A stretch of 64,000 bases of DNA from Curtobacterium sp. ER1/6 (GTDB lineage Bacteria; Actinomycetota; Actinomycetes; Actinomycetales; Microbacteriaceae), in NCBI RefSeq assembly GCF_001742745.1, contig NZ_MJAK01000001.1, forward strand, positions 62,001 to 126,000, given 5' to 3'. The number at the start of each line of letters is the position of its first letter. Position 1 is the stretch's first letter. The notes beneath the pieces are model-generated. The model was not told where the DNA came from and did no database searches. It saw only the letters and a list, made by a program, of their open reading frames with translations. A program made the translations under genes and the position numbers. Shown here in pieces: positions 1 through 64,000 of this stretch.

Positions 1-2
1 TG

Positions 3-545
3 ATCGTGAACGAACTCGTGCCGGACGTCGTGTCACTCAAGCGCGGCGACGTCGTCGTCTTCAAGGACCCGGGTGGATGGCTCACCGGCTCCGAGGTGCC
101 GAGCGTGGCACCGACGACGCAGCCCGCGAAGGCGATCGACTTCCTGCTCACCCAGGTCGGGCTCGGGACCGGCGACAGCGACGACCACCTCATCAAGCGG
201 GTGATCGGCCTGCCGGGCGACAAGGTGACGTGCTGCAACGACCTCGGCCAGATGTCGGTGAACGGCGTGCCGCTCAAGGAGCCGTACACGCTGTTGCCGA
301 ACGGGGCGCCAGCCTCCGCCGACCCGTTCTCGGTCACCGTTCCCGAGGGCACCATCTGGGTGATGGGGGACAACCGGAACAACTCGCGGGACTCCAGGTA
401 CAACCGCGACACCCCGTCGAAGGGCTTCGTGCCGCTGTCCGACGTCACCGGTCGCGCCTTCGTCATCTCGTGGCCGATGAGCCGCTGGACCTGGCTCGAC
501 GACCACCCCGAGGTCTTCGCGGGCGTGGAGGAGAAGGACGAGTGA
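3..545 (+). CDS. lepB: Signal peptidase I, 5' end missing (window edge)
   Basis: Membrane-bound serine protease that removes signal peptides from Sec/Tat-exported proteins on the outer face of the membrane. The reading frame is open to the left edge, so the N-terminal membrane anchor and the catalytic-serine box lie outside the window. What remains carries the lysine box (DDHLIKRVIGLPGD, with the general-base Lys) and the terminal box GDNRNNSRDSR, both diagnostic of family S26. GTG at 6 is only an internal codon. The stop overlaps the rnhB start (GTGA), so the two are probably translationally coupled. Confidence 0.95.
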   Translation: MVNELVPDVVSLKRGDVVVFKDPGGWLTGSEVPSVAPTTQPAKAIDFLLTQVGLGTGDSDDHLIKRVIGLPGDKVTCCNDLGQMSVNGVPLKEPYTLLPNGAPASADPFSVTVPEGTIWVMGDNRNNSRDSRYNRDTPSKGFVPLSDVTGRAFVISWPMSRWTWLDDHPEVFAGVEEKDE

Positions 546-1246
546 CCGCCGTCCGGCCGTCGCTCCGTGTCGAGAAGCGGTTGCTCGGCGCCGGTCGTGT
601 GACGGTCATCGGCATGGACGAGGTCGGCCGCGGGGCGATCGCGGGTCCGGTCGCGGTCGGGGTCGCCGCCGTGACGATCGACGTCGGCCGCGTACCCGAG
701 GGGCTCGCCGACTCGAAGCTCCTGTCCGCGACCCGGCGCACCGAGCTGGTGCCCGTGGTGCGACGGTGGGCGCGCACGGCCGTCGGGATGACCGCCGCCG
801 AGGTCGTCGACCAGCAGGGGATCGTCCCGGCGTTGGGTCAGGCCGGCGCGGCAGCCCTCGGCGCATTGGTGCGCGACGGACTGTCGCTCGACGGTGCCGT
901 CGTCGTGCTCGACGGGTCCTCCGACTGGCTCTCCCGCGCGCTGCCGCCGGTCCTCGCCTCCACGGACGGGCCGCTCGAGGTCGTCGTCCGCGTCAAGGCG
1001 GACCGCGACTGCGCGTCGGTCGCCGCGGCGTCGGTCGTGGCGAAGGTCGAGCGGGACGCCCTGATGGTGGCCGCCCACGACGACGCCCCGCACTACGCCT
1101 GGGCATCGAACAAGGGGTACGGGTCGACGGCCCACTACGACGGAATCCGGGCCGTCGGAGCGCACGCGCTGCACCGGAAGAGCTGGCTGCACCAGGCGTC
1201 GGCCGTGGCCCTCGACGGCTTCGACCTGCTCTCCGCCGTCGGCTGA
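542..1246 (+). CDS. rnhB: Ribonuclease HII
   Basis: Endonuclease that cuts the RNA strand of RNA-DNA hybrids and single ribonucleotides in DNA. The 234-residue product contains the family motif GMDEVGRGAIAGPVAVG near residue 25, with the first catalytic Asp-Glu pair. The later acidic residues lie in VKADRDCASVAAASVVAK. The GTG start is chosen because it overlaps the lepB stop as GTGA and gives the usual RNase HII length. Longer upstream readings run inside lepB. The order lepB-rnhB-DUF2469 is common in Actinobacteria. Confidence 0.96.
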   Translation: MTAVRPSLRVEKRLLGAGRVTVIGMDEVGRGAIAGPVAVGVAAVTIDVGRVPEGLADSKLLSATRRTELVPVVRRWARTAVGMTAAEVVDQQGIVPALGQAGAAALGALVRDGLSLDGAVVVLDGSSDWLSRALPPVLASTDGPLEVVVRVKADRDCASVAAASVVAKVERDALMVAAHDDAPHYAWASNKGYGSTAHYDGIRAVGAHALHRKSWLHQASAVALDGFDLLSAVG

Positions 1247-1293
1247 GACCGCGTCGTCCATCGTCGGTCCGGTCGCCGTAGACTGTGCGGGCG

Positions 1294-1617
1294 ATGGATG
1301 ACGACGAATTCGACGACTACGACCGCGAGGTCGAACTTGCCCTGTACCGCGAGTACCGCGACGTCGTGTCGCAGTTCCGGTACGTGGTCGAGACCGAGCG
1401 GCGGTTCTACCTGGCGAACGAGGTCGACCTCGTTCGCCGTGACACCGAGCACGACTTCTACTTCGAACTGACGATGAACGACGTGTGGGTCTGGGACGTC
1501 TACCGTTCCGACCGGTTCGTGAAGTCCGTCCGTGTGCTCACCTTCAAGGACGTGAACGTCGAGGAACTCACCTCGCGGGAACTCGAACTCCCGAAGGAAC
1601 TCGCGCTCGACGAGTGA
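1294..1617 (+). CDS. DUF2469 family protein
   Basis: Small acidic cytoplasmic protein of 107 residues. It begins MDDDEFDDYDREVELALYREYRDV and is rich in Asp, Glu, Tyr and Phe. This matches the conserved actinobacterial DUF2469 family, which regularly follows rnhB and has no known function. ATG at 1294 lies nine bases after a TAGACT hexamer (1279-1284) with no Shine-Dalgarno sequence between them, so the mRNA may be leaderless. An in-frame GTG at 1285 is possible but too close to the hexamer. No catalytic motif is visible. Confidence 0.93.
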   Translation: MDDDEFDDYDREVELALYREYRDVVSQFRYVVETERRFYLANEVDLVRRDTEHDFYFELTMNDVWVWDVYRSDRFVKSVRVLTFKDVNVEELTSRELELPKELALDE

Positions 1618-1725
1618 TCTTCGACTTCGTGTCCGGAATTGCGACGCGAGGGCATTCCGGTGACATTCCTGCAATTGTCGCGCTACGGTGGTGGAGATCC
1701 CCACCCCTCGACCCAGGAGCACGAC

Positions 1726-2082
1726 ATGGCACAGAAGGTCACCGTCCAGCTCGTCGACGACCTCGACGACTCACCCATCACCGCCGGTGAAGGCCGGACC
1801 GTCGAATTCGCATTCGACGGTTCCAACTACGAGATCGACCTCTCCGACGACAACGTGGACAAGTTCCGCGAGGCGATCTCCGACTACGTCGCCGCAGCAC
1901 GCAAGGTCTCCGGCCGTCGTTCCGGTGGGAGCGCTGGTTCCGCGCCGAAGTCCGCCCCGAAGCGCGGCAACTCCGAGGAACTCGCCAAGATCCGCGACTG
2001 GGCGAAGGAGAACGGCTACGAGGTCTCGAGCCGCGGCCGTATCTCCACGCAGGTGCAGGAAGCGTACGCAGCCGCACACTGA
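1726..2082 (+). CDS. lsr2: Lsr2 nucleoid-associated protein
   Basis: H-NS-like bridging protein of Actinobacteria that binds A+T-rich DNA and silences foreign or stress genes. The 118-residue product has the N-terminal dimerisation domain (MAQKVTVQLVDDLDD to about residue 60), a Ser/Gly/Pro/Lys linker, and a C-terminal DNA-binding domain with the AT-hook-like SSRGRIS. The start is set by AGGAG at 1716-1720. TACGGT at 1684-1689 is a plausible -10. The promoter region is A+T-richer than its surroundings, which would suit Lsr2 autoregulation (inference). Confidence 0.96.
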   Translation: MAQKVTVQLVDDLDDSPITAGEGRTVEFAFDGSNYEIDLSDDNVDKFREAISDYVAAARKVSGRRSGGSAGSAPKSAPKRGNSEELAKIRDWAKENGYEVSSRGRISTQVQEAYAAAH

Positions 2083-2094
2083 CGCTGTCGTTCC

Positions 2095-2129
2095 AGGACC
2101 CCGGGTGATCGCGCATCACCCGGGGTCCT
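2095..2129 (+). terminator. Hairpin after lsr2
   Basis: Perfect 15-bp inverted repeat (2095-2109 with 2115-2129, arm AGGACCCCGGGTGAT) with a 5-nt loop, 13 bases after the lsr2 stop. There is no T-tract, as is common for actinobacterial terminators. Confidence 0.8.
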
Positions 2130-2235
2130 GTCATTCCTGCACAGCAATTCCATGACATGTGCTTCTCCACAGTCTGCGTTCTCCACCGGCGGTGGAACGC
2201 CTCGTTCGGTGATCGTCGTGTGCGGAGGCGACGAC

Positions 2236-2589
2236 ATGGAACGACGAACACTCGGCAGGTACGGCGAAGACCGCGCCGTGGAATGGTTGACCGCGCAGGG
2301 GTACCGGGTGGTGCAACGCAATTGGCGGTGTGCACGGGGTGAGATCGACGTCGTGGTCCAGCAGGACGACACACTCGTCTTCGTCGAGGTCAAGACGCGG
2401 GCCGGTACGACGACCGGTCACCCGCTGGAGGCGATCACGCCCCTGAAGGTCGCCCGGCTGCGTCGGCTGGTGCCGATGTGGTTCGCCGCGCACCCCGGGG
2501 TGCACGCACGGGCGATCCGCGTGGACGCGGTCGCGGTGCACGTCGACGGCGACCGGTGCGGGTTCGAGCACGTGGCGGGTGTCCTGTGA
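2236..2589 (+). CDS. yraN: YraN / UPF0102 family protein
   Basis: Small nuclease-fold protein of 117 residues. The pattern GRYGEDRAVEWLTAQGYRVVQRNWRC, GEIDVVVQQDDTLVFVEVKTR (with the E-I-D and E-V-K residues of the PD-(D/E)XK core) is the signature of UPF0102. Its role is not established. It is often next to comM and dprA, as here. The ATG is preceded by GGAGG (2224-2228). The stop overlaps the GTG of comM (GTGA), so yraN, comM and dprA form one coupled operon. Confidence 0.95.
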   Translation: MERRTLGRYGEDRAVEWLTAQGYRVVQRNWRCARGEIDVVVQQDDTLVFVEVKTRAGTTTGHPLEAITPLKVARLRRLVPMWFAAHPGVHARAIRVDAVAVHVDGDRCGFEHVAGVL

Positions 2590-4106
2590 GCGGCATCGGT
2601 CGGTCCGCCGCGGTCGCGCTGCTCGGGGTGACCGGGCGGCGGATCGAGGTCGAGGCGCACCTCACGAGCCAGCTGCCGGCCTTCAGCATCATCGGCCTGC
2701 CGGACACCTCGTTGGGCGAGGCCCGCGAGCGGGTCCGGGCGGCCGCGGCGAACGCCGGAGCCCCGCTGCCCGCACGGCGCATCACGGTCAACCTGACCCC
2801 GGCGGCCGTCCCGAAGCGGGGCTCCGGGTTCGACCTCGCGATCGCCATGGCCGTCCTGGCCGGGGCGGACGTCGCGCCACACGTCGACGAGCGGGTGGTG
2901 TACATCGGCGAGCTCGGGCTCGACGGGCGGCTCCGTCCCGTCCCGGGGGTGGTCCCGATGCTCCTCACGGCGCGGGACGCCGGGGTCGACCGGGTGGTGC
3001 TGCCCACCGGCAACGCCGACGAGGCCCGGTTCGTCCGCGGGGTCGACGTCCATCCCGTCGACTCGCTCCGCGCCGCGGCCATCGACGCCGGGGCGCTGCT
3101 GCCACCGGTCGAGGTCGAGCCGGTCCTCGTCCCGCCGGCCCTGCCCGAGCGGTCGCCCGTCGCCGAACTGGCCGACGTCGTCGGGAACCCCGTCGGCGTG
3201 CGTGCCCTCGTCACCGCGGCGGCCGGTGGGCACCACGCACTGTTCGTGGGACCGCCCGGAGCGGGGAAGACCATGCTCGCGGAGCGGCTGCCCGGACTGC
3301 TGCCGGACCTCGACGACGAGGCCGCGCTCGAGGTCGCGGCGGTGCGTTCGGTCGCCGGGCACGGAGCGGCGTCCTGGACCACCCGCCCGCCGTGGGAGGC
3401 CCCGCACCACTCCGCCTCCGCGGTGTCGCTGATCGGTGGCGGGTCCGGCACGGTACGACCGGGTGCGGTGTCCCGTGCGACGCGGGGCGTGCTCTTCCTC
3501 GACGAGGCGCCGGAGTTCCCGCGCGCGGTGCTCGACGCACTCCGGCAGCCGCTCGAGTCCGGGCGGATCACCGTGCACCGGGCAGCGGGTGCGGCCGAGT
3601 TCCCCGCGCGCTGCCAGGTCGTGCTCGCCGCGAACCCGTGTCCGTGCGGGAACGCCGGGTCGGCGCAGCAGCCGTGCGAGTGCCCGCCGGCGGCCGTGCG
3701 GCGGTACCTCGGTCGGATGTCCGGGCCGCTCCTCGACCGGATGGACGTGCGCGTCCGGGTCCCGCGGGTCACCACCGGGCTGATCCGCGGTGCGGACGGC
3801 GCCACCCCGACGACCGCCGAGGCCAGGCAGGCCGTCGCGGCCGCCCGGGCCGTGATGCGCGACCGGCTCGCCGGGACGGGCTGGACCCGCAACGCCGAGG
3901 TCTCCGGGGCGTGGCTCCGCGGTCCCGGTCGTGCGGTCCCCGGAGCCACCGCGGTCCTCGACCACGCGCTCGACCTGGGGACGCTGACGATGCGGGGGTG
4001 GGACCGCGCGATGCGCGTGGCCTGGACCCTCGCGGACCTGCAGGGCGCGGACCGGCCGGACGACCGGCACGTCCGTGACGCCCTCGCGCTCCGGAGTGCG
4101 CTGTGA
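2586..4106 (+). CDS. comM: ComM/YifB family Mg-chelatase-like AAA+ ATPase
   Basis: A 506-residue AAA+ helicase-like ATPase. In naturally transformable bacteria, family members promote branch migration of incoming DNA. It has the N-terminal Lon-like fold (VALLGVTGRRIEVEAHLT, PAFSIIGLPDTSLGEARERV), Walker A GPPGAGKTML near residue 222, Walker B VLFLDEAPEF near residue 303, and a short cysteine cluster CPCGNAGSAQQPCEC. It is coupled at both ends: GTG overlaps the yraN stop, and its own stop overlaps the dprA GTG. The role in this organism is inferred from the family and from dprA. Confidence 0.95.
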   Translation: MSGIGRSAAVALLGVTGRRIEVEAHLTSQLPAFSIIGLPDTSLGEARERVRAAAANAGAPLPARRITVNLTPAAVPKRGSGFDLAIAMAVLAGADVAPHVDERVVYIGELGLDGRLRPVPGVVPMLLTARDAGVDRVVLPTGNADEARFVRGVDVHPVDSLRAAAIDAGALLPPVEVEPVLVPPALPERSPVAELADVVGNPVGVRALVTAAAGGHHALFVGPPGAGKTMLAERLPGLLPDLDDEAALEVAAVRSVAGHGAASWTTRPPWEAPHHSASAVSLIGGGSGTVRPGAVSRATRGVLFLDEAPEFPRAVLDALRQPLESGRITVHRAAGAAEFPARCQVVLAANPCPCGNAGSAQQPCECPPAAVRRYLGRMSGPLLDRMDVRVRVPRVTTGLIRGADGATPTTAEARQAVAAARAVMRDRLAGTGWTRNAEVSGAWLRGPGRAVPGATAVLDHALDLGTLTMRGWDRAMRVAWTLADLQGADRPDDRHVRDALALRSAL

Positions 4107-5350
4107 ACGGCGGTGTCGACCTGCTCGCGGCCGTCCGCACCCTGCTCGGGCCGGTCGGCGGTGGCCCCGCCGATGCGGTCGACCCGGTCGAGGCCGCCGC
4201 GCGGGTGGCGTGGTCGGCCGTGGTCGAGCCCGGGGATGCGGTCGCCGGTGCGCTCGTGCAGGGACTCGGGGCGGAACGTGCCCTGGCGTCCGTCCGGGCG
4301 GCGGAGGACGACGGTCCGCTCGCCCTGGTCGAGGAGTGCGCGGACGCCGGGGTCCCCGGCGCAGAGGACCCGGTGGCGTTCCTCGGCACCGTGCGCTCGG
4401 CGCTCGAGCGGTGGGGACCGCGGCTGGCCCGCTCCGACGTGTTCGCGGTCGTCGCGGCGGCCGGGAAGAGCAGCGCGCGGTTGCTCGTCCCCGGGTCGGC
4501 CGCGTGGCCAACAGGGGTGGACGACCTCGGACCCCACGCCCCGGTCGTCCTCTGGACCCGGTGCGGACGAGCAGCACCGGGACCGGCCCTCGCCGTCGTG
4601 GGGTCGCGGGCGAACACCGTGGCGGGCGCCGAGGCGACGGCGGAGATCACCTCGGCGGCGGCCGATGCCGGGTGCACGATCGTCAGCGGCGGCGCCTACG
4701 GCATCGACGCCACCGCGCACCGGGTCGCCGTCGCGGCCGGCACCCCGACGACCGCGGTCCTCGCGGGCGGGATCGACCAGCTCTACCCGGCCGGCAACGT
4801 CGAGCTGCTGCGGAACGTCGCGCGGCAGGGCGCGCTGCTCGCCGAGTCGCCGCCCGGGACGCGACCGACCCGGTGGCGGTTCCTCGCGCGGAACCGGCTG
4901 ATCGCCGCGCTGGGGAGCGCGACCGTGGTGGTGGAGGCGGGAGCGCGGTCCGGGGCGCTCAACACCGCACACCACGCCGCGCAGCTGGGCCGCCCGGTCT
5001 TCGCGGTGCCCGGGGCGTTCTCCTCGCCGGCGTCGGTGGGGTGTCACCGGTTGGTCGTGGAGGGGCGGGCGCAGCTCGTCGTCCGGCCGCATGACCCCGT
5101 CGACGCGGTGGTCGGTCCACGCCGTCCGCGGGGCGGTCGGCACGTGCTCCACCCCGACGAACCGCTCGCGCCGGGGCGGGAGGACCCGGAGGTGCTGCGG
5201 GTGCTCGACGCGCTGGGCCGGCGGGCGCTGGGGGAGCAGGAGCTCGCCGTCCGCTCGGGGATGTCCTTCGCCGAGGTCGCGGACGCCCTCGCGCTGGCCG
5301 AGCTGCAGGGGCTCGTCGTGCACGGCGTCGGCGGGTGGACCCGATCGTGA
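4103..5350 (+). CDS. dprA: DNA-processing protein DprA
   Basis: Binds incoming single-stranded DNA and loads RecA in transformation. It is widely conserved even in species not known to be competent. The 415-residue product has a variable N-terminal region, the Rossmann-like core (VVGSRANTVAGAEATAEI, IVSGGAYGIDATAHRVAV, VLAGGIDQLYPAGN, RFLARNRLIAALGSATVVVEAG) and a C-terminal winged-helix-like domain (EVLRVLDALGRRALGEQEL). GTG at 4103 overlaps the comM stop. Confidence 0.95.
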   Translation: MNGGVDLLAAVRTLLGPVGGGPADAVDPVEAAARVAWSAVVEPGDAVAGALVQGLGAERALASVRAAEDDGPLALVEECADAGVPGAEDPVAFLGTVRSALERWGPRLARSDVFAVVAAAGKSSARLLVPGSAAWPTGVDDLGPHAPVVLWTRCGRAAPGPALAVVGSRANTVAGAEATAEITSAAADAGCTIVSGGAYGIDATAHRVAVAAGTPTTAVLAGGIDQLYPAGNVELLRNVARQGALLAESPPGTRPTRWRFLARNRLIAALGSATVVVEAGARSGALNTAHHAAQLGRPVFAVPGAFSSPASVGCHRLVVEGRAQLVVRPHDPVDAVVGPRRPRGGRHVLHPDEPLAPGREDPEVLRVLDALGRRALGEQELAVRSGMSFAEVADALALAELQGLVVHGVGGWTRS

Positions 5351-5363
5351 CGCGGCACGCGCC

Positions 5364-5378
5364 TACCCTGGGGTCGTG
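5364..5378 (+). promoter_or_regulatory. Leaderless promoter element of xerC
   Basis: TACCCT at 5364-5369 lies six bases before the GTG at 5376 with no Shine-Dalgarno sequence. Transcription would start about at the start codon. Confidence 0.5.
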
Positions 5379-6308
5379 GCGGAGCGGACGGACGGACGGA
5401 TCGTGGCGGCGGTGGAGTCGTTCCTCGAGCACGTCCGGCACGCCAGGGGGCTCAGCGACCAGACGGTCCGTGCGTACGCGAACGACCTCGACCAGTTCGT
5501 CGCCTTCGCTGCGGCGCGGGGGAGCACCGGCCTGCAGGACCTCGGGCTCGAACTGCTGCGCGACTGGCTCTGGGAGGCGGACCAGCGCGGACTCGCCCGG
5601 TCCACCATCGCGCGTCGGTCGTCGTCCGTGCGGGCCTTCACGCGGTGGGCGAGCGAGACCGGCGTGCTCGCCACCGACCCCGGGGTGCGGTTGCGCGCGC
5701 CGAAGGGCGCCGCGCACCTGCCGCGGGTGGTCTCCTCGGGCCAGGTGCGCACGGTGCTCGACCAGCTCGCGGCCCGTGCGGACACGGACGACGCCGGTGC
5801 GCTGCGAGACCTCGCGGTCGTCGAGCTCCTCTACGCGGCCGCCATCCGGGTGAGCGAGCTCGTGGGCATCGACGTCGTCGACCTCGACCGCTCCCGGCTG
5901 ACGGTGCGGGTCCTCGGGAAGGGCGGCAAGGAGCGCGTGGTGCCGTTCGGGGTGCCCGCCCGCGACGCCCTGGAGGCCTGGCTCGAGCGCGGACGGCCGG
6001 TGCTCGGCGGCCGGACGACACCGCCGGAGCCCTCGGCGCTGTTCCTCGGCGACCGGGGGGCGCGCCTCGGGGTGCGGAGCGCGTACCGCATCGTCGCCCG
6101 GGCCCTCGAGGGGCTGCCTGGTGCGGGGCCGAGCGGGCCGCACACCTTCCGGCACACGGCTGCGACACACCTGCTCGACGGGGGAGCGGACCTGCGTGCC
6201 GTGCAGGAGCTGCTGGGGCACGCGAGCCTCGGGACGACCCAGGTCTACACGCACGTGTCCTCCGCCCGGCTGCGGGAGGTCTACCGCACGGCGCACCCGC
6301 GCGCCTGA
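5376..6308 (+). CDS. xerC: Tyrosine recombinase XerC
   Basis: Site-specific recombinase that resolves chromosome dimers at dif together with XerD. The 310-residue product has the N-terminal SAM-like core-binding domain (FLEHVRHARGLSDQTVRAYANDL) and the catalytic domain with Arg in AAIRVSELVGID, the His-x-x-Arg in HTFRHTAATHLLDGGADLRAVQ, His in LLGHASLGTTQ and the nucleophilic Tyr in VYTHV. GTG 5376 is chosen over GTG 5403 because it leaves the whole core-binding helix and sits at leaderless distance from TACCCT. It is a housekeeping recombinase and not part of an island. Confidence 0.94.
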   Translation: MAERTDGRIVAAVESFLEHVRHARGLSDQTVRAYANDLDQFVAFAAARGSTGLQDLGLELLRDWLWEADQRGLARSTIARRSSSVRAFTRWASETGVLATDPGVRLRAPKGAAHLPRVVSSGQVRTVLDQLAARADTDDAGALRDLAVVELLYAAAIRVSELVGIDVVDLDRSRLTVRVLGKGGKERVVPFGVPARDALEAWLERGRPVLGGRTTPPEPSALFLGDRGARLGVRSAYRIVARALEGLPGAGPSGPHTFRHTAATHLLDGGADLRAVQELLGHASLGTTQVYTHVSSARLREVYRTAHPRA

Positions 6309-6336
6309 CCGGCCCCGGTCACCCCGGCCACCCCGG

Positions 6337-6966
6337 TCATCCCTGCCACGCCGACTCCGGCAGCAGCACGGGCCAGTCGGCCGACGGCAGGTAGGGGAGC
6401 GGATCGACGTACCGTCCGTCCACGCGCGCACCGAGGTGCAGGCACGGCGCGGTCGCGGGACAGTGCCCGGCGGCGACCGTGCCCACGGTGTCGCCCTGTG
6501 CGACCGTCGCGCCGGCGGTGACCGCCGGGTCGACCGAGTCGAGGGTGCTCACCAGGCCGCCGCCGTGGTCGATCGTCACGACCCCTCGCCCCGCCACCGG
6601 CCCCGCGAACGTGACCGTGCCGTCCGCCACCGCGACCGCCGTCGTGCCGACCGGCGCGGCGACGTCGATGCCGCGGTGGCCGGCGGCGTACTCGTCCGAC
6701 GGCTGCTCCCAGCCCCGGACGACCTCGCGCGCTCCGGTCGGCCACACCCACGGCGCGGCAGTCTCGCCGGGCCGGTCGCCGTCCGGGGGCACCGCGGCGG
6801 ACAGCAGCCGCGGTGCACCGAGGACGATCGACTCCGGCGTGACGACCACGGCGGTCGTGGACCCGGCCGCGACGCCCACGGCAGCGGTGACGACCACCGC
6901 AACGACCGCCGCGACGACCACCGTGACGACCGTCCGTGGTCCGGTCCGTGTACCTCGCGTGCGCAT
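6337..6966 (-). CDS. M23-like peptidoglycan peptidase, probably inactive
   Basis: Exported or membrane-anchored 209-residue protein. It has an N-terminal hydrophobic segment (TVVTVVVAAVVAVVVTAAVG, residues about 12-31) and an M23/LytM domain. The zinc motif H-x3-D is kept in HRGIDVAAPVG. The second motif, normally H-x-H, reads CLHLGARVDG, so the first His is Cys. This CLH form is familiar to me from the small M23 proteins next to rpsB in Actinobacteria and probably means weak or no catalysis. It diverges from the transporter gene. Confidence 0.88.
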   Translation of the reverse strand: MRTRGTRTGPRTVVTVVVAAVVAVVVTAAVGVAAGSTTAVVVTPESIVLGAPRLLSAAVPPDGDRPGETAAPWVWPTGAREVVRGWEQPSDEYAAGHRGIDVAAPVGTTAVAVADGTVTFAGPVAGRGVVTIDHGGGLVSTLDSVDPAVTAGATVAQGDTVGTVAAGHCPATAPCLHLGARVDGRYVDPLPYLPSADWPVLLPESAWQG

Positions 6967-7092
6967 GACCCGAGCCTCGCGGACCGGGACCACCTCGGAC
7001 ACGACCACGGCGTGCGCTGTGGACGGCAGGCCGCCCCACCCACCCCGTGCAGGAACGCCGCGCCCCAGCGACGGAGCCGCGCCCGGCCCGCA

Positions 7093-7148
7093 CGACACCT
7101 CCGCTGCGACACTTCCGCCACGACACCTCATCCGCGACACCGCACGCG
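7093..7148. repeat. Four direct repeats with 14-bp period
   Basis: CGACAC begins at 7093, 7107, 7121 and 7135, exactly 14 bp apart. The first three units continue as CTCCGCTG, TTCCGCCA and CTCATCCG. The last unit runs into the palindrome at 7134-7171. Confidence 0.85.
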
Positions 7149-7171
7149 TCGATCGACACGTGGAACGTCGC
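7134..7171. repeat. 38-bp palindromic element, copy 1
   Basis: Pattern GCGAC-N6-CGCGTCGATCGACACG-N6-GTCGC, symmetric about TCGA|TCGA. The same arrangement recurs at 60603-60640 and 60674-60711. Confidence 0.85.
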
Positions 7172-7363
7172 AGAACGCGTGCGGGCCCAGGCACTCCCCG
7201 ATCCCGGCCCCGGCGCGCCCACCGCACCCCGATGTGCCCCGGCGGCCACCAGCGAGTACAGTCGGGCGCGCTCCGGAACCACGCAACGCCGCTCGGACGG
7301 CGAACAAGCCGACCGCCGGGGCACCGTGCGCCACCCAGCACGGCGGCAGGAACCTGGAGCACC

Positions 7364-8803
7364 GTGTCGAACACGTCCACCCAGCACGGCGAGGACCGTG
7401 CGTTCAAGGGGAAGGTCACCCTGTTCGCCATCGCGGCGGCAGTCGGTGGGTTCCTCTTCGGATTCGACTCCTCCGTCATCAACGGAGCCGTCGACGCGAT
7501 CAAGGGCGAGTTCGGCCTGTCCGACGCCGCCAGCGGCTTCGCGGTCGCGTCCGCGCTCATCGGCTGTGCCTTCGGCGCCTACTTCGCCGGCCGCCTGGCC
7601 GACCGCTGGGGTCGCACCCGCGTGATGTTCTGGGCAGCCGTGCTGTTCTTCGTCAGCTCGATCGGCTCGGCGTTCGCGTTCGCGACCTGGGACCTCGTGA
7701 TCTGGCGCCTGGTCGGCGGTCTCGGCATCGGCACCGCGTCGGTCATCGCCCCCGCGTACATCTCCGAGGTGTCCCCGAAGGCCATCCGCGGCCGTCTGGC
7801 GTCGTTCCAGCAGCTCGCGATCACGCTCGGCATCTTCGCCGCCCTGCTGTCCGACCAGCTCTTCGCGGTCACGGCCGGCGGAGCCTCGGAGCAGGTCCTC
7901 GGCCTCGCGGCCTGGCGCTGGATGTTCCTCGTCGGCGTCGTCCCGTCGGTCGTCTACGGCGTGCTCGCCATCACCCTGCCGGAGTCGCCGCGCTTCCTGC
8001 TCGCCAAGGGCCGGAAGGACGACGCCCGCGACGTCATGGGCAAGATCGTGCCGCGTGACACGGTGAACACGAGCCTCGAGGAGATCCAGGACGGCATCGA
8101 GAAGGAGGCCACCGAGAAGAAGGGCTCGATCCGGGGCAACCGCTTCGGGCTCCAGCCGATCGTCTGGGTCGGCATCATCCTCGCCGTCCTGCAGCAGTTC
8201 GTCGGGATCAACGTCATCTTCTACTACTCGACCACGCTCTGGCAGGCGGTCGGGTTCAAGGAGGAGCAGTCCTTCCTCATCTCGACGATCACCTCGGTGG
8301 TCAACGTCGCCGTGACCTTCATCGCGATCTTCACGGTGGACAAGCTCGGCCGGAAGCCGCTGCTCGTCGCCGGGTCGTCGGGCATGTTCGTGTCGCTGAC
8401 GATGGTCGCGATCGCGTTCTCGCAGGCGTCGATCGTCGACGGTGAGCCGCAGCTCCCCGGCGCGTGGGGCGTCATCGCGCTGATCTTCGCGAACCTGTTC
8501 GTCGTGTCGTTCGGCGCCACGTGGGGCCCGCTCATGTGGGTGCTCCTCGGCGAGATGTTCCCGAACCGCATCCGTGCGACCGCGCTCGGCATCGGCTCGG
8601 CCGCCAACTGGGTCGCGAACTTCGTCGTCACGATCTCGTTCCCGGTGCTGTCCGGCTTCAACCTGACGGTCACCTACGGCATCTACGCCCTGTTCGCCCT
8701 GCTCTCCCTCTTCTTCGTCATCGCGAAGATCCCGGAGACGAAGGGCCGCTCGCTCGAGGAGATGGGCATCACGGCGGAGGGCGAGACGGTCTCCGCGAAG
8801 TAG
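7364..8803 (+). CDS. MFS sugar porter (sugar:H+ symporter type)
   Basis: Twelve-helix transporter of the sugar porter family (XylE/GalP/GLUT type), 479 residues, that imports a monosaccharide. Signatures are GGFLFGFDSSVINGAV in helix 1, GRLADRWGRTRVM in loop 2-3, LPESPRFLLAKGR after helix 6, and PETKGRSLEEM at the C-terminus. The substrate cannot be read from sequence. GTG 7364 follows GGAGC. It lies between two genes that are usually close together, the M23-like gene and rpsB, so it may be an insertion in this lineage (inference). Hairpin 8826-8870 terminates it. Confidence 0.93.
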   Translation: MSNTSTQHGEDRAFKGKVTLFAIAAAVGGFLFGFDSSVINGAVDAIKGEFGLSDAASGFAVASALIGCAFGAYFAGRLADRWGRTRVMFWAAVLFFVSSIGSAFAFATWDLVIWRLVGGLGIGTASVIAPAYISEVSPKAIRGRLASFQQLAITLGIFAALLSDQLFAVTAGGASEQVLGLAAWRWMFLVGVVPSVVYGVLAITLPESPRFLLAKGRKDDARDVMGKIVPRDTVNTSLEEIQDGIEKEATEKKGSIRGNRFGLQPIVWVGIILAVLQQFVGINVIFYYSTTLWQAVGFKEEQSFLISTITSVVNVAVTFIAIFTVDKLGRKPLLVAGSSGMFVSLTMVAIAFSQASIVDGEPQLPGAWGVIALIFANLFVVSFGATWGPLMWVLLGEMFPNRIRATALGIGSAANWVANFVVTISFPVLSGFNLTVTYGIYALFALLSLFFVIAKIPETKGRSLEEMGITAEGETVSAK

Positions 8804-8825
8804 CGGGGACCGAGCGTCACCACCT

Positions 8826-8870
8826 GACGGGAGGCGCGGTGCGGGTCGGACCTGCACCGCGCCTCCCGTC
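8826..8870 (+). terminator. GGGAGGC hairpin, copy 1 (after transporter)
   Basis: Perfect 17-bp stem (8826-8842 with 8854-8870, arm GACGGGAGGCGCGGTGC) with an 11-nt loop. It is a member of the repeated hairpin family described in the findings. Confidence 0.85.
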
Positions 8871-8873
8871 TGT

Positions 8874-9073
8874 TAGCATTGCCACCGCAGCGCGCTCCAG
8901 CGCGCTGACTTCGCGCGTCCACTCGCGTTCCCACCGGCCACCGGTCCTGCTCCCACGAGCGGGCGGCCGTGCGGACAGGACGCCAGGGGTCGCGACCACC
9001 GGGTCGCGACCGACACAACCGCAACCGTGCGCACGGCCTGACAGCCGCGCGCCGAGAAACGAGGAGGCACGGC
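8874..9073 (+). promoter_or_regulatory. rpsB promoter and structured leader
   Basis: TAGCAT at 8874-8879 begins four bases after the upstream hairpin, so any -35 box would lie inside the hairpin arm. The leader of about 190 nt holds GCGCGCT inverted repeats (about 8890-8906) and two copies of the palindrome GGTCGCGACC (8988-8997 and 9002-9011). It ends in GAGGAGG before the rpsB ATG. S2 autoregulation through this leader is inferred, not shown. Confidence 0.5.
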
Positions 9074-9976
9074 ATGGCCGTCGTCACCATCCGCCAGCTG
9101 CTCGACAGCGGCGTCCACTTCGGACACCAGACCCGTCGGTGGAACCCGAAGGTGAAGCGCTTCATCCTGGCCGAGCGCTCGGGCATCCACATCATCGACC
9201 TGCAGCAGTCGCTGGCCTACATCGACCGCGCGTACGACTTCGTCAAGGAGACGGTCGCGCACGGTGGCACGATCCTCTTCGTGGGCACCAAGAAGCAGGC
9301 GCAGGGCTCCATCGCCGAGCAGGCGACCCGCGTCGGCCAGCCGTACGTCAACCAGCGTTGGCTCGGCGGTCTGCTCACGAACTTCCAGACGGTCTCCAAG
9401 CGCCTCGCGCGCATGAAGGAGCTCGAGGAGATCGACTTCGACGACACGACGAAGGGCTTCACCAAGAAGGAGCTCCTCATCAAGAAGCGCGAGCTGGACA
9501 AGCTCCACAAGACCCTCGGTGGTATCCGCAACCTCACGCGGACCCCGAGCGCGCTCTGGATCGTCGACACGAAGAAGGAGCACCTCGCCGTCGACGAGGC
9601 GCAGAAGCTCGGGATCCCGGTCATCGGCATCCTCGACACCAACTGCGACCCCGACGAGATCACCTACCCGATCCCGGGCAACGACGACGCCATCCGCTCC
9701 GTCGGTCTCCTCACCCGCATCGTCGCCGACGCGGCGGCCGAGGGCCTGAAGACCCGCCACAACGGTGGCGACGAGGAAGAGGCCGAGCCGCTGGCCGAGT
9801 GGGAGCAGGAGCTCCTCGCCGGCCAGACGCAGGGCGAGGGCGCGACAGTCCAGGAGAACGACGCCGACGCGCAGGTCGCCGACAAGGAGATCGGCGAGCC
9901 GATCGCCGACGCCGACAAGAACGCGGAGCCGACGGCCGAGGCCGCCGCCGCCGCAGAGGCCACCCCGGCCGAGTGA
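9074..9976 (+). CDS. rpsB: 30S ribosomal protein S2
   Basis: Component of the small ribosomal subunit that binds near the mRNA exit side and helps recruit S1. The 300-residue product opens [26 protein letters not shown] and contains [19 protein letters not shown] and [10 protein letters not shown], all conserved in S2. The C-terminus extends about 65 residues beyond the core as an Ala/Glu-rich acidic tail, as in other Actinobacteria. The ATG is preceded by GAGGAGG. tsf follows after 81 bp. Confidence 0.98.
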
Positions 9977-9982
9977 CCACCG

Positions 9983-10012
9983 GGGGCGCCGGGCCGGACG
10001 GCTCGGCGCCCC
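9983..10012 (+). terminator. rpsB-tsf intergenic hairpin
   Basis: Nine-bp stem GGGGCGCCG / CGGCGCCCC (9983-9991 with 10004-10012), followed by a pyrimidine-rich tract CTTCCTTCTCTCTC. Possible attenuator or processing site between rpsB and tsf. Confidence 0.5.
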
Positions 10013-10057
10013 TTCCTTCTCTCTCGAACACACACAGTCCAGAAAGGACTCCAGTCA

Positions 10058-10885
10058 ATGGCCAACTACAGCCTTGCTGACGTGAAGAAGCTCCGTGAGG
10101 ACCTCGGGGCCGGCATGATGGACGCCAAGAACGCCCTCGTCGAGGCCGACGGCGACTACGACAAGGCCGTCGAGCTCCTCCGCATCAAGGGCGCGAAGGC
10201 CGTCGCCAAGCGCGACGACCGTGCGACCTCCGAGGGTGTCGTCGTCGCGTCGACCGAGGGCGGCGCCACGACCGTCGTCGAGCTCGCCAGCGAGACCGAC
10301 TTCGTCGCGAAGAACGAGAAGTTCACCACCCTCGCCGACAAGGTCGTCGCCGCGGTCGCCGCCGCCGGTGCGTCCGACGTCGAGGCCGGCAACGCCGCGC
10401 CGCTCGACGGCAAGACGGTCGCCGAGGTCATCGACGAGGCCGCCGCCGCGCTCGGCGAGAAGCTCGCGCTCCGCACGGTCACCCGTGTCGAGGGCGACGC
10501 CTTCGAGGTCTACCTGCACAAGACCAGCCAGGACCTGCCGCCGCAGATCGCCGTCGTCATCGCCTACTCGGGCTCGGACGCCGCCGAGGCGCGCTCCATC
10601 GCGCAGCACGTCGCGTTCGCCAACCCGACGTACCTCACGCGCGACGAGATCCCGGCCGAGGCGATCGAGAAGGAGCGCGCGACCGTCGAGGCAATCACGC
10701 GCGAGGAGGGCAAGCCGGAGGCCGCCCTCCCGAAGATCGTCGAGGGTCGCCTCAACGCCTACCGCAAGCAGGTCGCGCTCCTCGAGCAGGACTACGCGAA
10801 GGACAACAAGCTGTCCGTCGCGAAGGCCGCCGAGAACGCCGGCATCACGATCCAGGGCTTCGCCCGCGTCAAGGTCGGCGCGTAA
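10058..10885 (+). CDS. tsf: Elongation factor Ts
   Basis: Nucleotide-exchange factor for EF-Tu. The 275-residue product has the N-terminal UBA-like domain with the signature LREDLGAGMMDAKNALVEADGDYDKAVE and the core motif ELASETDFVAKNEKF that contacts EF-Tu. AGAAAGGA (10040-10047) lies upstream of the ATG. Length and order after rpsB are typical. A strong terminator follows. Confidence 0.98.
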   Translation: MANYSLADVKKLREDLGAGMMDAKNALVEADGDYDKAVELLRIKGAKAVAKRDDRATSEGVVVASTEGGATTVVELASETDFVAKNEKFTTLADKVVAAVAAAGASDVEAGNAAPLDGKTVAEVIDEAAAALGEKLALRTVTRVEGDAFEVYLHKTSQDLPPQIAVVIAYSGSDAAEARSIAQHVAFANPTYLTRDEIPAEAIEKERATVEAITREEGKPEAALPKIVEGRLNAYRKQVALLEQDYAKDNKLSVAKAAENAGITIQGFARVKVGA

Positions 10886-10895
10886 CGAACCCGTG

Positions 10896-10935
10896 ACGGG
10901 GCTCGGAACCACATCGGTTCCGGGCCCCGTTTTCT
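10896..10935 (+). terminator. Rho-independent terminator after tsf
   Basis: Fifteen-position stem ACGGGGCTCGGAACC (10896-10910) against GGTTCCGGGCCCCGT (10916-10930), with one mismatch, a 5-nt loop and TTTTCT after it. It is the most canonical terminator in the window. Confidence 0.9.
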
Positions 10936-11040
10936 ACGCGCTGCGACACGCGCGGACCCGGCCGGGAGGCACGACCTCCTCCGCCGGACCGGCTGCGGCC
11001 GGGTAGATTCCCACGAGACATTCGACGAAGGGTGCGCCAC

Positions 11041-11760
11041 ATGACGAACGAGAAGACCGGACGCCGCCGGGTCCTGCTGAAGCTGTCGGGGGAGGCGTTC
11101 GGAGCCGGGTCCCTCGGGGTGAACCCGGACGTCATCAGCACCATCGCCAAGGAGATCGCCGCGGCCGCGCAGGACGTCGAGGTCGCGATCGTGGTCGGCG
11201 GGGGCAACTTCTTCCGCGGCGCCGAGCTGTCGCAGCGAGGCATGGACCGCGGTCGTGCCGACTACATGGGCATGCTCGGCACCGTGATGAACGCGCTCGC
11301 GCTCCAGGACTTCCTCGAGCAGGCCGGTGCCGCCACGCGCGTGCAGTCCGCGATCAGCATGACCCAGGTCGCGGAGCCGTACATCCCGCGTCGCGCCGAG
11401 CGCCACCTGGAGAAGGGCCGCATCGTCATCTTCGGTGCCGGCGCGGGCCTGCCCTACTTCTCGACCGACACCGTCGCGGCGCAGCGTGCGCTCGAGATCG
11501 ACGCGCACGAGGTCCTCGTCGCGAAGAACGGCGTCGACGGGGTGTACACCGCCGACCCGAAGAAGGACGCCACCGCCGAGAAGCTCCACCACGTGACCTA
11601 CCAGGACGCGCTGCTGCAGGGCCTCAAGGTCGTCGACGCGACGGCGTTCTCGCTCTGCATGGACAACGGCATGCCGATGCACGTCTTCGGCATGGAGGGC
11701 GAGGGCAACGTGGCCGCCGCGATCCGTGGGGAGCGCATCGGCACGGTCGTCAGCAACTGA
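11041..11760 (+). CDS. pyrH: UMP kinase
   Basis: Phosphorylates UMP to UDP in pyrimidine nucleotide synthesis and belongs to the amino-acid kinase family. The 239-residue product has [12 protein letters not shown] near the N-terminus, [30 protein letters not shown], the ATP-site segment [21 protein letters not shown] and the Lys/Asp-containing [18 protein letters not shown] 11041 is preferred to the in-frame GTG 11032 because of the AAGG at 11026-11029. TAGATT at 11004-11009 is a likely -10. Confidence 0.97.
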
Positions 11761-11805
11761 GCCGCACGCTGACTAGACTCGACGCAGTACCGAAGGAGAA
11801 CCACC

Positions 11806-12360
11806 GTGATCAGTGATGTCCTGACCGAAGCCACCGAGAAGATGGCGAAGGCCGTCGACGTCGCCAAGGACGACTTCGCGACCGTCCGTACCGGACGCAT
11901 CAACGCCGCCCTCTTCCAGAAGATCCCGGTCGACTACTACGGCACGCCGACGCCGCTCGCGCAGCTGGCGTCGCTCCAGACGCCCGAGGCACGCACGCTC
12001 ATCGTCACGCCGTACGACAAGTCGGCCCTCAAGGAGATCGAGCGCGCGATCGCGACGTTCCCGAACCTCGGCGCCAGCCCGTCGAACGACGGCGAGATCG
12101 TCCGCGTGACGATCCCGGAGCTCACGCAGGACCGCCGCAAGGAGTTCGTGAAGCTCGTGCGCGGCAAGGGCGAGGACCACAAGGTCGTCATCCGCAACAT
12201 CCGCCGCAAGGCCAAGGACGACCTCGACGCGCTGAAGGGCGAGATCTCGGACGACGAGATCAGCCGTGGCGACAAGGACCTCGAGAGCCTGACGAAGAAG
12301 CACGTCGACCAGATCGACGACGCGCTGAAGAAGAAGGAAGCCGAACTCCTCGAGGTCTGA
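11806..12360 (+). CDS. frr: Ribosome recycling factor
   Basis: Splits post-termination ribosomes with EF-G. The 184-residue product has typical RRF features: [51 protein letters not shown], and [37 protein letters not shown]. The GTG start follows GAAGGAGAA (11791-11799). TAGACT at 11774-11779 is a likely -10. The stop overlaps the ATG of cdsA (TGATG), giving coupling. Confidence 0.97.
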
Positions 12361-13370
12361 TGCGTCTCCCCGAGCCGGGCGGTGACCGCCCCACCCCACC
12401 GCGCCCGTCCGCGTCCGAGTCGACCGCGAAGAAGGGGCTCCGCCAGGACTTCGACGCCCGTGCCCGTGCGGCACGCGCCGACTTCGAGGCGCAGCTCCGG
12501 CAGCGGAAGGCCGACCTCGGTGCGCGCAACGAGGCCCTGACGGCGCGGACCGGCCGGAACCTGCCCGCGGCGATCGGGATCGCCCTGGCGTTCGCGGTCG
12601 TCATGCTGGGGTCGCTCCTGCTGTGGACGCCGTCGTTCATGGTCGTCGCCGCGTTCCTGCTCGGCGTGGCCGTCTACGAGCTCACGAGCGCCATGCGCTT
12701 CGCGGGTCGAGACGTCCCGCGCATCCCGAGCGTCGCGGTGAGCGTCGCGATCGTGCCCGCCGCCTTCCTGGGCGGGCAGGTCGCGGCGCTGTTCACGCTG
12801 CTCGGCGGCATCGTCCTCGTGTCGCTCTGGCGACTGGTCGAGGTAGCCGTCGCCCGCGACAAGCCACCGGCCGGGCACGTCGTCCGCGACCTGACGAACG
12901 GCCTGTTCGCCCAGGCGTACGTGAGCCTGCTCGGTGCCTGCGTGGTCCTGCTGTCGGCGCAGCCGAGCGGCCCGCTCTGGGTGATCGCGTTCATCCTCGT
13001 GGTCGTGGCGGTCGACACCGGTGCCTACGCGACGGGGCTGAACCTGGGCAAGCACCCCATGGCACCGCGGATCAGCCCGAAGAAGACGTGGGAGGGCTTC
13101 GCCGGCTCGGTCGCCGCGAGCATCCTCGTCGGCATCCTCGTCACCTGGCTCATGCTCGGCCTGCCCTGGTGGACCGGCATCGTCCTCGGCGTGCTGATCT
13201 CGGGCTCCGCGACGCTCGGCGACCTGACCGAGTCGATGATCAAGCGCGACCTCGGGATCAAGGACATCTCGTCGTTCCTGCCCGGTCACGGCGGGTTGCT
13301 CGACCGGATCGACAGCATCCTGCCGTCGGCGGCCGTCGGCTACGTGATGTACCTCGTCATCGTCCACTGA
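12360..13370 (+). CDS. cdsA: Phosphatidate cytidylyltransferase
   Basis: Integral membrane enzyme that makes CDP-diacylglycerol from CTP and phosphatidate for phospholipid synthesis. The 336-residue product starts with a hydrophilic, Arg/Ala-rich extension of about 60 residues. Several hydrophobic helices follow from LPAAIGIALAFAVVMLGSLLLW. The family signature is complete: KTWEGFAGS, then SMIKRDLGIKD and LPGHGGLLDRIDS near the C-terminus. The start overlaps the frr stop. Confidence 0.96.
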   Translation: MRLPEPGGDRPTPPRPSASESTAKKGLRQDFDARARAARADFEAQLRQRKADLGARNEALTARTGRNLPAAIGIALAFAVVMLGSLLLWTPSFMVVAAFLLGVAVYELTSAMRFAGRDVPRIPSVAVSVAIVPAAFLGGQVAALFTLLGGIVLVSLWRLVEVAVARDKPPAGHVVRDLTNGLFAQAYVSLLGACVVLLSAQPSGPLWVIAFILVVVAVDTGAYATGLNLGKHPMAPRISPKKTWEGFAGSVAASILVGILVTWLMLGLPWWTGIVLGVLISGSATLGDLTESMIKRDLGIKDISSFLPGHGGLLDRIDSILPSAAVGYVMYLVIVH

Positions 13371-13457
13371 CGGATCCCTCGAGCGCCCCTCCGCGGCCTG
13401 TGCGGCGAGTTCGCGCGTCCAGGTGGCGCCAGGCTCCGGTGCTGGCAGAATGTCGCC

Positions 13458-14006
13458 GTGGCCACCACCTTCCCCACCGCAGACCGCCGAGCACTCGGGT
13501 ACGACGTCGACGAGGTCGACCGGTTCCTCGAGGACGCCCGCCGTGCGTACACCGCGGCGGACACGGCGCCCGGCATCGAGGCCGCGAAGATCCGCGCCAC
13601 GGCCTTCTCGATGCGCAAGGGCGGGTACTCCACGGCGCACGTCGACGCCGCGCTCGAACGGCTCGAGGACGCCTTCGCCGCCCGGGAGCGTGAGCGCGAG
13701 GTCGCGGAGGTCGGGCAGAAGGCCTGGTACGCCGAGGCCCGCGGCAAGGCCTCGGACGTCGTCGCGCGCCTCGAGCGCCCCACCGGGCAGCGCTTCGCCC
13801 GGACGAGCTTCCTCGGCACCGGGTACCACCCGAAGGACGTGGACGCGTTCGCCGAGCGGCTGGCCGGCTACTTCCGCGACGGCAAGCCGCTGAGCCTGAC
13901 CGAGGTCCGGTCGGTCGTCTTCCGGCCGAAGCACGGCGGCTACCGCGAAGCGCAGGTCGACGCACTGCTCGATGCGGTCGTCGAGGTCATGCTCGCGGTC
14001 CGCTGA
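13458..14006 (+). CDS. DivIVA-domain repeat protein
   Basis: Cytoplasmic protein of 182 residues with repeated short DivIVA-type motifs: ALGYDVDEVDRFLEDAR, FSMRKGGYSTAHVDAALERL, FLGTGYHPKDVDAFAERLAGYF and FRPKHGGYREAQVDALLDAV. The G-Y-x3-x-V-D-x-F/L pattern is the DivIVA-repeat signature of Actinobacteria. A role at the cell pole or septum is inferred only. GTG 13458 lies six bases after CAGAAT with no clear ribosome-binding site. A second, much longer coiled-coil protein with a DivIVA-like N-terminus lies at 16258-18114. Confidence 0.85.
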   Translation: MATTFPTADRRALGYDVDEVDRFLEDARRAYTAADTAPGIEAAKIRATAFSMRKGGYSTAHVDAALERLEDAFAAREREREVAEVGQKAWYAEARGKASDVVARLERPTGQRFARTSFLGTGYHPKDVDAFAERLAGYFRDGKPLSLTEVRSVVFRPKHGGYREAQVDALLDAVVEVMLAVR

Positions 14007-14066
14007 CGACGCGCGGGGGACCGGTGCTTCCCTCCCCGTGACCGTTCCGTTATCCTGGACGGACTC

Positions 14067-15068
14067 ATGGGCAGGCACACGGCAGATCTCAGCTCCGACC
14101 GCGGTACCCGCGAGCACCTCGACCGTCCGGTCGTCGGTGAGCGCCGCGCGGCACGTGACCGACTCCGCACGTCGGAGCACGCGGTTCTCCACGCGACCCC
14201 GCAGGTCGAGACGGCGACGCTGCCGTTCGCCCCGCTGAGCGCGCCCGCGACCACCCGTTCCGCAACGGGGACGCCTGCGACCGGTCCGGTCCCGACCGGC
14301 GCGGTCCTCTCGCGTCCGGCTCCCGCCGACACCGCCCGCGGTCCGCTCGGTGTCCGCTCCGTCAAGCAGGGTCGCGCCGTCGCGCCGGTCGAGCGTGCAC
14401 CGCGCACCGTCAACTCGGTCATCCGCGGCCGGGGCACGATCCCCGTGCTGTCCTTCGTGGCCGTCTTCGGGTTCGTGGGCGGATCGCTCTTCAACCCGAT
14501 GCAGCCCGACGTCGCGCAGGCGGCGGTCACCGCTCCGGTGCTGGTCAAGGCGCCGGTCGAGCCGCAGCAGTACACCGCGCACGGCACGTACGCCGCGTTC
14601 GACCTGACCCGCGACGGGTACGGCGTCACCGTCCCGAAGCCGAAGGTCACCGCACCGCCCGCGACCGACGACACCACCGACGCGACGGACACCGACGCAG
14701 CGAAGGACGGCACGGCGAAGACGGTCGAGCCCTCGAACACCCTCGCGGCAGCGGCGGCGACGCCCGACCCGGGCAGTGCGCAGGCGATCGCCCAGCAGAT
14801 GGTGGCCGACCGCGGGTGGGGTTCCGACCAGTTCAACTGCCTCGTCTCGCTGTGGAACAAGGAGTCGGGCTGGCGCGTCAACGCCTACAACCCGAGTGGT
14901 GCGTACGGCATCCCGCAGTCGCTCCCGGGCAGCAAGATGGCGTCCGCCGGTGCCGACTGGCAGACCAACCCGGCCACGCAGATCACCTGGGGCCTCAACT
15001 ACATCTCCGGCGTCTACGGCACCCCGTGCGGGGCCTGGGCGCACAGCGTCGCCAACAACTGGTACTGA
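14067..15068 (+). CDS. Exported protein with C-terminal lysozyme-like (transglycosylase) domain
   Basis: Protein of 333 residues. A polar N-terminus of about 125 residues precedes one hydrophobic segment (GTIPVLSFVAVFGFVGGSLF). Next come a Pro/Ala/Thr-rich linker and a C-terminal domain QFNCLVSLWNKESGWRVNAYNPSGAYGIPQSLPG, in which the Glu in NKESGW matches the catalytic Glu of peptidoglycan lytic transglycosylases. It ends PCGAWAHSVANNWY, as in related actinobacterial proteins. Probable cell-wall remodelling. TATCCT (14051-14056) stands ten bases before the ATG with no ribosome-binding site. Confidence 0.88.
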   Translation: MGRHTADLSSDRGTREHLDRPVVGERRAARDRLRTSEHAVLHATPQVETATLPFAPLSAPATTRSATGTPATGPVPTGAVLSRPAPADTARGPLGVRSVKQGRAVAPVERAPRTVNSVIRGRGTIPVLSFVAVFGFVGGSLFNPMQPDVAQAAVTAPVLVKAPVEPQQYTAHGTYAAFDLTRDGYGVTVPKPKVTAPPATDDTTDATDTDAAKDGTAKTVEPSNTLAAAAATPDPGSAQAIAQQMVADRGWGSDQFNCLVSLWNKESGWRVNAYNPSGAYGIPQSLPGSKMASAGADWQTNPATQITWGLNYISGVYGTPCGAWAHSVANNWY

Positions 15069-15081
15069 TCGGCGCCCGGGG

Positions 15082-15387
15082 GTGCCGCGCAGCAACCGAC
15101 CGCGGCGGCCCCGCGGCGTCGGGCCGGAGTCGGTCGACGAGGAGACCGGTCTCGACCGGCTGATGAGTTCCTGGCGGCGGACCGAGTTCCGTCGCGGGCG
15201 CGAGTACACCGTGCAGCCGATCTCGTCGGCGTCCGCGCAGAAGGAGTACGTCTGCCCGGGTTGCGGCGGCACGGTGCTCCCGGGGACCGCGCACGTCGTC
15301 GTCTGGCGTGCGGACGGGGTCCTGGGCGACGAGGCCGACCTGGCATCGCGGCGTCACTGGCACAACCACTGCTGGAGCATCGCATGA
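15082..15387 (+). CDS. Small conserved protein with two CxxC/H-rich ends
   Basis: Product of 101 residues starting MPRSNRPRRPRG, with YVCPGCGG and a C-terminal RRHWHNHCWSIA. The two Cys of CPGC plus the His/Cys of HWHNHC could bind a metal. Orthologues in Microbacteriaceae are usually labelled 'ATP/GTP-binding protein', but I see no P-loop. GTG 15082 is chosen because it opens the conserved Arg-rich start 13 bases after the preceding stop. The stop overlaps the ATG of the hydrolase gene (ATGA). Confidence 0.75.
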   Translation: MPRSNRPRRPRGVGPESVDEETGLDRLMSSWRRTEFRRGREYTVQPISSASAQKEYVCPGCGGTVLPGTAHVVVWRADGVLGDEADLASRRHWHNHCWSIA

Positions 15388-16157
15388 GCACTGACGAGAC
15401 GAGCACTGACGAGACGCGCACCGACGAGACGCGCACGGAGATCCGGTCCGGCACCGAGCTCCCGGCACGGCGCACGGACGTCGAGCTGGTCACCGACGAC
15501 CACCTGACGCTCGTTGGGGAGCTGGCCGAGCCGCTCGGACGCCCGGCCCGGGGCACCCTCGTCACCCTGCACCCGCTGCCCACCGCGCAGGGCTTCATGG
15601 ACTCGCACGTGCTCAAGAAGGCCGCGGCCCGGCTGCCCGCCCTCGCGGACATCGCGGTGCTGCGCTTCAACTTCCGGTCGGTGACCTCGCCCCGCGGGAC
15701 GTCGGAGGGTGTCTTCGGGGACGGTGTGTCCGAGGGCTTCGACCTCCGCGCCGCGGTGCACGAGACCGTGGCGCGCGGCCTCCCCACGCCGTGGCTGCTC
15801 GGCTGGTCCTTCGGGACCGAGGTGGTCCTCAAGCACGCGCTCGAGCACGTCGCGTCCGGCGACGTCGCCGGCGTCGTCCTGCTGTCCCCGCCCCTGCACC
15901 GCACGTCGGAGGCGGAACTGGCACGGTGGGCGGACGTCGACGTCCCCGTCGTCGCCCTCGTGCCGGAGCACGACGACTTCCTGCGGCCGGACGAGGCCGT
16001 CGAGCGGTTTGCCGTCGCTCCGAACGTCCGGGTCGTGCCGGTCGCGGGTGCGAAGCACCTGTGGGTGGGGGAGCGGTACGTCCGCATCGTGCTCGACGCG
16101 GTCGCGGACCTCGTGGTGCCGGGCAGCGCGCCGCTCCCGACGCACGTCGACGGCTGA
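15384..16157 (+). CDS. Alpha/beta hydrolase
   Basis: Cytoplasmic serine hydrolase of 257 residues with the alpha/beta fold. The nucleophile elbow is LGWSFGTEV (Ser). The probable acid is Asp in VPEHDDFLRP, and the His is in GAKHLWVG. LHPLPTAQGFMDSHVLKKAAARL resembles the dienelactone-hydrolase-like YceG/KANL group. The substrate is unknown. An N-terminal tandem repeat STDETSTDETRTDETRTE (residues 2-19) precedes the domain. It is unusual and may be dispensable; a later start would remove it. ATG 15384 overlaps the preceding stop. Confidence 0.87.
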   Translation: MSTDETSTDETRTDETRTEIRSGTELPARRTDVELVTDDHLTLVGELAEPLGRPARGTLVTLHPLPTAQGFMDSHVLKKAAARLPALADIAVLRFNFRSVTSPRGTSEGVFGDGVSEGFDLRAAVHETVARGLPTPWLLGWSFGTEVVLKHALEHVASGDVAGVVLLSPPLHRTSEAELARWADVDVPVVALVPEHDDFLRPDEAVERFAVAPNVRVVPVAGAKHLWVGERYVRIVLDAVADLVVPGSAPLPTHVDG

Positions 16158-16188
16158 TCCCGGGTCCGGCCGGCGGGTCGACCCGTCG

Positions 16189-16243
16189 ACGACGTGAGCC
16201 GGACGCGAGGCGCTGGTCGCGCCTCCCGTCCGGCTCACGTCGT
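16189..16243. terminator. GGGAGGC hairpin, copy 2 (convergent genes)
   Basis: Stem of 25 positions with one mismatch (16189-16213 with 16219-16243) and a 5-nt loop TGGTC. It lies between the convergent hydrolase and coiled-coil genes and could terminate both. Confidence 0.85.
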
Positions 16244-16257
16244 GCGGTGGCCCGGTC

Positions 16258-18114
16258 TCAGCGCCGGGCGCCGTCCTCGGGGCCGGTCGCGTCGTCGGGG
16301 CCGGTCGCGTCGTCGGGGTCGGCCGCTGCCGGACCGTCGAACAGGCCGGTCGCGTGCGTGAGGACGCCGCGCAGGTTCTCGAGGTACCCGGCAACGGCGT
16401 CGCGCTCGGTGCGGATCGCGGCGAGACGGTCCTCGGCCTCGGCGACGACGGCTGCGCTGCGCTCCTCGGCCTCGGCGATCATCCGGTGCACCCGCTCCTG
16501 CGTCTCGGCGACCAGGGTGCGGGCGCGCTCCTGCGCCTGCGCGGTGCTCGAACGCTCGAGGTCGTCGGCCTCCTGCTGGAGCCGCTCGGCGCGTTCCCGG
16601 GCCTCGGTGGCCCGGCGGGTCGCCTCGGCGAGCTGCAGGTTCGCCTCGTCGAGGTACTTCTGCGTCTCGGCCACCGTCTCGTGGTGCTTCTGCAGGTACT
16701 CCTGCTCGGCGTCGTCGCGTCGGGCGGCGAGTTCCGACTCGAGTGCAGCGGCGGCCTGGTCGCGCTCCCGGGCGATCTCGGCGCGCCCCGCGTCGCGGTC
16801 CCGCTCGAGGTCGGCGCGCATCGTGTCGATCTCCTGACGGAGGGCGGTGCGCTCGGCCTCGAGGCCGGCGAGCTCGGCGACGCGGCGGTCGGCGATCTCG
16901 GTGTCCACCTCCGCGTGCTCGCGCTCACGACGCGCGGCCAGCTCGTCGGCGTGCTCCCGCGCGGCGCGTTCGGCGGCGTCGGCGGCCTCGGCCCGCTCGC
17001 GCGCGATGCGGCTGCGGTGCTCCTCGAGCTCGGCCGCGATGCGCTCGGCGGTCTCCTGCACGAGCCGCTCGTTCTCGGTCCGGGTCTGCTCCTCGTCGAC
17101 CCGCAGCTGGGCACGGGCGGCCTGCAGCTCCTGGTCGAGTGCCGTGCGGGCCTCGGCGACCTCGCGCTCCCATCCGGCGCGAGCGGCGGCGAGCTCCTCG
17201 TCGAGGGCACGGCGGCGGTCCCCGACCTCGGCGTCGAGCTCGCTGCGGCGGCGTGCTGCCTCGGCGTCGAGTTCGGCGCGCTCGGTCTCGAGCGTGAGGG
17301 CGTGTGCGCGCTGCTGCTCGTCGCGTTCGCGCTGCCACGCTGCCCGACCCTCGGTGACCTCGCGCTCGAGCGCGGCGCGGCGGGTCTCCTCCTCGCGGGC
17401 GAGGTCCTCGGTCCGTCGCGTGTGGTCGGCCTCGAACACGCTGCGCCGGTGCTCGGTCTCGCGGTCGAGCTCGGCCGCGGCGGTCCGTGCGGCCTCGGCG
17501 GCCTGCTGCGCGTCCTCGCGGAGCTCGGCGGTCTCGCGTGCGACGCGGGCACGGAGGGCATCGGTCTCGCGGATCGCGACGGAACGGACCTCCGCGGCCT
17601 CGGTGACGGCTGCACCACGGACGGCGGCGGCCTCGTTGCGGGCGTCCTGCGTCAGCAGCCCCGCCTCGGACCGGGCCCGCTCGATGGTGTCCGCCGACTC
17701 CGCTCGGGCACGGGTGAGTTCGTCGGTTGCGCGGGAACGGGCGTCCTCGAGGGTCTCGGAGGCCTCCTGCCGGGCCTCGCGCAGCAGCCGCTCGGCCTCG
17801 TTGCGGCTGGAGGCGCGGAGTCGCTGGGCGTCGATGTCGGCCTGGCTGATCAGGCGGGTGGACTGCTCCTCGGCGACCCGGAGCGTGGACTCCAGGCGCG
17901 TCCCGAGTCCGCTGTACGTGGGCGTGCCGGCCTCGTCGAGCTCGCTCTGCAGGTCGGCGACGCGGGCCTGCAGGAGACGGATCTCCTTGGCGGCCTCGGC
18001 GCGGTCGGTGTTCGACTTGATGAGCTCGCGACGGAGTTCGTTCAGGGAGCGATCGACGTCGTCGCGGCGGTACCCGCGCAGCTCGGTCCCGAACTCGGCC
18101 TCGTCGTTCGCCAC
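16258..18114 (-). CDS. Long coiled-coil protein with DivIVA-like N-terminus
   Basis: Cytoplasmic protein of 618 residues. The N-terminus FGTELRGYRRDDVDRSLNELRREL fits the DivIVA/GPSB membrane-binding pattern. From about residue 40 to 590 it is almost pure Ala/Glu/Arg heptad coiled coil (for example RAEAADAAERAAREHADELAARR). It resembles Scy/FilP-type polar scaffold proteins of Actinobacteria in composition, though orthology is not claimed. The start is the ATG at 18114 after GAGGAGCAAC. Its G+C and third-position bias create long antisense open frames, which I reject. Confidence 0.82.
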   Translation of the reverse strand: MANDEAEFGTELRGYRRDDVDRSLNELRRELIKSNTDRAEAAKEIRLLQARVADLQSELDEAGTPTYSGLGTRLESTLRVAEEQSTRLISQADIDAQRLRASSRNEAERLLREARQEASETLEDARSRATDELTRARAESADTIERARSEAGLLTQDARNEAAAVRGAAVTEAAEVRSVAIRETDALRARVARETAELREDAQQAAEAARTAAAELDRETEHRRSVFEADHTRRTEDLAREEETRRAALEREVTEGRAAWQRERDEQQRAHALTLETERAELDAEAARRRSELDAEVGDRRRALDEELAAARAGWEREVAEARTALDQELQAARAQLRVDEEQTRTENERLVQETAERIAAELEEHRSRIARERAEAADAAERAAREHADELAARREREHAEVDTEIADRRVAELAGLEAERTALRQEIDTMRADLERDRDAGRAEIARERDQAAAALESELAARRDDAEQEYLQKHHETVAETQKYLDEANLQLAEATRRATEARERAERLQQEADDLERSSTAQAQERARTLVAETQERVHRMIAEAEERSAAVVAEAEDRLAAIRTERDAVAGYLENLRGVLTHATGLFDGPAAADPDDATGPDDATGPEDGARR

Positions 18115-18297
18115 GTGTTGCTCCTCGGGGTCGGCGGAGGGCCAGCACCTGGCCCGGGCACGATCCTAGCGGCGGCCCTCCGACCGGGACTGAGACCGCG
18201 GCCAGCGGTGGGGGATGCGACGTCCAGGGTCCCTCGCTATCCTGGAGCGCTGATTCGCGCGCCGACCCCCCACCCCGGCGCGGTAGGGAGAAGATCC

Positions 18298-20037
18298 GTG
18301 CGATTCGTCCTGGCGATCGTCAGTTTCGTCATCGGTCTGCTGCTCGTCGCGCTCGCGGTCGGGCAACGCACCGTGTTCGCCCCGCCCTCGTCCCTGGTGG
18401 CGCAGTCCTCGAGCTCGGCGTCCGCGCCGGTCACCGTCATCCCCGGGTCGACGCTCACCGCGAACCCGGGCTACCAGCGCATCAACGTCTCCGGCTCGGG
18501 CAAGGTCTTCGCCGCCTACGGGCGCACGAGCGACGTGCAGGCCTGGGTCGGCGACGCGAAGCACACCACGCTGCGCTTCGACGCCGAGCAGGACCGCCTG
18601 GTCGGCAGGACGACCGGGAGCGGCGACTCCGTGCCCGACCCCTCGGGCAGCGACCTCTGGTACCAGGAGTGGGACGGGGCCGGTCAGTTCACCGTGCGCC
18701 TGCCCGCCGACGTGTCGATGGTCGTGCTCAGCGACGGCTCGGCGGCCGCCCCCACGGACGTCTCCGTGACCTGGCCGCGCGACACCGCGACGCCCTCGGT
18801 CGGACCGCTGCTCGTGGCGGGCGGGCTCTTCCTGGCCGGCGGCATCGCGCTGCTCGTCTGGGCGTTCCTCCACCAGCGCCGCGGCCGGGGTCCCCGTCGC
18901 CGCAGCGGTGGCTCGCGTCCGCCGCGCGTGCGGGCATCGCGGCGTGCCGCCGCGGCCGGCGCCCAGGTGCCGGCCCGCGCACGTCGGGGACGCCGACCGT
19001 TCGTCGTCGTGCCGATCCTGGTCGTCGGCGCGCTCGGGCTCACCGGCTGCTCGTCCGACTACTGGCCGCAGGGCGGCGGTGCGGCCGCGACGCCGACCCC
19101 GACCGCCTCGGCCACCGGCGCCGCCGAGGACACGACCCCGACGGCGGCAACCTCGCAGCAGATCCGCCGGATCGTGCAGCGCGTCGCCGAGGTCGCGTCG
19201 AAGGCCGACGGCGACCGCGACGCCTCGCTCCTCGAGTCGCGCTTCACCGGCGCCGCGCTCGAGCTCCGGAAGGCGAACTACGCCATCCGCGCGAAGGACG
19301 CCGACGTGGACGCCCCGCCGGCGATCTCCGCCGAGCAGGTCTGCGTCGCGCTCCCGCAGCAGACCGACAGCTGGCCGCGCACGGTGTTCACGGTCGTGGC
19401 CGAGGACTGCGGTGCGAAGACCGCTCCGCAGGCCCTGACGCTCGTGCAGGAGAGCGCGCGGGACGACTACAAGGTCGCCTACGACGTGTCCCTCGAGGCC
19501 GCGGCGGAGATCCCGAGCCTGGCACCGACGTCGCTCGGCGCCGCGCAGCTCGCCGGGGACACGAAGCTCCTGCGCATCGCGCCCGACGACATCGCGGCAG
19601 CGTACGGCGACGTCCTGTCGAAGGACGCCGACAGCGAGTCCGCCTCGCTCTTCGCGTCCGACGGCGACGGCCTCCGGTCGACCATCGGCAAGGCGTACAA
19701 GGACAAGAAGGCCGAGTCGCTGCCGGACACCGCGAAGATCGAGTACTCGTCGGAGGTCCCCGACGACAGCGCGATCGCCATCGCGACCGACGGGGCCGGC
19801 GCGCTCGTGTCCGCCGACCTCGACGAGATCGAGAAGGTCACCCCGACGGCGAAGGGCGCCGAGGTCAACACCGAGGGCGCCGTGAAGGCGCTCTCCGGCG
19901 TCGACTCCAGCACGAAGGGGGTCAGCGCCACGTACAGCGTGCAGCTGCTCTTCTCCGTGCCGCCGGTGGGCAGTGATGAGAAGGTGGTCCTGCTCGGGTT
20001 CACGCAGGGCCTGACCGCAGCGAGTGAGGTGCAATGA
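18298..20037 (+). CDS. Membrane protein with internal lipobox-like segment, function unknown
   Basis: One uninterrupted 579-residue frame with unusual architecture. It has an N-terminal hydrophobic segment (residues 1-21), an exported region of about 140 residues, a second segment (PLLVAGGLFLAGGIALLVWAFL, about 167-188) and a very Arg-rich stretch (about 190-235). A third segment, FVVVPILVVGALGLTGC, ends in Cys251 and looks exactly like a lipoprotein signal peptide. A long acidic, Ala/Ser/Asp-rich exported domain follows. No enzyme motif was recognised. GTG 18298 follows GGGAGAAG. The stop overlaps the thioredoxin gene start. It may be a gene fusion. Confidence 0.75.
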   Translation: MRFVLAIVSFVIGLLLVALAVGQRTVFAPPSSLVAQSSSSASAPVTVIPGSTLTANPGYQRINVSGSGKVFAAYGRTSDVQAWVGDAKHTTLRFDAEQDRLVGRTTGSGDSVPDPSGSDLWYQEWDGAGQFTVRLPADVSMVVLSDGSAAAPTDVSVTWPRDTATPSVGPLLVAGGLFLAGGIALLVWAFLHQRRGRGPRRRSGGSRPPRVRASRRAAAAGAQVPARARRGRRPFVVVPILVVGALGLTGCSSDYWPQGGGAAATPTPTASATGAAEDTTPTAATSQQIRRIVQRVAEVASKADGDRDASLLESRFTGAALELRKANYAIRAKDADVDAPPAISAEQVCVALPQQTDSWPRTVFTVVAEDCGAKTAPQALTLVQESARDDYKVAYDVSLEAAAEIPSLAPTSLGAAQLAGDTKLLRIAPDDIAAAYGDVLSKDADSESASLFASDGDGLRSTIGKAYKDKKAESLPDTAKIEYSSEVPDDSAIAIATDGAGALVSADLDEIEKVTPTAKGAEVNTEGAVKALSGVDSSTKGVSATYSVQLLFSVPPVGSDEKVVLLGFTQGLTAASEVQ

Positions 20038-21041
20038 CCAACGTCCCCCCGACCCCGTCCGGTCTCCGCGGAGCCGTCGACCTGTCGTCCCTCGTCGACC
20101 GCGCACAGCGGCCGGCGCAGCCCGGACCGGCGTCGACGGCGGGCGGCCAGCCCGGGACCGCCCCGACCGGGGCAGCCCCGGCGGGTGCCCCCGCGGCCGG
20201 TGACCTGACCGTCCCGTCTCTCGTGCTCGACGTCACCGACCAGACCTTCCAGGACGTGCTCCAGCTGTCCTCGGTCGTGCCGGTGATCGTCGACATCTGG
20301 GCCGAGTGGTGCGGCCCCTGCAAGCAGCTGTCGCCGATCCTCGAGCGGCTCACCGCCGAGTACGACGGCCGCGTGGTGCTCGCCAAGGTGGACGCCGACA
20401 CGAACCCGCAGCTCGTGCAGGCCTTCCAGGCACAGTCGATCCCGACCGTCGCCGCGGTCATCGGTGGCCGGCCGCTCGGCCTGTTCGTGGGCGCACTGCC
20501 CGAGGCCGAGGTGCGCGACGTGTTCGAGCAGGTCGTCGCCGCCGCCGAGCAGAACGGCGTCACGGGCCGCGTGACGGTCGACGGCGCGTCCGCCGCCGAG
20601 CCCGTGGGTGAGCCCGAGCCCGAGCCGCTGCCGCCGCACCACCAGGCCGCGTACGACGCGATCGAGCGGGGCGACTACGCCGCCGCGGTCCAGGAGTACC
20701 GGACCGCGATCGCACAGGACCCGAACGACCAGATGGCCGTCGCGGGGCTCGCGCAGGTGTCGCTGCTCGCCCGGCTCGACGGCCGGACCGCCGACGAGCT
20801 CCGGAGCGCGGCCGCGTCGGCGCCGCAGGACGTCGAGGCCCAGATGGCCGTCGCCGACCTCGACGTCAGCGGCGGACACGTCGAGGACGCCTTCGGGCGG
20901 CTGCTCGACCTGGTGCCGACGGTGTTCGGCGCGGAGCGCGAGGCACTGCGCGTGCGGCTCGTCGAGTACTTCGAGCTGATCGGTGTCGACGACCCCCGGG
21001 TGGCCGTCGCGCGGCGGCGGTTGGCGAGCGCGCTGTACTGA
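20034..21041 (+). CDS. Thioredoxin-TPR co-chaperone (YbbN/CnoX-like)
   Basis: Product of 335 residues with an Ala/Pro/Gly-rich N-terminal linker of about 60 residues. The thioredoxin domain carries the redox motif WAEWCGPCKQLSPILERL and the cis-Pro loop SIPTVAAVIGG. The C-terminal half has tetratricopeptide-like repeats (AAYDAIERGDYAAAVQEYRTAIAQDP). This matches the YbbN/CnoX family of chaperone-linked thioredoxins, which protect unfolding proteins under oxidative stress. Keeping both cysteines suggests redox activity. The ATG overlaps the stop of the preceding membrane-protein gene. Confidence 0.9.
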   Translation: MTNVPPTPSGLRGAVDLSSLVDRAQRPAQPGPASTAGGQPGTAPTGAAPAGAPAAGDLTVPSLVLDVTDQTFQDVLQLSSVVPVIVDIWAEWCGPCKQLSPILERLTAEYDGRVVLAKVDADTNPQLVQAFQAQSIPTVAAVIGGRPLGLFVGALPEAEVRDVFEQVVAAAEQNGVTGRVTVDGASAAEPVGEPEPEPLPPHHQAAYDAIERGDYAAAVQEYRTAIAQDPNDQMAVAGLAQVSLLARLDGRTADELRSAAASAPQDVEAQMAVADLDVSGGHVEDAFGRLLDLVPTVFGAEREALRVRLVEYFELIGVDDPRVAVARRRLASALY

Positions 21042-21072
21042 CGCAGGCGGGCAATCGCGGGTCGCGACCGCA

Positions 21073-21122
21073 CGACGGACGGGAGGCCCGGTGCCAGCTG
21101 GCACCGGGCCTCCCGTCCGTCG
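21073..21122. terminator. GGGAGGC hairpin, copy 3 (convergent genes)
   Basis: Perfect 23-bp stem (21073-21095 with 21100-21122, core GGACGGGAGGCCCGGTGCC) with the 4-nt loop AGCT. It lies between the thioredoxin-TPR gene and the convergent glgB and probably acts in both directions. Confidence 0.9.
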
Positions 21123-21147
21123 CGTGGTGGGTCGCTCCTGTGGCGCG

Positions 21148-23856
21148 TCAGTCCGCGAGCCGCAGCCAGACCGCGCCGAGCGGCGGCACGACGAGGTGCG
21201 CCGAGGCCGGTCGGCCGGCCCACGGGGTCTCCTCGGCGGTGACGGAACCGAGGTTGCCGACACCGGAGCCGCCGTACTCGGTGGCGTCGGTGTTGAGCAC
21301 CTCGACCCACTCGCCGGCGGTCGGCAGACCGAAGCGCCGCTCGACCGGTACGCCGGAGAAGTTGACGAACACCGCGAGCCGCTCGTCACCGGCCTTCCGC
21401 AGGAACCCGATCGTCGAGTGCGGTGCGTCCCCGCCCTCGATCCACTCGAAGCCGTCGGCGGTGGCGTCGTGCGTCCACAGCGCCGGCGTCTCCCGGTAGA
21501 CCCGGTTGAGCTCGGCGACCAGGCGCTGGACACCGTTGTGCCCCGGGTCGTCCGCCTGCCACCAGTCCAGCCCGCGCTCCTCGGACCACTCGGCGACCTG
21601 CGCGAACTCCTGGCCCATGAAGAGGAGCTGCTTGCCGGGGTGCGCCCACATGAAGGACAGGTACGCGCGGACGTTCGCGAGCTTCTGCCACTCGTCGCCG
21701 GGCATCTTGCCGTAGAGGGAGCCCTTGCCGTGCACGACCTCGTCGTGGCTGATCGGCAGGGTGAACTGCTCGCTGAACGCGTAGACGAACGAGAAGGTCA
21801 GCTCGTCGTGGTGGTACGCGCGGTACGCCGGGTCGCGCTGCACGTACTCGAGCGAGTCGTGCATCCAGCCCATGTTCCACTTCTGCCCGAAGCCGAGACC
21901 GCCGGCACTCGTCGGCTGGGTGACGCCCGGCCACGAGGTGCTCTCCTCGGCGATCATCACGATGCCGGGGTAGCGCTTGTACGCGGTGGCGTTCGTCTCC
22001 TGCAGGAAGGAGATCGCCTCGAGGTTCTCGCGACCGCCGTGGATGTTCGGCAGCCACTCCGTGCGCGAGTAGTCGAGGTAGAGGATCGAGGCGACGGCGT
22101 CGACACGGAGCCCGTCGATGTGGAACTCCTCCATCCAGTACAGCGCGTTGGCGACGAGGAAGTTCCGCACCTGCGGCTGCCCGAAGTCGAAGACGTAGGT
22201 GCCCCAGTCGAGCTGCTCGCCGCGTCGGGGGTCCGGGTGCTCGAACAGGGCGTGGCCGTCGAACTTGGCCAGGGCCCACTCGTCCTTCGGGAAGTGCCCG
22301 GGGACCCAGTCCATGATCACGCCGATGCCCGCGGAGTGCAGCCGGTCGATCAGGTACCGGAGGTCGTCGGGCGAGCCGAACCGGGCCGTCGGCGCGTAGT
22401 AGCCCGTGACCTGGTAGCCCCAGGAGCCGCCGAAGGGGTGCTCGGACAGCGGCAGGAACTCGACGTGCGTGAAGCCGAGGTACTGCACGTGCCCGATCAG
22501 CTGGTCGGCGACCTCGCGGTACGAGAGCCCCGGGCGCCACGAACCGAGGTGCACCTCGTAGACGCTCATGGGCTTGTCGTGCGTGGTCGTCGCTGCGCGC
22601 TGGTCCATCCAGGCGCGGTCGCCCTCGGACCACTCGTACCGGGAGTCGGTGATCACCGAGGCGGTGAGCGGCGGGACCTCGGTGCGGCGCGCGAACGGGT
22701 CCGCGCGCTCGACCCAGCCGCCGTCGGTGAGGATCTGGAACTTGTACCGCTGCCCCTCGAGGGCACCGGGCCAGAACAGCTCCCAGACGCCGAGGTCGTT
22801 CAGGCGGCGCATCGCGGTGGTGCGGCCCTCCCAGCCCTCGAAGTCGCCGATGACGCGGACGGCCGTGGCGCGCGGCGCCCAGACCGTGAACGCGACGCCG
22901 TCGACGCCGTCGACCGTGCGCACGTGGGCGCCGAGGTGCTGCCAGAGCTGCTCGTCGCGGCCCTCGCCGAAGAGGTGCAGGTCGAGCTCGCCGATCGTGG
23001 GCGGGAAGCGGTAGGCGTCGTCCGTGGTCCAGGTCGCGTCGTCCGCGTCCGATGCGTCGTCGAGGTCGTAGTCCGCCTCCACGCGGTAGCGCCCGAGCGT
23101 GTCGGCCGTGGCACCGGCCCAGAGGCCGTCGCCCTCGGACTCGAGCTCGATGTCGTCGCCGTCCAGGCGGACCAGGCGCACCGCGGTGGCGAGGTGTCGG
23201 ACCACGCGCACGCTGGTGCCGCCGTCGACCGGGTGCGGGCCGAGGACGTCGTGCGGCTGGGACCAGCGGCCCTCGGCGACCTGTCGGCGGAGCCACTCCT
23301 CGACCGGTGCCGGACGGGGCGCGCCGGCCGGGACCGGTGCGGTGCCGGCGGTGGGGGCCGCGTCGTCGGGAGCCGCGGTCGGGGCGTCGGGCGTGCCCTC
23401 GACCAGTTCGGCAGCCGTCGGCACGACGTGGCGACCGCCCTCGGACAGCGGCGCGTCGGCGCCGTCGTCGGCGGACGTCTGTGCACCGGGGGTCGGGGTC
23501 GCGTCGGGGGTCGGCGCCACGTGGGCACCGGTCCCGGTCCCGCTCGTCGGAGCCCCGCCCGACTCCGGGCGCTCCCCACCGGCGAGGGTCGCCGACTCCT
23601 CGACCCCGCGGTCCGGGGTCTCCGGAGCGGCCGGAGCGGCGCCGGGCAGGTCCTCGCCCGGTGCGGAGGCCCGCGGTTCGTACCGCGGACCCGTCTCGTC
23701 GTTCGCGGGCACCGCACCGGGCGCCCGCACCCGGGTGACGGGCGGCGGGGGCGGCGGCACCGGCGGGACGCTCGGTCCCTGTCCGCGGGCGGGGGTGGCG
23801 GGGTTCGGTCGGTCGGAGCCCATCGGCGGGTTCCCCTTCGGGTCGCGGTCGGTCAT
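21148..23856 (-). CDS. glgB: 1,4-alpha-glucan branching enzyme with long N-terminal extension
   Basis: GH13 enzyme that forms alpha-1,6 branches in glycogen-type glucans. The 902-residue product begins with about 185 residues of Pro/Ala/Gly/Thr-rich low complexity before the GlgB N-domain ([12 protein letters not shown]). The catalytic barrel shows the nucleophile Asp in [17 protein letters not shown], the acid/base Glu in [14 protein letters not shown] and [11 protein letters not shown]. Typical GlgB is about 730 residues. The ATG at 23856 overlaps the glgE stop (ATGA). An in-frame ATG at 23823 would trim 11 residues only. Confidence 0.96.
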
Positions 23857-25853
23857 CGGTGGGGTCCCTCCACGACGAGCAGGTGCACGGGTTCCTGGAA
23901 CGCGTCGAGCCGGACGTAGTTCGACGAACCCCAGACCCAGCGCTGGCCGGTCACGACGTCACGGACGTCGAAGGCCTGCTCCGTCGGCAGCCCGAGGGCG
24001 GCGAGGTCGAGGTGGACCGTGGTCTCGCGCGCCGAGTGCGGGTCGACGTTCGCCACGACGATGACGGTGTCGTCACGGCCGGAGCGGGTGAAGGCGCCCG
24101 GCAGGTGCTTCGAGTAGACGACGATCGCCGGGTCCTCGGCGTGGTGGACGTGGAGGTTGCGCAGCTGGCGGAGCGCGGGGTGCGCCTGCCGGAAGCGGTT
24201 GAGCATCGTGACGTACGGCGCGAGGCTCGCGCCCTCGGCCTCGGCCAGCGCGAAGTCACGCGGCTTGTACTCGTACTTCTCGTTGTCGATGTTCTCCTCG
24301 GAGCCCGGTCGGGCGACGTCCTCGAAGAGCTCGTAGCCGGCGTACATGCCCCAGGTCGGAGCGCCGGTCGCGGCGAGCGCGGCGCGCACCTTGTAGCCGG
24401 CGCGACCGCCGAACTGCAGGTACTCGGTGAGGATGTCCGGGGTGTTCACGAACAGGTTCGGGCGGAGGTAGGCGCTCGTCTCGTGACTGAGCTCGGAGAA
24501 GTACTCCTCGATCTCCTCCTTCGTGTTCCGCCACGTGAAGTACGTGTAGGACTGCTGGAACCCGGCCTCGGCGAGCGCCCGCATCATCGCCGGACGGGTG
24601 AACGCCTCGGCCAGGAACACCGTGTCCGGGTGCTCGTCGCGGACCTCGCGGATGACCCGCTCCCAGAACCAGAGCGGCTTCGTGTGCGGGTTGTCGACGC
24701 GGAAGATGCGGATCCCGAACGCGATCCAGTGGCGCAGGACCCGGTGGACCTCGGCGACGATGCCGTCGGGGTCGGAGTCGAACTGGATCGGGTAGATGTC
24801 CTGGTACCGCTTGGGCGGGTTCTCGGCGGTCGCGATCGACCCGTCGGCGCGGACCGTGAACCACTCCGGGTGCTGCTGCACCCACGGGTGGTCCGGGGAG
24901 CACTGGAGGGCGAAGTCGAGCGCGACCTCCATCCCGGTGTTCTTCGCCGTCTCGACGAACTCGCGGAAGTCCTCCTCGGTGCCGAGGTCCGGGTGGATGG
25001 CGTCGTGGCCGCCCTCGGGGGCACCGATCGCCCAGGGGCTGCCGGGGTCGTCCGGCCCCGGGGTGAGGGTGTTGTTCGGTCCCTTGCGGGCCGTGGTGCC
25101 GATCGGGTGGATGGGCGGCAGGTAGACCACGTCGAAGCCCATGCGCGCCACGGCCGGCAGGCGCCGTGCGGCGGTGCGGAAGTCCCCGCTCTTCCAGGAG
25201 CCGTCGGCGTTCTTCTTCGCGCCCTCGCTGCGGGGGAAGAACTCGTACCAGGCGCCGACGCCGGCGCGCTGGCGCTCGACGTCGAGCAGCTGCACGGGGG
25301 AGTGGGTGCGGAGGGAGGTGAGCGGGGAGTCCTCGACCTCACCGGTGATGCGCGGGTCGTCGACGGCGGCCAGACGGTCCGCGGGCTCGAGCGCGGTGTC
25401 CCGGAGCTGCTCGGCCGCCCGGACGGCGGCGGTGGAGTCGGTCTCCTCGGCGAGACGGTCGAGCAGGACGGCCCCGTCGAGGAGCGTCGCCTCGGTGTCG
25501 ACGCCGGCGGCGATCTTGAGGCGCGCGGCGTGCAGCCAGGTCGCCCAGTCGTCGGAGAAGGACTCGACGTGCCAGGTCCAGACACCGACGTGGTCGACCT
25601 GCACGGTCGCCTCGTACCGGTCGGTGCCGGGCGCGCCGAGGAGCATCGGCACCGTGCGGGTGCCTCCGTCGGGGCGTTCGAGCACGAGGTCGGCGCCGAT
25701 GATCCCGTGGCCCTCGCGGAAGACGGTCGCGCCGAATGTGATCACCTCGCCGTCGAACGCCTTGCCCGGGAACCCGTTCGGGGTCGTCGGAGCGAGCTGG
25801 GTGATCGGGATGCGTCCGATCTTGGGTCGGCGAGGTCGGTCTGCGGTGGCCAC
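23853..25853 (-). CDS. glgE: Alpha-1,4-glucan:maltose-1-phosphate maltosyltransferase
   Basis: GH13_3 enzyme that extends linear alpha-glucan with maltosyl units from maltose-1-phosphate (the GlgE pathway of Actinobacteria). The 666-residue product has the N-terminal domain [44 protein letters not shown], the nucleophile segment [16 protein letters not shown], the acid/base Glu in [13 protein letters not shown], and [26 protein letters not shown] 25853 is chosen as it starts the conserved region, with TAGCGT seven bases upstream and no ribosome-binding site. Its natural partner glgB follows with overlap. Confidence 0.95.
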
Positions 25854-25866
25854 GGAGCCGACGCTA
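25851..25866 (-). promoter_or_regulatory. Leaderless promoter element of glgE
   Basis: On the minus strand TAGCGT (25866-25861) is followed by seven bases and the GTG start at 25853, with no Shine-Dalgarno sequence. Confidence 0.5.
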
Positions 25867-25981
25867 CCCGGCTGGCGGGTCCACGTTCCCCGGATCGCGT
25901 CCGCGGTGCGCGGTCGGGCGTGCCGAGGAGCCCGTGCCGGGGAGCCCGGGCGCGGCGGGTGACGCCTGCGCGGGCCGCGGC

Positions 25982-28045
25982 CTACGCGACCTCGAACAGG
26001 TGGATGCCGGGCCCGTACGCGGTGAAGACCTGTCCGCCCGGTCGGAGCCGCTCGTGGTCGCGGTGCTTCTCGCTCGACCACGCCAGCCGGTACCCGCGCA
26101 CGTCATCACGCGCCGGCAGGGTGAGGTCGCGCGTCCGGCCGCTGCCGTGCACGACGACGAGCACCCGGTCGACGGCCTCGTGCGCCCCGTCCGGTGTCGG
26201 TGTCGACTCGGCGAAGTACTGGACGACGCGGTGGATCGGCTGGTCCCACCCGGCGGTCGTCATCGGCTGCCCGTCCGGCCCGTACCAGGACATCCGCGTC
26301 GCGCCGGGGGTCTCCTGCCCCTCGACGCCGAAGCGCGTGGGCCGGAGCGCCGGGTGCGCGGCGCGGAGCCCGGTGAGCGCGGCGACCGCCTCGGTCATCG
26401 CCTCCGCGTCCTCGTCGTCCGTCCAGTCGACCGGCGTCAGGTCCTCGGACACGACGTAGGCGTTGTTGTTGCCGTGCTGCGTGCGGCTCCGCTCGTCGCC
26501 GGCGGTGAGCATCGGCACGCCCGCCGAGAGCAGGAGCGTCCCGACCAGGTTCCGCATCGACCGTCCCCGGGCCGCGCGGACCCCGCGGTCGGCGGTGTCC
26601 CCCTCGATCCCGTGGTTGAAGGACCGGTTGTCGTCGGACCCGTCCCGGCCGTCCTCGCCGTTCGCGGCGTTGTGCTTGCGGTCGTGGGAGACGAGGTCGA
26701 GCAGGGTGAAGCCGTCGTGGGCGGTGACGAAGTTGATGCTCGCGAGCGGGCCGCGCTCCTGCCCGAACGTGCTGCGCGAACCGGTCATCGCGTCGGCGAG
26801 CCGACCGATGCCCGCGTGGGGCGTGCCGTTCCGGCGCTCCTCGGCGATGTCGGTCAGCCAGAACTGCCGCACGGTGTCCCGGAAGCCGTCGTTCCACTCG
26901 CTCGTGCCGACGCCGAAGGCGCCCGTCCGCCACCCGTCCGGTCCGACGTCCCACGGCTCGGCGACGACGAGCACGTCCTGCAGGTCCGGGTGCTGCCGGA
27001 TCCGCTCGAGCAGGGGGTGCGCGGGGTCGAAGACGTGCCGGCCGTCGCGGGCGAGCGAGGCCATGAGGTCGAAGCGGAAGCCGTCGACCTGTACCTCGCG
27101 CGCCCAGTAGCGCAGGCTCTCGACGACGAGGTCCGCGGTCGCCCCGACCGAGGTGTCGAGGGTGTTCCCGCAACCGGTCGTGTCGTAGTAGGCGGCGTCG
27201 TCCTCGGTCCAGCGGTACCGGTTCGCGCCGTCGATGCCGCGCAGCGAGGTCGTCGGACCGCCGGGCCCCTCCTCAGCGGTGTGGTTGTAGACGACGTCGA
27301 GCAGCACCTGGATGCCCGCCTCGTGCAGGAGCCGCACCATCCCCTTGAACTCGCGGAGGACCGCCGTCGCGCCGGCGGCCCGGGCGTCCGAGGACGCGTA
27401 CGCGGCGTGCGGTGCGAAGAAGCCGAGCGTGTTGTAGCCCCAGGCGTTCTCGCGCCCGGCCGCCCGGAGCCACGCCTCGGTGTCGAACGCCTGCACCGGC
27501 AGGAGCTCCAGCGTCGTCACGCCGGTGCGCCGCAGGTGGGCGATCGTGCTCGGGTGCGCGACCCCCGCGTACGTCCCGCGCAGGTGCTCGGGGACGTCGG
27601 GGTTCGCCGCCGTGAGGGTGCGGACGTTCGCCTCGTACACGACGGCGCGGTCGCGGGGCACGTCGGGCTTCCGGACGTCGCCCCAGTCGAACGACTCGTC
27701 GACCACGACGCCCGTCCAGCGCGGGTGGGCACCCGTGGGGTCCGCGGGCTCGATCCCGCGTGCTGCCGGGTCGAGCAGCGGACGGGTCGGGTCGAAGTCG
27801 TGGCGGGGACCCTCCGGACCGTCGACGAGCAGGTGGTACCGGTCCCCGGGGCGGACGTCCGGGGTGCGGGCCGTCCAGCGGTCGGTGTCCGCCTCGCGCT
27901 CGAGGCGGTGCTCGGTCGTCCGGCCGTCGTCGGCGGAACGGACCACGAGGGCCACCGCGGTCGCGGTCGCCGAGCGCACCGTGAACCGGGGGTCGCCGTC
28001 ACCGAGGCGGAAGCCGGGGGTCTCGTCGGTCGCGGTGCTGGGCAT
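25982..28045 (-). CDS. glgX: Glycogen debranching enzyme (GlgX/TreX type)
   Basis: GH13_11 isoamylase-type enzyme that hydrolyses alpha-1,6 branches of glycogen or limit dextrin. The 687-residue product has the N-terminal beta domain, VYEANVRTLTAANPDVPEHLRGTYAG, the catalytic GFRFDLMASLARDGRHVF (Asp nucleophile), VLVVAEPWDVGPDGW (Glu acid/base) and FVTAHDGFTLLDLVSHDRKHN. ATG 28045 is preferred over an upstream start because TACCCT lies seven bases before it and the 21 extra residues look non-native. glgE follows 128 bp downstream on the same strand. Confidence 0.95.
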   Translation of the reverse strand: MPSTATDETPGFRLGDGDPRFTVRSATATAVALVVRSADDGRTTEHRLEREADTDRWTARTPDVRPGDRYHLLVDGPEGPRHDFDPTRPLLDPAARGIEPADPTGAHPRWTGVVVDESFDWGDVRKPDVPRDRAVVYEANVRTLTAANPDVPEHLRGTYAGVAHPSTIAHLRRTGVTTLELLPVQAFDTEAWLRAAGRENAWGYNTLGFFAPHAAYASSDARAAGATAVLREFKGMVRLLHEAGIQVLLDVVYNHTAEEGPGGPTTSLRGIDGANRYRWTEDDAAYYDTTGCGNTLDTSVGATADLVVESLRYWAREVQVDGFRFDLMASLARDGRHVFDPAHPLLERIRQHPDLQDVLVVAEPWDVGPDGWRTGAFGVGTSEWNDGFRDTVRQFWLTDIAEERRNGTPHAGIGRLADAMTGSRSTFGQERGPLASINFVTAHDGFTLLDLVSHDRKHNAANGEDGRDGSDDNRSFNHGIEGDTADRGVRAARGRSMRNLVGTLLLSAGVPMLTAGDERSRTQHGNNNAYVVSEDLTPVDWTDDEDAEAMTEAVAALTGLRAAHPALRPTRFGVEGQETPGATRMSWYGPDGQPMTTAGWDQPIHRVVQYFAESTPTPDGAHEAVDRVLVVVHGSGRTRDLTLPARDDVRGYRLAWSSEKHRDHERLRPGGQVFTAYGPGIHLFEVA

Positions 28046-28058
28046 GACGACCAGGGTA
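28043..28058 (-). promoter_or_regulatory. Leaderless promoter element of glgX
   Basis: Minus-strand TACCCT (28058-28053), a seven-base gap, then ATG at 28045. TATCCT at 28073-28078 on the plus strand serves the divergent cysteine desulfurase gene, so two -10 hexamers sit within 26 bp. Confidence 0.55.
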
Positions 28059-28106
28059 CGAGGAGCCGCGGCTATCCTGGGAACGCACGACCACGGAGGT
28101 GCAGTC

Positions 28107-29270
28107 ATGTCGGTCTACCTCGACCACGCCGCGACGACGCCGATCCGAGCCGAGGCGCTCGCCGCCTTCACGGAGGCGCTCGCGACCGTGGGCAACCCGT
28201 CGTCGATCCACAGCGCCGGTCAGCGCGCGAAGATGCTCCTCGAGGACGGTCGCGCCGCGGTCGCACGCTCGCTCGACGCCGAACCGGTGGAGGTCGTGTT
28301 CACCTCGGGCGGCACCGAGAGCATCAACCTCGCCGTCAAGGGCCTGTTCTGGGCGCGACAGCAGGACCGGCCCCGCCCGCGCATCGTCGTCCCCGCGGGG
28401 GAGCACCACGCGACGGTCGACACGGTGGAGTGGCTCGCGCGCCACGAGGGCGCGGTCGTCGACGTGGTCCCGCTGGACGCGCAGGGTCGCGTGGACCTCG
28501 CCGGTCTGGAGGCACGGCTCGCCGACGCCTCGGACGTCGCCCTGGTCACGTTCCTCTGGGCCAACAACGAGGTCGGCACCCTGCAGCCGGTCACCCGGAT
28601 CGTCGAGCTGGCGCACGCCGCCGGCGTGCCCGTGCACAGCGACGCCGTCGCCGCCTACGGCCAGGTCCCGGTGTCCTTCGCCGGCTCCGGTCTCGACGCC
28701 CTGAGCGTGTCCGCGCACAAGATCGGCGGGCCGGTCGGCATCGGCGCGCTCGTGCTCGGCCGACGGGCGACGGTGGAACCGCTCATCCACGGCGGCGGAC
28801 AGCAGCGCCAGGTCCGCAGCGGCACGCAGGACGCGCCGGCCGCCGCGGCCTTCGGGGTCGCGGCGGGCGCGGGGCTCCACGACCGCTCGGCACTGCGCGA
28901 CCGCCTGGTCGCGGGCGTTGCCCGCGCCGTGCCGTCCGCGGTGCTCAAGGGGGACCCGGTCGACCGGCTGCCCGGCAACGCGCACTTCACCTTCCCCGGG
29001 TGCGAGGGCGACTCGCTGCTCTTCCTGCTCGACGCGGCGGGGGTCGCCGTGTCGACGGGGTCGGCGTGCCAGGCCGGCGTCCCCGAGGCGTCCCACGTCC
29101 TCCTCGCGATGGGGCTGTCCGAGGAGGACGCCCGCGGGGCGCTCCGCATCACGCTCGGCCACACGACGACCGAGGGCGACGTCGACGCGTTCCTCGCGGC
29201 GCTGCCGGACGCGGTCGCCCGCGCGGGCCGCGCCGGGATGGCGTCCCGGGCCCCGCTGCTCGGACGGTGA
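28107..29270 (+). CDS. Cysteine desulfurase (NifS/IscS class)
   Basis: PLP enzyme that takes sulfur from cysteine for Fe-S clusters or thio-modified tRNA. The 387-residue product opens MSVYLDHAATTPIRAEALAAF. It carries the PLP lysine in LSVSAHKIGGPVGIGAL and the persulfide Cys in VSTGSACQAGVPEASHVLLAMGL, which marks group I (IscS/NifS). GGAGG at 28094-28098 precedes the ATG. In many relatives mnmA follows; here the next gene is prfB, so the sulfur acceptor must be encoded elsewhere. Confidence 0.94.
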   Translation: MSVYLDHAATTPIRAEALAAFTEALATVGNPSSIHSAGQRAKMLLEDGRAAVARSLDAEPVEVVFTSGGTESINLAVKGLFWARQQDRPRPRIVVPAGEHHATVDTVEWLARHEGAVVDVVPLDAQGRVDLAGLEARLADASDVALVTFLWANNEVGTLQPVTRIVELAHAAGVPVHSDAVAAYGQVPVSFAGSGLDALSVSAHKIGGPVGIGALVLGRRATVEPLIHGGGQQRQVRSGTQDAPAAAAFGVAAGAGLHDRSALRDRLVAGVARAVPSAVLKGDPVDRLPGNAHFTFPGCEGDSLLFLLDAAGVAVSTGSACQAGVPEASHVLLAMGLSEEDARGALRITLGHTTTEGDVDAFLAALPDAVARAGRAGMASRAPLLGR

Positions 29271-29366
29271 CCGACGGGGCGGGCGCGCACCGTGCCTCCC
29301 GTCCGTCGAGCCGCCCGTGGAGCCGCGGTCGGCCGCCGCACGGCCACGCCGGTAGGATCGGGGACC

Positions 29367-30476
29367 ATGGTCGAACTTGACTTCACCGAGCAGCTGTCCG
29401 CCCTCCGCGAGACCTTCGGCAACATCCGCTCGGTCGTCGACGTCGACCGGCTGCAGCGCGAGATCGCCGAACTCAGCGAGCAGGCGGGCGCCCAGGACCT
29501 CTGGGACGACGTCGAGCACGCGCAGGAGGTCACGAGCGCGCTCTCCCACAAGCAGGCCGAGCTCCGCCGCATCACGGACACCGAGCAGCGCATCGACGAC
29601 CTCGAGGTACTGGTCGAGATGGCCAACGAGGGCGACGACCAGGAGTCGGCCGACGAGGCCGCGGTCGAGCTCAAGGCCATCCAGAAGACGATGGGCGACC
29701 TCGAGGTGCAGACGCTCCTCGACGGCGAGTACGACGACCGCCCGGCGGTCATCACCATCCGCGCGGGCGCCGGTGGCGTCGACGCAGCCGACTTCGCCGA
29801 GATGCTGCTGCGCATGTACCTCCGGTACGCCGAGCAGCACGGCTACAAGACGACCGTGATGGACACCTCCTACGCGGAGGAGGCCGGCATCAAGTCCGCG
29901 ACCTTCGAGGTGGACGCGCCGCACGCCTTCGGCACGCTCTCGGTCGAGGCCGGCACGCACCGCCTCGTCCGCATGTCGCCGTTCGGCGCGGCCGGCAAGC
30001 GTCAGACGTCGTTCGCCGCGGTCGAGGTGATCCCGCTCATGCCGGAGACCGCCGTGATCGACATCCCCGAGAACGACATCCGCGTCGACGTCTTCCGGTC
30101 GTCCGGACCCGGCGGCCAGTCGGTCAACACGACCGACTCCGCCGTCCGCCTGACGCACATCCCGACCGGCACCGTCGTCTCGATGCAGAACGAGAAGTCG
30201 CAGATCCAGAACCGCGCCGCGGCCATGCGTGTCCTGCAGTCCCGCCTGCTGCTCCTGAAGAAGGAGGAGGAGAACGCGAAGAAGAAGGAGCTCGCCGGCA
30301 ACATCACGGCGAGCTGGGGCGACCAGATCCGCTCGTACGTCCTCGCGCCGTACCAGATGGTCAAGGACCTGCGCAGCGAGCACGAGGTCAACAACCCGTC
30401 GGCCGTGTTCGACGGCGACCTCGACGGCTTCATCAACGCCGGCATCCGCTGGCGCAAGCAGGGCGACGATTCCTGA
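29367..30476 (+). CDS. prfB: Peptide chain release factor 2
   Basis: Recognises UGA and UAA stop codons and triggers peptide release. The 369-residue product has the anticodon-like SPF tripeptide ([15 protein letters not shown]) and the catalytic GGQ loop ([20 protein letters not shown]). The frame is continuous, so the programmed +1 frameshift of E. coli prfB is absent. The ATG lies eight bases after TAGGAT (29353-29358) with no ribosome-binding site, so it is a leaderless candidate. ftsEX follows, as in many Actinobacteria. Confidence 0.97.
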
Positions 30477-30511
30477 GCACCCTCGCGGGGCAGGTGAGCC
30501 GCGCGCCTCGG

Positions 30512-30551
30512 TTGACTTCCGACCGACCCGACCTACCCTGATCCGGTCATG
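30512..30551 (+). promoter_or_regulatory. ftsE promoter (-35/-10), nearly leaderless
   Basis: TTGACT (30512-30517), a 16-bp spacer, TACCCT (30534-30539), then nine bases to the ftsE ATG with no Shine-Dalgarno sequence. It is the best complete vegetative promoter seen in the window. Confidence 0.65.
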
Positions 30552-31307
30552 ATCAAATTCGACCAGGTCACCAAGGTCTACTCGGGCAACCCGAGTCCTG
30601 CGCTCGACGACCTCTCCCTCGAGATCCTCAAGGGTGAGTTCGTCTTCCTCGTCGGCGCATCCGGCTCCGGGAAGTCGAGCTTCCTGCGCCTCGTGCTCAA
30701 GGAGGAGAAGCCCTCCCGCGGCCAGATCCACGTGCTCGGGCAGCGCCTGGGTGCGCTGTCGTCGCGCAAGGTCCCGTACTTCCGCCGCAACCTCGGCGTG
30801 GTCTTCCAGGACTTCCGTCTCCTGCCGAACAAGAACGTCTTCGACAACGTCGCGTTCTCGCTCCAGGTGATCGGCAAGAGCAAGGGCTTCATCAGCGAGG
30901 CCGTGACGGACGTGCTCAAGCTCGTCGGTCTGGCCGGCAAGGCCACCCGCATGCCGCACGAGCTGTCCGGCGGCGAGCAGCAGCGCGTCGCGATCGCCCG
31001 TGCCGTCGTCAACAAGCCGGCGATCCTGCTCGCCGACGAGCCCACGGGCAACCTCGACCCGACGACCTCGGCGGGCATCATGGCGCTCCTCGAACGCATC
31101 AACCAGGGAGGCACCACCGTGCTCATGGCGACGCACGACGCCAGCATCGTGAACCAGATGCAGCGTCGGGTCATCGAGCTCTCGAACGGCACCGTCCTGC
31201 GCGACGAGCAGTCCGGCGGGTACCAGACGCAGGCGCTCCCGATCCAGCGCGGCTCCGGCGTCTCGAACACCACGGGCATCCAGACCATCCCGGGGCTCAT
31301 CCGATGA
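30549..31307 (+). CDS. ftsE: Cell division ATP-binding protein FtsE
   Basis: ABC ATPase that with FtsX drives peptidoglycan hydrolase activation at the septum. The 252-residue product has Walker [16 protein letters not shown], the signature [15 protein letters not shown], Walker [13 protein letters not shown] and the H-loop ATHDASIV. The C-terminus is about 25 residues longer than in E. coli. The stop overlaps the ftsX ATG. Confidence 0.97.
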
Positions 31308-32218
31308 GGCTCGGACTCGTCATGGCCGAGGTCGGCTCGGGCCTGCGGCGCAACGCGTCGATGGTCGTGTCGGTCGTCCTCGTCACCTTCATCTCGCTGA
31401 CGTTCGTCGGCACGGCGATCCTGCTGCAGATGCAGATCAACCAGATGAAGGGCTACTGGTACGACCGGGCGCAGGTCGCCGTGTACCTGTGCACCGACAC
31501 GGACACGACCGGCAACTGCACCGGCGCGAAGGCCACCGAGGACCAGCGTGACCAGGTCCAGGCACAGCTCGCGTCCTCGACCCTCAAGCCGTACATCGAG
31601 AAGACGTACTACGAGGACCAGGACCAGGCATACGACCGGTTCAAGCAGCAGTTCAAGGACTCGCCGGCGACCGAGTTCGTCAAGCCCGAGTACCTCAACG
31701 AGACCTTCTGGGTGAACCTGAAGAACCCCTCGCAGGCCGACGTGCTCGTGGAGAGCCTGTCGAAGGTCGCCGGCGTGCAGAGCGTGGTCGACCAGCGCGG
31801 GTACCTGCAGCCGATCTTCAACCTGCTCAACGCGTCGTCGTACACGGCGATCGGCATCGCGTCGCTCATGCTCGTCGCCGCGGTCCTGCTCATCGCCACG
31901 ACCATCCGGTTGTCGGCGTTCAGCCGACGGCGTGAGCTCGGCATCATGCGCCTGGTCGGCGCGTCGAACCGGTTCATCCAGACACCGTTCGTCCTCGAGG
32001 GCGTCATCGCCGCGGCGATCGGTGCCGTCCTGGCCGGCGGAGCGATCGTCGCCGTGGTCTGGTTCTTCGTCCGGAACTACCTGGCACAGCGCTTCTCCGG
32101 CACGGCGTTCATCGGCATGGGGGACGCGGCCGTCGTCGTGCCCGCGGTGATCGTCATCGGCGTGCTCCTGGCGGGGGTCTCGGCCTTCATCGCCATCCGC
32201 CGGTACCTGCGCGTCTGA
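31304..32218 (+). CDS. ftsX: Cell division protein FtsX
   Basis: Membrane partner of FtsE. The 304-residue product has a short cytoplasmic N-terminus, TM1 ([22 protein letters not shown]), an exported domain of about 140 residues ([22 protein letters not shown] onward, with two Cys that could form a disulfide), then three C-terminal helices with [30 protein letters not shown] between the second and third. This is the standard FtsX topology. The ATG overlaps the ftsE stop. Confidence 0.96.
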
Positions 32219-32228
32219 CCGGACACCT

Positions 32229-32263
32229 CGACCGCGGCGCGCCGGGAAGGTGCGCCGCGGTCG
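32229..32263 (+). terminator. Hairpin after ftsX
   Basis: Perfect 12-bp stem CGACCGCGGCGC / GCGCCGCGGTCG (32229-32240 with 32252-32263), 11 bases after the ftsX stop. It sits just ahead of the TAGGCT (32274-32279) -10 candidate of smpB. Confidence 0.75.
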
Positions 32264-32334
32264 TCGTGTTCACTAGGCTGTAGGGCTGCGTACAGCAGCA
32301 CCGGGGCCGGCCCCGGACACCGAAGGGAGCCACC

Positions 32335-32811
32335 ATGGCGAAGGAACGCGGCGAGAAGATCGTGGCGACCAACCGTCGAGCGCGCCACGACTACCTCATC
32401 GAGGACACGTACGAGGCGGGCATGGTGCTCTCCGGCACCGAGGTGAAGTCCCTGCGCGAGGGGCGTGCGTCGCTGGTCGACGGCTACGCGTTCATCGACG
32501 CCGGTGAGGCCTGGCTCGATTCCGTGCACATCCCCGAGTACACCGAGGGGACGTGGAACAACCATGCCCCGCGGCGGAAGCGCAAGCTGCTCCTGCACAA
32601 GCAGCAGATCGTCAAGATCTCGCACAAGACGGCGCAGGGCGGCTACACGCTCGTGCCGCTGCAGATCTACTTCCACGACGGGCGCGCCAAGGTCGAGATC
32701 GCGGTCGCGAAGGGCAAGCGCGAGTTCGACAAGCGCCAGGCGCTGCGCGAGAAGACCGACAAGCGCGAGGCCGAGCGCGCCATGCGGTCCCGGAACCGCC
32801 TCGGCGAGTGA
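32335..32811 (+). CDS. smpB: SsrA-binding protein
   Basis: Binds tmRNA and places it in stalled ribosomes for trans-translation. The 158-residue product has [42 protein letters not shown] and the basic C-terminal tail [36 protein letters not shown] (32322-32328) lies before the ATG. Its RNA partner ssrA starts 131 bp downstream. Confidence 0.98.
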
Positions 32812-32942
32812 GCGCGGCGGGGTGAGCCCTCGGCGAACGCCGGTGGCATCGTCCAGCACACCCCGCTAAGCTGGGGTCCGCTCCTCACGGGGAGCGTTGG
32901 CAACTCAACAGCGTGACAGCGGTTCGCACGTCCGGCCCGTAC

Positions 32943-33320
32943 GGGGATGATCGGTTTCGACATTGCCTGTGTGCCGACGGGAAGCGGGCCGAGGACCCAC
33001 GGTCATCTCGTGAACGATCCGTGGAAAACAACAAGTGCCAATTCCAAGCGCACTGACTTCGCTCTCGCTGCGTAAGCAGCCCAGCACATGAAGTCCGTCG
33101 GCCAGGTGATCGTCTTCTAACCTGAGTTCCGGCGTCATCCAGAGGACTTGCTGCACGGTTGCGCCTCAGGGCCGTGCGGGACTTGCACTGGGACTGGGCC
33201 CGTCGTCCTAGAAGCCGGTAGCAAAGGACGGGGCCGAGCAGAACGCCTCATCCGGATACGCCCGTAGAAGACGTCGAACCGCAGCGATGGACGGGGGTTC
33301 GATTCCCCCCATCTCCACCA
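32943..33320 (+). ncRNA. ssrA: Transfer-messenger RNA (tmRNA)
   Basis: Rescues stalled ribosomes and tags the nascent peptide. The 5' end GGGGATG pairs with CATCTCC ahead of the 3' ACCA (33317-33320, CCA encoded). The T-arm reads GGTTCGATTCCCCCC. The tag frame runs 33037-33075 and encodes ANSKRTDFALAA followed by TAA, close to other actinobacterial tags with the ALAA end. TAAGCT at 32867-32872 may be the promoter -10 of a precursor. No integrase or att-like duplication follows. Confidence 0.96.
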
Positions 33321-33374
33321 TCGCCGGTCGTCGGACCGCTGTCACGCTGATCCTCGCGGGAGGTCCCGCATGAG

Positions 33375-33408
33375 CGCCCCGTCGTCGTCTTTGGACGTCG
33401 ACGGGGCG
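33375..33408 (+). terminator. Hairpin after ssrA
   Basis: Stem CGCCCCGTCG / CGACGGGGCG (33375-33384 with 33399-33408), 55 bases after the tmRNA 3' end. Probable ssrA terminator. The following TT is only a minimal T-run. Confidence 0.65.
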
Positions 33409-33493
33409 TTCGCTGTTCCTGCGGGTGTCGAGGACTACCGTTCGGTGCAGACGCGGGGCGAGCCCGCGTCGTTCCCGAACGAGAGGCCCACGC

Positions 33494-34291
33494 GTGGCGC
33501 AGGAGATCGCGATCCGAGTCCGTCTGCGAGAGCAGGACCGTCTGGGGTTGGCGGAGTACGAGCGGCTGGTCGGCTCCGTCGCGTCCGTCGCCGCCGTGGT
33601 CGCATGGCTGCCCACACCCGACGAGCGGCTGGTGTTGCGTGGCCGGACCGCCGAGCCGGTGCGACTCGAGACGGTGTCGTACGGCGACGTCTTCGAGATG
33701 CTCGTCGTGCTCGACCAGGACTCCGCCGCGGTGGAGCGGGCGGCTGCGGCCGTCGCCGCACTCGTGGCCTCGGTGCGCGACGAGGCGGTCGCGGACGACG
33801 TCACCGGCATCGCGGGAGAGCTCGACCGCCTCGACCGGTCCGCTCCGCGGGGGCGCTCCACGGTCGAGCGCTCGCTCCGCGCGTTCCTCGAGGGAGCGCG
33901 CGCGGACGTCCTGGCGCGCCGGACCACCACGAAGGTCCGTGCGGCGCAGGCGCTGCTGCGGCTCGCCGAGGACGGCGCCGAGCTGGTGGTCGAGCGGGTC
34001 GAGGACGCGCTGGCGCCCGTCGTCGAGGAGCAGCCCGTCGAGGTGCTCGCGGACTCCGGGAGCGCCGTGGTGGTCGAGCCCGTCGACGGTCTCGCACCCT
34101 CCGGCGTGGGCGCTCCCCGCACGGAGGAGCAGCCCGTCGAGGAGCAGCACGACAAGAAGAAGGACGAGAAGAAGTCCGACGCGAAGAAGAAGGATAAGAA
34201 GAAGTCGGACAAGAAGTCCGACAAGAAGAAGTCCGACAAGAAGAAGGACAAGAAGAAGTCCGACAAGAAGCAGTCCGACAAGAAGCAGTGA
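33494..34291 (+). CDS. Hypothetical protein with lysine/serine/aspartate repeat tail
   Basis: Product of 265 residues. Residues 1-150 form a predicted alpha/beta and helical domain (EIAIRVRLREQDRLGLAEYERLVGSV and ARADVLARRTTTKVRAAQALLRLAEDGAELVVERVEDAL). A Pro/Val/Glu linker follows. About 45 C-terminal residues are made of repeated KKSDKK and KKDKK units. No family recognised. The tail is strongly basic and could bind nucleic acid or acidic polymer (inference). The GTG at 33494 lacks a strong ribosome-binding site. It lies between ssrA and a convergent monooxygenase gene. Confidence 0.75.
   Translation: MAQEIAIRVRLREQDRLGLAEYERLVGSVASVAAVVAWLPTPDERLVLRGRTAEPVRLETVSYGDVFEMLVVLDQDSAAVERAAAAVAALVASVRDEAVADDVTGIAGELDRLDRSAPRGRSTVERSLRAFLEGARADVLARRTTTKVRAAQALLRLAEDGAELVVERVEDALAPVVEEQPVEVLADSGSAVVVEPVDGLAPSGVGAPRTEEQPVEEQHDKKKDEKKSDAKKKDKKKSDKKSDKKKSDKKKDKKKSDKKQSDKKQ
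34150..34290 (+). repeat. AAGAAG/TCCGAC coding repeat
   Basis: Tandem units of AAGAAGTCCGACAAGAAG and shorter AAGAAGGACAAG encode the KKSDKK tail of the hypothetical protein. Imperfect repeats like this are prone to slippage. Confidence 0.85.
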
Positions 34292-34318
34292 GCCCGAGCG
34301 CGGAGGAGCGGGTGCGGG

Positions 34319-35623
34319 TCAGAAGTCGAACAGGTTCGCCCGCAGGCCCCCGTCGCCGTACTCCCGGCGGAGGAGCCCGCGACGCCGGAGCGCCGGCACC
34401 AGGTCGCCCGTCATCCGGTACACCTGCGCGGGGTGCAGGTCGCCGGACAGGATGAAGCCGTCGTTGTCGGCGTCCGCGCCGAGCTCCTCCGCGAAGTCCG
34501 CGAACTCCTCGGCGGTCCCGACGAAGCCCTCGTGCGCACTGATCCGACCGAGCCGGGCCTTCCGCGCGAGGAGCTCCCGCAGCGGTGCGTCCGGGGTGTC
34601 CCCGACGAGCCCGCGGATCGTCCCGGCCGACACGTGGTCGCCGAAGGTGCCGGCCGGGATCGGCGCGTCGAGGTCGAGGGCGAGCAGGTCGGTCTCCGAG
34701 TCGCTCGACCACGCGACGGCCGCGGCGCGCAGGTCGTCGTCGGACGGGTGTCGTGACGCCTCGACGATCCGGTCGGCCTCCTCGACGGAGGGCACCAGCA
34801 CGGGCTTCAGCACGAACAGCACCCGGAGGTCGTCGGCGCTCCGCCCCGCGTCCGTGGCGGCCGTCAGGACCTGCTCACGGTAGGAGCGGACCGCGGCGGC
34901 CGTGAGCGGCGCCAGCGCGAGCTGGACGTCGGAGTGCGTGCCGGCGAAGCCCAGGCCGCGGCCCGAGCCGCCGGGGGAGACGACGACCGGGTCGGTGTCG
35001 AGCGGCAGCGCGTTGAGCGGGCCGTCCGCGGTGAAGTACGCGCCCTCGTGGTGGAACGCGTCGAGGGCGCCGCCGTCGGCGAAGTGCCAGTCGGAGGGGT
35101 CGCCGACGTACCCGTCGCCCCACGAGCGCCAGAGGCGACGGAGCAGGGTGATCCACTCCTCGGCGCGGTCGTAGGCGGCGTCGTGGGGGAGCGGGGCCGC
35201 ACCGACGTGCCGGGCGCTCCCCGTGTCCGTGACGACGTTGAGCCCGAACCGGTCCGAGGACAGGTGCGCGAGCGTCGCCGCCTGCCGGGCCGCGAGGTAC
35301 GGGGGCGTGATGCCCGCGTTGACGGTCGGCGCGATGCCGATGTGCTCCGTCGCCGCGAACAGGTACGGCGCGAGGAGCAGCGGGTCGTGCTTCGGGCCGC
35401 CGTACGCCTGGCGGATGCGCAGGTCGAGGGTCGCGGGGCTGCCGAGCGAGATCGCGTCCTCGGCGATGACGAGGTCCATGCCGGCGTCCTCGAGCGCACG
35501 CACGGACTGCTGGTACAGGGCCGGCTTCGTCCAGTCGTGGCCCCAGTCCCAGTCGGCCCGACCCCACGCCTGCGGGCCGAAGCCCCGCGAGAAGAAGTAC
35601 CCGAAGTGCTGCAGGTCGCCCAT
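34319..35623 (-). CDS. LLM-class flavin-dependent monooxygenase (NtaA/SnaA/DszA-like)
   Basis: FMN-reduced-dependent monooxygenase of the bacterial luciferase-like family, 434 residues. Typical segments are FGYFFSRGFGPQAWG, MDLVIAEDAISLGSPATLDLRIRQAYGGPKHDPLLLAPYLFAAT, IGIAPTVNAGITPPYLAARQAATLAHLSSDRFGLNVVTDTG and SPGGSGRGLGFAGTHSDVQLAL. Family members often release sulfur or attack organosulfur and aminocarboxylate compounds. The ATG lies two bases after the MetY stop, so this is a two-gene operon with a sulfhydrylase, which hints at organosulfur use (inference). Confidence 0.9.
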   Translation of the reverse strand: MGDLQHFGYFFSRGFGPQAWGRADWDWGHDWTKPALYQQSVRALEDAGMDLVIAEDAISLGSPATLDLRIRQAYGGPKHDPLLLAPYLFAATEHIGIAPTVNAGITPPYLAARQAATLAHLSSDRFGLNVVTDTGSARHVGAAPLPHDAAYDRAEEWITLLRRLWRSWGDGYVGDPSDWHFADGGALDAFHHEGAYFTADGPLNALPLDTDPVVVSPGGSGRGLGFAGTHSDVQLALAPLTAAAVRSYREQVLTAATDAGRSADDLRVLFVLKPVLVPSVEEADRIVEASRHPSDDDLRAAAVAWSSDSETDLLALDLDAPIPAGTFGDHVSAGTIRGLVGDTPDAPLRELLARKARLGRISAHEGFVGTAEEFADFAEELGADADNDGFILSGDLHPAQVYRMTGDLVPALRRRGLLRREYGDGGLRANLFDF

Positions 35624-35625
35624 GC

Positions 35626-37014
35626 TCAGACCTCCTCGACCACGACGTGGCCCTGCGGGACCGTGTGTGCGAGGGAAGCGACCTCCGAGGCGGGGGCGGG
35701 GCGTGCCTCCCGGCCGGTGACCGCGCGCGCCGCGGCGAGGCCGCGCTCCAGGTCGCGGAGCAGGTCGGCGACGTCCTCGATGCCGATCGACAAACGGACC
35801 AGCCCGTCGCCGATCCCGAGGTCCGCCCGCTCGGACGCGGTGCGCCCGGCGTGCGTCGTGGTCGCCGGGTGGAGCACGAGCGAGCGGACGTCGCCGAGGT
35901 GGGTCATCCGGCTGAACAGCTCGACCGCGTCGATGAACGCGCGAGCCGCGGGCTCGCCGCCGGCGAGCGTGAACGCGAAGACGGAGCCGGCCCCGCGGGG
36001 CAGGTAGCGCTGTGCGAGGTCGTGGTACGGACTGGAGGCGAGACCCGCGTGGTCGACGCTCGTCACCTCCGGCTGCTGCTCCAGGAAGGACGCGACGGCC
36101 AGCGCGTTCGCGCTGTGGCGTTCGACGCGCAGCGACAGGGTCTCGATGCCCTGGCGGAGCAGGAACGCGTTGAACGGCGACGGCGACGGGCCGATCCGGG
36201 AGGCGACGACGTCGCGGGCGTAGACCACGAAGGCCCGGCTGCCGTACCGCTCGACGTAGCTCTGACCGCCGAGGGCCCGGTCAGGTGTCGTGAGGTGCGC
36301 GAAGCGCTCAAGGTGGCGGGACCAGTCGAACCGGCCGCCGTCGACGACGAGCCCGCCGAGGCCGGCACCGTGCCCGGAGAGGAACTTCGAGGCGGAGTGC
36401 ACGACGACGTCGGCGCCGTGCTCGACCGGCCGGACGAGGTACGGCGTCGCCAGGGTGTTGTCGACGACGAGCGGCACCCCGGCCCGGTGCGCGGTGTCGG
36501 CGACCCCGGTGATGTCGAGGACGTCGTTCTTCGGGTTCGGGATCGTCTCGGCGAAGAAGAGCTTCGTGTTCGGTCGGACCGCGCGCGCCCACGCGTCCAG
36601 GTCGCGCTGGTCGGCGACGAAGTCGACCTCGATGCCGAGGCGCGCGAGGTTCTGCAGGAGCAGGCCCTTGGTGCCCTCGTAGATGCTCCGGGCGCTCACC
36701 ACGTGGTCGCCGGCCTCGAGCAGCCCGAGCAGCGCGACCGTCACCGCGGCCTGGCCGCTGCCGACGAGGATCGCCTCGGGGCTCCGCTCCAGCAGGGCGA
36801 CGCGGCGCTCGACGTCGGCGTTCGTCGGGTTGCCGAGCCGGGTGTACGTGTAGCCGTCGTCGGTGCCGGCGAAGCGGTCGCGGGCCTGCTCGAAGTCGTC
36901 GAAGAGGAACCCGGAAGACATGTGGATCGCGGGCACCCGTGCGCCGTGTGCGGTGTCGGGCAGGAAGCCGCCGTGCACCTGTTCGGTCGCGAAGCCGTGG
37001 CCGTCGTCCGTCAT
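35626..37014 (-). CDS. metY: O-acetylhomoserine sulfhydrylase (Cys/Met metabolism PLP enzyme)
   Basis: PLP enzyme, 462 residues, that makes homocysteine from O-acetylhomoserine and sulfide. FATEQVHGGFLPDTAHGARVPAIHMSSGFLFDDFEQA and TYTRLGNPTNADVERRVALLE are typical of the MetY branch. PLP-site residues are in VVDNTLATPYLVRPVEHGADVVVHSASKFLSGHG (Schiff-base Lys). AGGAGGGG lies before the ATG (minus strand, about 37017-37025). I checked the 127-bp upstream region for a SAM riboswitch and saw no convincing one. It is coupled to the flavin monooxygenase. Confidence 0.92.
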   Translation of the reverse strand: MTDDGHGFATEQVHGGFLPDTAHGARVPAIHMSSGFLFDDFEQARDRFAGTDDGYTYTRLGNPTNADVERRVALLERSPEAILVGSGQAAVTVALLGLLEAGDHVVSARSIYEGTKGLLLQNLARLGIEVDFVADQRDLDAWARAVRPNTKLFFAETIPNPKNDVLDITGVADTAHRAGVPLVVDNTLATPYLVRPVEHGADVVVHSASKFLSGHGAGLGGLVVDGGRFDWSRHLERFAHLTTPDRALGGQSYVERYGSRAFVVYARDVVASRIGPSPSPFNAFLLRQGIETLSLRVERHSANALAVASFLEQQPEVTSVDHAGLASSPYHDLAQRYLPRGAGSVFAFTLAGGEPAARAFIDAVELFSRMTHLGDVRSLVLHPATTTHAGRTASERADLGIGDGLVRLSIGIEDVADLLRDLERGLAAARAVTGREARPAPASEVASLAHTVPQGHVVVEEV

Positions 37015-37141
37015 GGTCCCCTCCTGGTGTCCTGGGTCGTGCGGGTACTCTCGCAGCCCGCGCGGCGGCGCGCCGTTGTGCGGCGTCCGGTTACGTCCGC
37101 GGGTGCCCCCGCTCGCGCAGCGACGGCGCGACGGCGGTGCG

Positions 37142-37855
37142 TTAGACCAGCGCGCGCACCCCGGCCGCGACGGTGTCCCAGGTCGCCAGCAGCGGCTCGC
37201 GAGCGAGCCAGACCACGACGCCGTTCACCGCGACGAACAGCACGAACCAGAGCACGGCCGGCACCCGCATCTCGGCGGCGGCGATGTGGAAGTCCGTCTG
37301 CACGCGTGCCCCCGTGGCGAGCCACCGGGCGACGTGCACGAGCGACCGGAGCCCGTCGACCACGAACGCCGCGCCGACCGCGGCGACGACGAGCACGGTC
37401 GCCTCCGAGGGGCGGAGCGCGACCCACAGCGCGAGCGCGTCGAACCCGACCACCACGAGCAGCCCGAACCAGTTCCGGACGAACGCCAGGGCGACGAGCC
37501 CGACGACCGCGAGCACCGCGACCGGCAGCCACCGCGAACCCTCGAGCACCCCGGTCACGAGCAGGACGCCCGCCCAGAGCGGGGCGCTGTACCCGGCGAA
37601 CAGGTTGAGGACCCGGACGAGCCAGCGGATGCCGCCGGGCACCCGGCCGAGGCGTACCCAGGCCTCGCCGGAGCCGTCGGGGTGCAGGTCGATGCGGTCG
37701 ATGCGGCCGCCGAACGGCACGACGACGACGCAGTGACCGACCTCGTGCACGATGGTCGCGGCGATCCGCGCGACCCGGCCGAGCAGGGGGACGAACGGCA
37801 GGACGGCGCCGACCAGGACGGCGACGAACACGAGGGGCGGGGCTGCTGCGGTCAA
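37142..37855 (-). CDS. M50B-like membrane metallopeptidase homologue
   Basis: Integral membrane protein of 237 residues with about six hydrophobic helices. ATIVHEVGHCVVVVPFGGRIDRIDL contains the HExGH zinc motif of the M50B-like group, and the C-terminal VQTDFHIAAAEMRVPAVLWF matches related proteins. The substrate is unknown; regulated intramembrane proteolysis is the family theme. The ATG start faces no other gene for 81 bp upstream. Confidence 0.82.
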   Translation of the reverse strand: MTAAAPPLVFVAVLVGAVLPFVPLLGRVARIAATIVHEVGHCVVVVPFGGRIDRIDLHPDGSGEAWVRLGRVPGGIRWLVRVLNLFAGYSAPLWAGVLLVTGVLEGSRWLPVAVLAVVGLVALAFVRNWFGLLVVVGFDALALWVALRPSEATVLVVAAVGAAFVVDGLRSLVHVARWLATGARVQTDFHIAAAEMRVPAVLWFVLFVAVNGVVVWLAREPLLATWDTVAAGVRALV

Positions 37856-37936
37856 GGCACCAGGATCGCAGGCCCCGACGGGGAGACGTCTGGGCGCGGT
37901 CGCGGGCGCGCCTGCGCAGCCGCCGACGCCGGCCGT

Positions 37937-38068
37937 CTAGGTGATGGCGTCGACGACCACGAGCACCACGACCACGACGGTCGCGACGATCGCGAGGCCC
38001 GCCAGCACGGCGAGGAACACCGTGAGCTTGTTGGTGTGCGTGTGCCTGGCTATTCGACCGTCACCCAC
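37937..38068 (-). CDS. Small single-pass membrane protein overlapping glmS end
   Basis: Product of 43 residues, VGDGRIARHTHTNK followed by one hydrophobic helix (LTVFLAVLAGLAIVATVVVVVLVVV) and DAIT. The GTG start lies inside the last codons of glmS in another frame, so translation would be coupled. No ribosome-binding site of its own is clear, and the frame extends further upstream inside glmS. The hydrophobic run is strong evidence for a real membrane peptide. Function unknown. Confidence 0.45.
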   Translation of the reverse strand: MGDGRIARHTHTNKLTVFLAVLAGLAIVATVVVVVLVVVDAIT

Positions 38069-39882
38069 TTCGCGAGGTTGCGGGGCTTGTCCACGTCGCA
38101 GCCGAGCTGCAGCGCGAGTTCGCGGGCGAGCATCTGGAGCGGCACGACGGCCTCGATCGGACCCCACGGTGCGGTCGAGCGTCCCCACGCCAGGTCGGCG
38201 GCGTCGGTGCGTCGGGGGAGCGCCGGCAGGTCGGTGCCCTCGCCGCCGACGGTGACGACGAACCCGCCCCGCGCCCGTACCTCGGCGACCGCCCACTGCA
38301 GGCGCGGGTCACCGTGGTCGACGACGACGACCGGGGTGCCCTCGTCGACGAGGGCGAGCGGGCCGTGCTTCAGCTCGCCGGCCGGGTACGCCTCGGCCCA
38401 GCGGTAGCTGAGGACCTCGAGCTTCAGCGCTCCCTCCGCCGCGTAGGGGAGTCCGGGTCCGCGGCCGAGGAAGAGGAACCCCGGGGCGTCCCGCACCGTG
38501 GTCGCGAGCAGGGGCACCCGGTCGGCGGCGACGGCTGCGGCCGTGGCCATCCGCTCGGGCAGCTCCGCCAGCTCGTCGACGAGGGCGGCCGCACGGCTCG
38601 CCTCGAGCCGGCCCGAGGCGACGAGGGCGGACACGACGGCGGTGACCCCGACCAGGACCTGGGCCGTGAACGTCTTCGTCGCGGCGACGCCGACCTCCGG
38701 TCCCGCGTGGCAGTCGAGGACGGCGTCGGCCCGCCGGGCCAGGGACGAGTGCACGTTGTTCGTCAGCGCGAGCACCGGGTGCCGCTCGTCGAGCCGGTCG
38801 AGCGCACGGAGGACGTCGGCGGTCTCACCGGACTGGCTGATGGCGACCACGAGCGTCCCCGGCGTGAGGACCACGTGGTCGACCTCGCTCGCGACGACGA
38901 TGTCCGTCGGGACGCCGCCGAGGGTGCGGAGCGTGCCCGCGATGACCTGCCCGGCGTGCAGGGACGTCCCGCACGCGACGACCGCCAACCGATCGAACGG
39001 CGGCAGGCCGAGCCCGACCCACGTGCTGCCGTCCGCGGTCCGCCGTCGGACCCGGTCGAGCAGCGCCGCGACGACCTCCGGCTGCTCGCCGATCTCCTTC
39101 GCCATGTGGTCCGGGTGGTCGCCGAGCTCGAGCGCACTCGGCGCGAACGGCGATGCTGTCGGGAACGGCACCGGCACCGCGACGCCCTCCGACGACCAGC
39201 TCCACGCCTCGCCGAGCTCCACGACGTCGCCGTCGCGCAGCGGCACGAAGGTCTCGCACCACTCCGCGATGGCACCGACGTCACTCGACACGAAGTCGCC
39301 GCGGTCGGACCGTGCGACGACGAGCGGCGAACGGTCCGCCGCCGCGACCATCCGGCCGTCCCGGGCGTCGAGGACGACGATCGCCCACGACCCCTCGAGC
39401 TGCGCGACCGCGATGTGGACGGCCAGCAGGAGGTCGGGGTCGACGCCCAGGGCCCGCTCCACGAGGTGCGCGATCACCTCGGAGTCGACGTCGGACCGGA
39501 ACACGTGCCCCTGCCGCTCGAGGGTGGCACGGAGCCGGTCGGCGTTGTCGATGGTCCCGTTGTGCACGATGCTGATGCGCCCCGAGCAGTCGGCGTGCGG
39601 GTGCGCGTTCTCCTCGCGCACGGCACCGTCCGTGGCCCAGCGCGTGTGCCCGATGCCGACGCCGGAACGGGCGTCGGACGCGGGGGCGGCGTCGGCGCGC
39701 GCGGCGACCAGCGCACGGAGGTCGCCGACGCGGGACACCGAGCGGACCGTCTCGAGCTTCCCGGACGCCGTCCGCACGGCGATGCCGACCGAGTCGTACC
39801 CCCGGTACTCCAGGCGCTCGAGACCGTCGAGCAGGAAGGGGGTCGCGTCGTCACTGACACGGGCCGCGATGATGCCGCACAT
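38050..39882 (-). CDS. glmS: Glutamine--fructose-6-phosphate aminotransferase
   Basis: Makes glucosamine-6-phosphate from fructose-6-phosphate and glutamine, the first step to UDP-GlcNAc for cell wall. The 610-residue product starts MCGIIAARVSDDATPFLLDGLERLEYRGYDSVGIAV, with Cys2 as the glutaminase nucleophile, so the start must be 39882. The glutaminase domain continues with GIGHTRWATDGAVREENAHPH. Two SIS domains follow (VVACGTSLHAGQVI, SQSGETADVLRALD), ending DVDKPRNLAKWVTVE. The N-terminus differs from the usual MCGIVGY, so this may be a second GlmS copy. Confidence 0.94.
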   Translation of the reverse strand: MCGIIAARVSDDATPFLLDGLERLEYRGYDSVGIAVRTASGKLETVRSVSRVGDLRALVAARADAAPASDARSGVGIGHTRWATDGAVREENAHPHADCSGRISIVHNGTIDNADRLRATLERQGHVFRSDVDSEVIAHLVERALGVDPDLLLAVHIAVAQLEGSWAIVVLDARDGRMVAAADRSPLVVARSDRGDFVSSDVGAIAEWCETFVPLRDGDVVELGEAWSWSSEGVAVPVPFPTASPFAPSALELGDHPDHMAKEIGEQPEVVAALLDRVRRRTADGSTWVGLGLPPFDRLAVVACGTSLHAGQVIAGTLRTLGGVPTDIVVASEVDHVVLTPGTLVVAISQSGETADVLRALDRLDERHPVLALTNNVHSSLARRADAVLDCHAGPEVGVAATKTFTAQVLVGVTAVVSALVASGRLEASRAAALVDELAELPERMATAAAVAADRVPLLATTVRDAPGFLFLGRGPGLPYAAEGALKLEVLSYRWAEAYPAGELKHGPLALVDEGTPVVVVDHGDPRLQWAVAEVRARGGFVVTVGGEGTDLPALPRRTDAADLAWGRSTAPWGPIEAVVPLQMLARELALQLGCDVDKPRNLAKWVTVE

Positions 39883-40206
39883 CTGGTGTCCGTTCGGGTG
39901 GGGACCGCGGGGTCGGTCGAGGGGAGCGGCACCGACCGCCGTCGGGTCTGCCGCGTGTCCGGGTCCGTCGGTCGTGTCCGTCCGCGGATCAGGCGGGGAC
40001 GGACCCGGGGCGACGGTTCGGGTACCGGACGTTCGGGGTGCGGGCTGGCCCTCCGGGGAGGGCACGGCGGTCGGTGCACGAGAAGCCTCACCCGGTGCCC
40101 CCGTCGCGACAACACCCGCCGCCCGCTCTTGCGGTTCACCGCCGTCGCGGTGCGACGCGGCGGCGGACGGTGCGGTCTCCCGCAACCCGGCACCGGGGCG
40201 GACGCC
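39883..40206 (-). other. Long glmS upstream region
   Basis: About 320 bp between glmS and the hairpin behind the LuxR-type regulator. The glmS frame is open through it but cannot be coding, because GlmS needs Met-Cys at its start. It includes a short stem CCCTCCGGGGAGGG near 40051-40064. I see no clear promoter and no glmS-ribozyme-like core. Confidence 0.5.
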
Positions 40207-40268
40207 CCCGACCACGCGACGGGAGGCCCGGTGCCAGCCGGCACCGGGCCTCCCGTCGCGTGGTCGGG
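40207..40268. terminator. GGGAGGC hairpin, copy 4: perfect 29-bp stem
   Basis: Arms 40207-40235 and 40240-40268 pair without mismatch around the loop AGCC. The core is GACGGGAGGCCCGGTGCC. It begins 10 bases after the stop of the LuxR-type regulator and separates it from glmS. Confidence 0.9.
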
Positions 40269-40278
40269 TCGCGACCGG

Positions 40279-43014
40279 TCAGGTGAGCAGCGCCACCAGG
40301 TGGGAGCGCGAGCGCGCACCCACCTTGCGGTAGATCTGCGTCAGCCGGAGCTCGACCGTCCGCTGTGACATGAAGAGCGACGACGCGATCTCCCGGTTGC
40401 GGTAGCCCTCGGTCACCTTCTGCACCACGGCACGTTCCTCGGCCGTCAGCGACGTGAGCACCGCCGACGCGTCCGGAGCGCTCCGCGGAGTCCCGGGACC
40501 CGGCGCGGACGGCGTCGGGCCGGAACGGAGCGAGGTCGGCACGCCGAACGACGGCATCGCGGCCGGGGCCTGGGGCGTCGCCAGCGGGCGCCGGAGCCCC
40601 GCCGCCTCGTACGCCGCGGCGGCGGCGGCACCGAGCCGCGGACGCTCCGCGACGGTGCCGACGACCGCGAGCGCGGCGAACGTGCGCGCGCGCTCGTACT
40701 GCGAGTCGTGCGGCTGGAACAGTTCCAGTGCCCGACGCCGTGCGGTCTCGCGGGTGGTGTCGTCGGCGACGAGCGCCAGGCTCCGAGCGAGCACCAGGGC
40801 ACCCCAGCGCGACGGGCGGGCGTGGTGGTCGGCCGCGAGCCGGGCCGTCGCCGCACGGGCGTCGTCGATCCGGCCGGAGCGGACGTACCCCTCGACGAGG
40901 TCCCCGAGGTGCCGGAGCACCGCCGGGTTCCGCAGGGACCGACCGACCGCGTCGGCCGCCTCGAGTGCCACGACGGCCTCCTCGACGCGCCCGTCGAGCA
41001 GGAGCACCCGACCGCGCAGCGCGTGCAGCTTCGCCGTCGTGCCCCAGAGGAGCGCCGTCGAGCGGAGTGCCAGGCAGCGGTCGACGACCTCGAGCGCCTC
41101 GTACGAGCGTCCCTCGGCGAAGTGCCGCCAGGCGATCGCGACGACCCGCGAGGGCTCCCGGACGCGCTGGGCGGCCCCCGCACCAGCCTCCCACGCGTCC
41201 ACCGCGCGGAGGGCCTGTCGGAAGTTGCCCGACCGCAGCTCGTTCTCCGCCGTCAGGTACCGGGCTCCCTCGGCCCAGACGGTCTGCGTGTCCTGGCTGC
41301 GGGCCAGCACGAGGGCGAAGACCCGCCGGGCGCTGCGGGCGCGCTCGGCGATGCTCAGGGCGTGCGCCACCAGGAGCAGGGCGGGGTCCGACATCGCGAG
41401 GAGCCGCGCGGTCGCGAGTCCGTCGTACAGCTCGGTGTCGGCCGGCAGGGTGCCGTCGACCGCGGCCACGAGGCACTGCACGGCGCCGGCGATCTCCGCG
41501 GTGTGCGGGGTGAGCACCGGTCCGAGCTGCTCCACCCGAGCGAGGAGGTCCCTGGCCTGCTCGAGGTCCCACGTCTCCGCGCGGAAGCTCGCGACCATCG
41601 CCAGGAGTCCGGCGACGGCGGGGGCTTCGGGTGCTCCCGCCGCGACGGGGACGAGCAGCTCGTCCGCGTGCACGGTCTCGCCGCGCAGGTACTGGACCGA
41701 GTACAGCAGCCGGAGCCGCCGCACCTCGTCCTCCTGGCGACGGAACGGACGGATCGCGGCGAGGTAGCGCGCCGCCAGGCCGAGCAGGCGCTGCGCGAGC
41801 ATCGCCTCGGCGACGCGGAGCAGCGCGGCGCGCTCGTCCTCGCACCCCGAGCCGACGTGCAGGGCACGCTCCGCCAGGGCGACCGCGGCGTGCGGCGCTC
41901 CGTCGGCGACGTGGCCCGCGGCGGCCTCGAGCAGCGCGACCGAGTCGGGCACGTCGTCGACGAAGCTGCGGTGCCACGCGGCGGCACGGGGGTCGACGTC
42001 GGCGCTCGCCGCGGCCAGCTCCGTGTGCAGGGACCGGCGGGACCTCGCGGTCATGCGCCAGTACAGCGCCGACCGGACGAGCGGGTCGCGGACGGTCGCG
42101 GACTGCCCGCGGACCACCACGAGCCCCGCGTCGGCGAGGTCGTCGAGGGCGTCGCGGTCCCATCCGGTGGTCCGCGCCACCGGCACGAGTGCGAGCCGGG
42201 CGAGGACGTCCAGATCACGTCCCGCGTCGGCGCCGTCGGTCCGCGCGCCGCCGGCGGCGACACCGTCGAGACGCTCGAGCGTCGACGCGGCGATCGCCTC
42301 GGTCGTCGCGGTGGGGCGCAGCGGCAGCACGAGCGGCTCCGCTCCGGTGAGCTGCGCGTGGCTCAGTGCCTCGAACTGCTCACGGAGCACCCCGGGGTTG
42401 CCCCCGGTCGCGTCGGCGAGGATCGCGAGGACACCGTCGTTGGCACCCTCGGGCGCCATGCTCCTGGCGAGGACGAGTGCGTCGTCGGCCGCGAGCGGCT
42501 CGAGGCGCAGCATCGGCAGCGCGGCGAGCGGGCTGCCGGACGACACCGAGCGCACCGTGGCCACCAGGCGGAGCGCCGTGCCGGCGAGCCGACCGGCGAG
42601 GAACGCGATGAGCTCCTGGCTGTCCTCGTCCATCCGGTCGAGGTCGTCGATGAGGACGACCGTCGGCGGGAGGGTCAGGGTCTGCACGGCCTCGAGGAAG
42701 TCGTGCGCGGCCGCCAGACCGGACGGCGCACCGGTCCCGGCAGCGCCCGCCTGCAGCAGGTGGGCGATGTGGGCGGTGGCTCGGGGGTCGTCGAGCGCGG
42801 TGAACAGGGAGGTCACGCCGGCCAGGGGCCAACGGGACTCGCTCCCGTTGACACCGACCCGCACGACGGGGAGGGGGACGCGGTCTGCGACCGCGTCGAG
42901 GACGCTGCTGCGCCCGGAACCAGGGTCGCCGACGACGACCATCGCGGACTCACGAGGGAGTGCTGCGAGGGTCGTGATCCGGTCGACCTCGAGACGGCGA
43001 CCGGTGAGTGCCAT
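40279..43014 (-). CDS. LuxR-family regulator with N-terminal ATPase (LAL-like)
   Basis: Transcription factor of 911 residues. The N-terminal STAND-type ATPase domain has GDPGSGRSSVLDAV at residues 29-42, where the Walker A Lys is Arg (residue 35), and Walker B PPTVVLIDDLDRMDEDS. A long helical TPR-like middle follows. The C-terminal LuxR helix-turn-helix reads LTAEERAVVQKVTEGYRNREIASSLFMSQRTVELRLTQIYRKVGARSRSHLVALL. GGAGG lies before the ATG. The targets are unknown. It stands alone, with 549 bp of non-coding DNA upstream. Confidence 0.88.
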   Translation of the reverse strand: MALTGRRLEVDRITTLAALPRESAMVVVGDPGSGRSSVLDAVADRVPLPVVRVGVNGSESRWPLAGVTSLFTALDDPRATAHIAHLLQAGAAGTGAPSGLAAAHDFLEAVQTLTLPPTVVLIDDLDRMDEDSQELIAFLAGRLAGTALRLVATVRSVSSGSPLAALPMLRLEPLAADDALVLARSMAPEGANDGVLAILADATGGNPGVLREQFEALSHAQLTGAEPLVLPLRPTATTEAIAASTLERLDGVAAGGARTDGADAGRDLDVLARLALVPVARTTGWDRDALDDLADAGLVVVRGQSATVRDPLVRSALYWRMTARSRRSLHTELAAASADVDPRAAAWHRSFVDDVPDSVALLEAAAGHVADGAPHAAVALAERALHVGSGCEDERAALLRVAEAMLAQRLLGLAARYLAAIRPFRRQEDEVRRLRLLYSVQYLRGETVHADELLVPVAAGAPEAPAVAGLLAMVASFRAETWDLEQARDLLARVEQLGPVLTPHTAEIAGAVQCLVAAVDGTLPADTELYDGLATARLLAMSDPALLLVAHALSIAERARSARRVFALVLARSQDTQTVWAEGARYLTAENELRSGNFRQALRAVDAWEAGAGAAQRVREPSRVVAIAWRHFAEGRSYEALEVVDRCLALRSTALLWGTTAKLHALRGRVLLLDGRVEEAVVALEAADAVGRSLRNPAVLRHLGDLVEGYVRSGRIDDARAATARLAADHHARPSRWGALVLARSLALVADDTTRETARRRALELFQPHDSQYERARTFAALAVVGTVAERPRLGAAAAAAYEAAGLRRPLATPQAPAAMPSFGVPTSLRSGPTPSAPGPGTPRSAPDASAVLTSLTAEERAVVQKVTEGYRNREIASSLFMSQRTVELRLTQIYRKVGARSRSHLVALLT

Positions 43015-43563
43015 GACTCACCGGCCTCCGGGTCCGGGGACGGGACGTGCGGAGGGCGTCCGGTCGACGGCACGGCGGGTGACCGTGGCGACGGACGGGG
43101 TCCGGTCGTCGGCACGGCGGGTGACCGGTGCGACGGACGGACGCGAGGCGGCGACGGAGCGCGCACCAGGGCTGTCGGTGAGATAACGCGGACGACGAGT
43201 GAGGGTGCACTCGGTTCCGCCTGGGAACGATGAAGTCATCGTCTGGACCACCCCTCGGGTTAGGGTTTTTCGGACGAAACGCACGACCCGCGGGACGGAG
43301 CCCGGATCTAGGGAATCCGGGCGACTCCCACCGGTCGCCTGTGAGCACGATAACAAAGGCGACGAACGGCCTCGACTGGTCCGTAAGCTCCTTGTCCGAC
43401 GGACGTGTCCCCAGTCCGGGGGGTGCCCACCCCCAGATCGGGCCCCCTTGCCCCCGGACGGGGGTCGTCAGGCATCCCTGCGACTCGTCGAGGGGGACAA
43501 GCGGGGTACACCGCCGGTGCTCGGTGCTCGGTCCTCGGTCTCCGGTGCTCGGTGGAGAGCGGT
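43015..43563. other. 549-bp intergenic region upstream of the LuxR-type gene
   Basis: No convincing gene. Holds an A+T-richer stretch (about 43255-43290, with GGGTTAGGGTTTTTCGG), the inverted repeat GGGGGTGCCCACCCCC (43419-43434), and six imperfect copies of a 7-mer CGGTGCT (43515-43555) just after the hisN stop. It may include the regulator's control region. Confidence 0.6.
43515..43555. repeat. Imperfect CGGTGCT tandem repeat
   Basis: About six consecutive units of 6-8 bp (CGGTGCT, CGGTGCT, CGGTCCT, CGGTCT, CCGGTGCT, CGGTGG), immediately downstream of the hisN stop on the minus strand. Confidence 0.7.
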
Positions 43564-44355
43564 TCAGGCGTCCGAGCGGCGGATGACCTCGACCACGGCG
43601 TCGTGCACCAGGCCGTTCGTGGCGAGCGCGCTGCCGTGCCAGGGCCCGGGGTCGCCGTCGAGCGAGGTGAAGCGGCCGCCAGCCTCCTCGACGATCGGGA
43701 CGAGCGCGGCGATGTCCCACGGCTTGAGGTCCGGCTCGCCCGCGACGTCGAGGACCCCCTCGGCGACGAGCACGTACGACCACATGTCGCCGTATGCCCG
43801 CGTCCGCCAGACCTTCCGGGACAGCGCGACGAGGGCGTCGAGGCGGTCGTCCTCGTCCCACTGCTGGATGCTGTTGTAGCTGAGGCTCGCGTCGGCGAGC
43901 TCGGCGATGCCGGAGACGCGCAGCGGACCGTCGGTGGAGTGCGCGCCGAGGCCCTCCGCCGCCCACCAGCGCTTGCCGAGGGCCGGAGCGCTGACGACAC
44001 CGAGGACCGGTCGGCCGTCGACGGCGAGGGCGATGAGCGTCGCCCACACGGGCACGCCCCGCAGGTAGTTCGCGGTCCCGTCGATCGGGTCGACGACCCA
44101 CTGCCGGTGCCCCTCGCTGACTGCGTCCGCGCCGGTGTCCGCCGTCGTCTCCTCGCCGAGGAAGGCGTCGTCGGGTCGCTCCGCAGCGAGCCGCTCGCGG
44201 AGCGCCCGCTCGACCGCCTGGTCGGCGTCGGTGACGTGCGTGCTGTCGGCCTTCGTCGACACGTGCAGGTCGGCGGCGCGGAACCGCTCGAGGCTGATCG
44301 CGTCGGCGGTGTCGGCGAGCGAGCGGGCGAAGTCCAGGTCGGCGCTGAGGTCCAC
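43564..44355 (-). CDS. hisN: Inositol-monophosphatase-family histidinol-phosphatase
   Basis: Mg-dependent phosphatase of 263 residues. It has the family motifs [24 protein letters not shown] (metal-binding Glu-Glu), [15 protein letters not shown] (D-P-I-D-G-T) and [18 protein letters not shown]. In Actinobacteria the member next to rsgA and aroA is HisN of histidine synthesis, so that name is given from context as well as sequence. Plain inositol monophosphatase activity is an alternative. Confidence 0.85.
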
Positions 44356-44400
44356 GGAGGCCAGGCTAGCGGCTCGGCCCGGCTCGGCTCAGCTCGGCGG

Positions 44401-45498
44401 CTAGGCGGCCACGACCTCCTCCTCCTCGAGCCGGGTGACCGCGCGCTCGCGGGCGAGCCGCGTGCGTCGGGCGGCGAGCCCGTGCACGAGGACGCCGAGC
44501 AGCACGGCGACGACGAGCCAGAGCGCCAGGACGACCAGCGGGCGGGCGAGCGACGCCGCCGGGAAGTACACGAGGTCCTGCGCCGCGGCGAGCCACGCGG
44601 CACCGCTCCAGAACGTGTTGAGCGCCGCGAAGAAGCCGGGCTGGAACGCCGGCTGGAAGATGCCGCCCGAGCTCGTGAAGTTGAGCATCACGAACAGCAT
44701 CGTGAGGATCGGCGTCGTCCACCGCCCGAGCAGCGGGTGCAGTCCGACGCCGAGCGCGATGATCACGGCGTCGTAGAGCCAGGCGACGAGGAAGACCTCC
44801 CACCGGTGCGCCGGGACGACCCCGTAGAGCGGACCGGCGACCACGACGCCGATGCCGGCGACCACCGCGGCCGTGGCGGCTCCGACGACCACGGTCCAGA
44901 GCGCACGGAGCCGGGCGGCCGCGGCGGCGACCGCGATGGCCGAGGCGTAGCCGCCGACGCTCAGGCCGACGAGCAGGAAGAACAGGCCCTGGCCGGTGGC
45001 GTCCTCGCTGCCCGTGGGCACGACGTCCTCGACCGTGAACGGCAGGTGCTGCTCGTAGGCGATCGGCAGGAACACCTTCTCGGCCGCCGACGCCGTGGTC
45101 TCGCTCGCCGCGGTCGAGACGTAGAGCGTCGCACCGGACGTGCCGGGTGCGTACACGGCGGCGAGGTCGCGGTCCCGCACGGCGCGCTCGGCCTCGGTCG
45201 TGGACCGGACCACGTGGGCGACGAGCCCGCCGTCCGACTCGTCGGTGACGGTCTGGGCGAACACCTGCGCGGTGGGACCCTGACCGACGATGCCGACGGG
45301 GAGCTCGTGCGGGGTGGGGGCGTGGAACGCGCCGAGGTAGGCGAGCGTCATCCCGACCGCGAGGAAGAGCGGGACGAGGACGTGCGACCCGAACGACCGG
45401 AGCGTGCTGCCGAGGTGCTCCGGCCGGAGGACCGCGAGCGTCCGGGCGCCGTGGCGGTCATCACGCGCGGCGTGGTCGGCGTGGTGGGGGTGCGGCAC
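44401..45498 (-). CDS. ABC-2/YhgE-like membrane protein
   Basis: Product of 365 residues: one N-terminal helix ([19 protein letters not shown]), an exported region of about 130 residues ([19 protein letters not shown]), then five or six helices ([25 protein letters not shown] onward) and a charged C-terminus. This is the layout of ABC-2 permeases and YhgE/Pip-type proteins. No ATPase gene adjoins. GTG 45498 fits the conserved start. It interrupts the usual hisN-rsgA neighbourhood. Function unknown. Confidence 0.75.
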
Positions 45499-45575
45499 GC
45501 GCGCATTGTTGTTCTCTGCAACTTCGGGCACGGGGAGCAACGGTACACCCGCCGCGCGCGGCCCGTCCGCCGGGT

Positions 45576-46646
45576 TCAGTCGGTGCCGGGGTCCTCGCCG
45601 CCCATGCCCGTCAGGAGCGCCCGGAACGAGTCGAGGCGCTCGACGCCCGTCGGGCCGAGCTCGCCGTCCTGCACACGGTCGACGATCTCCCAGTCGTGCG
45701 CCTGGTCGAGCGGGATGCCGTCGGCCGGCTCGCGGACCGGGACGGCGTGCGCGGCGAAGGCGCGGAACACGTTCGCCGGCTCGACGTGCCCGAGGCCGAA
45801 CGAGCGGACGCCCGGGGTGTCGATGATCCACCCGCCGTCGCGGACCCGCAGGGCGATCGACGACGACGAGGTGTGGCGCCCGCGCCCGGTCACCGCGTTC
45901 ACGACGCCCGTCGCACGGGTGGACCCGGTGATCGCGTTGACGAGCGTGGACTTGCCGACGCCCGAGTGGCCGACGGTCACGGTGACCTTGCCGTCGAGCA
46001 CCTCGTGCAGGGCGTCGAACGGCACGTCGTCGGACCGGCTCGTCACGATCCGCAGGTCGAGGCACGCGAAGTGCGCGAGGAACTCGGTCGGGTCCGCGAG
46101 GTCGGTCTTCGTGATGCAGAGCACCGGGTCGAGCCCCGCGTCGAACGCCGCGACGAGGTACCGGTCGATCAGTCGCGTGCGCGGTTCGGGGTCGGCCGCG
46201 GCGACGACGACGAGCATCTGGTCGGCGTTCGCCACGATCACGCGCTCGACCTCGTCGGTGTCGTCCGCGCTGCGGCGGAGCAGCGTCGAGCGCTCCGCGA
46301 CCCTGACGATCCGCGCGAGGGAGCCGGGGTCGCCGGACACGTCGCCGACGAGCGAGACGTGGTCACCGGTGACGACCGACTTCTTGCCGAGCTCGCGCGC
46401 CTTCGTCGCGGTGATGACCCGCTCGCCGGCCGCGTCCGGCCCCGCGCCGTCCGTCACGAGGACGCCGAAGCGCCCGCGGTCGACGTTCGTCACCCAGCCG
46501 ACCGGGGCGTCGTCGTGGGTCGGCCGGACCTTCGTGCGCGGCCGGTTGCCCTTCGGGTTCGGCCGGATGCGCACCTTCGACTCGTACTGCCCGTACGGCT
46601 CGTCCTCGTCGGTGTCGTCGCCGTCGACGTCGTCCCACCAGCTCAC
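45576..46646 (-). CDS. rsgA: Ribosome small-subunit-dependent GTPase RsgA
   Basis: Circularly permuted GTPase that checks 30S subunit maturation. The 356-residue product has an OB-fold N-domain and the G motifs in permuted order: ITKTDLADP (G4), [14 protein letters not shown] (G1), RGRHTSSSS (G2), [13 protein letters not shown] (G3). The C-terminal zinc knuckle (C-x-C-x-H-x-C pattern in most homologues) is missing: this region reads [26 protein letters not shown] with no Cys. It starts four bases after the aroA stop, forming an operon. Confidence 0.95.
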
Positions 46647-46650
46647 GGTC

Positions 46651-48009
46651 TCACGCCCCCTTCGTGCCGGTCGCCACGAGGTCCGCCCAGAGGTCCGGGA
46701 ACTGCGGCAGCGTCTTCGCCGTGCAGCCGACGTCGTCGACCGCGACGCCGTCGACGACGAGGCCCACGAGGGCCCCCGCGGTCGCCATCCGGTGGTCGTC
46801 GTACGCGGCCCAGTCGCCGCCGTGGAGGCGAGCGGGGGTGATCCGCAGGCCGTCGTCGAGTTCCTGCACCGAGCCTCCCGACCGGTTCACGTCCGCCGCG
46901 AGCGCGGCGAGCCGGTCCGTCTCGTGGCCGCGCAGGTGCCCGATCCCGGTGATCTCGCTCGGTCCGTCGGCCAGCGCCGACAGCGCGACCAGCGCGGGGG
47001 CGAGCTCGCCGCCGCGGGTCAGGTCGAGCGTGACACCCGGCAGGGAGGCCCCACCCGCCACCCCGACGCCGCCGTCGAACACCAGGTCGTCACCGTCACG
47101 CGTCACGGTCGCCCCCCACAGGGGCAGGAGCGTCTCGAGGTCGGCGCCGACCTGCGTGGTCGCGGTCGGCCACGTGCGGATGCGGACCGTGCCGCCCGCC
47201 ACGAGCGCGGCCGCCGCGAACGGCGCCGCGTTCGACAGGTCCGGCTCGATCGTGACGTCACGGGCGGCGATCGGACCGGGGTGCACGACCCACTCGCCGA
47301 CGGCCGGCTGGTCGACGCGGACACCGCGTGCACGGAGCACCTCGACGGTCATGTCGATGTGGGGCAGGCTCGGCAGGCGGTCGCCGACGTGCGTGAGGTG
47401 CAGGCCCTCGTCGAAGCGCGGAGCCGACAGGAGCAGGCCGGAGACGAACTGCGACGAGGCCGACGCGTCGATCGTCAGCCGACCGCCCCGTACCGAGCCG
47501 GTGCCGGTGAACGAGAACGGCATCGCGCCGTCGCCGTCGTCCGTGACGTCCACGCCGAGGTCGGCGAGGGCACCGATCACCGCACTCATCGGACGCTTCC
47601 GGGCGTACGGGTCGCCGTCGACGGTGACCGGACCGGTGGCCAGCGCGGCGAGCGGCGGGAGGAAGCGCATCACGGTCCCCGCGAGGCCGCAGTCCACCGC
47701 GACGTCGCCGTGCAGCGGGGCCGGCGTGATCCGGAGGTCGGGGCCGTGGGGGTTCGGCTGCGCGCCGTCCGCGGGTGCGACCTCCTCGATGCCGACGCCG
47801 AGCTGCCGCAGCGCCGCGACCATGAGCGCGGAGTCACGGGAGTGCAGGGGGAGCCGGATCGTCGAGGGGCCGTCGGCGAGGGCGGCGAGCACGAGCTCCC
47901 GGTTCGTCAGCGACTTCGAGCCGGGCAGGGCGACGTCGCCGTGCAGCGGCCCGCGTGCGCGGGGTGCGATCCACGGATCGGGGTGGTGGGAATGCGTCGA
48001 CTCGGCCAT
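46651..48009 (-). CDS. aroA: 3-phosphoshikimate 1-carboxyvinyltransferase (EPSP synthase)
   Basis: Shikimate-pathway enzyme joining PEP to shikimate-3-phosphate. The 452-residue product has [18 protein letters not shown] near the N-terminus, [53 protein letters not shown] and [17 protein letters not shown], all EPSPS signatures. The ATG at 48009 lies inside a candidate SigR promoter of the divergent sigma-factor gene. Confidence 0.96.
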
Positions 48010-48014
48010 CGGTT
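47988..48014 (+). promoter_or_regulatory. SigR-type promoter GGGAAT-N18-GTT
   Basis: GGGAAT at 47988-47993, exactly 18 bases, then GTT at 48012-48014. This is the published consensus of Streptomyces SigR (and close to mycobacterial SigH). It points to the sigma-factor gene starting at 48136, so autoregulation is the simplest reading. It overlaps the aroA start codon on the other strand. Confidence 0.7.
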
Positions 48015-48121
48015 CACCAGGGTACTGAACGCAGCGGGAGGACCATTGGCGACAGCGACCCTGGAACGGACACGGACGGCTCTGCCGCCCGTGCGGACGA
48101 CGCTCGACGGCCGACCCGGCC

Positions 48122-48138
48122 TAGACTCGACCGTGATG
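48122..48138 (+). promoter_or_regulatory. Second, leaderless-type promoter of the sigma gene
   Basis: TAGACT (48122-48127) with eight bases to ATG 48136 (five to the in-frame GTG 48133) and no ribosome-binding site. Could give basal vegetative expression. Confidence 0.45.
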
Positions 48139-48912
48139 ACGACCGACGAACCGCAGGCAGCACCGCACGACCTGGTCGAGGAGACCGAGGCCCAGCTCGA
48201 CGCGGTGTCCGAGGAGGCGGATCTCGACGGCACCGAGCCCGAGCCGGCCGACGAGAAGACGGTGTCCGAGGCCGAGCTCCGCTCCCTCTTCGAGGACCAG
48301 GCGCTCCCGTTCATGGACCAGCTGTACGGCGCCGCGATGCGGATGACGCGCAACCCGGCCGACGCGTCCGACCTCGTGCAGGAGACGTTCGTCAAGGCGT
48401 ACGCCGCGTTCCGGCAGTTCCGCCAGGGCACGAACCTCAAGGCGTGGCTGTACCGGATCCTCACGAACACGTTCATCAACACGTACCGCAAGAACCAGCG
48501 GAACCCGTACCAGGGCACCATCGACGAGCTCGAGGACTGGCAGCTGGGCGGCGCCGAGAGCGTCACGCAGTCGATCTCCGCGCGCTCCGCCGAGGCCGAC
48601 GCGATCGACCACCTGCCGTCCTCCGCCGTGAAGGACGCGCTGCAGTCGATCCCCGAGGACTTCCGGATGGCCGTGTACTTCGCGGACGTCGAGGGCTTCT
48701 CCTACCAGGAGATCGCCGACATCATGAAGACCCCCGTGGGGACGGTCATGAGCCGTCTCCACCGTGGTCGCCGGCTCCTCCGGGGGCTCCTGGCGGACCA
48801 CGCACGCGAGACCGGCATCGTCCCGGACGCAGCGTCGACGGCGACGATGCGTGGACGCGGCCGGAAGACACCTGCGACCGCTGGTCGCACCGACGGGAAG
48901 GACGCACGATGA
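48136..48912 (+). CDS. sigR: ECF RNA polymerase sigma factor, SigR/SigH type
   Basis: Redox-responsive group IV sigma factor by context. The 258-residue product has region 2 ([59 protein letters not shown]) and region 4 ([48 protein letters not shown]). An acidic N-terminal extension of about 50 residues and a basic tail flank them. The stop overlaps the anti-sigma gene ATG. The pair and the upstream GGGAAT-N18-GTT site match the SigR-RsrA thiol-stress system. Confidence 0.9.
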
Positions 48913-49151
48913 GCGGCTGCGACTGCTCGAAGGCCAAGGCCGAGCTCGAGGAGTTCCTCCACGACGAGCTCCGGGGCGCCGACGCCGCGGACATCCGCGA
49001 GCACATGGAGACCTGCGAGGACTGCACGAGCGAGCACCGCGTCGGCGTCGTCCTCATGGAGACCGTGAAGCGCGCCTGCAAGGAGACCGCGCCGGACCAG
49101 CTCCGGTCGGAGATCCTGGCGCGCATCCGCGTGGAGCAGGCGACCCACTAG
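48909..49151 (+). CDS. rsrA: Zinc-binding anti-sigma factor, RsrA-like
   Basis: Product of 80 residues that should hold the sigma factor inactive until thiol oxidation expels zinc. It has the ZAS motif H-x3-C-x2-C (His32, Cys36, Cys39 in EHMETCEDC), further Cys at 4 and 6 and Cys57, and the short helical body of RsrA. The ATG overlaps the sigma stop (ATGA), ensuring paired synthesis. Confidence 0.9.
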
Positions 49152-49193
49152 CCGTCGCGGGCGCACCGGTCGTCACACGGTCGGTGCCGTCGG

Positions 49194-49209
49194 TAGGGTC
49201 GGCCCCATG
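49194..49209 (+). promoter_or_regulatory. Leaderless promoter element of the GNAT gene
   Basis: TAGGGT (49194-49199), seven bases, then ATG at 49207, with no Shine-Dalgarno sequence. Confidence 0.5.
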
Positions 49210-49647
49210 ACCCTCACCGCCGAGTCGATCACCACCTGGTCCGACACGGACGTCGCCGACGTCACCGCCCTCGTCCGCCTGCTCGGGCACGTCGTCGACG
49301 AGCCCGCCATGCGCGCTCGGCTCGAGCGGCTGGTCCCGGAGGCGGGACACCGCACCTGGCTCGTCCGCGGCGCCGACGGTCGCGCGGTCGCGGTGGCGGG
49401 CGCGCAGGTGACGTGGTCCTACGCCAGCGACGAGCCGACGGCGCAGCTGCTGCTGCTCGTCGTGGACCCGGCGGCCAGGAGGGACGGCACCGGTTCGGCG
49501 CTCATCGACGTCTTCGAGACGTGGGCCGCCGAGCAGGGTGCCCACCGTCTCAGTGCGGTGTCGGCCGCCGCGACCGACAGCGCGCACCGGTTCTACCAGA
49601 AGCGCGGCTACCACGAGTCGGGCGTCCGGTACACGAAGCTCCGGTAG
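49207..49647 (+). CDS. GNAT-family N-acetyltransferase
   Basis: Product of 146 residues. The acetyl-CoA-binding motif A is visible as LLLLVVDPAARRDGTGSALIDVFETWAAEQGAHRLS (R/Q-x-x-G-x-G/A type), followed by motif B RFYQKRGYHESGVRYTKL. The substrate is unknown. It is a single-gene unit between its own leaderless promoter and a 23-bp hairpin. Confidence 0.9.
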   Translation: MTLTAESITTWSDTDVADVTALVRLLGHVVDEPAMRARLERLVPEAGHRTWLVRGADGRAVAVAGAQVTWSYASDEPTAQLLLLVVDPAARRDGTGSALIDVFETWAAEQGAHRLSAVSAAATDSAHRFYQKRGYHESGVRYTKLR

Positions 49648-49697
49648 CCGCAACGGACGACGCGCCCCGTTCCCACGGGGCGCGTCGTCCGTTGCGG
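49648..49697. terminator. 23-bp bidirectional hairpin
   Basis: Perfect 23-bp stem (49648-49670 with 49675-49697) around TCCC. It lies between the convergent GNAT and kgd genes. Its sequence is unrelated to the GGGAGGC hairpins. Confidence 0.9.
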
Positions 49698-49728
49698 GGC
49701 GCTGCTGCGCCTCGTCTGGTGCGCTCGG

Positions 49729-52700
49729 TCAGCCGAGCGCCTTGCGGACGACGTCCGACGCCTCCTGCGCGGACCGCTTCGACGACCCGGTCGCCGGCGC
49801 GGCACTCGCGGGGCGCGCGGCCACCGAGAGCGGCCGACCGTCCAGGTGCGGCGACAGGTTCATGCAGACGTACGGCCATGCACCCTGGTTCTCCGGCTCC
49901 TCCTGCGCCCACACGACCTCGGCCTGCGGGTAGCCGGCGAGCACGTCGAGGAGCTGGCCGAGGGGGAGCGGCGCGAGCTGCTCGAGCCGGACGAGGGCGA
50001 CGTCGGTCGCGCCGGACTTGTCGAGCTCGGCACGCAGGTCGTGGTGCACCTTGCCCGAGTGCAGCACGACGCGGCGCACGGCGCCCCGGTCGGCCACGCG
50101 GTCGTCGTCGAGCACCTCCTGGAACGTGCCGCCGGTGAACGCCTCGATCGGGCTCGTGGCCTGGCGCAGGCGGAGCATCGCCTTCGGGGTGAACACGACG
50201 AGCGGCTTCTGCGGCCGCGCCCACGCCTGACGGCGCAGCAGGTGGAACCACGACGCCGGCGTCGACGGACGCGCGACGATCATGTTGTCCTCGGCGCAGA
50301 GCTGCAGGTAGCGCTCGATCCGGGCGGAGGAGTGGTCCGGCCCCTGGCCCTCGTAGCCGTGAGGGAGCAGGAGCACCAGGCCGGAGCGCTGGCCCCACTT
50401 CTGCTCGGCGGACGAGATGAACTCGTCGATGATCGTCTGCGCGCCGTTCGCGAAGTCGCCGAACTGCGCCTCCCAGAGCACCAGGGCCTCGGGACGCTCG
50501 ACGGAGTAGCCGTACTCGAAGCCCATGGCCGCGTACTCACTGAGCAGCGAGTCGTAGATGTAGAACCGTGCCTGGTCCTCGGCGACGTTCGCCAGCGGCA
50601 GCCACTCCTGGCCGTTGATGCGGTCGTGGAACACCGCCTGGCGCTGCACGAACGTGCCGCGCCGGGCGTCCTGGCCGGCGAGCCGCACGGGCTTGCCCTC
50701 GACGAGCACCGAACCGATCGCCATGAGCTCGGCCATCGCCCAGTCGATGCCGCCCGAGCGGGTCATCTCCGTGCGCTTGGTGAGCAGCTGCTGCAGCTTC
50801 GGGTGGATCGAGAACCCGGCGGGCGGGTTGCTGTGCGCGTCGCCGATGGCCCGGACGAGCTCCTCGGAGATCGCGGTGTCGTGCACCTCGACCTCGGTGT
50901 CGTCGCGCTGGGCGGTCGGACGCTCGAGGCCGTCGACCGCACCGTCGTCGTCGGCGGTGACCACCGGCATCGTCCCGGTCTGCGCCTCGTGCGTCTCGGC
51001 GAACGCGCGCTCCAGACGGTCCTGGAAGTCGCGGTGGGCCTCGTCGTACTCCTCCTGCGTGATGTCGCCGCGGCCGACGAGGGCCTCGGTGTACAGCGTG
51101 CGGACCGAGCGCTTCGCCTCGATGAGGTTGTACATGAGCGGCTGCGTCATCGACGGGTCGTCGCCCTCGTTGTGCCCGCGGCGGCGGTAGCAGATGAGGT
51201 CGATGACGACGTCGCGGTGGAACTCCTCGCGGTACGCGAAGGCGAGCTCGGCGACGCGGGCCACGGCCTCCGGGTCGTCCCCGTTGACGTGGAAGATCGG
51301 CGCCTGGATGGTCTTGGCGACGTCGGTCGAGTACACCGAGCTGCGGGCCGACTCCGGCGGCGTGGTGAAGCCGACCTGGTTGTTGATGACCAGGTGCACC
51401 GTGCCGCCGGTGCGGTACCCGCGGAGCTGCGACATCTGCAGGGTCTCGACCACGACGCCCTGGCCGGCCATCGCCGCGTCGCCGTGCACGAGCACCGGCA
51501 GCACGCCGAAGGTGCCGGGCGCGGTGCGGTCCTGCTTGGCGCGGACGATGCCCTCGAGCACGCCGTCCACGGCCTCGAGGTGGGACGGGTTCGCCGCGAT
51601 CGTCACCGGGATGCTCGACCCGTCGGAGGCGCGGAAGACGCCCTCGGTGCCGACGTGGTACTTGACGTCGCCCGACCCCTGGCCCGACACGGAGCCCGGC
51701 AGGGACGACCCCTCGAACTCGCGGAAGATCTGTCCGTAGGTCTTGCCGGCGATGTTCGTCAGCACGTTGAGGCGACCGCGGTGGGCCATGCCGATCGCGA
51801 CCTCGTCGAGCCCGGCGGCGGACGCCTGCTGGATGAGCGTGTCGAGGAACGCGATGGTCGACTCGCCGCCCTCGAGCGAGAAGCGCTTCTGGCCGACGTA
51901 CTTCGTCTGCAGGAACGTCTCGAAGGCCTCGGCCTCGTTGAGCTTGCCGAGCACCCGCAACTGCTCGTCCTTCGACGGCTTCGAGTAGGGGACCTCGATG
52001 TGTGCCTGCACCCAGCGGCGCTGCTCCGGGTCCTGGATGTGCATGTACTCGATGCCGACGGTCCGGCAGTACGCGTCGCGCAGGATGCCGAGCACGTCAC
52101 GCAGCGGAGCGTTCGTCGTGCCGGCCAGGCCACCGGTGACGAACTCGCGGTCGAGGTCCCAGAACGTCAGCCCGTGGTTCTCGATCTCGAGGTCCGGGTG
52201 CGTGCGCTGGCGGTACTCGAGCGGGTCGATGTCCGCCATGAGGTGCCCGCGGACCCGGAAGCTGTTGATGAGCTCCTGCACGCGCGACGTCTTGTTGACG
52301 CGGTGGGCGAGGTCGACGTTGATGTCGTTCGCCCACTGGATCGGCTTGTAGGGGATGCGCAGCGCCGAGAAGATGCCCTCGTAGAAGCCGTGCTCGCCGA
52401 TCAGGCGCTCGTGCACCTTCTTGAGGTACTCGCCCGACCCGGCGCCCTGGATGACGCGGTGGTCGTAGGTGCTGGTCAGCGTGATGGTCTTGCCGACGCC
52501 GAGCTCGACGAGCGTCTTCGTCGCCGAGCCCTGGAACTGCGCCGGGTACTCGAGCGCGCCGGCGCCGATGATCGAGCCCTGGCCCTTCGTCAGGCGCGGG
52601 ACCGAGTGCACGGTGCCGATGCCGCCCGGGTTCGTCAGCGAGATCGTGGTGCCCTGGAAGTCGGCCGGGGTGAGCTTGTTGTCGCGGGCACGCTTGACGA

Positions 52701-53469
52701 GGTCCTCGTAGGCGGAGAGGAACTGTCCGAAGGTCAGGGTCTCGGCACGCTTGATGCTCGGCACGAGGAGGGAGCGGGTGCCGTCCTTCTTGGGGACGTC
52801 GATCGCGATGCCGAGGTTCACGTGCGCGGGCGTGACGACGAAGGGCTTGCCGTCGCGCTCCTCGTAGGAGACGTTCTGGCTCGGGAAGTCCTTGAGCGCC
52901 TCGACCATCGCCCAGCCGATCAGGTGCGTGAACGAGATCTTGCCGCCGCGGGCCCGACGCAGGTGGTTGTTGACGACGATCCGGTTGTCGATCATCAGCT
53001 TCGCGGGGATGGTCCGCACGCTCGTCGCGGTCGGCACCGTGAGCGAGGCGTCCATGTTCGACGCGAGGGTCTTCGCCATGCCCCGGAGCGGGGTCGCGAC
53101 GTCCTCGTGGGTCTCCTCGTGGTCGTCCGCGGCGTCGTTCGCCTCGGCCGGGATCGGCTGCGGCGTCGGCTGGCGGGACGTGGTCCGCGCCTGGATCGAC
53201 CCGGCGGGCTTCGCCTCGGCCGGGGCGTCACCGGTCGCGGGCTGCTGCGTGGTCGACTGCGTCTGCTCGGTCGACTGCTGAGCCGGTGCCGACGGGGCTG
53301 CCGGAGCACCGGCGGCCTGGGAGCGGTGGTAGCTCTCGAGGACCGGCCACCAGGACTCGTCCACGGAGTGCTTGTCGGCGACGTACTGCTCGTACAGCTC
53401 GTCGACGAGCCACTCGTTCGCCCCGAATTCGCCCGCGGTCTCGTCCGTACCCGTCGTCTGGCTCGACAC
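49729..53469 (-). CDS. kgd: Multifunctional 2-oxoglutarate metabolism enzyme
   Basis: TCA-cycle protein of 1246 residues that fuses a succinyltransferase-like domain to a thiamine-dependent 2-oxoglutarate dehydrogenase E1, as in Mycobacterium and Corynebacterium. Order: [29 protein letters not shown] (N-terminal segment), Ala/Pro/Gln linker, the acyltransferase domain with [16 protein letters not shown], then E1 with [38 protein letters not shown] and [23 protein letters not shown]. There is no lipoyl domain. The ATG at 53469 is the start of the conserved N-terminus. Confidence 0.97.
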   Translation of the reverse strand: [1246 protein letters not shown]

Positions 53470-53665
53470 AGCCGATCGCCCACTCTCCGTCGATAGATGC
53501 TCGTGTGTGTCGTGCGGGCAGCCCTGCCGCGCACTGGACGTCAGCCTAGCCGCTCGGCCGTGACCGTTCGGTGACCGTCGACGCGTGCCGCCGGTCCCGT
53601 CGTCGTCCGCGCGTGTCGCCCGCCGACGGCCGGGGATGGACGGCTGCCGGGGCCCCCGGGAGCCG

Positions 53666-53681
53666 TACAGTTGTGGGCATG
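53666..53681 (+). promoter_or_regulatory. Leaderless promoter element of guaB1
   Basis: TACAGT (53666-53671), seven bases, then ATG at 53679, with no Shine-Dalgarno sequence. Confidence 0.5.
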
Positions 53682-55118
53682 AGGTTCTACGAGACGCGGC
53701 CGACGCACGACCTGACCTACTCCGACGTCTTCCTCGTCCCGAGCCGCTCCGGCGTGACGAGCCGCTTCGACGTGGACCTCGCGACGAACGACGGCACGGG
53801 AGCGACGATCCCGATCGTCAGCGCCAACATGAACTCGGTGACCGGGCCGCGCCTCGCCGCCACCCTGGCCCGTCGCGGCGGACTGGGCGTGCTGCCGCAG
53901 GACATGCACCTGCAGGACCTCGCCGCCGCCATCCGGTGGGTCAAGGAGCAGCCGGTCGACTTCGACACCGCCTACGACATGGGCGCCGACACCACGGTGT
54001 CCGAGGCGCTCGAGCAGCTGCTGCCGGTCGCCGGTCGCGGGGTCGTCGTGCGTGACGCGGCGGGGGAGTACCTCGGCTGCGTCCCGGCGGCCCGCCTCGG
54101 CACCGCCGGTGCGGACGCCGTGCTCGGGGACCTGCTGCACGGTGCGTCCACCGCGATCGACGCGGACGACGCCGGCACCGCGCGGCACGTGTACGACGTG
54201 CTCTCGGCGGCCGAGGTCGACTTCGCCCCGGTGGTGCGCCACGGCCGGGTCGTCGGCACCACGAGCCAGACGAGCGCGATCCGCTCGGACATCTACACGC
54301 CCGCCGTCGACGGCGAGGGGCGCCTCCGCGTCGCGGCCGCGGTCGGCATCAACGGCGACGTCGCCGCGAAGGCGAAGGCCCTCGCCGCGGCCGGTGTCGA
54401 CGTCCTCGTCCTCGACACCGCGCACGGCCACCAGGAGGGCATGCTCCGTGCCCTCCGCACGGTGTCCGCGCTCGGCCTCGGCCTGCCGATCGTCGCCGGG
54501 AACGTCGTCACCGCGGACGCCGTCGCACACCTCGTCGACGCCGGCGCGAGCATCATCAAGGTCGGTGTCGGCCCGGGCGCCATGTGCACGACGCGCATGA
54601 TGACCGCGGTCGGACGCCCGCAGTTCTCCGCCGTGCTCGAGACCGCGGCGGCCGCGCGGTCGCTCGGCGCCCACGTGTGGGCCGACGGTGGCGTGCGCTA
54701 CCCGCGTGACGTCGCACTCGCCCTGGCCGCCGGCGCCTCGGCGGTGATGATCGGCTCGTGGTTCGCCGGCACGCTCGAGGCACCCGGGGTGCTCCGCCGC
54801 GACGCCGCGGGCAAGGCGTACAAGGAGAGCTGGGGCATGGCGTCCGCGAAGGCCGTGCGCGAGCGCTTCGAGCGGCTCGACCCGTACGAGCGGGCGCGCA
54901 AGGCGCTCTTCGCCGAGGGCATCTCGTCGTCGACGATCTACCTCGACCCGGAGCGCCCGAGCGTCGAGGACCTGCTCGACATGATCACCACGGGCATCCG
55001 CAGCTCGGCGACGTACGCCGGCGCCTCGTCGCTGCACGAGTTCGCCGAGCGCGCGCTCGTCGGCATCCAGTCGGCCGCCGGCTACGAGGAGGGCAAGCCC
55101 CTCCCCGTGAGCTGGTAG
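53679..55118 (+). CDS. guaB1: GuaB1-family IMP dehydrogenase-related protein
   Basis: TIM-barrel protein of 479 residues. It starts MRFYETRPTHDLTYSDVFLVPSRSG, has a CBS-pair insertion (about 95-210), the loop IIKVGVGPGAMCTTRMMTAVG with the catalytic Cys, and GAHVWADGGVRYPRDVALALAAGASAVMIGSWFAG. This is the actinobacterial GuaB1 group, shown in mycobacteria to act as GMP reductase and not as IMP dehydrogenase. It therefore probably returns GMP to IMP. Confidence 0.92.
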   Translation: MRFYETRPTHDLTYSDVFLVPSRSGVTSRFDVDLATNDGTGATIPIVSANMNSVTGPRLAATLARRGGLGVLPQDMHLQDLAAAIRWVKEQPVDFDTAYDMGADTTVSEALEQLLPVAGRGVVVRDAAGEYLGCVPAARLGTAGADAVLGDLLHGASTAIDADDAGTARHVYDVLSAAEVDFAPVVRHGRVVGTTSQTSAIRSDIYTPAVDGEGRLRVAAAVGINGDVAAKAKALAAAGVDVLVLDTAHGHQEGMLRALRTVSALGLGLPIVAGNVVTADAVAHLVDAGASIIKVGVGPGAMCTTRMMTAVGRPQFSAVLETAAAARSLGAHVWADGGVRYPRDVALALAAGASAVMIGSWFAGTLEAPGVLRRDAAGKAYKESWGMASAKAVRERFERLDPYERARKALFAEGISSSTIYLDPERPSVEDLLDMITTGIRSSATYAGASSLHEFAERALVGIQSAAGYEEGKPLPVSW

Positions 55119-55142
55119 CGCGCGCGGTCTCCGCGCCGGTAC

Positions 55143-55207
55143 GCGAGACTCGGCTCGGCGGACGCTTTCGCGGTCTGGCCGCCGCGAAGGAGTCCGCCTG
55201 GCCGAGT
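55143..55207 (+). terminator. Long imperfect hairpin after guaB1
   Basis: About 20-bp outer arms CGAGACTCGGC...GCGGAC and GTCCGC...GCCGAGTCTCG with two central mismatches, enclosing an inner CTTTCGCGG / CCGCGAAG stem. A GGGAGGC hairpin follows directly, so the gene has two stacked hairpins. Confidence 0.75.
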
Positions 55208-55224
55208 CTCGGCCTGGACCGCGG

Positions 55225-55270
55225 ACGGACGGGAGGCGCGGTGCCAGCTGACACCGCGCCTCCCGTCCGT
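55225..55270. terminator. GGGAGGC hairpin, copy 5 (convergent genes)
   Basis: Perfect 19-bp stem (55225-55243 with 55252-55270), then partly paired CCAGCTGA. Eight bases before the stop of the convergent CNNM gene. Confidence 0.88.
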
Positions 55271-55277
55271 GGTCGGT

Positions 55278-56372
55278 CTAGCGCCGTCGGGTCGCGTCCT
55301 CGACGGTGCCGACGAGCTCCTCGAGGATGTCCTCGAGGAACAGCACGCCGACGGTACGGCCGTCCGCGTCGAACGCCCGCGCCACGTGCCGCCCGGCTGC
55401 CCGCATGGTCGCCAGGGCGTCCTCGAGGTCCATGTCCGTGTACAGCGAGATGAGCTGCCGGATGCGCTTCGGCGGGACCGGCACGTCGAACTCGTCGGGC
55501 CGCAGGTCGATGACGTCCTTGACGTGCACGTAGCCCGTCGGATCGCCGTCCTCGGCGACGAGGACGTACCGCGAGAAGCCGCGCTGGGCGACGGCCCGCT
55601 CGACGTCCTCGGGGGTGGCGTCCTCCGGCAGGGTGACGAGGTCGGACATCGGCACGGCGACGTCGCGGACCTTCTTCTCCGTGAACTCGAACGCCATCGC
55701 GAGCTTGCCGTCGTCGGTCAGGGTGCCCTCGCGACGCGACTGCTCGACGATCGTCTGGACCTCCTCGACCGTGAAGGCGCTGACGGCCTCGTCCTTCGGC
55801 TCGACCTTGAAGAGGCGCAGGACGCCGTTCGCGACCGAGTTGAGGCCGACGACGACCCAGTGCAGGCCGTGGCCGATGTACCAGAGCGCCGGGACGAGCA
55901 CGAGTGCGGCGCGGTCCGGCATCGAGAACGAGATGTTCTTCGGGACCATCTCGCCGAACACCACGTGCAGGAACGACACGAGCAGCAGCGTGAAGACGAA
56001 CGCGACGATCCCGATGACCTCGACGCTCCAGCCGGTCAGGCCGAGCGGGACCTCGAGCAGGTGGTGGATCGCCGGCTCCGACACGTTCAGGATGAGGAGC
56101 GAGCAGACCGTGATGCCGAGCTGCGTCGTGGCGAGCATGCGCGTGGCGTGCTCCATCGCCCAGAGCGTCATCTGCGCCGCCTTCGACCCGGCCTCGGCGC
56201 GGGGCTCGATCTGCGACCGACGGGCCGAGATCACGGCGAACTCCGCGGCGACGAAGAACGCGTTGCCGAGCAGCAGGACGACGAGCCAGAAGATGCCCCA
56301 CCAGTCGGAACCGGCGGGACCGGACTCACCGGCGGCGAGGACCAGGCCGTCGTGCACGGACGCGGCGCTCAT
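55278..56372 (-). CDS. CNNM/CorC-family membrane protein (second of pair)
   Basis: Product of 364 residues: the CNNM transmembrane domain (WWGIFWLVVLLLGNAFFVAAEFAVISARRSQIE, VVFGEMVPKNISFSMP) followed by two CBS repeats (VAVPMSDLVTLPEDATPEDVERAVAQRGFSRYVLV and YTDMDLEDALATMRAAGRHVA). Unlike its upstream neighbour it lacks the C-terminal CorC/HlyC domain. Family members handle Mg or Co efflux. The ATG at 56372 overlaps the stop of the first gene (ATGA). Confidence 0.9.
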   Translation of the reverse strand: MSAASVHDGLVLAAGESGPAGSDWWGIFWLVVLLLGNAFFVAAEFAVISARRSQIEPRAEAGSKAAQMTLWAMEHATRMLATTQLGITVCSLLILNVSEPAIHHLLEVPLGLTGWSVEVIGIVAFVFTLLLVSFLHVVFGEMVPKNISFSMPDRAALVLVPALWYIGHGLHWVVVGLNSVANGVLRLFKVEPKDEAVSAFTVEEVQTIVEQSRREGTLTDDGKLAMAFEFTEKKVRDVAVPMSDLVTLPEDATPEDVERAVAQRGFSRYVLVAEDGDPTGYVHVKDVIDLRPDEFDVPVPPKRIRQLISLYTDMDLEDALATMRAAGRHVARAFDADGRTVGVLFLEDILEELVGTVEDATRRR

Positions 56373-57754
56373 CGGGAGCCTTCCTTCGTGGCGGGGATGA
56401 TGATCCCGGTGGCCGGGCGCTGCGCGGTGGCGGTGCTGCCGGTCGGCGTCGGGTCGGGGTGGGTCGGGGTCCAGCGGATGCGGTCGACACGGCGGCCGTC
56501 GAGCCGTTCGACGCGGAACACGCCGTCCTCGAGGGCGACCTCGTCGCCGACCACGGGCAGTCGACCGAGCGTCGACATCACGAAGCCGCCGACGGTCTCG
56601 TAGGGGCCGTCCTCGGGGACGGTGACGCCCGCGCGGTCGGCCAGTTCGTCCGGGCGCAGCAGGCCCGGGAACGTCAGCCACCCGCGGGACCGCACGACGT
56701 CGATGCGCGCGCGGTCGTGCTCGTCGGACACCTCGCCGACGATCTCCTCGACGAGGTCCTCGAGCGTGACGACCCCGGCGGTGCCGCCGTACTCGTCGAC
56801 GACGATCACCATCTGGTAGCCGCGGCTGCGGACCTCGGCCAGCAGGGTGTCGCCCGGCATCGTCTCGGGGACGCGCTCCGCCTCGGTCATGAGCGCGCCG
56901 ACCGGCACCTCCGGGCGCTTCTCGCGCGGGACCGCGACGGCCTGCTTGACGTGCACGATGCCGACGACGTCGTCCGCGTCCTCCTCGATGACCGGGAAGC
57001 GGCTGAAGCCGGTGCGGCGGGCGAGGGCGACGACGTCCTCGGCCGACTCGGACACGCGGATCGTGGAGAGCCGCGGGCGCGGCGTCATCACGTCGCTGGC
57101 GCTCAGCTCGGAGAACGCGATGGTGCGCTGCAGCAGCGTCGCGGTGTCCTGTTCGAGCGACCCCTCGGACGCCGAGCGACGCAGGAGGGAGCTGAGCTCC
57201 TCGGCGCTCCGGGCACCGGACAGCTCCTCCTGGGGCTCGATGCCCATCGAGCGGAGGACGGCGTTCGCGGTGCCGTTGAGCAGGGCCACGGCGGGTTTGA
57301 ACACGGTGGTGAACGCGATCTGCAGCGGGACCACGAGCTTCGCGGTCTGCAGGGGGAGCGCGAGCGCGAAGTTCTTCGGCACGAGCTCACCGAGGATCAT
57401 CGACAGCAGCGTCGCGATGACGAGCGCGACGATCGAGCCGACGGTCTCGACGATCGCCTCGGGCAGGTCGAGCGCGAGGAACGGGGCCTCGAGCAGCGTC
57501 GCGATCGACGGCTCCAGCAGGTAGCCCGTGAGCAGGGTCGTCAGCGTGATGCCGAGCTGGGCGCTCGACAGGTGCGTCGAGGTGACCTTCAGCGCGCCGA
57601 TGACGGGGGACAGGCCGGACTCGCCGCGGTCGCGTCGGGCCTCGACCTCGGCGCGGTCGAGGTTGACGAGCGCGAACTCCGAGGCGACGAACACGCCGGT
57701 GCCGAGGGTCAGCAGGATGCCGCCGACCAGCATGACGACGTCGATGGGACTCAT
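56369..57754 (-). CDS. CNNM/CorC-family membrane protein (first of pair)
   Basis: Product of 461 residues with the CNNM domain ([72 protein letters not shown]), two CBS repeats ([40 protein letters not shown]) and the C-terminal CorC_HlyC domain ([43 protein letters not shown]). GGGAGGTGGAG precedes the ATG. It forms a coupled pair with the following shorter paralogue; the two may form a heteromer (inference). Confidence 0.92.
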
Positions 57755-57910
57755 TCTCCACCTCCCGGCGCACGGGAGGAGGGGCTGCTCACCGAGTGAG
57801 CGCCGGATGAGTGGGAAGGCGAAGAGGAATTCGGAGGATCGTCCACAGTGAGGAACATGGTAGCGGCTGGAGGCAGGGGAAGCCGAGAGGACGTACAGGA
57901 GACGACCCGC

Positions 57911-57946
57911 GCCTCCCGTCCGGTGCGGTGACGGCGGACGGGAGGC
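57911..57946. terminator. GGGAGGC hairpin, copy 6 (inverted arms)
   Basis: Twelve-bp stem GCCTCCCGTCCG / CGGACGGGAGGC (57911-57922 with 57935-57946). Arm order is opposite to the other copies. It is 25 bases after the Old Yellow Enzyme stop (minus strand). Confidence 0.75.
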
Positions 57947-57970
57947 ACTGGTCGGGCCGCGCGGACCGGC

Positions 57971-59053
57971 CTACGCCGTGACGCGGGCCCGGTGGTACTG
58001 CTGCGGTTCGTAGTCGAGGGCGACGCCGAGCTCGGCGGCTGCGCGCAGCGCGAACGACGGGTCGCGGAGGAACTCGCGCCCGACCATCACGACGTCGGCC
58101 TGCCCGGTCGCCACGACCTGCTCGGCCTGGAACGCGGTGGAGATCATCCCGACCGCGATGGTGCCGATGCCGGCCTCGCGGCGGACGGTCTCGGCGAAGG
58201 GCACCTGGTAGCCGGGTCCGACCGGGATCGCCGCCCGCGCGACGTTGCCGCCGGTCGAGACGTCGGCGAGGTCGGCGCCGTGCTCGGCGGCCCAGCGGGC
58301 GACCTGCACGACCTCGTCGACCGTCAGGCCGCCGTCGGTCCAGTCGGTCGCCGAGAAGCGGACGACCACCGGGAAGCCCTCGCCGACCTCGGCGCGGACC
58401 GCGTCGACCGTCTCGAGGAGCGCACGCGCCCGGTTCTCGAGCGAGCCGCCGTAGCCGTCCGTGCGGTGGTTGCTCAGGGGCGAGAGGAACTGGTGGAGCA
58501 GGTAGCCGTGGGCTGCGTGCAGCTCGACGAGGTCGAAGCCGGCCTCGACGGCGCGGCGCGCGGCGGCAGCGAAGGCCAGTGCGACGACGCGGATGTCCTC
58601 GGGTTCGAGCTCGCGCGGGGTGGCGTACCCGTCGAAGGCCGCGGCGGACGGGGCGACGGTCTGCCAGCCGCCCTCGGACGCGGGGACGCTGCCCTGCACG
58701 TCGTTCCACGGGCGGTACGTCGAGGCCTTGCGCCCGGCGTGCGCGAGCTGGATGCCCGCGGCGGCGCCCTGCGCGTGCAGGAAGTCGACGATCGGCCGGA
58801 AGGCGTCGCGCTGCTCGTCGTTCCACAGCCCGACGTCCTGCGGCGTGATCCGGCCCTCGGGCACGACGCCCGCGGCCTCGACCACCACCGCGCCTGCGCC
58901 GCCCTTGGCGAACCCGCCGAGGTGCACGAGGTGCCACGCCGTCGGGACCCCGTCCTGCTGCTCGACCGAGTACTGGCACATCGGCGAGACCCAGAGTCGG
59001 TTGCGGACGGTGAGGTCGCGGATCGTGATGGGTTCGAACAGGGCGTGCGTCAC
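57971..59053 (-). CDS. Old Yellow Enzyme (YqjM/NamA-like ene-reductase)
   Basis: FMN-dependent NADPH:enone oxidoreductase of 360 residues. It has SPMCQYS with the Cys that tunes FMN in YqjM-type enzymes, QLAHAGRKAS, VELHAAHGYLLHQFLSPLSNHRTDGYGGSLENRARALLE and VVMVGREFLRDPSFALRAA. It reduces activated alkenes such as unsaturated aldehydes. The GTG at 59053 overlaps the HAD gene stop, so the two are cotranscribed. Confidence 0.94.
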   Translation of the reverse strand: MTHALFEPITIRDLTVRNRLWVSPMCQYSVEQQDGVPTAWHLVHLGGFAKGGAGAVVVEAAGVVPEGRITPQDVGLWNDEQRDAFRPIVDFLHAQGAAAGIQLAHAGRKASTYRPWNDVQGSVPASEGGWQTVAPSAAAFDGYATPRELEPEDIRVVALAFAAAARRAVEAGFDLVELHAAHGYLLHQFLSPLSNHRTDGYGGSLENRARALLETVDAVRAEVGEGFPVVVRFSATDWTDGGLTVDEVVQVARWAAEHGADLADVSTGGNVARAAIPVGPGYQVPFAETVRREAGIGTIAVGMISTAFQAEQVVATGQADVVMVGREFLRDPSFALRAAAELGVALDYEPQQYHRARVTA

Positions 59054-59688
59054 GCGGGTGCTCCTTCGGCGGTCCGTGCCGCCAGCTCCTGCAGGAAGGT
59101 CCGCAGCGCGGTCGGCGACGTGTAGTGGTGGCCGACCGCCCCGATCGCGTCCGCGCCGGCGGCGTTCTCGGCCCTGTTGTCGACGAACACCATCTGCTCG
59201 GGCGTGATTCCCAGCCGCTCGCACGTGGTGCGGTAGACGGACGGGTCGGGCTTGAGGACGTGCTCCTCCGCGCTCACGACGACCGTCTCGAACAGCGAGC
59301 CCATCGGCGATCGCCGGTAGGGGTCCCCGAAGTCGAAGCCGGCGTTCGAGAGCATCGCCAGGCGCGTCCCGGCGTCGTGGAGCTCCTCCACGACCGCCAG
59401 GGTCTCCGGCTCGACCTCGAACCACCCCGTGAAGTCGACCGCCCAGAAGCGGTGGATGTCGGTGACCGTCCAGCTGCGCCCGGTCCGGGCACCGATGGCC
59501 CGCCAGTAGTCGAGGACCGACAGGTCGCCGCGGTCCAGGTCGTGCCGGCGCTCCCGGTAGACGGGCAGCAGCTCGTCTGCCGGCACCCCGGTCATCGCGA
59601 CGAGGGTGTCCCACGCGCCGTGCGGTGTCCTGCTGATCACCTCGCCGTAGTCGAAGACCACCACGCGACCGGGCAGGAACAGGCTCAT
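59050..59688 (-). CDS. HAD-superfamily hydrolase (subfamily IA-like)
   Basis: Product of 212 residues. Motif I is VVVFDYGEV (nucleophile Asp13; the residue two places on is Gly and not Asp, as in some epoxide-hydrolase-N-terminal-like HADs). Motif II is LAMLSNAG, Lys is in EEHVLKPDPSVY, and motif IV is MVFVDNRAENAAGADAIG. The substrate is unknown. ATG 59688 lies seven bases after minus-strand TACGGT and has no ribosome-binding site. Confidence 0.9.
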   Translation of the reverse strand: MSLFLPGRVVVFDYGEVISRTPHGAWDTLVAMTGVPADELLPVYRERRHDLDRGDLSVLDYWRAIGARTGRSWTVTDIHRFWAVDFTGWFEVEPETLAVVEELHDAGTRLAMLSNAGFDFGDPYRRSPMGSLFETVVVSAEEHVLKPDPSVYRTTCERLGITPEQMVFVDNRAENAAGADAIGAVGHHYTSPTALRTFLQELAARTAEGAPA

Positions 59689-59695
59689 GCGCTCC

Positions 59696-59705
59696 ACCGT
59701 AACGT
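59696..59705. promoter_or_regulatory. Overlapping divergent -10 hexamers
   Basis: Minus-strand TACGGT (59701-59696) serves the HAD gene and plus-strand TAACGT (59700-59705) serves nnrD. They share two base pairs. Each is followed by exactly seven bases and a start codon (ATG 59688, GTG 59713). Confidence 0.6.
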
Positions 59706-59712
59706 GGCGGTC

Positions 59713-60573
59713 GTGAACGACTCCGTCCCCTTCGCCCCCGCCGACGCCGCCGCCTGGACCACCGCCCCGCACGGCGAGTCCACCAAGTACCGACGCGGGG
59801 TCCTCGGCGTCGCGACCGGCTCGGACCGCTACCCCGGCGCCGCCGTCATGGGCGTCGACGCCGCCGTCCACACCGGCGTCGGGATGGTCCGCTACGTCGG
59901 TCCCGCACGAGCGACCGACCACGTGCTGCACCGGCGCCCCGAGGTGGTCTCGGGCACGGGCCGCGTGCAGACCTGGCTCGTCGGGTCGGGGATCTCCGCC
60001 GGATCGCTCGGGGAGCTCGACCCGGCGACGGCGGCCGCGTTCGGGCACGCGTCGGACGACGGGGTCCCCGTCGTGGTCGACGCCGGCGCGATCCCGCTCG
60101 TCGACCTCGGGCCGCTCGCGGTGCTGACCCCGCACGCGGGGGAGCTCGCGCCCGTGCTCGGCACGTCGCGCGAGGACGTCGAGGCGGACCCGGCGGCAGC
60201 GGCGCTCCGCGCGGCCGAGCGCACCGGGAGCGTCGTGCTGCTGAAGGGGTCGGCGACGCACGTGGCGACCCCGGACGGCTCGGTGCGGCTCGTGGCGACC
60301 TCGGCGACGCCGTGGCTCGCCGCCGCGGGTGCCGGTGACGTGCTCGGCGGGGTGCTCGGCGCGCTCGTGGCGACGCGGCAGGGCGCCGCCGAGGCCGACG
60401 GGTCGTCGCTGTCGCCGTCGGACCTGGCGCACCTCGCCGCCTCGGCTGCGGTCGTGCACGGGCTGGCGGCGCGACGGGCGTCCCGCGGCGGGCCGTTCAC
60501 GATGACGGCGCTGATCGAGCAGCTGCCCGGTGTGGTGCGGGACCTCGTCGTCGAGGGCGACGCGCGGGGGTAG
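59713..60573 (+). CDS. nnrD: ADP-dependent NAD(P)H-hydrate dehydratase
   Basis: Repairs damaged NAD(P)H by dehydrating the S-hydrate; ribokinase-like fold. The 286-residue product has STKYRRGVLGVATGSDRYPGAAVMGVDAAVHTGVGMVRY, AVLTPHAGELAPVLGTS, VVLLKGSATHVATPDG and the ADP-site AAAGAGDVLGGVLGAL. It lacks the N-terminal epimerase (NnrE) domain found in fused forms. GTG 59713 is preferred over GTG 59704 because 59704 lies inside the -10 hexamer. Confidence 0.92.
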   Translation: MNDSVPFAPADAAAWTTAPHGESTKYRRGVLGVATGSDRYPGAAVMGVDAAVHTGVGMVRYVGPARATDHVLHRRPEVVSGTGRVQTWLVGSGISAGSLGELDPATAAAFGHASDDGVPVVVDAGAIPLVDLGPLAVLTPHAGELAPVLGTSREDVEADPAAAALRAAERTGSVVLLKGSATHVATPDGSVRLVATSATPWLAAAGAGDVLGGVLGALVATRQGAAEADGSSLSPSDLAHLAASAAVVHGLAARRASRGGPFTMTALIEQLPGVVRDLVVEGDARG

Positions 60574-60602
60574 CGCGCGGCGCGGAGTGCGGCGCAGGGT
60601 CT

Positions 60603-60640
60603 GCGACGTCGCGCGCGTCGATCGACACGTGCGGTGTCGC
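60603..60640. repeat. 38-bp palindromic element, copy 2
   Basis: GCGAC-N6-CGCGTCGATCGACACG-N6-GTCGC, with the same arms and 16-bp core as the copy at 7134-7171. It starts 71 bp before copy 3. Confidence 0.85.
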
Positions 60641-60673
60641 ACGGTGCGTGCGCACATGGTTCGTGCGCATGGT

Positions 60674-60711
60674 CCGACGTGACACGCGTCGATCGACGCG
60701 TGTCATGTCGT
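60674..60711. repeat. 38-bp palindromic element, copy 3
   Basis: Variant with core CGCGTCGATCGACGCG. The inner 26 bp (60680-60705) are a perfect palindrome. The outer arms are CCGAC and GTCGT, so less conserved than in copies 1 and 2. Confidence 0.85.
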
Positions 60712-60726
60712 GTCGGTGTCCGCTCA

Positions 60727-60772
60727 CCGGACGGGAGGCGCGGGGCGGACCGGTGACGCGCCTCCCGTCCGG
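60727..60772. terminator. GGGAGGC hairpin, copy 7 (convergent genes)
   Basis: Perfect 15-bp stem CCGGACGGGAGGCGC / GCGCCTCCCGTCCGG (60727-60741 with 60758-60772) between nnrD and the convergent YceI-like gene. Confidence 0.88.
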
Positions 60773-60802
60773 CGGTGGGTCGCGTCGGGACGCGGGGTTG
60801 CG

Positions 60803-61516
60803 TCAGGACGCGGGGGTCGCGTGCACCAGGAACTCCACCGCGCCGGCGTCGTCGACCTTCACGAAGCCGAGGTCCGGCGCCTGCACGCCGAAGTCCGAGA
60901 ACGTGATCGGCACCGACCCGGAGACGTCGACGCCGTCGCCGCTCAGGCCGACCTGGAGCTCGGCCCGGACGGCCTTGGTGACGCCGTGCAGGGTCAGCTC
61001 GCCGGACGCCTCGACGGTCGTCGTGCCCGAGCCGCTCGGCACGGCGTCCGCGACCGGCTCGGTGAGGGTGAACGTCGCCTCGGGGAAGGCCGCGACGTCG
61101 AGGGCGGAGTCGCGGAAGTAGGAGTCCCGCTGCGCTGAGTCGGTGGCGATGTCCGCGACCTGCACCGTGACGGTCGCCGCGGTGATCGCGCTGCCGTCGA
61201 CCGTCGCGGAACCGCTGACGCTGTCGGTCCGACCGGTGACGGTCACGTCGGATCCGTTGAGGACCTCGTGCACGCGGTAGCCGGCCTCCGAGTCACCGCC
61301 GATCGTCCAGTCGCCGGACAGGTCCGCGGCGTCGAGGGTGGACGGGGCGCGGCTGGCGGCGACGGAGGGCGCCGCCGACGCCTTCGCGTTCTCGTTCGAC
61401 GAGTACACGTTCGTCCCGACGGCGACGCCGACGACGGCGAGCACGGCGACGACGAGGACGACGCCGGCCCAGACGAGGGGCTTGCGGCTGCGGGGGCGCT
61501 GCGGTTCGGAGGTCAC
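60803..61516 (-). CDS. YceI-family lipid-binding-like protein, membrane-anchored
   Basis: Product of 237 residues. The N-terminus is cytoplasmic and basic (PQRPRSRKP), then one helix (LVWAGVVLVVAVLAVVGVAVG). An exported YceI domain follows: LSGDWTIGGDSEAGYRVHEVL, SYFRDSALDVAAFPEATFTL, GELTLHGVTKAVRAELQVGLSGDGVDVSGSVPITFSDFGV. YceI proteins are lipocalin-like and bind isoprenoid-type lipids. GTG 61516 is the only start upstream of the basic anchor with a GAGGAGG (about 61539-61533) at a distance. Confidence 0.88.
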   Translation of the reverse strand: MTSEPQRPRSRKPLVWAGVVLVVAVLAVVGVAVGTNVYSSNENAKASAAPSVAASRAPSTLDAADLSGDWTIGGDSEAGYRVHEVLNGSDVTVTGRTDSVSGSATVDGSAITAATVTVQVADIATDSAQRDSYFRDSALDVAAFPEATFTLTEPVADAVPSGSGTTTVEASGELTLHGVTKAVRAELQVGLSGDGVDVSGSVPITFSDFGVQAPDLGFVKVDDAGAVEFLVHATPAS

Positions 61517-61565
61517 GAGCAGAACGGTGACACGTCCTCCTCAGGAGTGGCTGGCAGTTCCCCGC

Positions 61566-61580
61566 TACGCTCGTCCGGTG
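61566..61580 (+). promoter_or_regulatory. Leaderless promoter element of the DUF2029-type gene
   Basis: TACGCT (61566-61571), six bases, then GTG at 61578, with no Shine-Dalgarno sequence. Confidence 0.45.
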
Positions 61581-62855
61581 CAGAGGTCCCGGTGGGTCGG
61601 CGTCGTCGGGTTCGCCCTGGCGTTCCTGCTCGTGCACGGCGTGCTCTGGTGGCTCGCCACGACCGTGCCGAACCAGCCGTTGGGTGACGTCCTCATCACG
61701 TACCGGCGCTGGATCGAGGTCGGGCGCGTCGACCACTCGTGGGTCGGGGTCGACACCGACTGGGTGTACCCGGTGTTCGCGATCGTGCCCATGGCGGCGG
61801 CCGCGCTCGGTGGGACGGCCGCGATCGGCACCGGGTGGCTCGCGCTCATGGTGCTGCTCGACGCCGTGGCGTGCGCGTTCCTCTGGCGCTTCCGCGCGTC
61901 CGGCGTCCGCGTCGTGTGGTGGTGGCTGCTCTTCCTGCTCGCCCTCGGGCCGATCGCGCTCGGACGCATCGACACCGTGGCGACCGCGCTCGCCCTGGTC
62001 GGCGTCGCCTTCGTCGTGACTCGGCCCGCGGTGGCCTCCGCCCTGTTCACCGCCGCCGCGTGGACCAAGGTCTGGCCGGCCGCCCTGGTGGGCGTGCTGC
62101 TCCTGCTCCGTCGCGGGCACCGTGGGACGGTCGTCGCCGGCGCGGCGGTCGTCACCGGCCTGGTCGTCCTGGTCGACGTGCTCTACGGCGGCGCACCCCA
62201 CCTGCTGTCCTTCGTCGGCGAGCAGAGCGACCGGGCGCTGCAGATCGAGGCGCCGCTCGCGACGCCCTTCATGTGGGCGGCTGCCCTCGGCGTGCCGGGC
62301 GCGGCGGTGTACTACGACCGCGAGATCCTGACCTTCGAGGTGTCCGGCGCCGGGACCCATGCCGCCGCTGCCCTCTCGACACCGCTCATGGCCCTGGTCG
62401 TGCTCGGCGGGGTCGCCGCCGCGCTCCTCGCCGTCCACCGCGGTGCCCGCCGTGCCGAGGCCGCCCCGGTCCTCGCGCTGCTGTTCGTCGCCGCGCTCAT
62501 CGCGGTGAACAAGGTCGGGTCCCCGCAGTACGTCGGCTGGTACGCGGTGCCGGTCGTGTGGGGGCTCGTCGCCGGTCGGCCGAGTGCCCGACGGTTCCTG
62601 CCCGTCGCGATCGGTGTGCTGCCGATGGCCGTGCTGACGCAGGTGATCTACCCCGGCTACTACGACCAGCTGCTCGCGGTCGAGCCGTGGATCGTCCTCG
62701 TGCTCACGGTGCGCAACCTGCTCGAGGTCGCGGTGCTCGTCTGGGCGGTCGTCGTCCTGGTGCGCCTCGGGCGTGGATCCTCCGACCGCCGAGGCGACGC
62801 CGAGGAGGCGCGGTCGGTGCGGCGGGACGTCGCCGGGGGCAGGATGGACGCATGA
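61578..62855 (+). CDS. Polytopic membrane protein, glycosyltransferase-87/DUF2029-like
   Basis: Product of 425 residues with about ten hydrophobic helices (WVGVVGFALAFLLVHGVLWWLA onward). The first exported loop reads QPLGDVLITYRRWIEVGRVDHSWVGVDTDWVYPVFAIVPM, with the Asp and Tyr-rich pattern of polyprenyl-phosphate-mannose-dependent (GT87) transferases. Several helices carry AWTKVWPAALVGVLLLLRRG, also typical. Catalysis is not proven. The stop overlaps the ATG of the thiamine-binding-like gene. Confidence 0.78.
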   Translation: MQRSRWVGVVGFALAFLLVHGVLWWLATTVPNQPLGDVLITYRRWIEVGRVDHSWVGVDTDWVYPVFAIVPMAAAALGGTAAIGTGWLALMVLLDAVACAFLWRFRASGVRVVWWWLLFLLALGPIALGRIDTVATALALVGVAFVVTRPAVASALFTAAAWTKVWPAALVGVLLLLRRGHRGTVVAGAAVVTGLVVLVDVLYGGAPHLLSFVGEQSDRALQIEAPLATPFMWAAALGVPGAAVYYDREILTFEVSGAGTHAAAALSTPLMALVVLGGVAAALLAVHRGARRAEAAPVLALLFVAALIAVNKVGSPQYVGWYAVPVVWGLVAGRPSARRFLPVAIGVLPMAVLTQVIYPGYYDQLLAVEPWIVLVLTVRNLLEVAVLVWAVVVLVRLGRGSSDRRGDAEEARSVRRDVAGGRMDA

Positions 62856-63160
62856 TCGTCGCGTTCTCCCTCGCCCCGTCCGGTGGTCCCAGCGCAGCGT
62901 CGGACGGCTCTGTGCACGACGCCGTCGCTGCCGCGGTCCGCGTCGTCCGGGAGTCCGGGCTGCCGAACCGCACCTCGTCGATGTTCACCGAGGTCGAGGG
63001 GGAGTGGGACGAGGTCATGGACGTCGTCAAGCGCGCGACCGAGGCCGTCGCCGCCTACGGCACCCGGGTGTCGCTGGTGCTCAAGGCCGACATCCGCCCC
63101 GGGCACACCGGCGAGATCGACGGCAAGCTCGAGCGGCTCGAAGCGGCGCTCGACTCGTAG
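62852..63160 (+). CDS. MTH1187-family thiamine-binding-like protein
   Basis: Product of 102 residues with a ferredoxin-like fold. MIVAFSLAPSGG, VRVVRESGLPNRTSSMFTEVEGEWDEVMDVVKRATEAV and RVSLVLKADIRPGHTGEIDGKLERLE match the DUF77/MTH1187 family, whose members bind thiamine. The ATG overlaps the stop of the preceding membrane-protein gene (ATGA). The functional link between the two is unclear. Confidence 0.88.
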   Translation: MIVAFSLAPSGGPSAASDGSVHDAVAAAVRVVRESGLPNRTSSMFTEVEGEWDEVMDVVKRATEAVAAYGTRVSLVLKADIRPGHTGEIDGKLERLEAALDS

Positions 63161-63216
63161 CGCCGGTCTCGTGGCGCTCGACTCGTCGCGCGCGCCGACC
63201 GTCGTCGAGCAGTGCG

Positions 63217-63396
63217 TCAGGGGTACATGCGACCGTTGTTGCGGTCTCGTTCCGCCTGCCGCAGCGCCTCGGCGATCTCGGGGTCGCTCCCGTCGTACCG
63301 ACGTGAGCGCGAACCGAGGTCGGTCAGGTGGTGCATCCACAGCCACAGGCCCACCGCTGCGAGCACGACGATCCCGGTCACGATCCACCACCCCAT
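63217..63396 (-). CDS. Small single-pass membrane protein
   Basis: Product of 59 residues: MGWWIVTGIVVLAAVGLWLWMHHL is one helix, then a charged tail with SRRYDGSDPEIAEALRQAERDRNNG. The ATG at 63396 is preceded by minus-strand TACGCT with exactly seven bases between, the same spacing as other leaderless genes here, which supports it as real. Function unknown. Confidence 0.75.
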   Translation of the reverse strand: MGWWIVTGIVVLAAVGLWLWMHHLTDLGSRSRRYDGSDPEIAEALRQAERDRNNGRMYP

Positions 63397-63557
63397 GTCG
63401 AGGAGCGTACGCGCACGAGCGCGTCCGGTGCGCGGGCTGGGAGCTCCACGACACGCCGGAGGCCTCCCGTCGATGTCGGTGGGCGGGTGTCTCATGGTGC
63501 GCACCGGGCCGCACCGCGCAGCTCGGCCACGGTGACTGCGACGACGAGGAGTGCCTC

Positions 63558-63737
63558 ATGATGCACGACGGCTGGTGCCCGGACTGCGACCTGCAGACGG
63601 TCGTCATCGACTCCGACGAGCAGGGTGACGGCGCCTGGGCGACCTGCACCGAGTGCGCGGCCGGGTGGGTCCACCGGGACGAACTGCCGGAGTCCGCGGC
63701 ACGCCGGGACGTGCAGGCGGAGCGCCAGGCGGCCTAG
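63558..63737 (+). CDS. Small zinc-ribbon protein
   Basis: Product of 59 residues with two C-x2-C knuckles (Cys7, Cys10 in WCPDC; Cys30, Cys33 in TCTECAAGW), which should bind one zinc. GAGGAG at 63546-63551 sets the ATG at 63558. The frame is open further upstream, but that part is shadow-like. Function unknown; it resembles short zinc-ribbon proteins seen in Microbacteriaceae. Confidence 0.75.
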   Translation: MMHDGWCPDCDLQTVVIDSDEQGDGAWATCTECAAGWVHRDELPESAARRDVQAERQAA

Positions 63738-63855
63738 GGCCGGTCCCGCGACGCCTGTGCTGCCGTGGTCCGCGGCGAGCGGACGGCTGACCGCCCGTTA
63801 CCGGGCGGCCGCGCGCCAGCTGCCGGACGCTCGCCCGCTGCCGGACGCCCGTTCG

Positions 63856-64000
63856 CTACCGGTCGGCCGTGGTGAAGACCAACCGACCAGTGCCCGGCGC
63901 GTCGGCATCGGCCCACAGCGTCGACACGTCCGTGAACGAGGCCACCTGCGCGTCGACGGCCACCGTGCCTGCGGCGATCGCCTCGACGATGCCCGGCAGC
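63856..64000 (-). CDS. C-terminus of a probable zinc-type (MDR) alcohol dehydrogenase, cut by window edge
   Basis: Minus-strand frame open to the right edge, ending at the TAG at 63858-63856. The 48 visible codons read LPGIVEAIAAGTVAVDAQVASFTDVSTLWADADAPGTGRLVFTTADR. The pattern of a helix, I-x-x-G-x-V, then F-x-D-V-x-x-x-W-A, then G-x-x-V-F is that of the last helix and strand of MDR-type quinone oxidoreductases and alcohol dehydrogenases. Only the tail is seen, so the family is tentative. Confidence 0.6.
   Translation of the reverse strand, partial: LPGIVEAIAAGTVAVDAQVASFTDVSTLWADADAPGTGRLVFTTADR

Follow-up and report, generated by a model that had tools for sequence, protein, structure and literature searches.

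Overlapping divergent −10 hexamers between HAD and nnrD of Curtobacterium probably form one conserved bidirectional promoter

In the window, the whole stretch of 64,000 nucleotides analysed from Curtobacterium sp. ER1/6 at 62001–126000 of contig C1, a HAD-IA hydrolase gene (HAD) and nnrD diverge from start codons with a gap of 24 bp (ATG at 59688, minus strand, to GTG at 59713, plus strand). An Old Yellow Enzyme (OYE) gene lies downstream of HAD and probably belongs to the same operon. The features discussed here are as follows.

57971 to 59032, minus strand: NamA-like oxidoreductase of the Old Yellow Enzyme family, located downstream of HAD; start codon provisional
59050 to 59688, minus strand: HAD-IA hydrolase, 212 aa, ATG start at 59688, predicted to be leaderless
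59696 to 59701, minus strand: predicted −10 hexamer of HAD, TACGGT, 7 nt to the ATG
59696 to 59705, both strands: putative shared bidirectional core, ACCGTAACGT on the plus strand, which fits ANNNTANNNT
59700 to 59701, both strands: self-complementary TA dinucleotide common to both hexamers
59700 to 59705, plus strand: predicted −10 hexamer of nnrD, TAACGT, 7 nt to the GTG
59713 to 60573, plus strand: nnrD, 286 aa, encoding a stand-alone ADP-dependent NAD(P)H-hydrate dehydratase; begins with GTG and is predicted to be leaderless

The plus strand at 59686–59715 (CATGCGCTCCACCGTAACGTGGCGGTCGTG) consists of CAT, GCGCTCC, ACCGTAACGT, GGCGGTC, and GTG. The sequence-only reading had described two overlapping −10 hexamers, TACGGT (minus strand) and TAACGT (plus strand), that share 59700–59701; all of these coordinates are right, and the 24 bp between starts and the seven bases from hexamer to start on each side can be read directly in the sequence. 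On both sides, the first T of TANNNT is 13 bp before the start codon, which is the distance (∼12–13 bp) of leaderless genes, and the opposite-strand −10 elements overlap in one site, as those of bidirectional promoters do. A further GTG in the nnrD frame, at 59704, overlaps the −10 hexamer of nnrD. This codon is missing at locus L034, and on inspection relatives with a 6-nt spacer would have it out of frame, which makes 59713 the more likely start of nnrD. No −35 consensus was found on either side of the locus, and a scan with the sigma-70 consensus, uninformative for TANNNT promoters, gave no matches. A search of the window against Rfam returned nothing at the HAD/nnrD locus and only a tmRNA elsewhere, a full-length match to a gene at 32943–33320 on the plus strand. 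The HAD product has a weak NCBIfam match to glucose-1-phosphatase and a nucleophile motif, FDYGEV (D-x-G, at 59640–59655), without the usual second Asp, a form of the motif known from YihX-type phosphatases.

In Actinobacteria, a TANNNT located ∼12 bp upstream is the mark of leaderless genes (PMC3160421; PMC3898074). The same signal is evident in a sample of 464 kb of the genome, taken in stretches (the window and L113–L132) that hold 379 predicted genes. TANNNT precedes the start codon by 6 nt in 27 of these genes, by 7 nt in 16, by 8 nt in 9, and by 9 nt in 8, and it is found in 0–2 genes at each other spacing up to 30 nt; the control motif ATNNNA is flat over the same spacings. Both focal hexamers fall within this 6–9 nt peak, which accounts for ∼16% of sampled genes and suggests that the mRNAs of HAD and nnrD are both probably leaderless.

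At 72.7% GC, the chance of A, T, A, and T at four fixed positions is about 3.5e-4, and given one TANNNT, a single added base (an A four before the TA) suffices to create a two-way element. In the whole genome of 3.37 Mb, the focal locus is the only match to the exact pattern with seven bases on either side, CAY-N7-ANNNTANNNT-N7-RTG. A motif-first scan of the 464 kb for overlapping divergent TANNNT pairs at both starts, with coding on both sides, found four pairs, and all four overlap by exactly the TA (offset −1, the only overlapping offset seen in the sampled genome). Controls with shifted spacing or with ATNNNA found zero overlapping pairs. Four double sites are barely above the 2.9 expected from one-sided rates; what gives them weight is the coding potential to either side, together with conservation. 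Across the whole genome, CAY-N6-9-ANNNTANNNT-N6-9-RTG fits in both directions at ten places, eight of which have good coding on both sides. Besides HAD/nnrD, these are, as judged from their translations, pairs similar to thiL/DUF3515, mutY/a second gene, SGNH hydrolase/acyl-CoA dehydrogenase, dapB/GNAT, crgA/pabA, and MFS/TetR, and one unnamed pair; the genome has at least seven further divergons of the focal kind. The one-sided loose pattern, ANNNTANNNT-N6-9-RTG, is not enriched genome-wide (53 matches vs. 71 in a backward control), and single-sided matches were therefore set aside as evidence.

HAD and nnrD are divergent neighbors in nearly all of 100 loci compared across Microbacteriaceae, a family of bacteria from soil and plants, although these loci are related and counts among them are not counts of independent events. 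All 52 distinct Curtobacterium loci have ANNNTANNNT, and in 51 the start codons are 4–9 nt away on both sides; the sole locus out of range (L050) is so owing only to a shifted reading of nnrD. Among other Microbacteriaceae, the element is present in 28 of 38 loci, mostly as ACGATAGTTT, with both starts in range in 20. Not one of 44 distinct Curtobacterium 60-mers or 26 distinct outgroup sequences departs from the A, TA, and T. Some inner bases, by contrast, differ across the family (ACGTTACGGT, ACAGTACGGT, ACGGTACGGT, and ACGATAGTTT), changing in the nnrD half within the genus and in both halves between genera. This conservation removes the chance reading and is the strongest evidence that the overlap at the shared TA, as judged from the sequences compared, is more than coincidence.

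Relatives in which the arrangement has come apart are also informative. In ten loci (six of Frigoribacterium, two of Frondihabitans, L091, and L111), the distance between the genes has grown and the shared element is gone. In all ten, HAD kept a TANNNT 6–7 nt from its start and the opposing A that would serve nnrD was lost; in eight, nnrD has a TANNNT of its own 6–7 nt from a start codon. Five Curtobacterium genomes (L173–L177) lack HAD and have kept nnrD, in every case with a TANNNT at 7 nt from the nnrD start. L173 and L174 no longer have the HAD half of the core, but L175, L176, and L177 retain a fitting core, and L066, which has lost nnrD, likewise still fits ANNNTANNNT. These four do not follow a strict use-it-or-lose-it rule and may be recent cases. 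In three loci (L079, L080, and L104), HAD has acquired a leader while the core is kept, which means that not every locus is leaderless on the HAD side. In at least three HAD-less genomes (L175–L177), OYE is the divergent neighbor of nnrD, and in L177 it carries its own TACGGT 6 nt before a GTG.

We suggest that 59696–59705 is, very probably, one bidirectional housekeeping-sigma promoter that serves HAD-OYE and nnrD and is held in place by two leaderless starts. A single self-complementary TA would supply the −12/−11 bases of both −10 elements, and because it serves both, RNA polymerase could bind either way round and transcribe HAD-OYE on one strand or nnrD on the other. At the usual distance from a −10 element, transcription is predicted to start at 59712 and 59689, 23 bp apart, or at the start codons themselves, 25 bp apart; with starts at or next to the start codons, both mRNAs would be leaderless. 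Each start codon would pin a −10 element about 12 bp upstream on its strand, and the two constraints would lock a single shared site. This double fixing, together with a TA able to function on either strand, would be the reason for the conservation. Weighing against this explanation are the HAD leaders in the three loci above, the HAD half still held by L175 and L176 after loss of HAD, the fit of L066, and GGTGGAG, which directly precedes the HAD ATG in Curtobacterium and could be a weak Shine-Dalgarno sequence.

If GGTGGAG is instead a true ribosome site, HAD, and possibly nnrD, would be leadered from a promoter elsewhere, with GTG 59704, which is in frame, as the start of nnrD and the hexamers as by-products of coding and Shine-Dalgarno sequence. 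This is very unlikely because outgroup HAD has TAGTTT ahead of its GTG or ATG and in most of these loci no Shine-Dalgarno sequence, GTG 59704 is absent in L034, and the positions that never vary belong to TANNNT and not to a ribosome site. Alternatively, the conserved 10–14 bp could be an operator for a regulator, with the −10 likeness secondary. In Curtobacterium, the site is an imperfect inverted repeat, CCAC-N6-GTGG, the outer arms of which match in the window (CCACGTTACGGTGG) and are nearly invariant within the genus. Outside the genus, however, the arms are asymmetric (CACGATAGTTTG) while the A, TA, and T persist, the split divergons have a single TANNNT at each start rather than a palindrome, and unrelated gene pairs show the same geometry. 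A palindromic operator was rejected on these grounds and, of the readings weighed here, we hold it the least probable.

The sequence-only reading also held that RNA polymerase cannot occupy both hexamers at once, and this steric incompatibility is indeed a direct consequence of the geometry. Its further claim, that the genes are under mutual exclusion without any regulator, found no support. It is very unlikely that selection has kept the overlap as a means for nnrD and HAD-OYE transcription to suppress one another, with anticorrelated expression as the result, although the block follows from the shared bases and the arrangement is conserved. In Escherichia coli, the two polymerase orientations at bidirectional promoters exclude each other and opposite-strand repression arose solely under strong activation of one direction, but basal activity was too low for competition at five of five promoters tested (PMC12825309). 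At the focal locus, neither a conserved −35 element nor an activator site that could strengthen one side was seen. In a simple occupancy model with rates that were assumed and not measured (attempts once per 100–600 s, occupancy of 1–10 s), loss of output is 0.2–8.3%, under 9% throughout, and stronger effects need a busy site; one simulated case (an attempt per 100 s, 3 s occupancy) gave a correlation close to zero, −0.016. Moreover, exclusion is dispensable because the promoters are separated in at least ten relatives. Regulation by mutual exclusion is thus unsupported, given that published tests saw no competition at basal activity and the divergon splits freely in evolution; exclusion between polymerases would be unavoidable but probably too rare to regulate at basal activity, and a regulatory claim would matter only if competition were shown. 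A broader scenario, in which doubly leaderless shared-TA divergons are a conserved class of Microbacteriaceae, polymerase exclusion couples the genes, and changes in occupancy driven by starvation or CarD/RbpA shift the strand without a regulator, we consider very unlikely. The proposed redox-cofactor link between nnrD and OYE fares no better because the element persists where OYE is absent: in six loci, five of Curtobacterium (L068, L069, and L071–L073) and one outside the genus (L075), the core is kept and no OYE was found beside HAD. Likewise, the five HAD-less genomes kept nnrD.

Bidirectional bacterial promoters were reportedly surveyed earlier by Warman in Nat Microbiol in 2021. Their class is defined by divergent start sites 7–25 bp apart, a range that includes the 23–25 bp predicted here from hexamer positions. 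Common spacings are 18, 10, and 23 bp with the −10 element shared, and 23 bp is a named class (PMC12825309); a shared −10 element together with this predicted spacing points to the HAD/nnrD element as one promoter read both ways. Like the bidirectional (pseudo-symmetric) promoters described by Warman, Grainger, and colleagues (PMC12825309), it shares −10 bases between opposite strands, lies between divergent genes, is predicted to yield two mRNAs, and has polymerase orientations that exclude each other. Unlike them, it is in a GC-rich actinobacterium, has TANNNT rather than TATAAT and no recognizable −35 element on either side, probably drives two leaderless transcripts, and is conserved family-wide as ANNNTANNNT. 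It also resembles the promoters of TANNNT-led leaderless actinobacterial genes (PMC3160421; PMC3898074), with TANNNT 6–7 nt before an ATG or GTG and no −35 consensus, but differs in that two of these promoters lie back to back on one common TA. The HAD/nnrD promoter is therefore a case of an already described type, the 23-bp class of E. coli, with two probably leaderless genes.

For study of bidirectional promoters outside enterobacteria, the locus offers clean natural material: a 10-bp core, two predicted leaderless genes, dozens of species in which the core is whole, and about ten in which its halves lie apart. Because shared-TA divergons recur in this actinobacterial genome, closely spaced divergent starts in it should be taken as a single promoter, which can also serve to correct start codons. 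In the 464 kb sample, ANNNTANNNT is rare, with 22 sites vs. about 160 expected from base composition, and 16 of the 44 sides of these sites have a start codon 6–9 nt away. Six more divergent pairs of the same genome (L134, L136, L138, L140, L141, and L142) have ANNNTANNNT 6–9 nt from both starts. Another divergon, crgA/pabA-like by translation (L137, C16:65711–65739 in the same genome; also L143–L172), has the core ATCCTACCGT in all 30 Curtobacterium loci read, 26 by pattern and four by eye.
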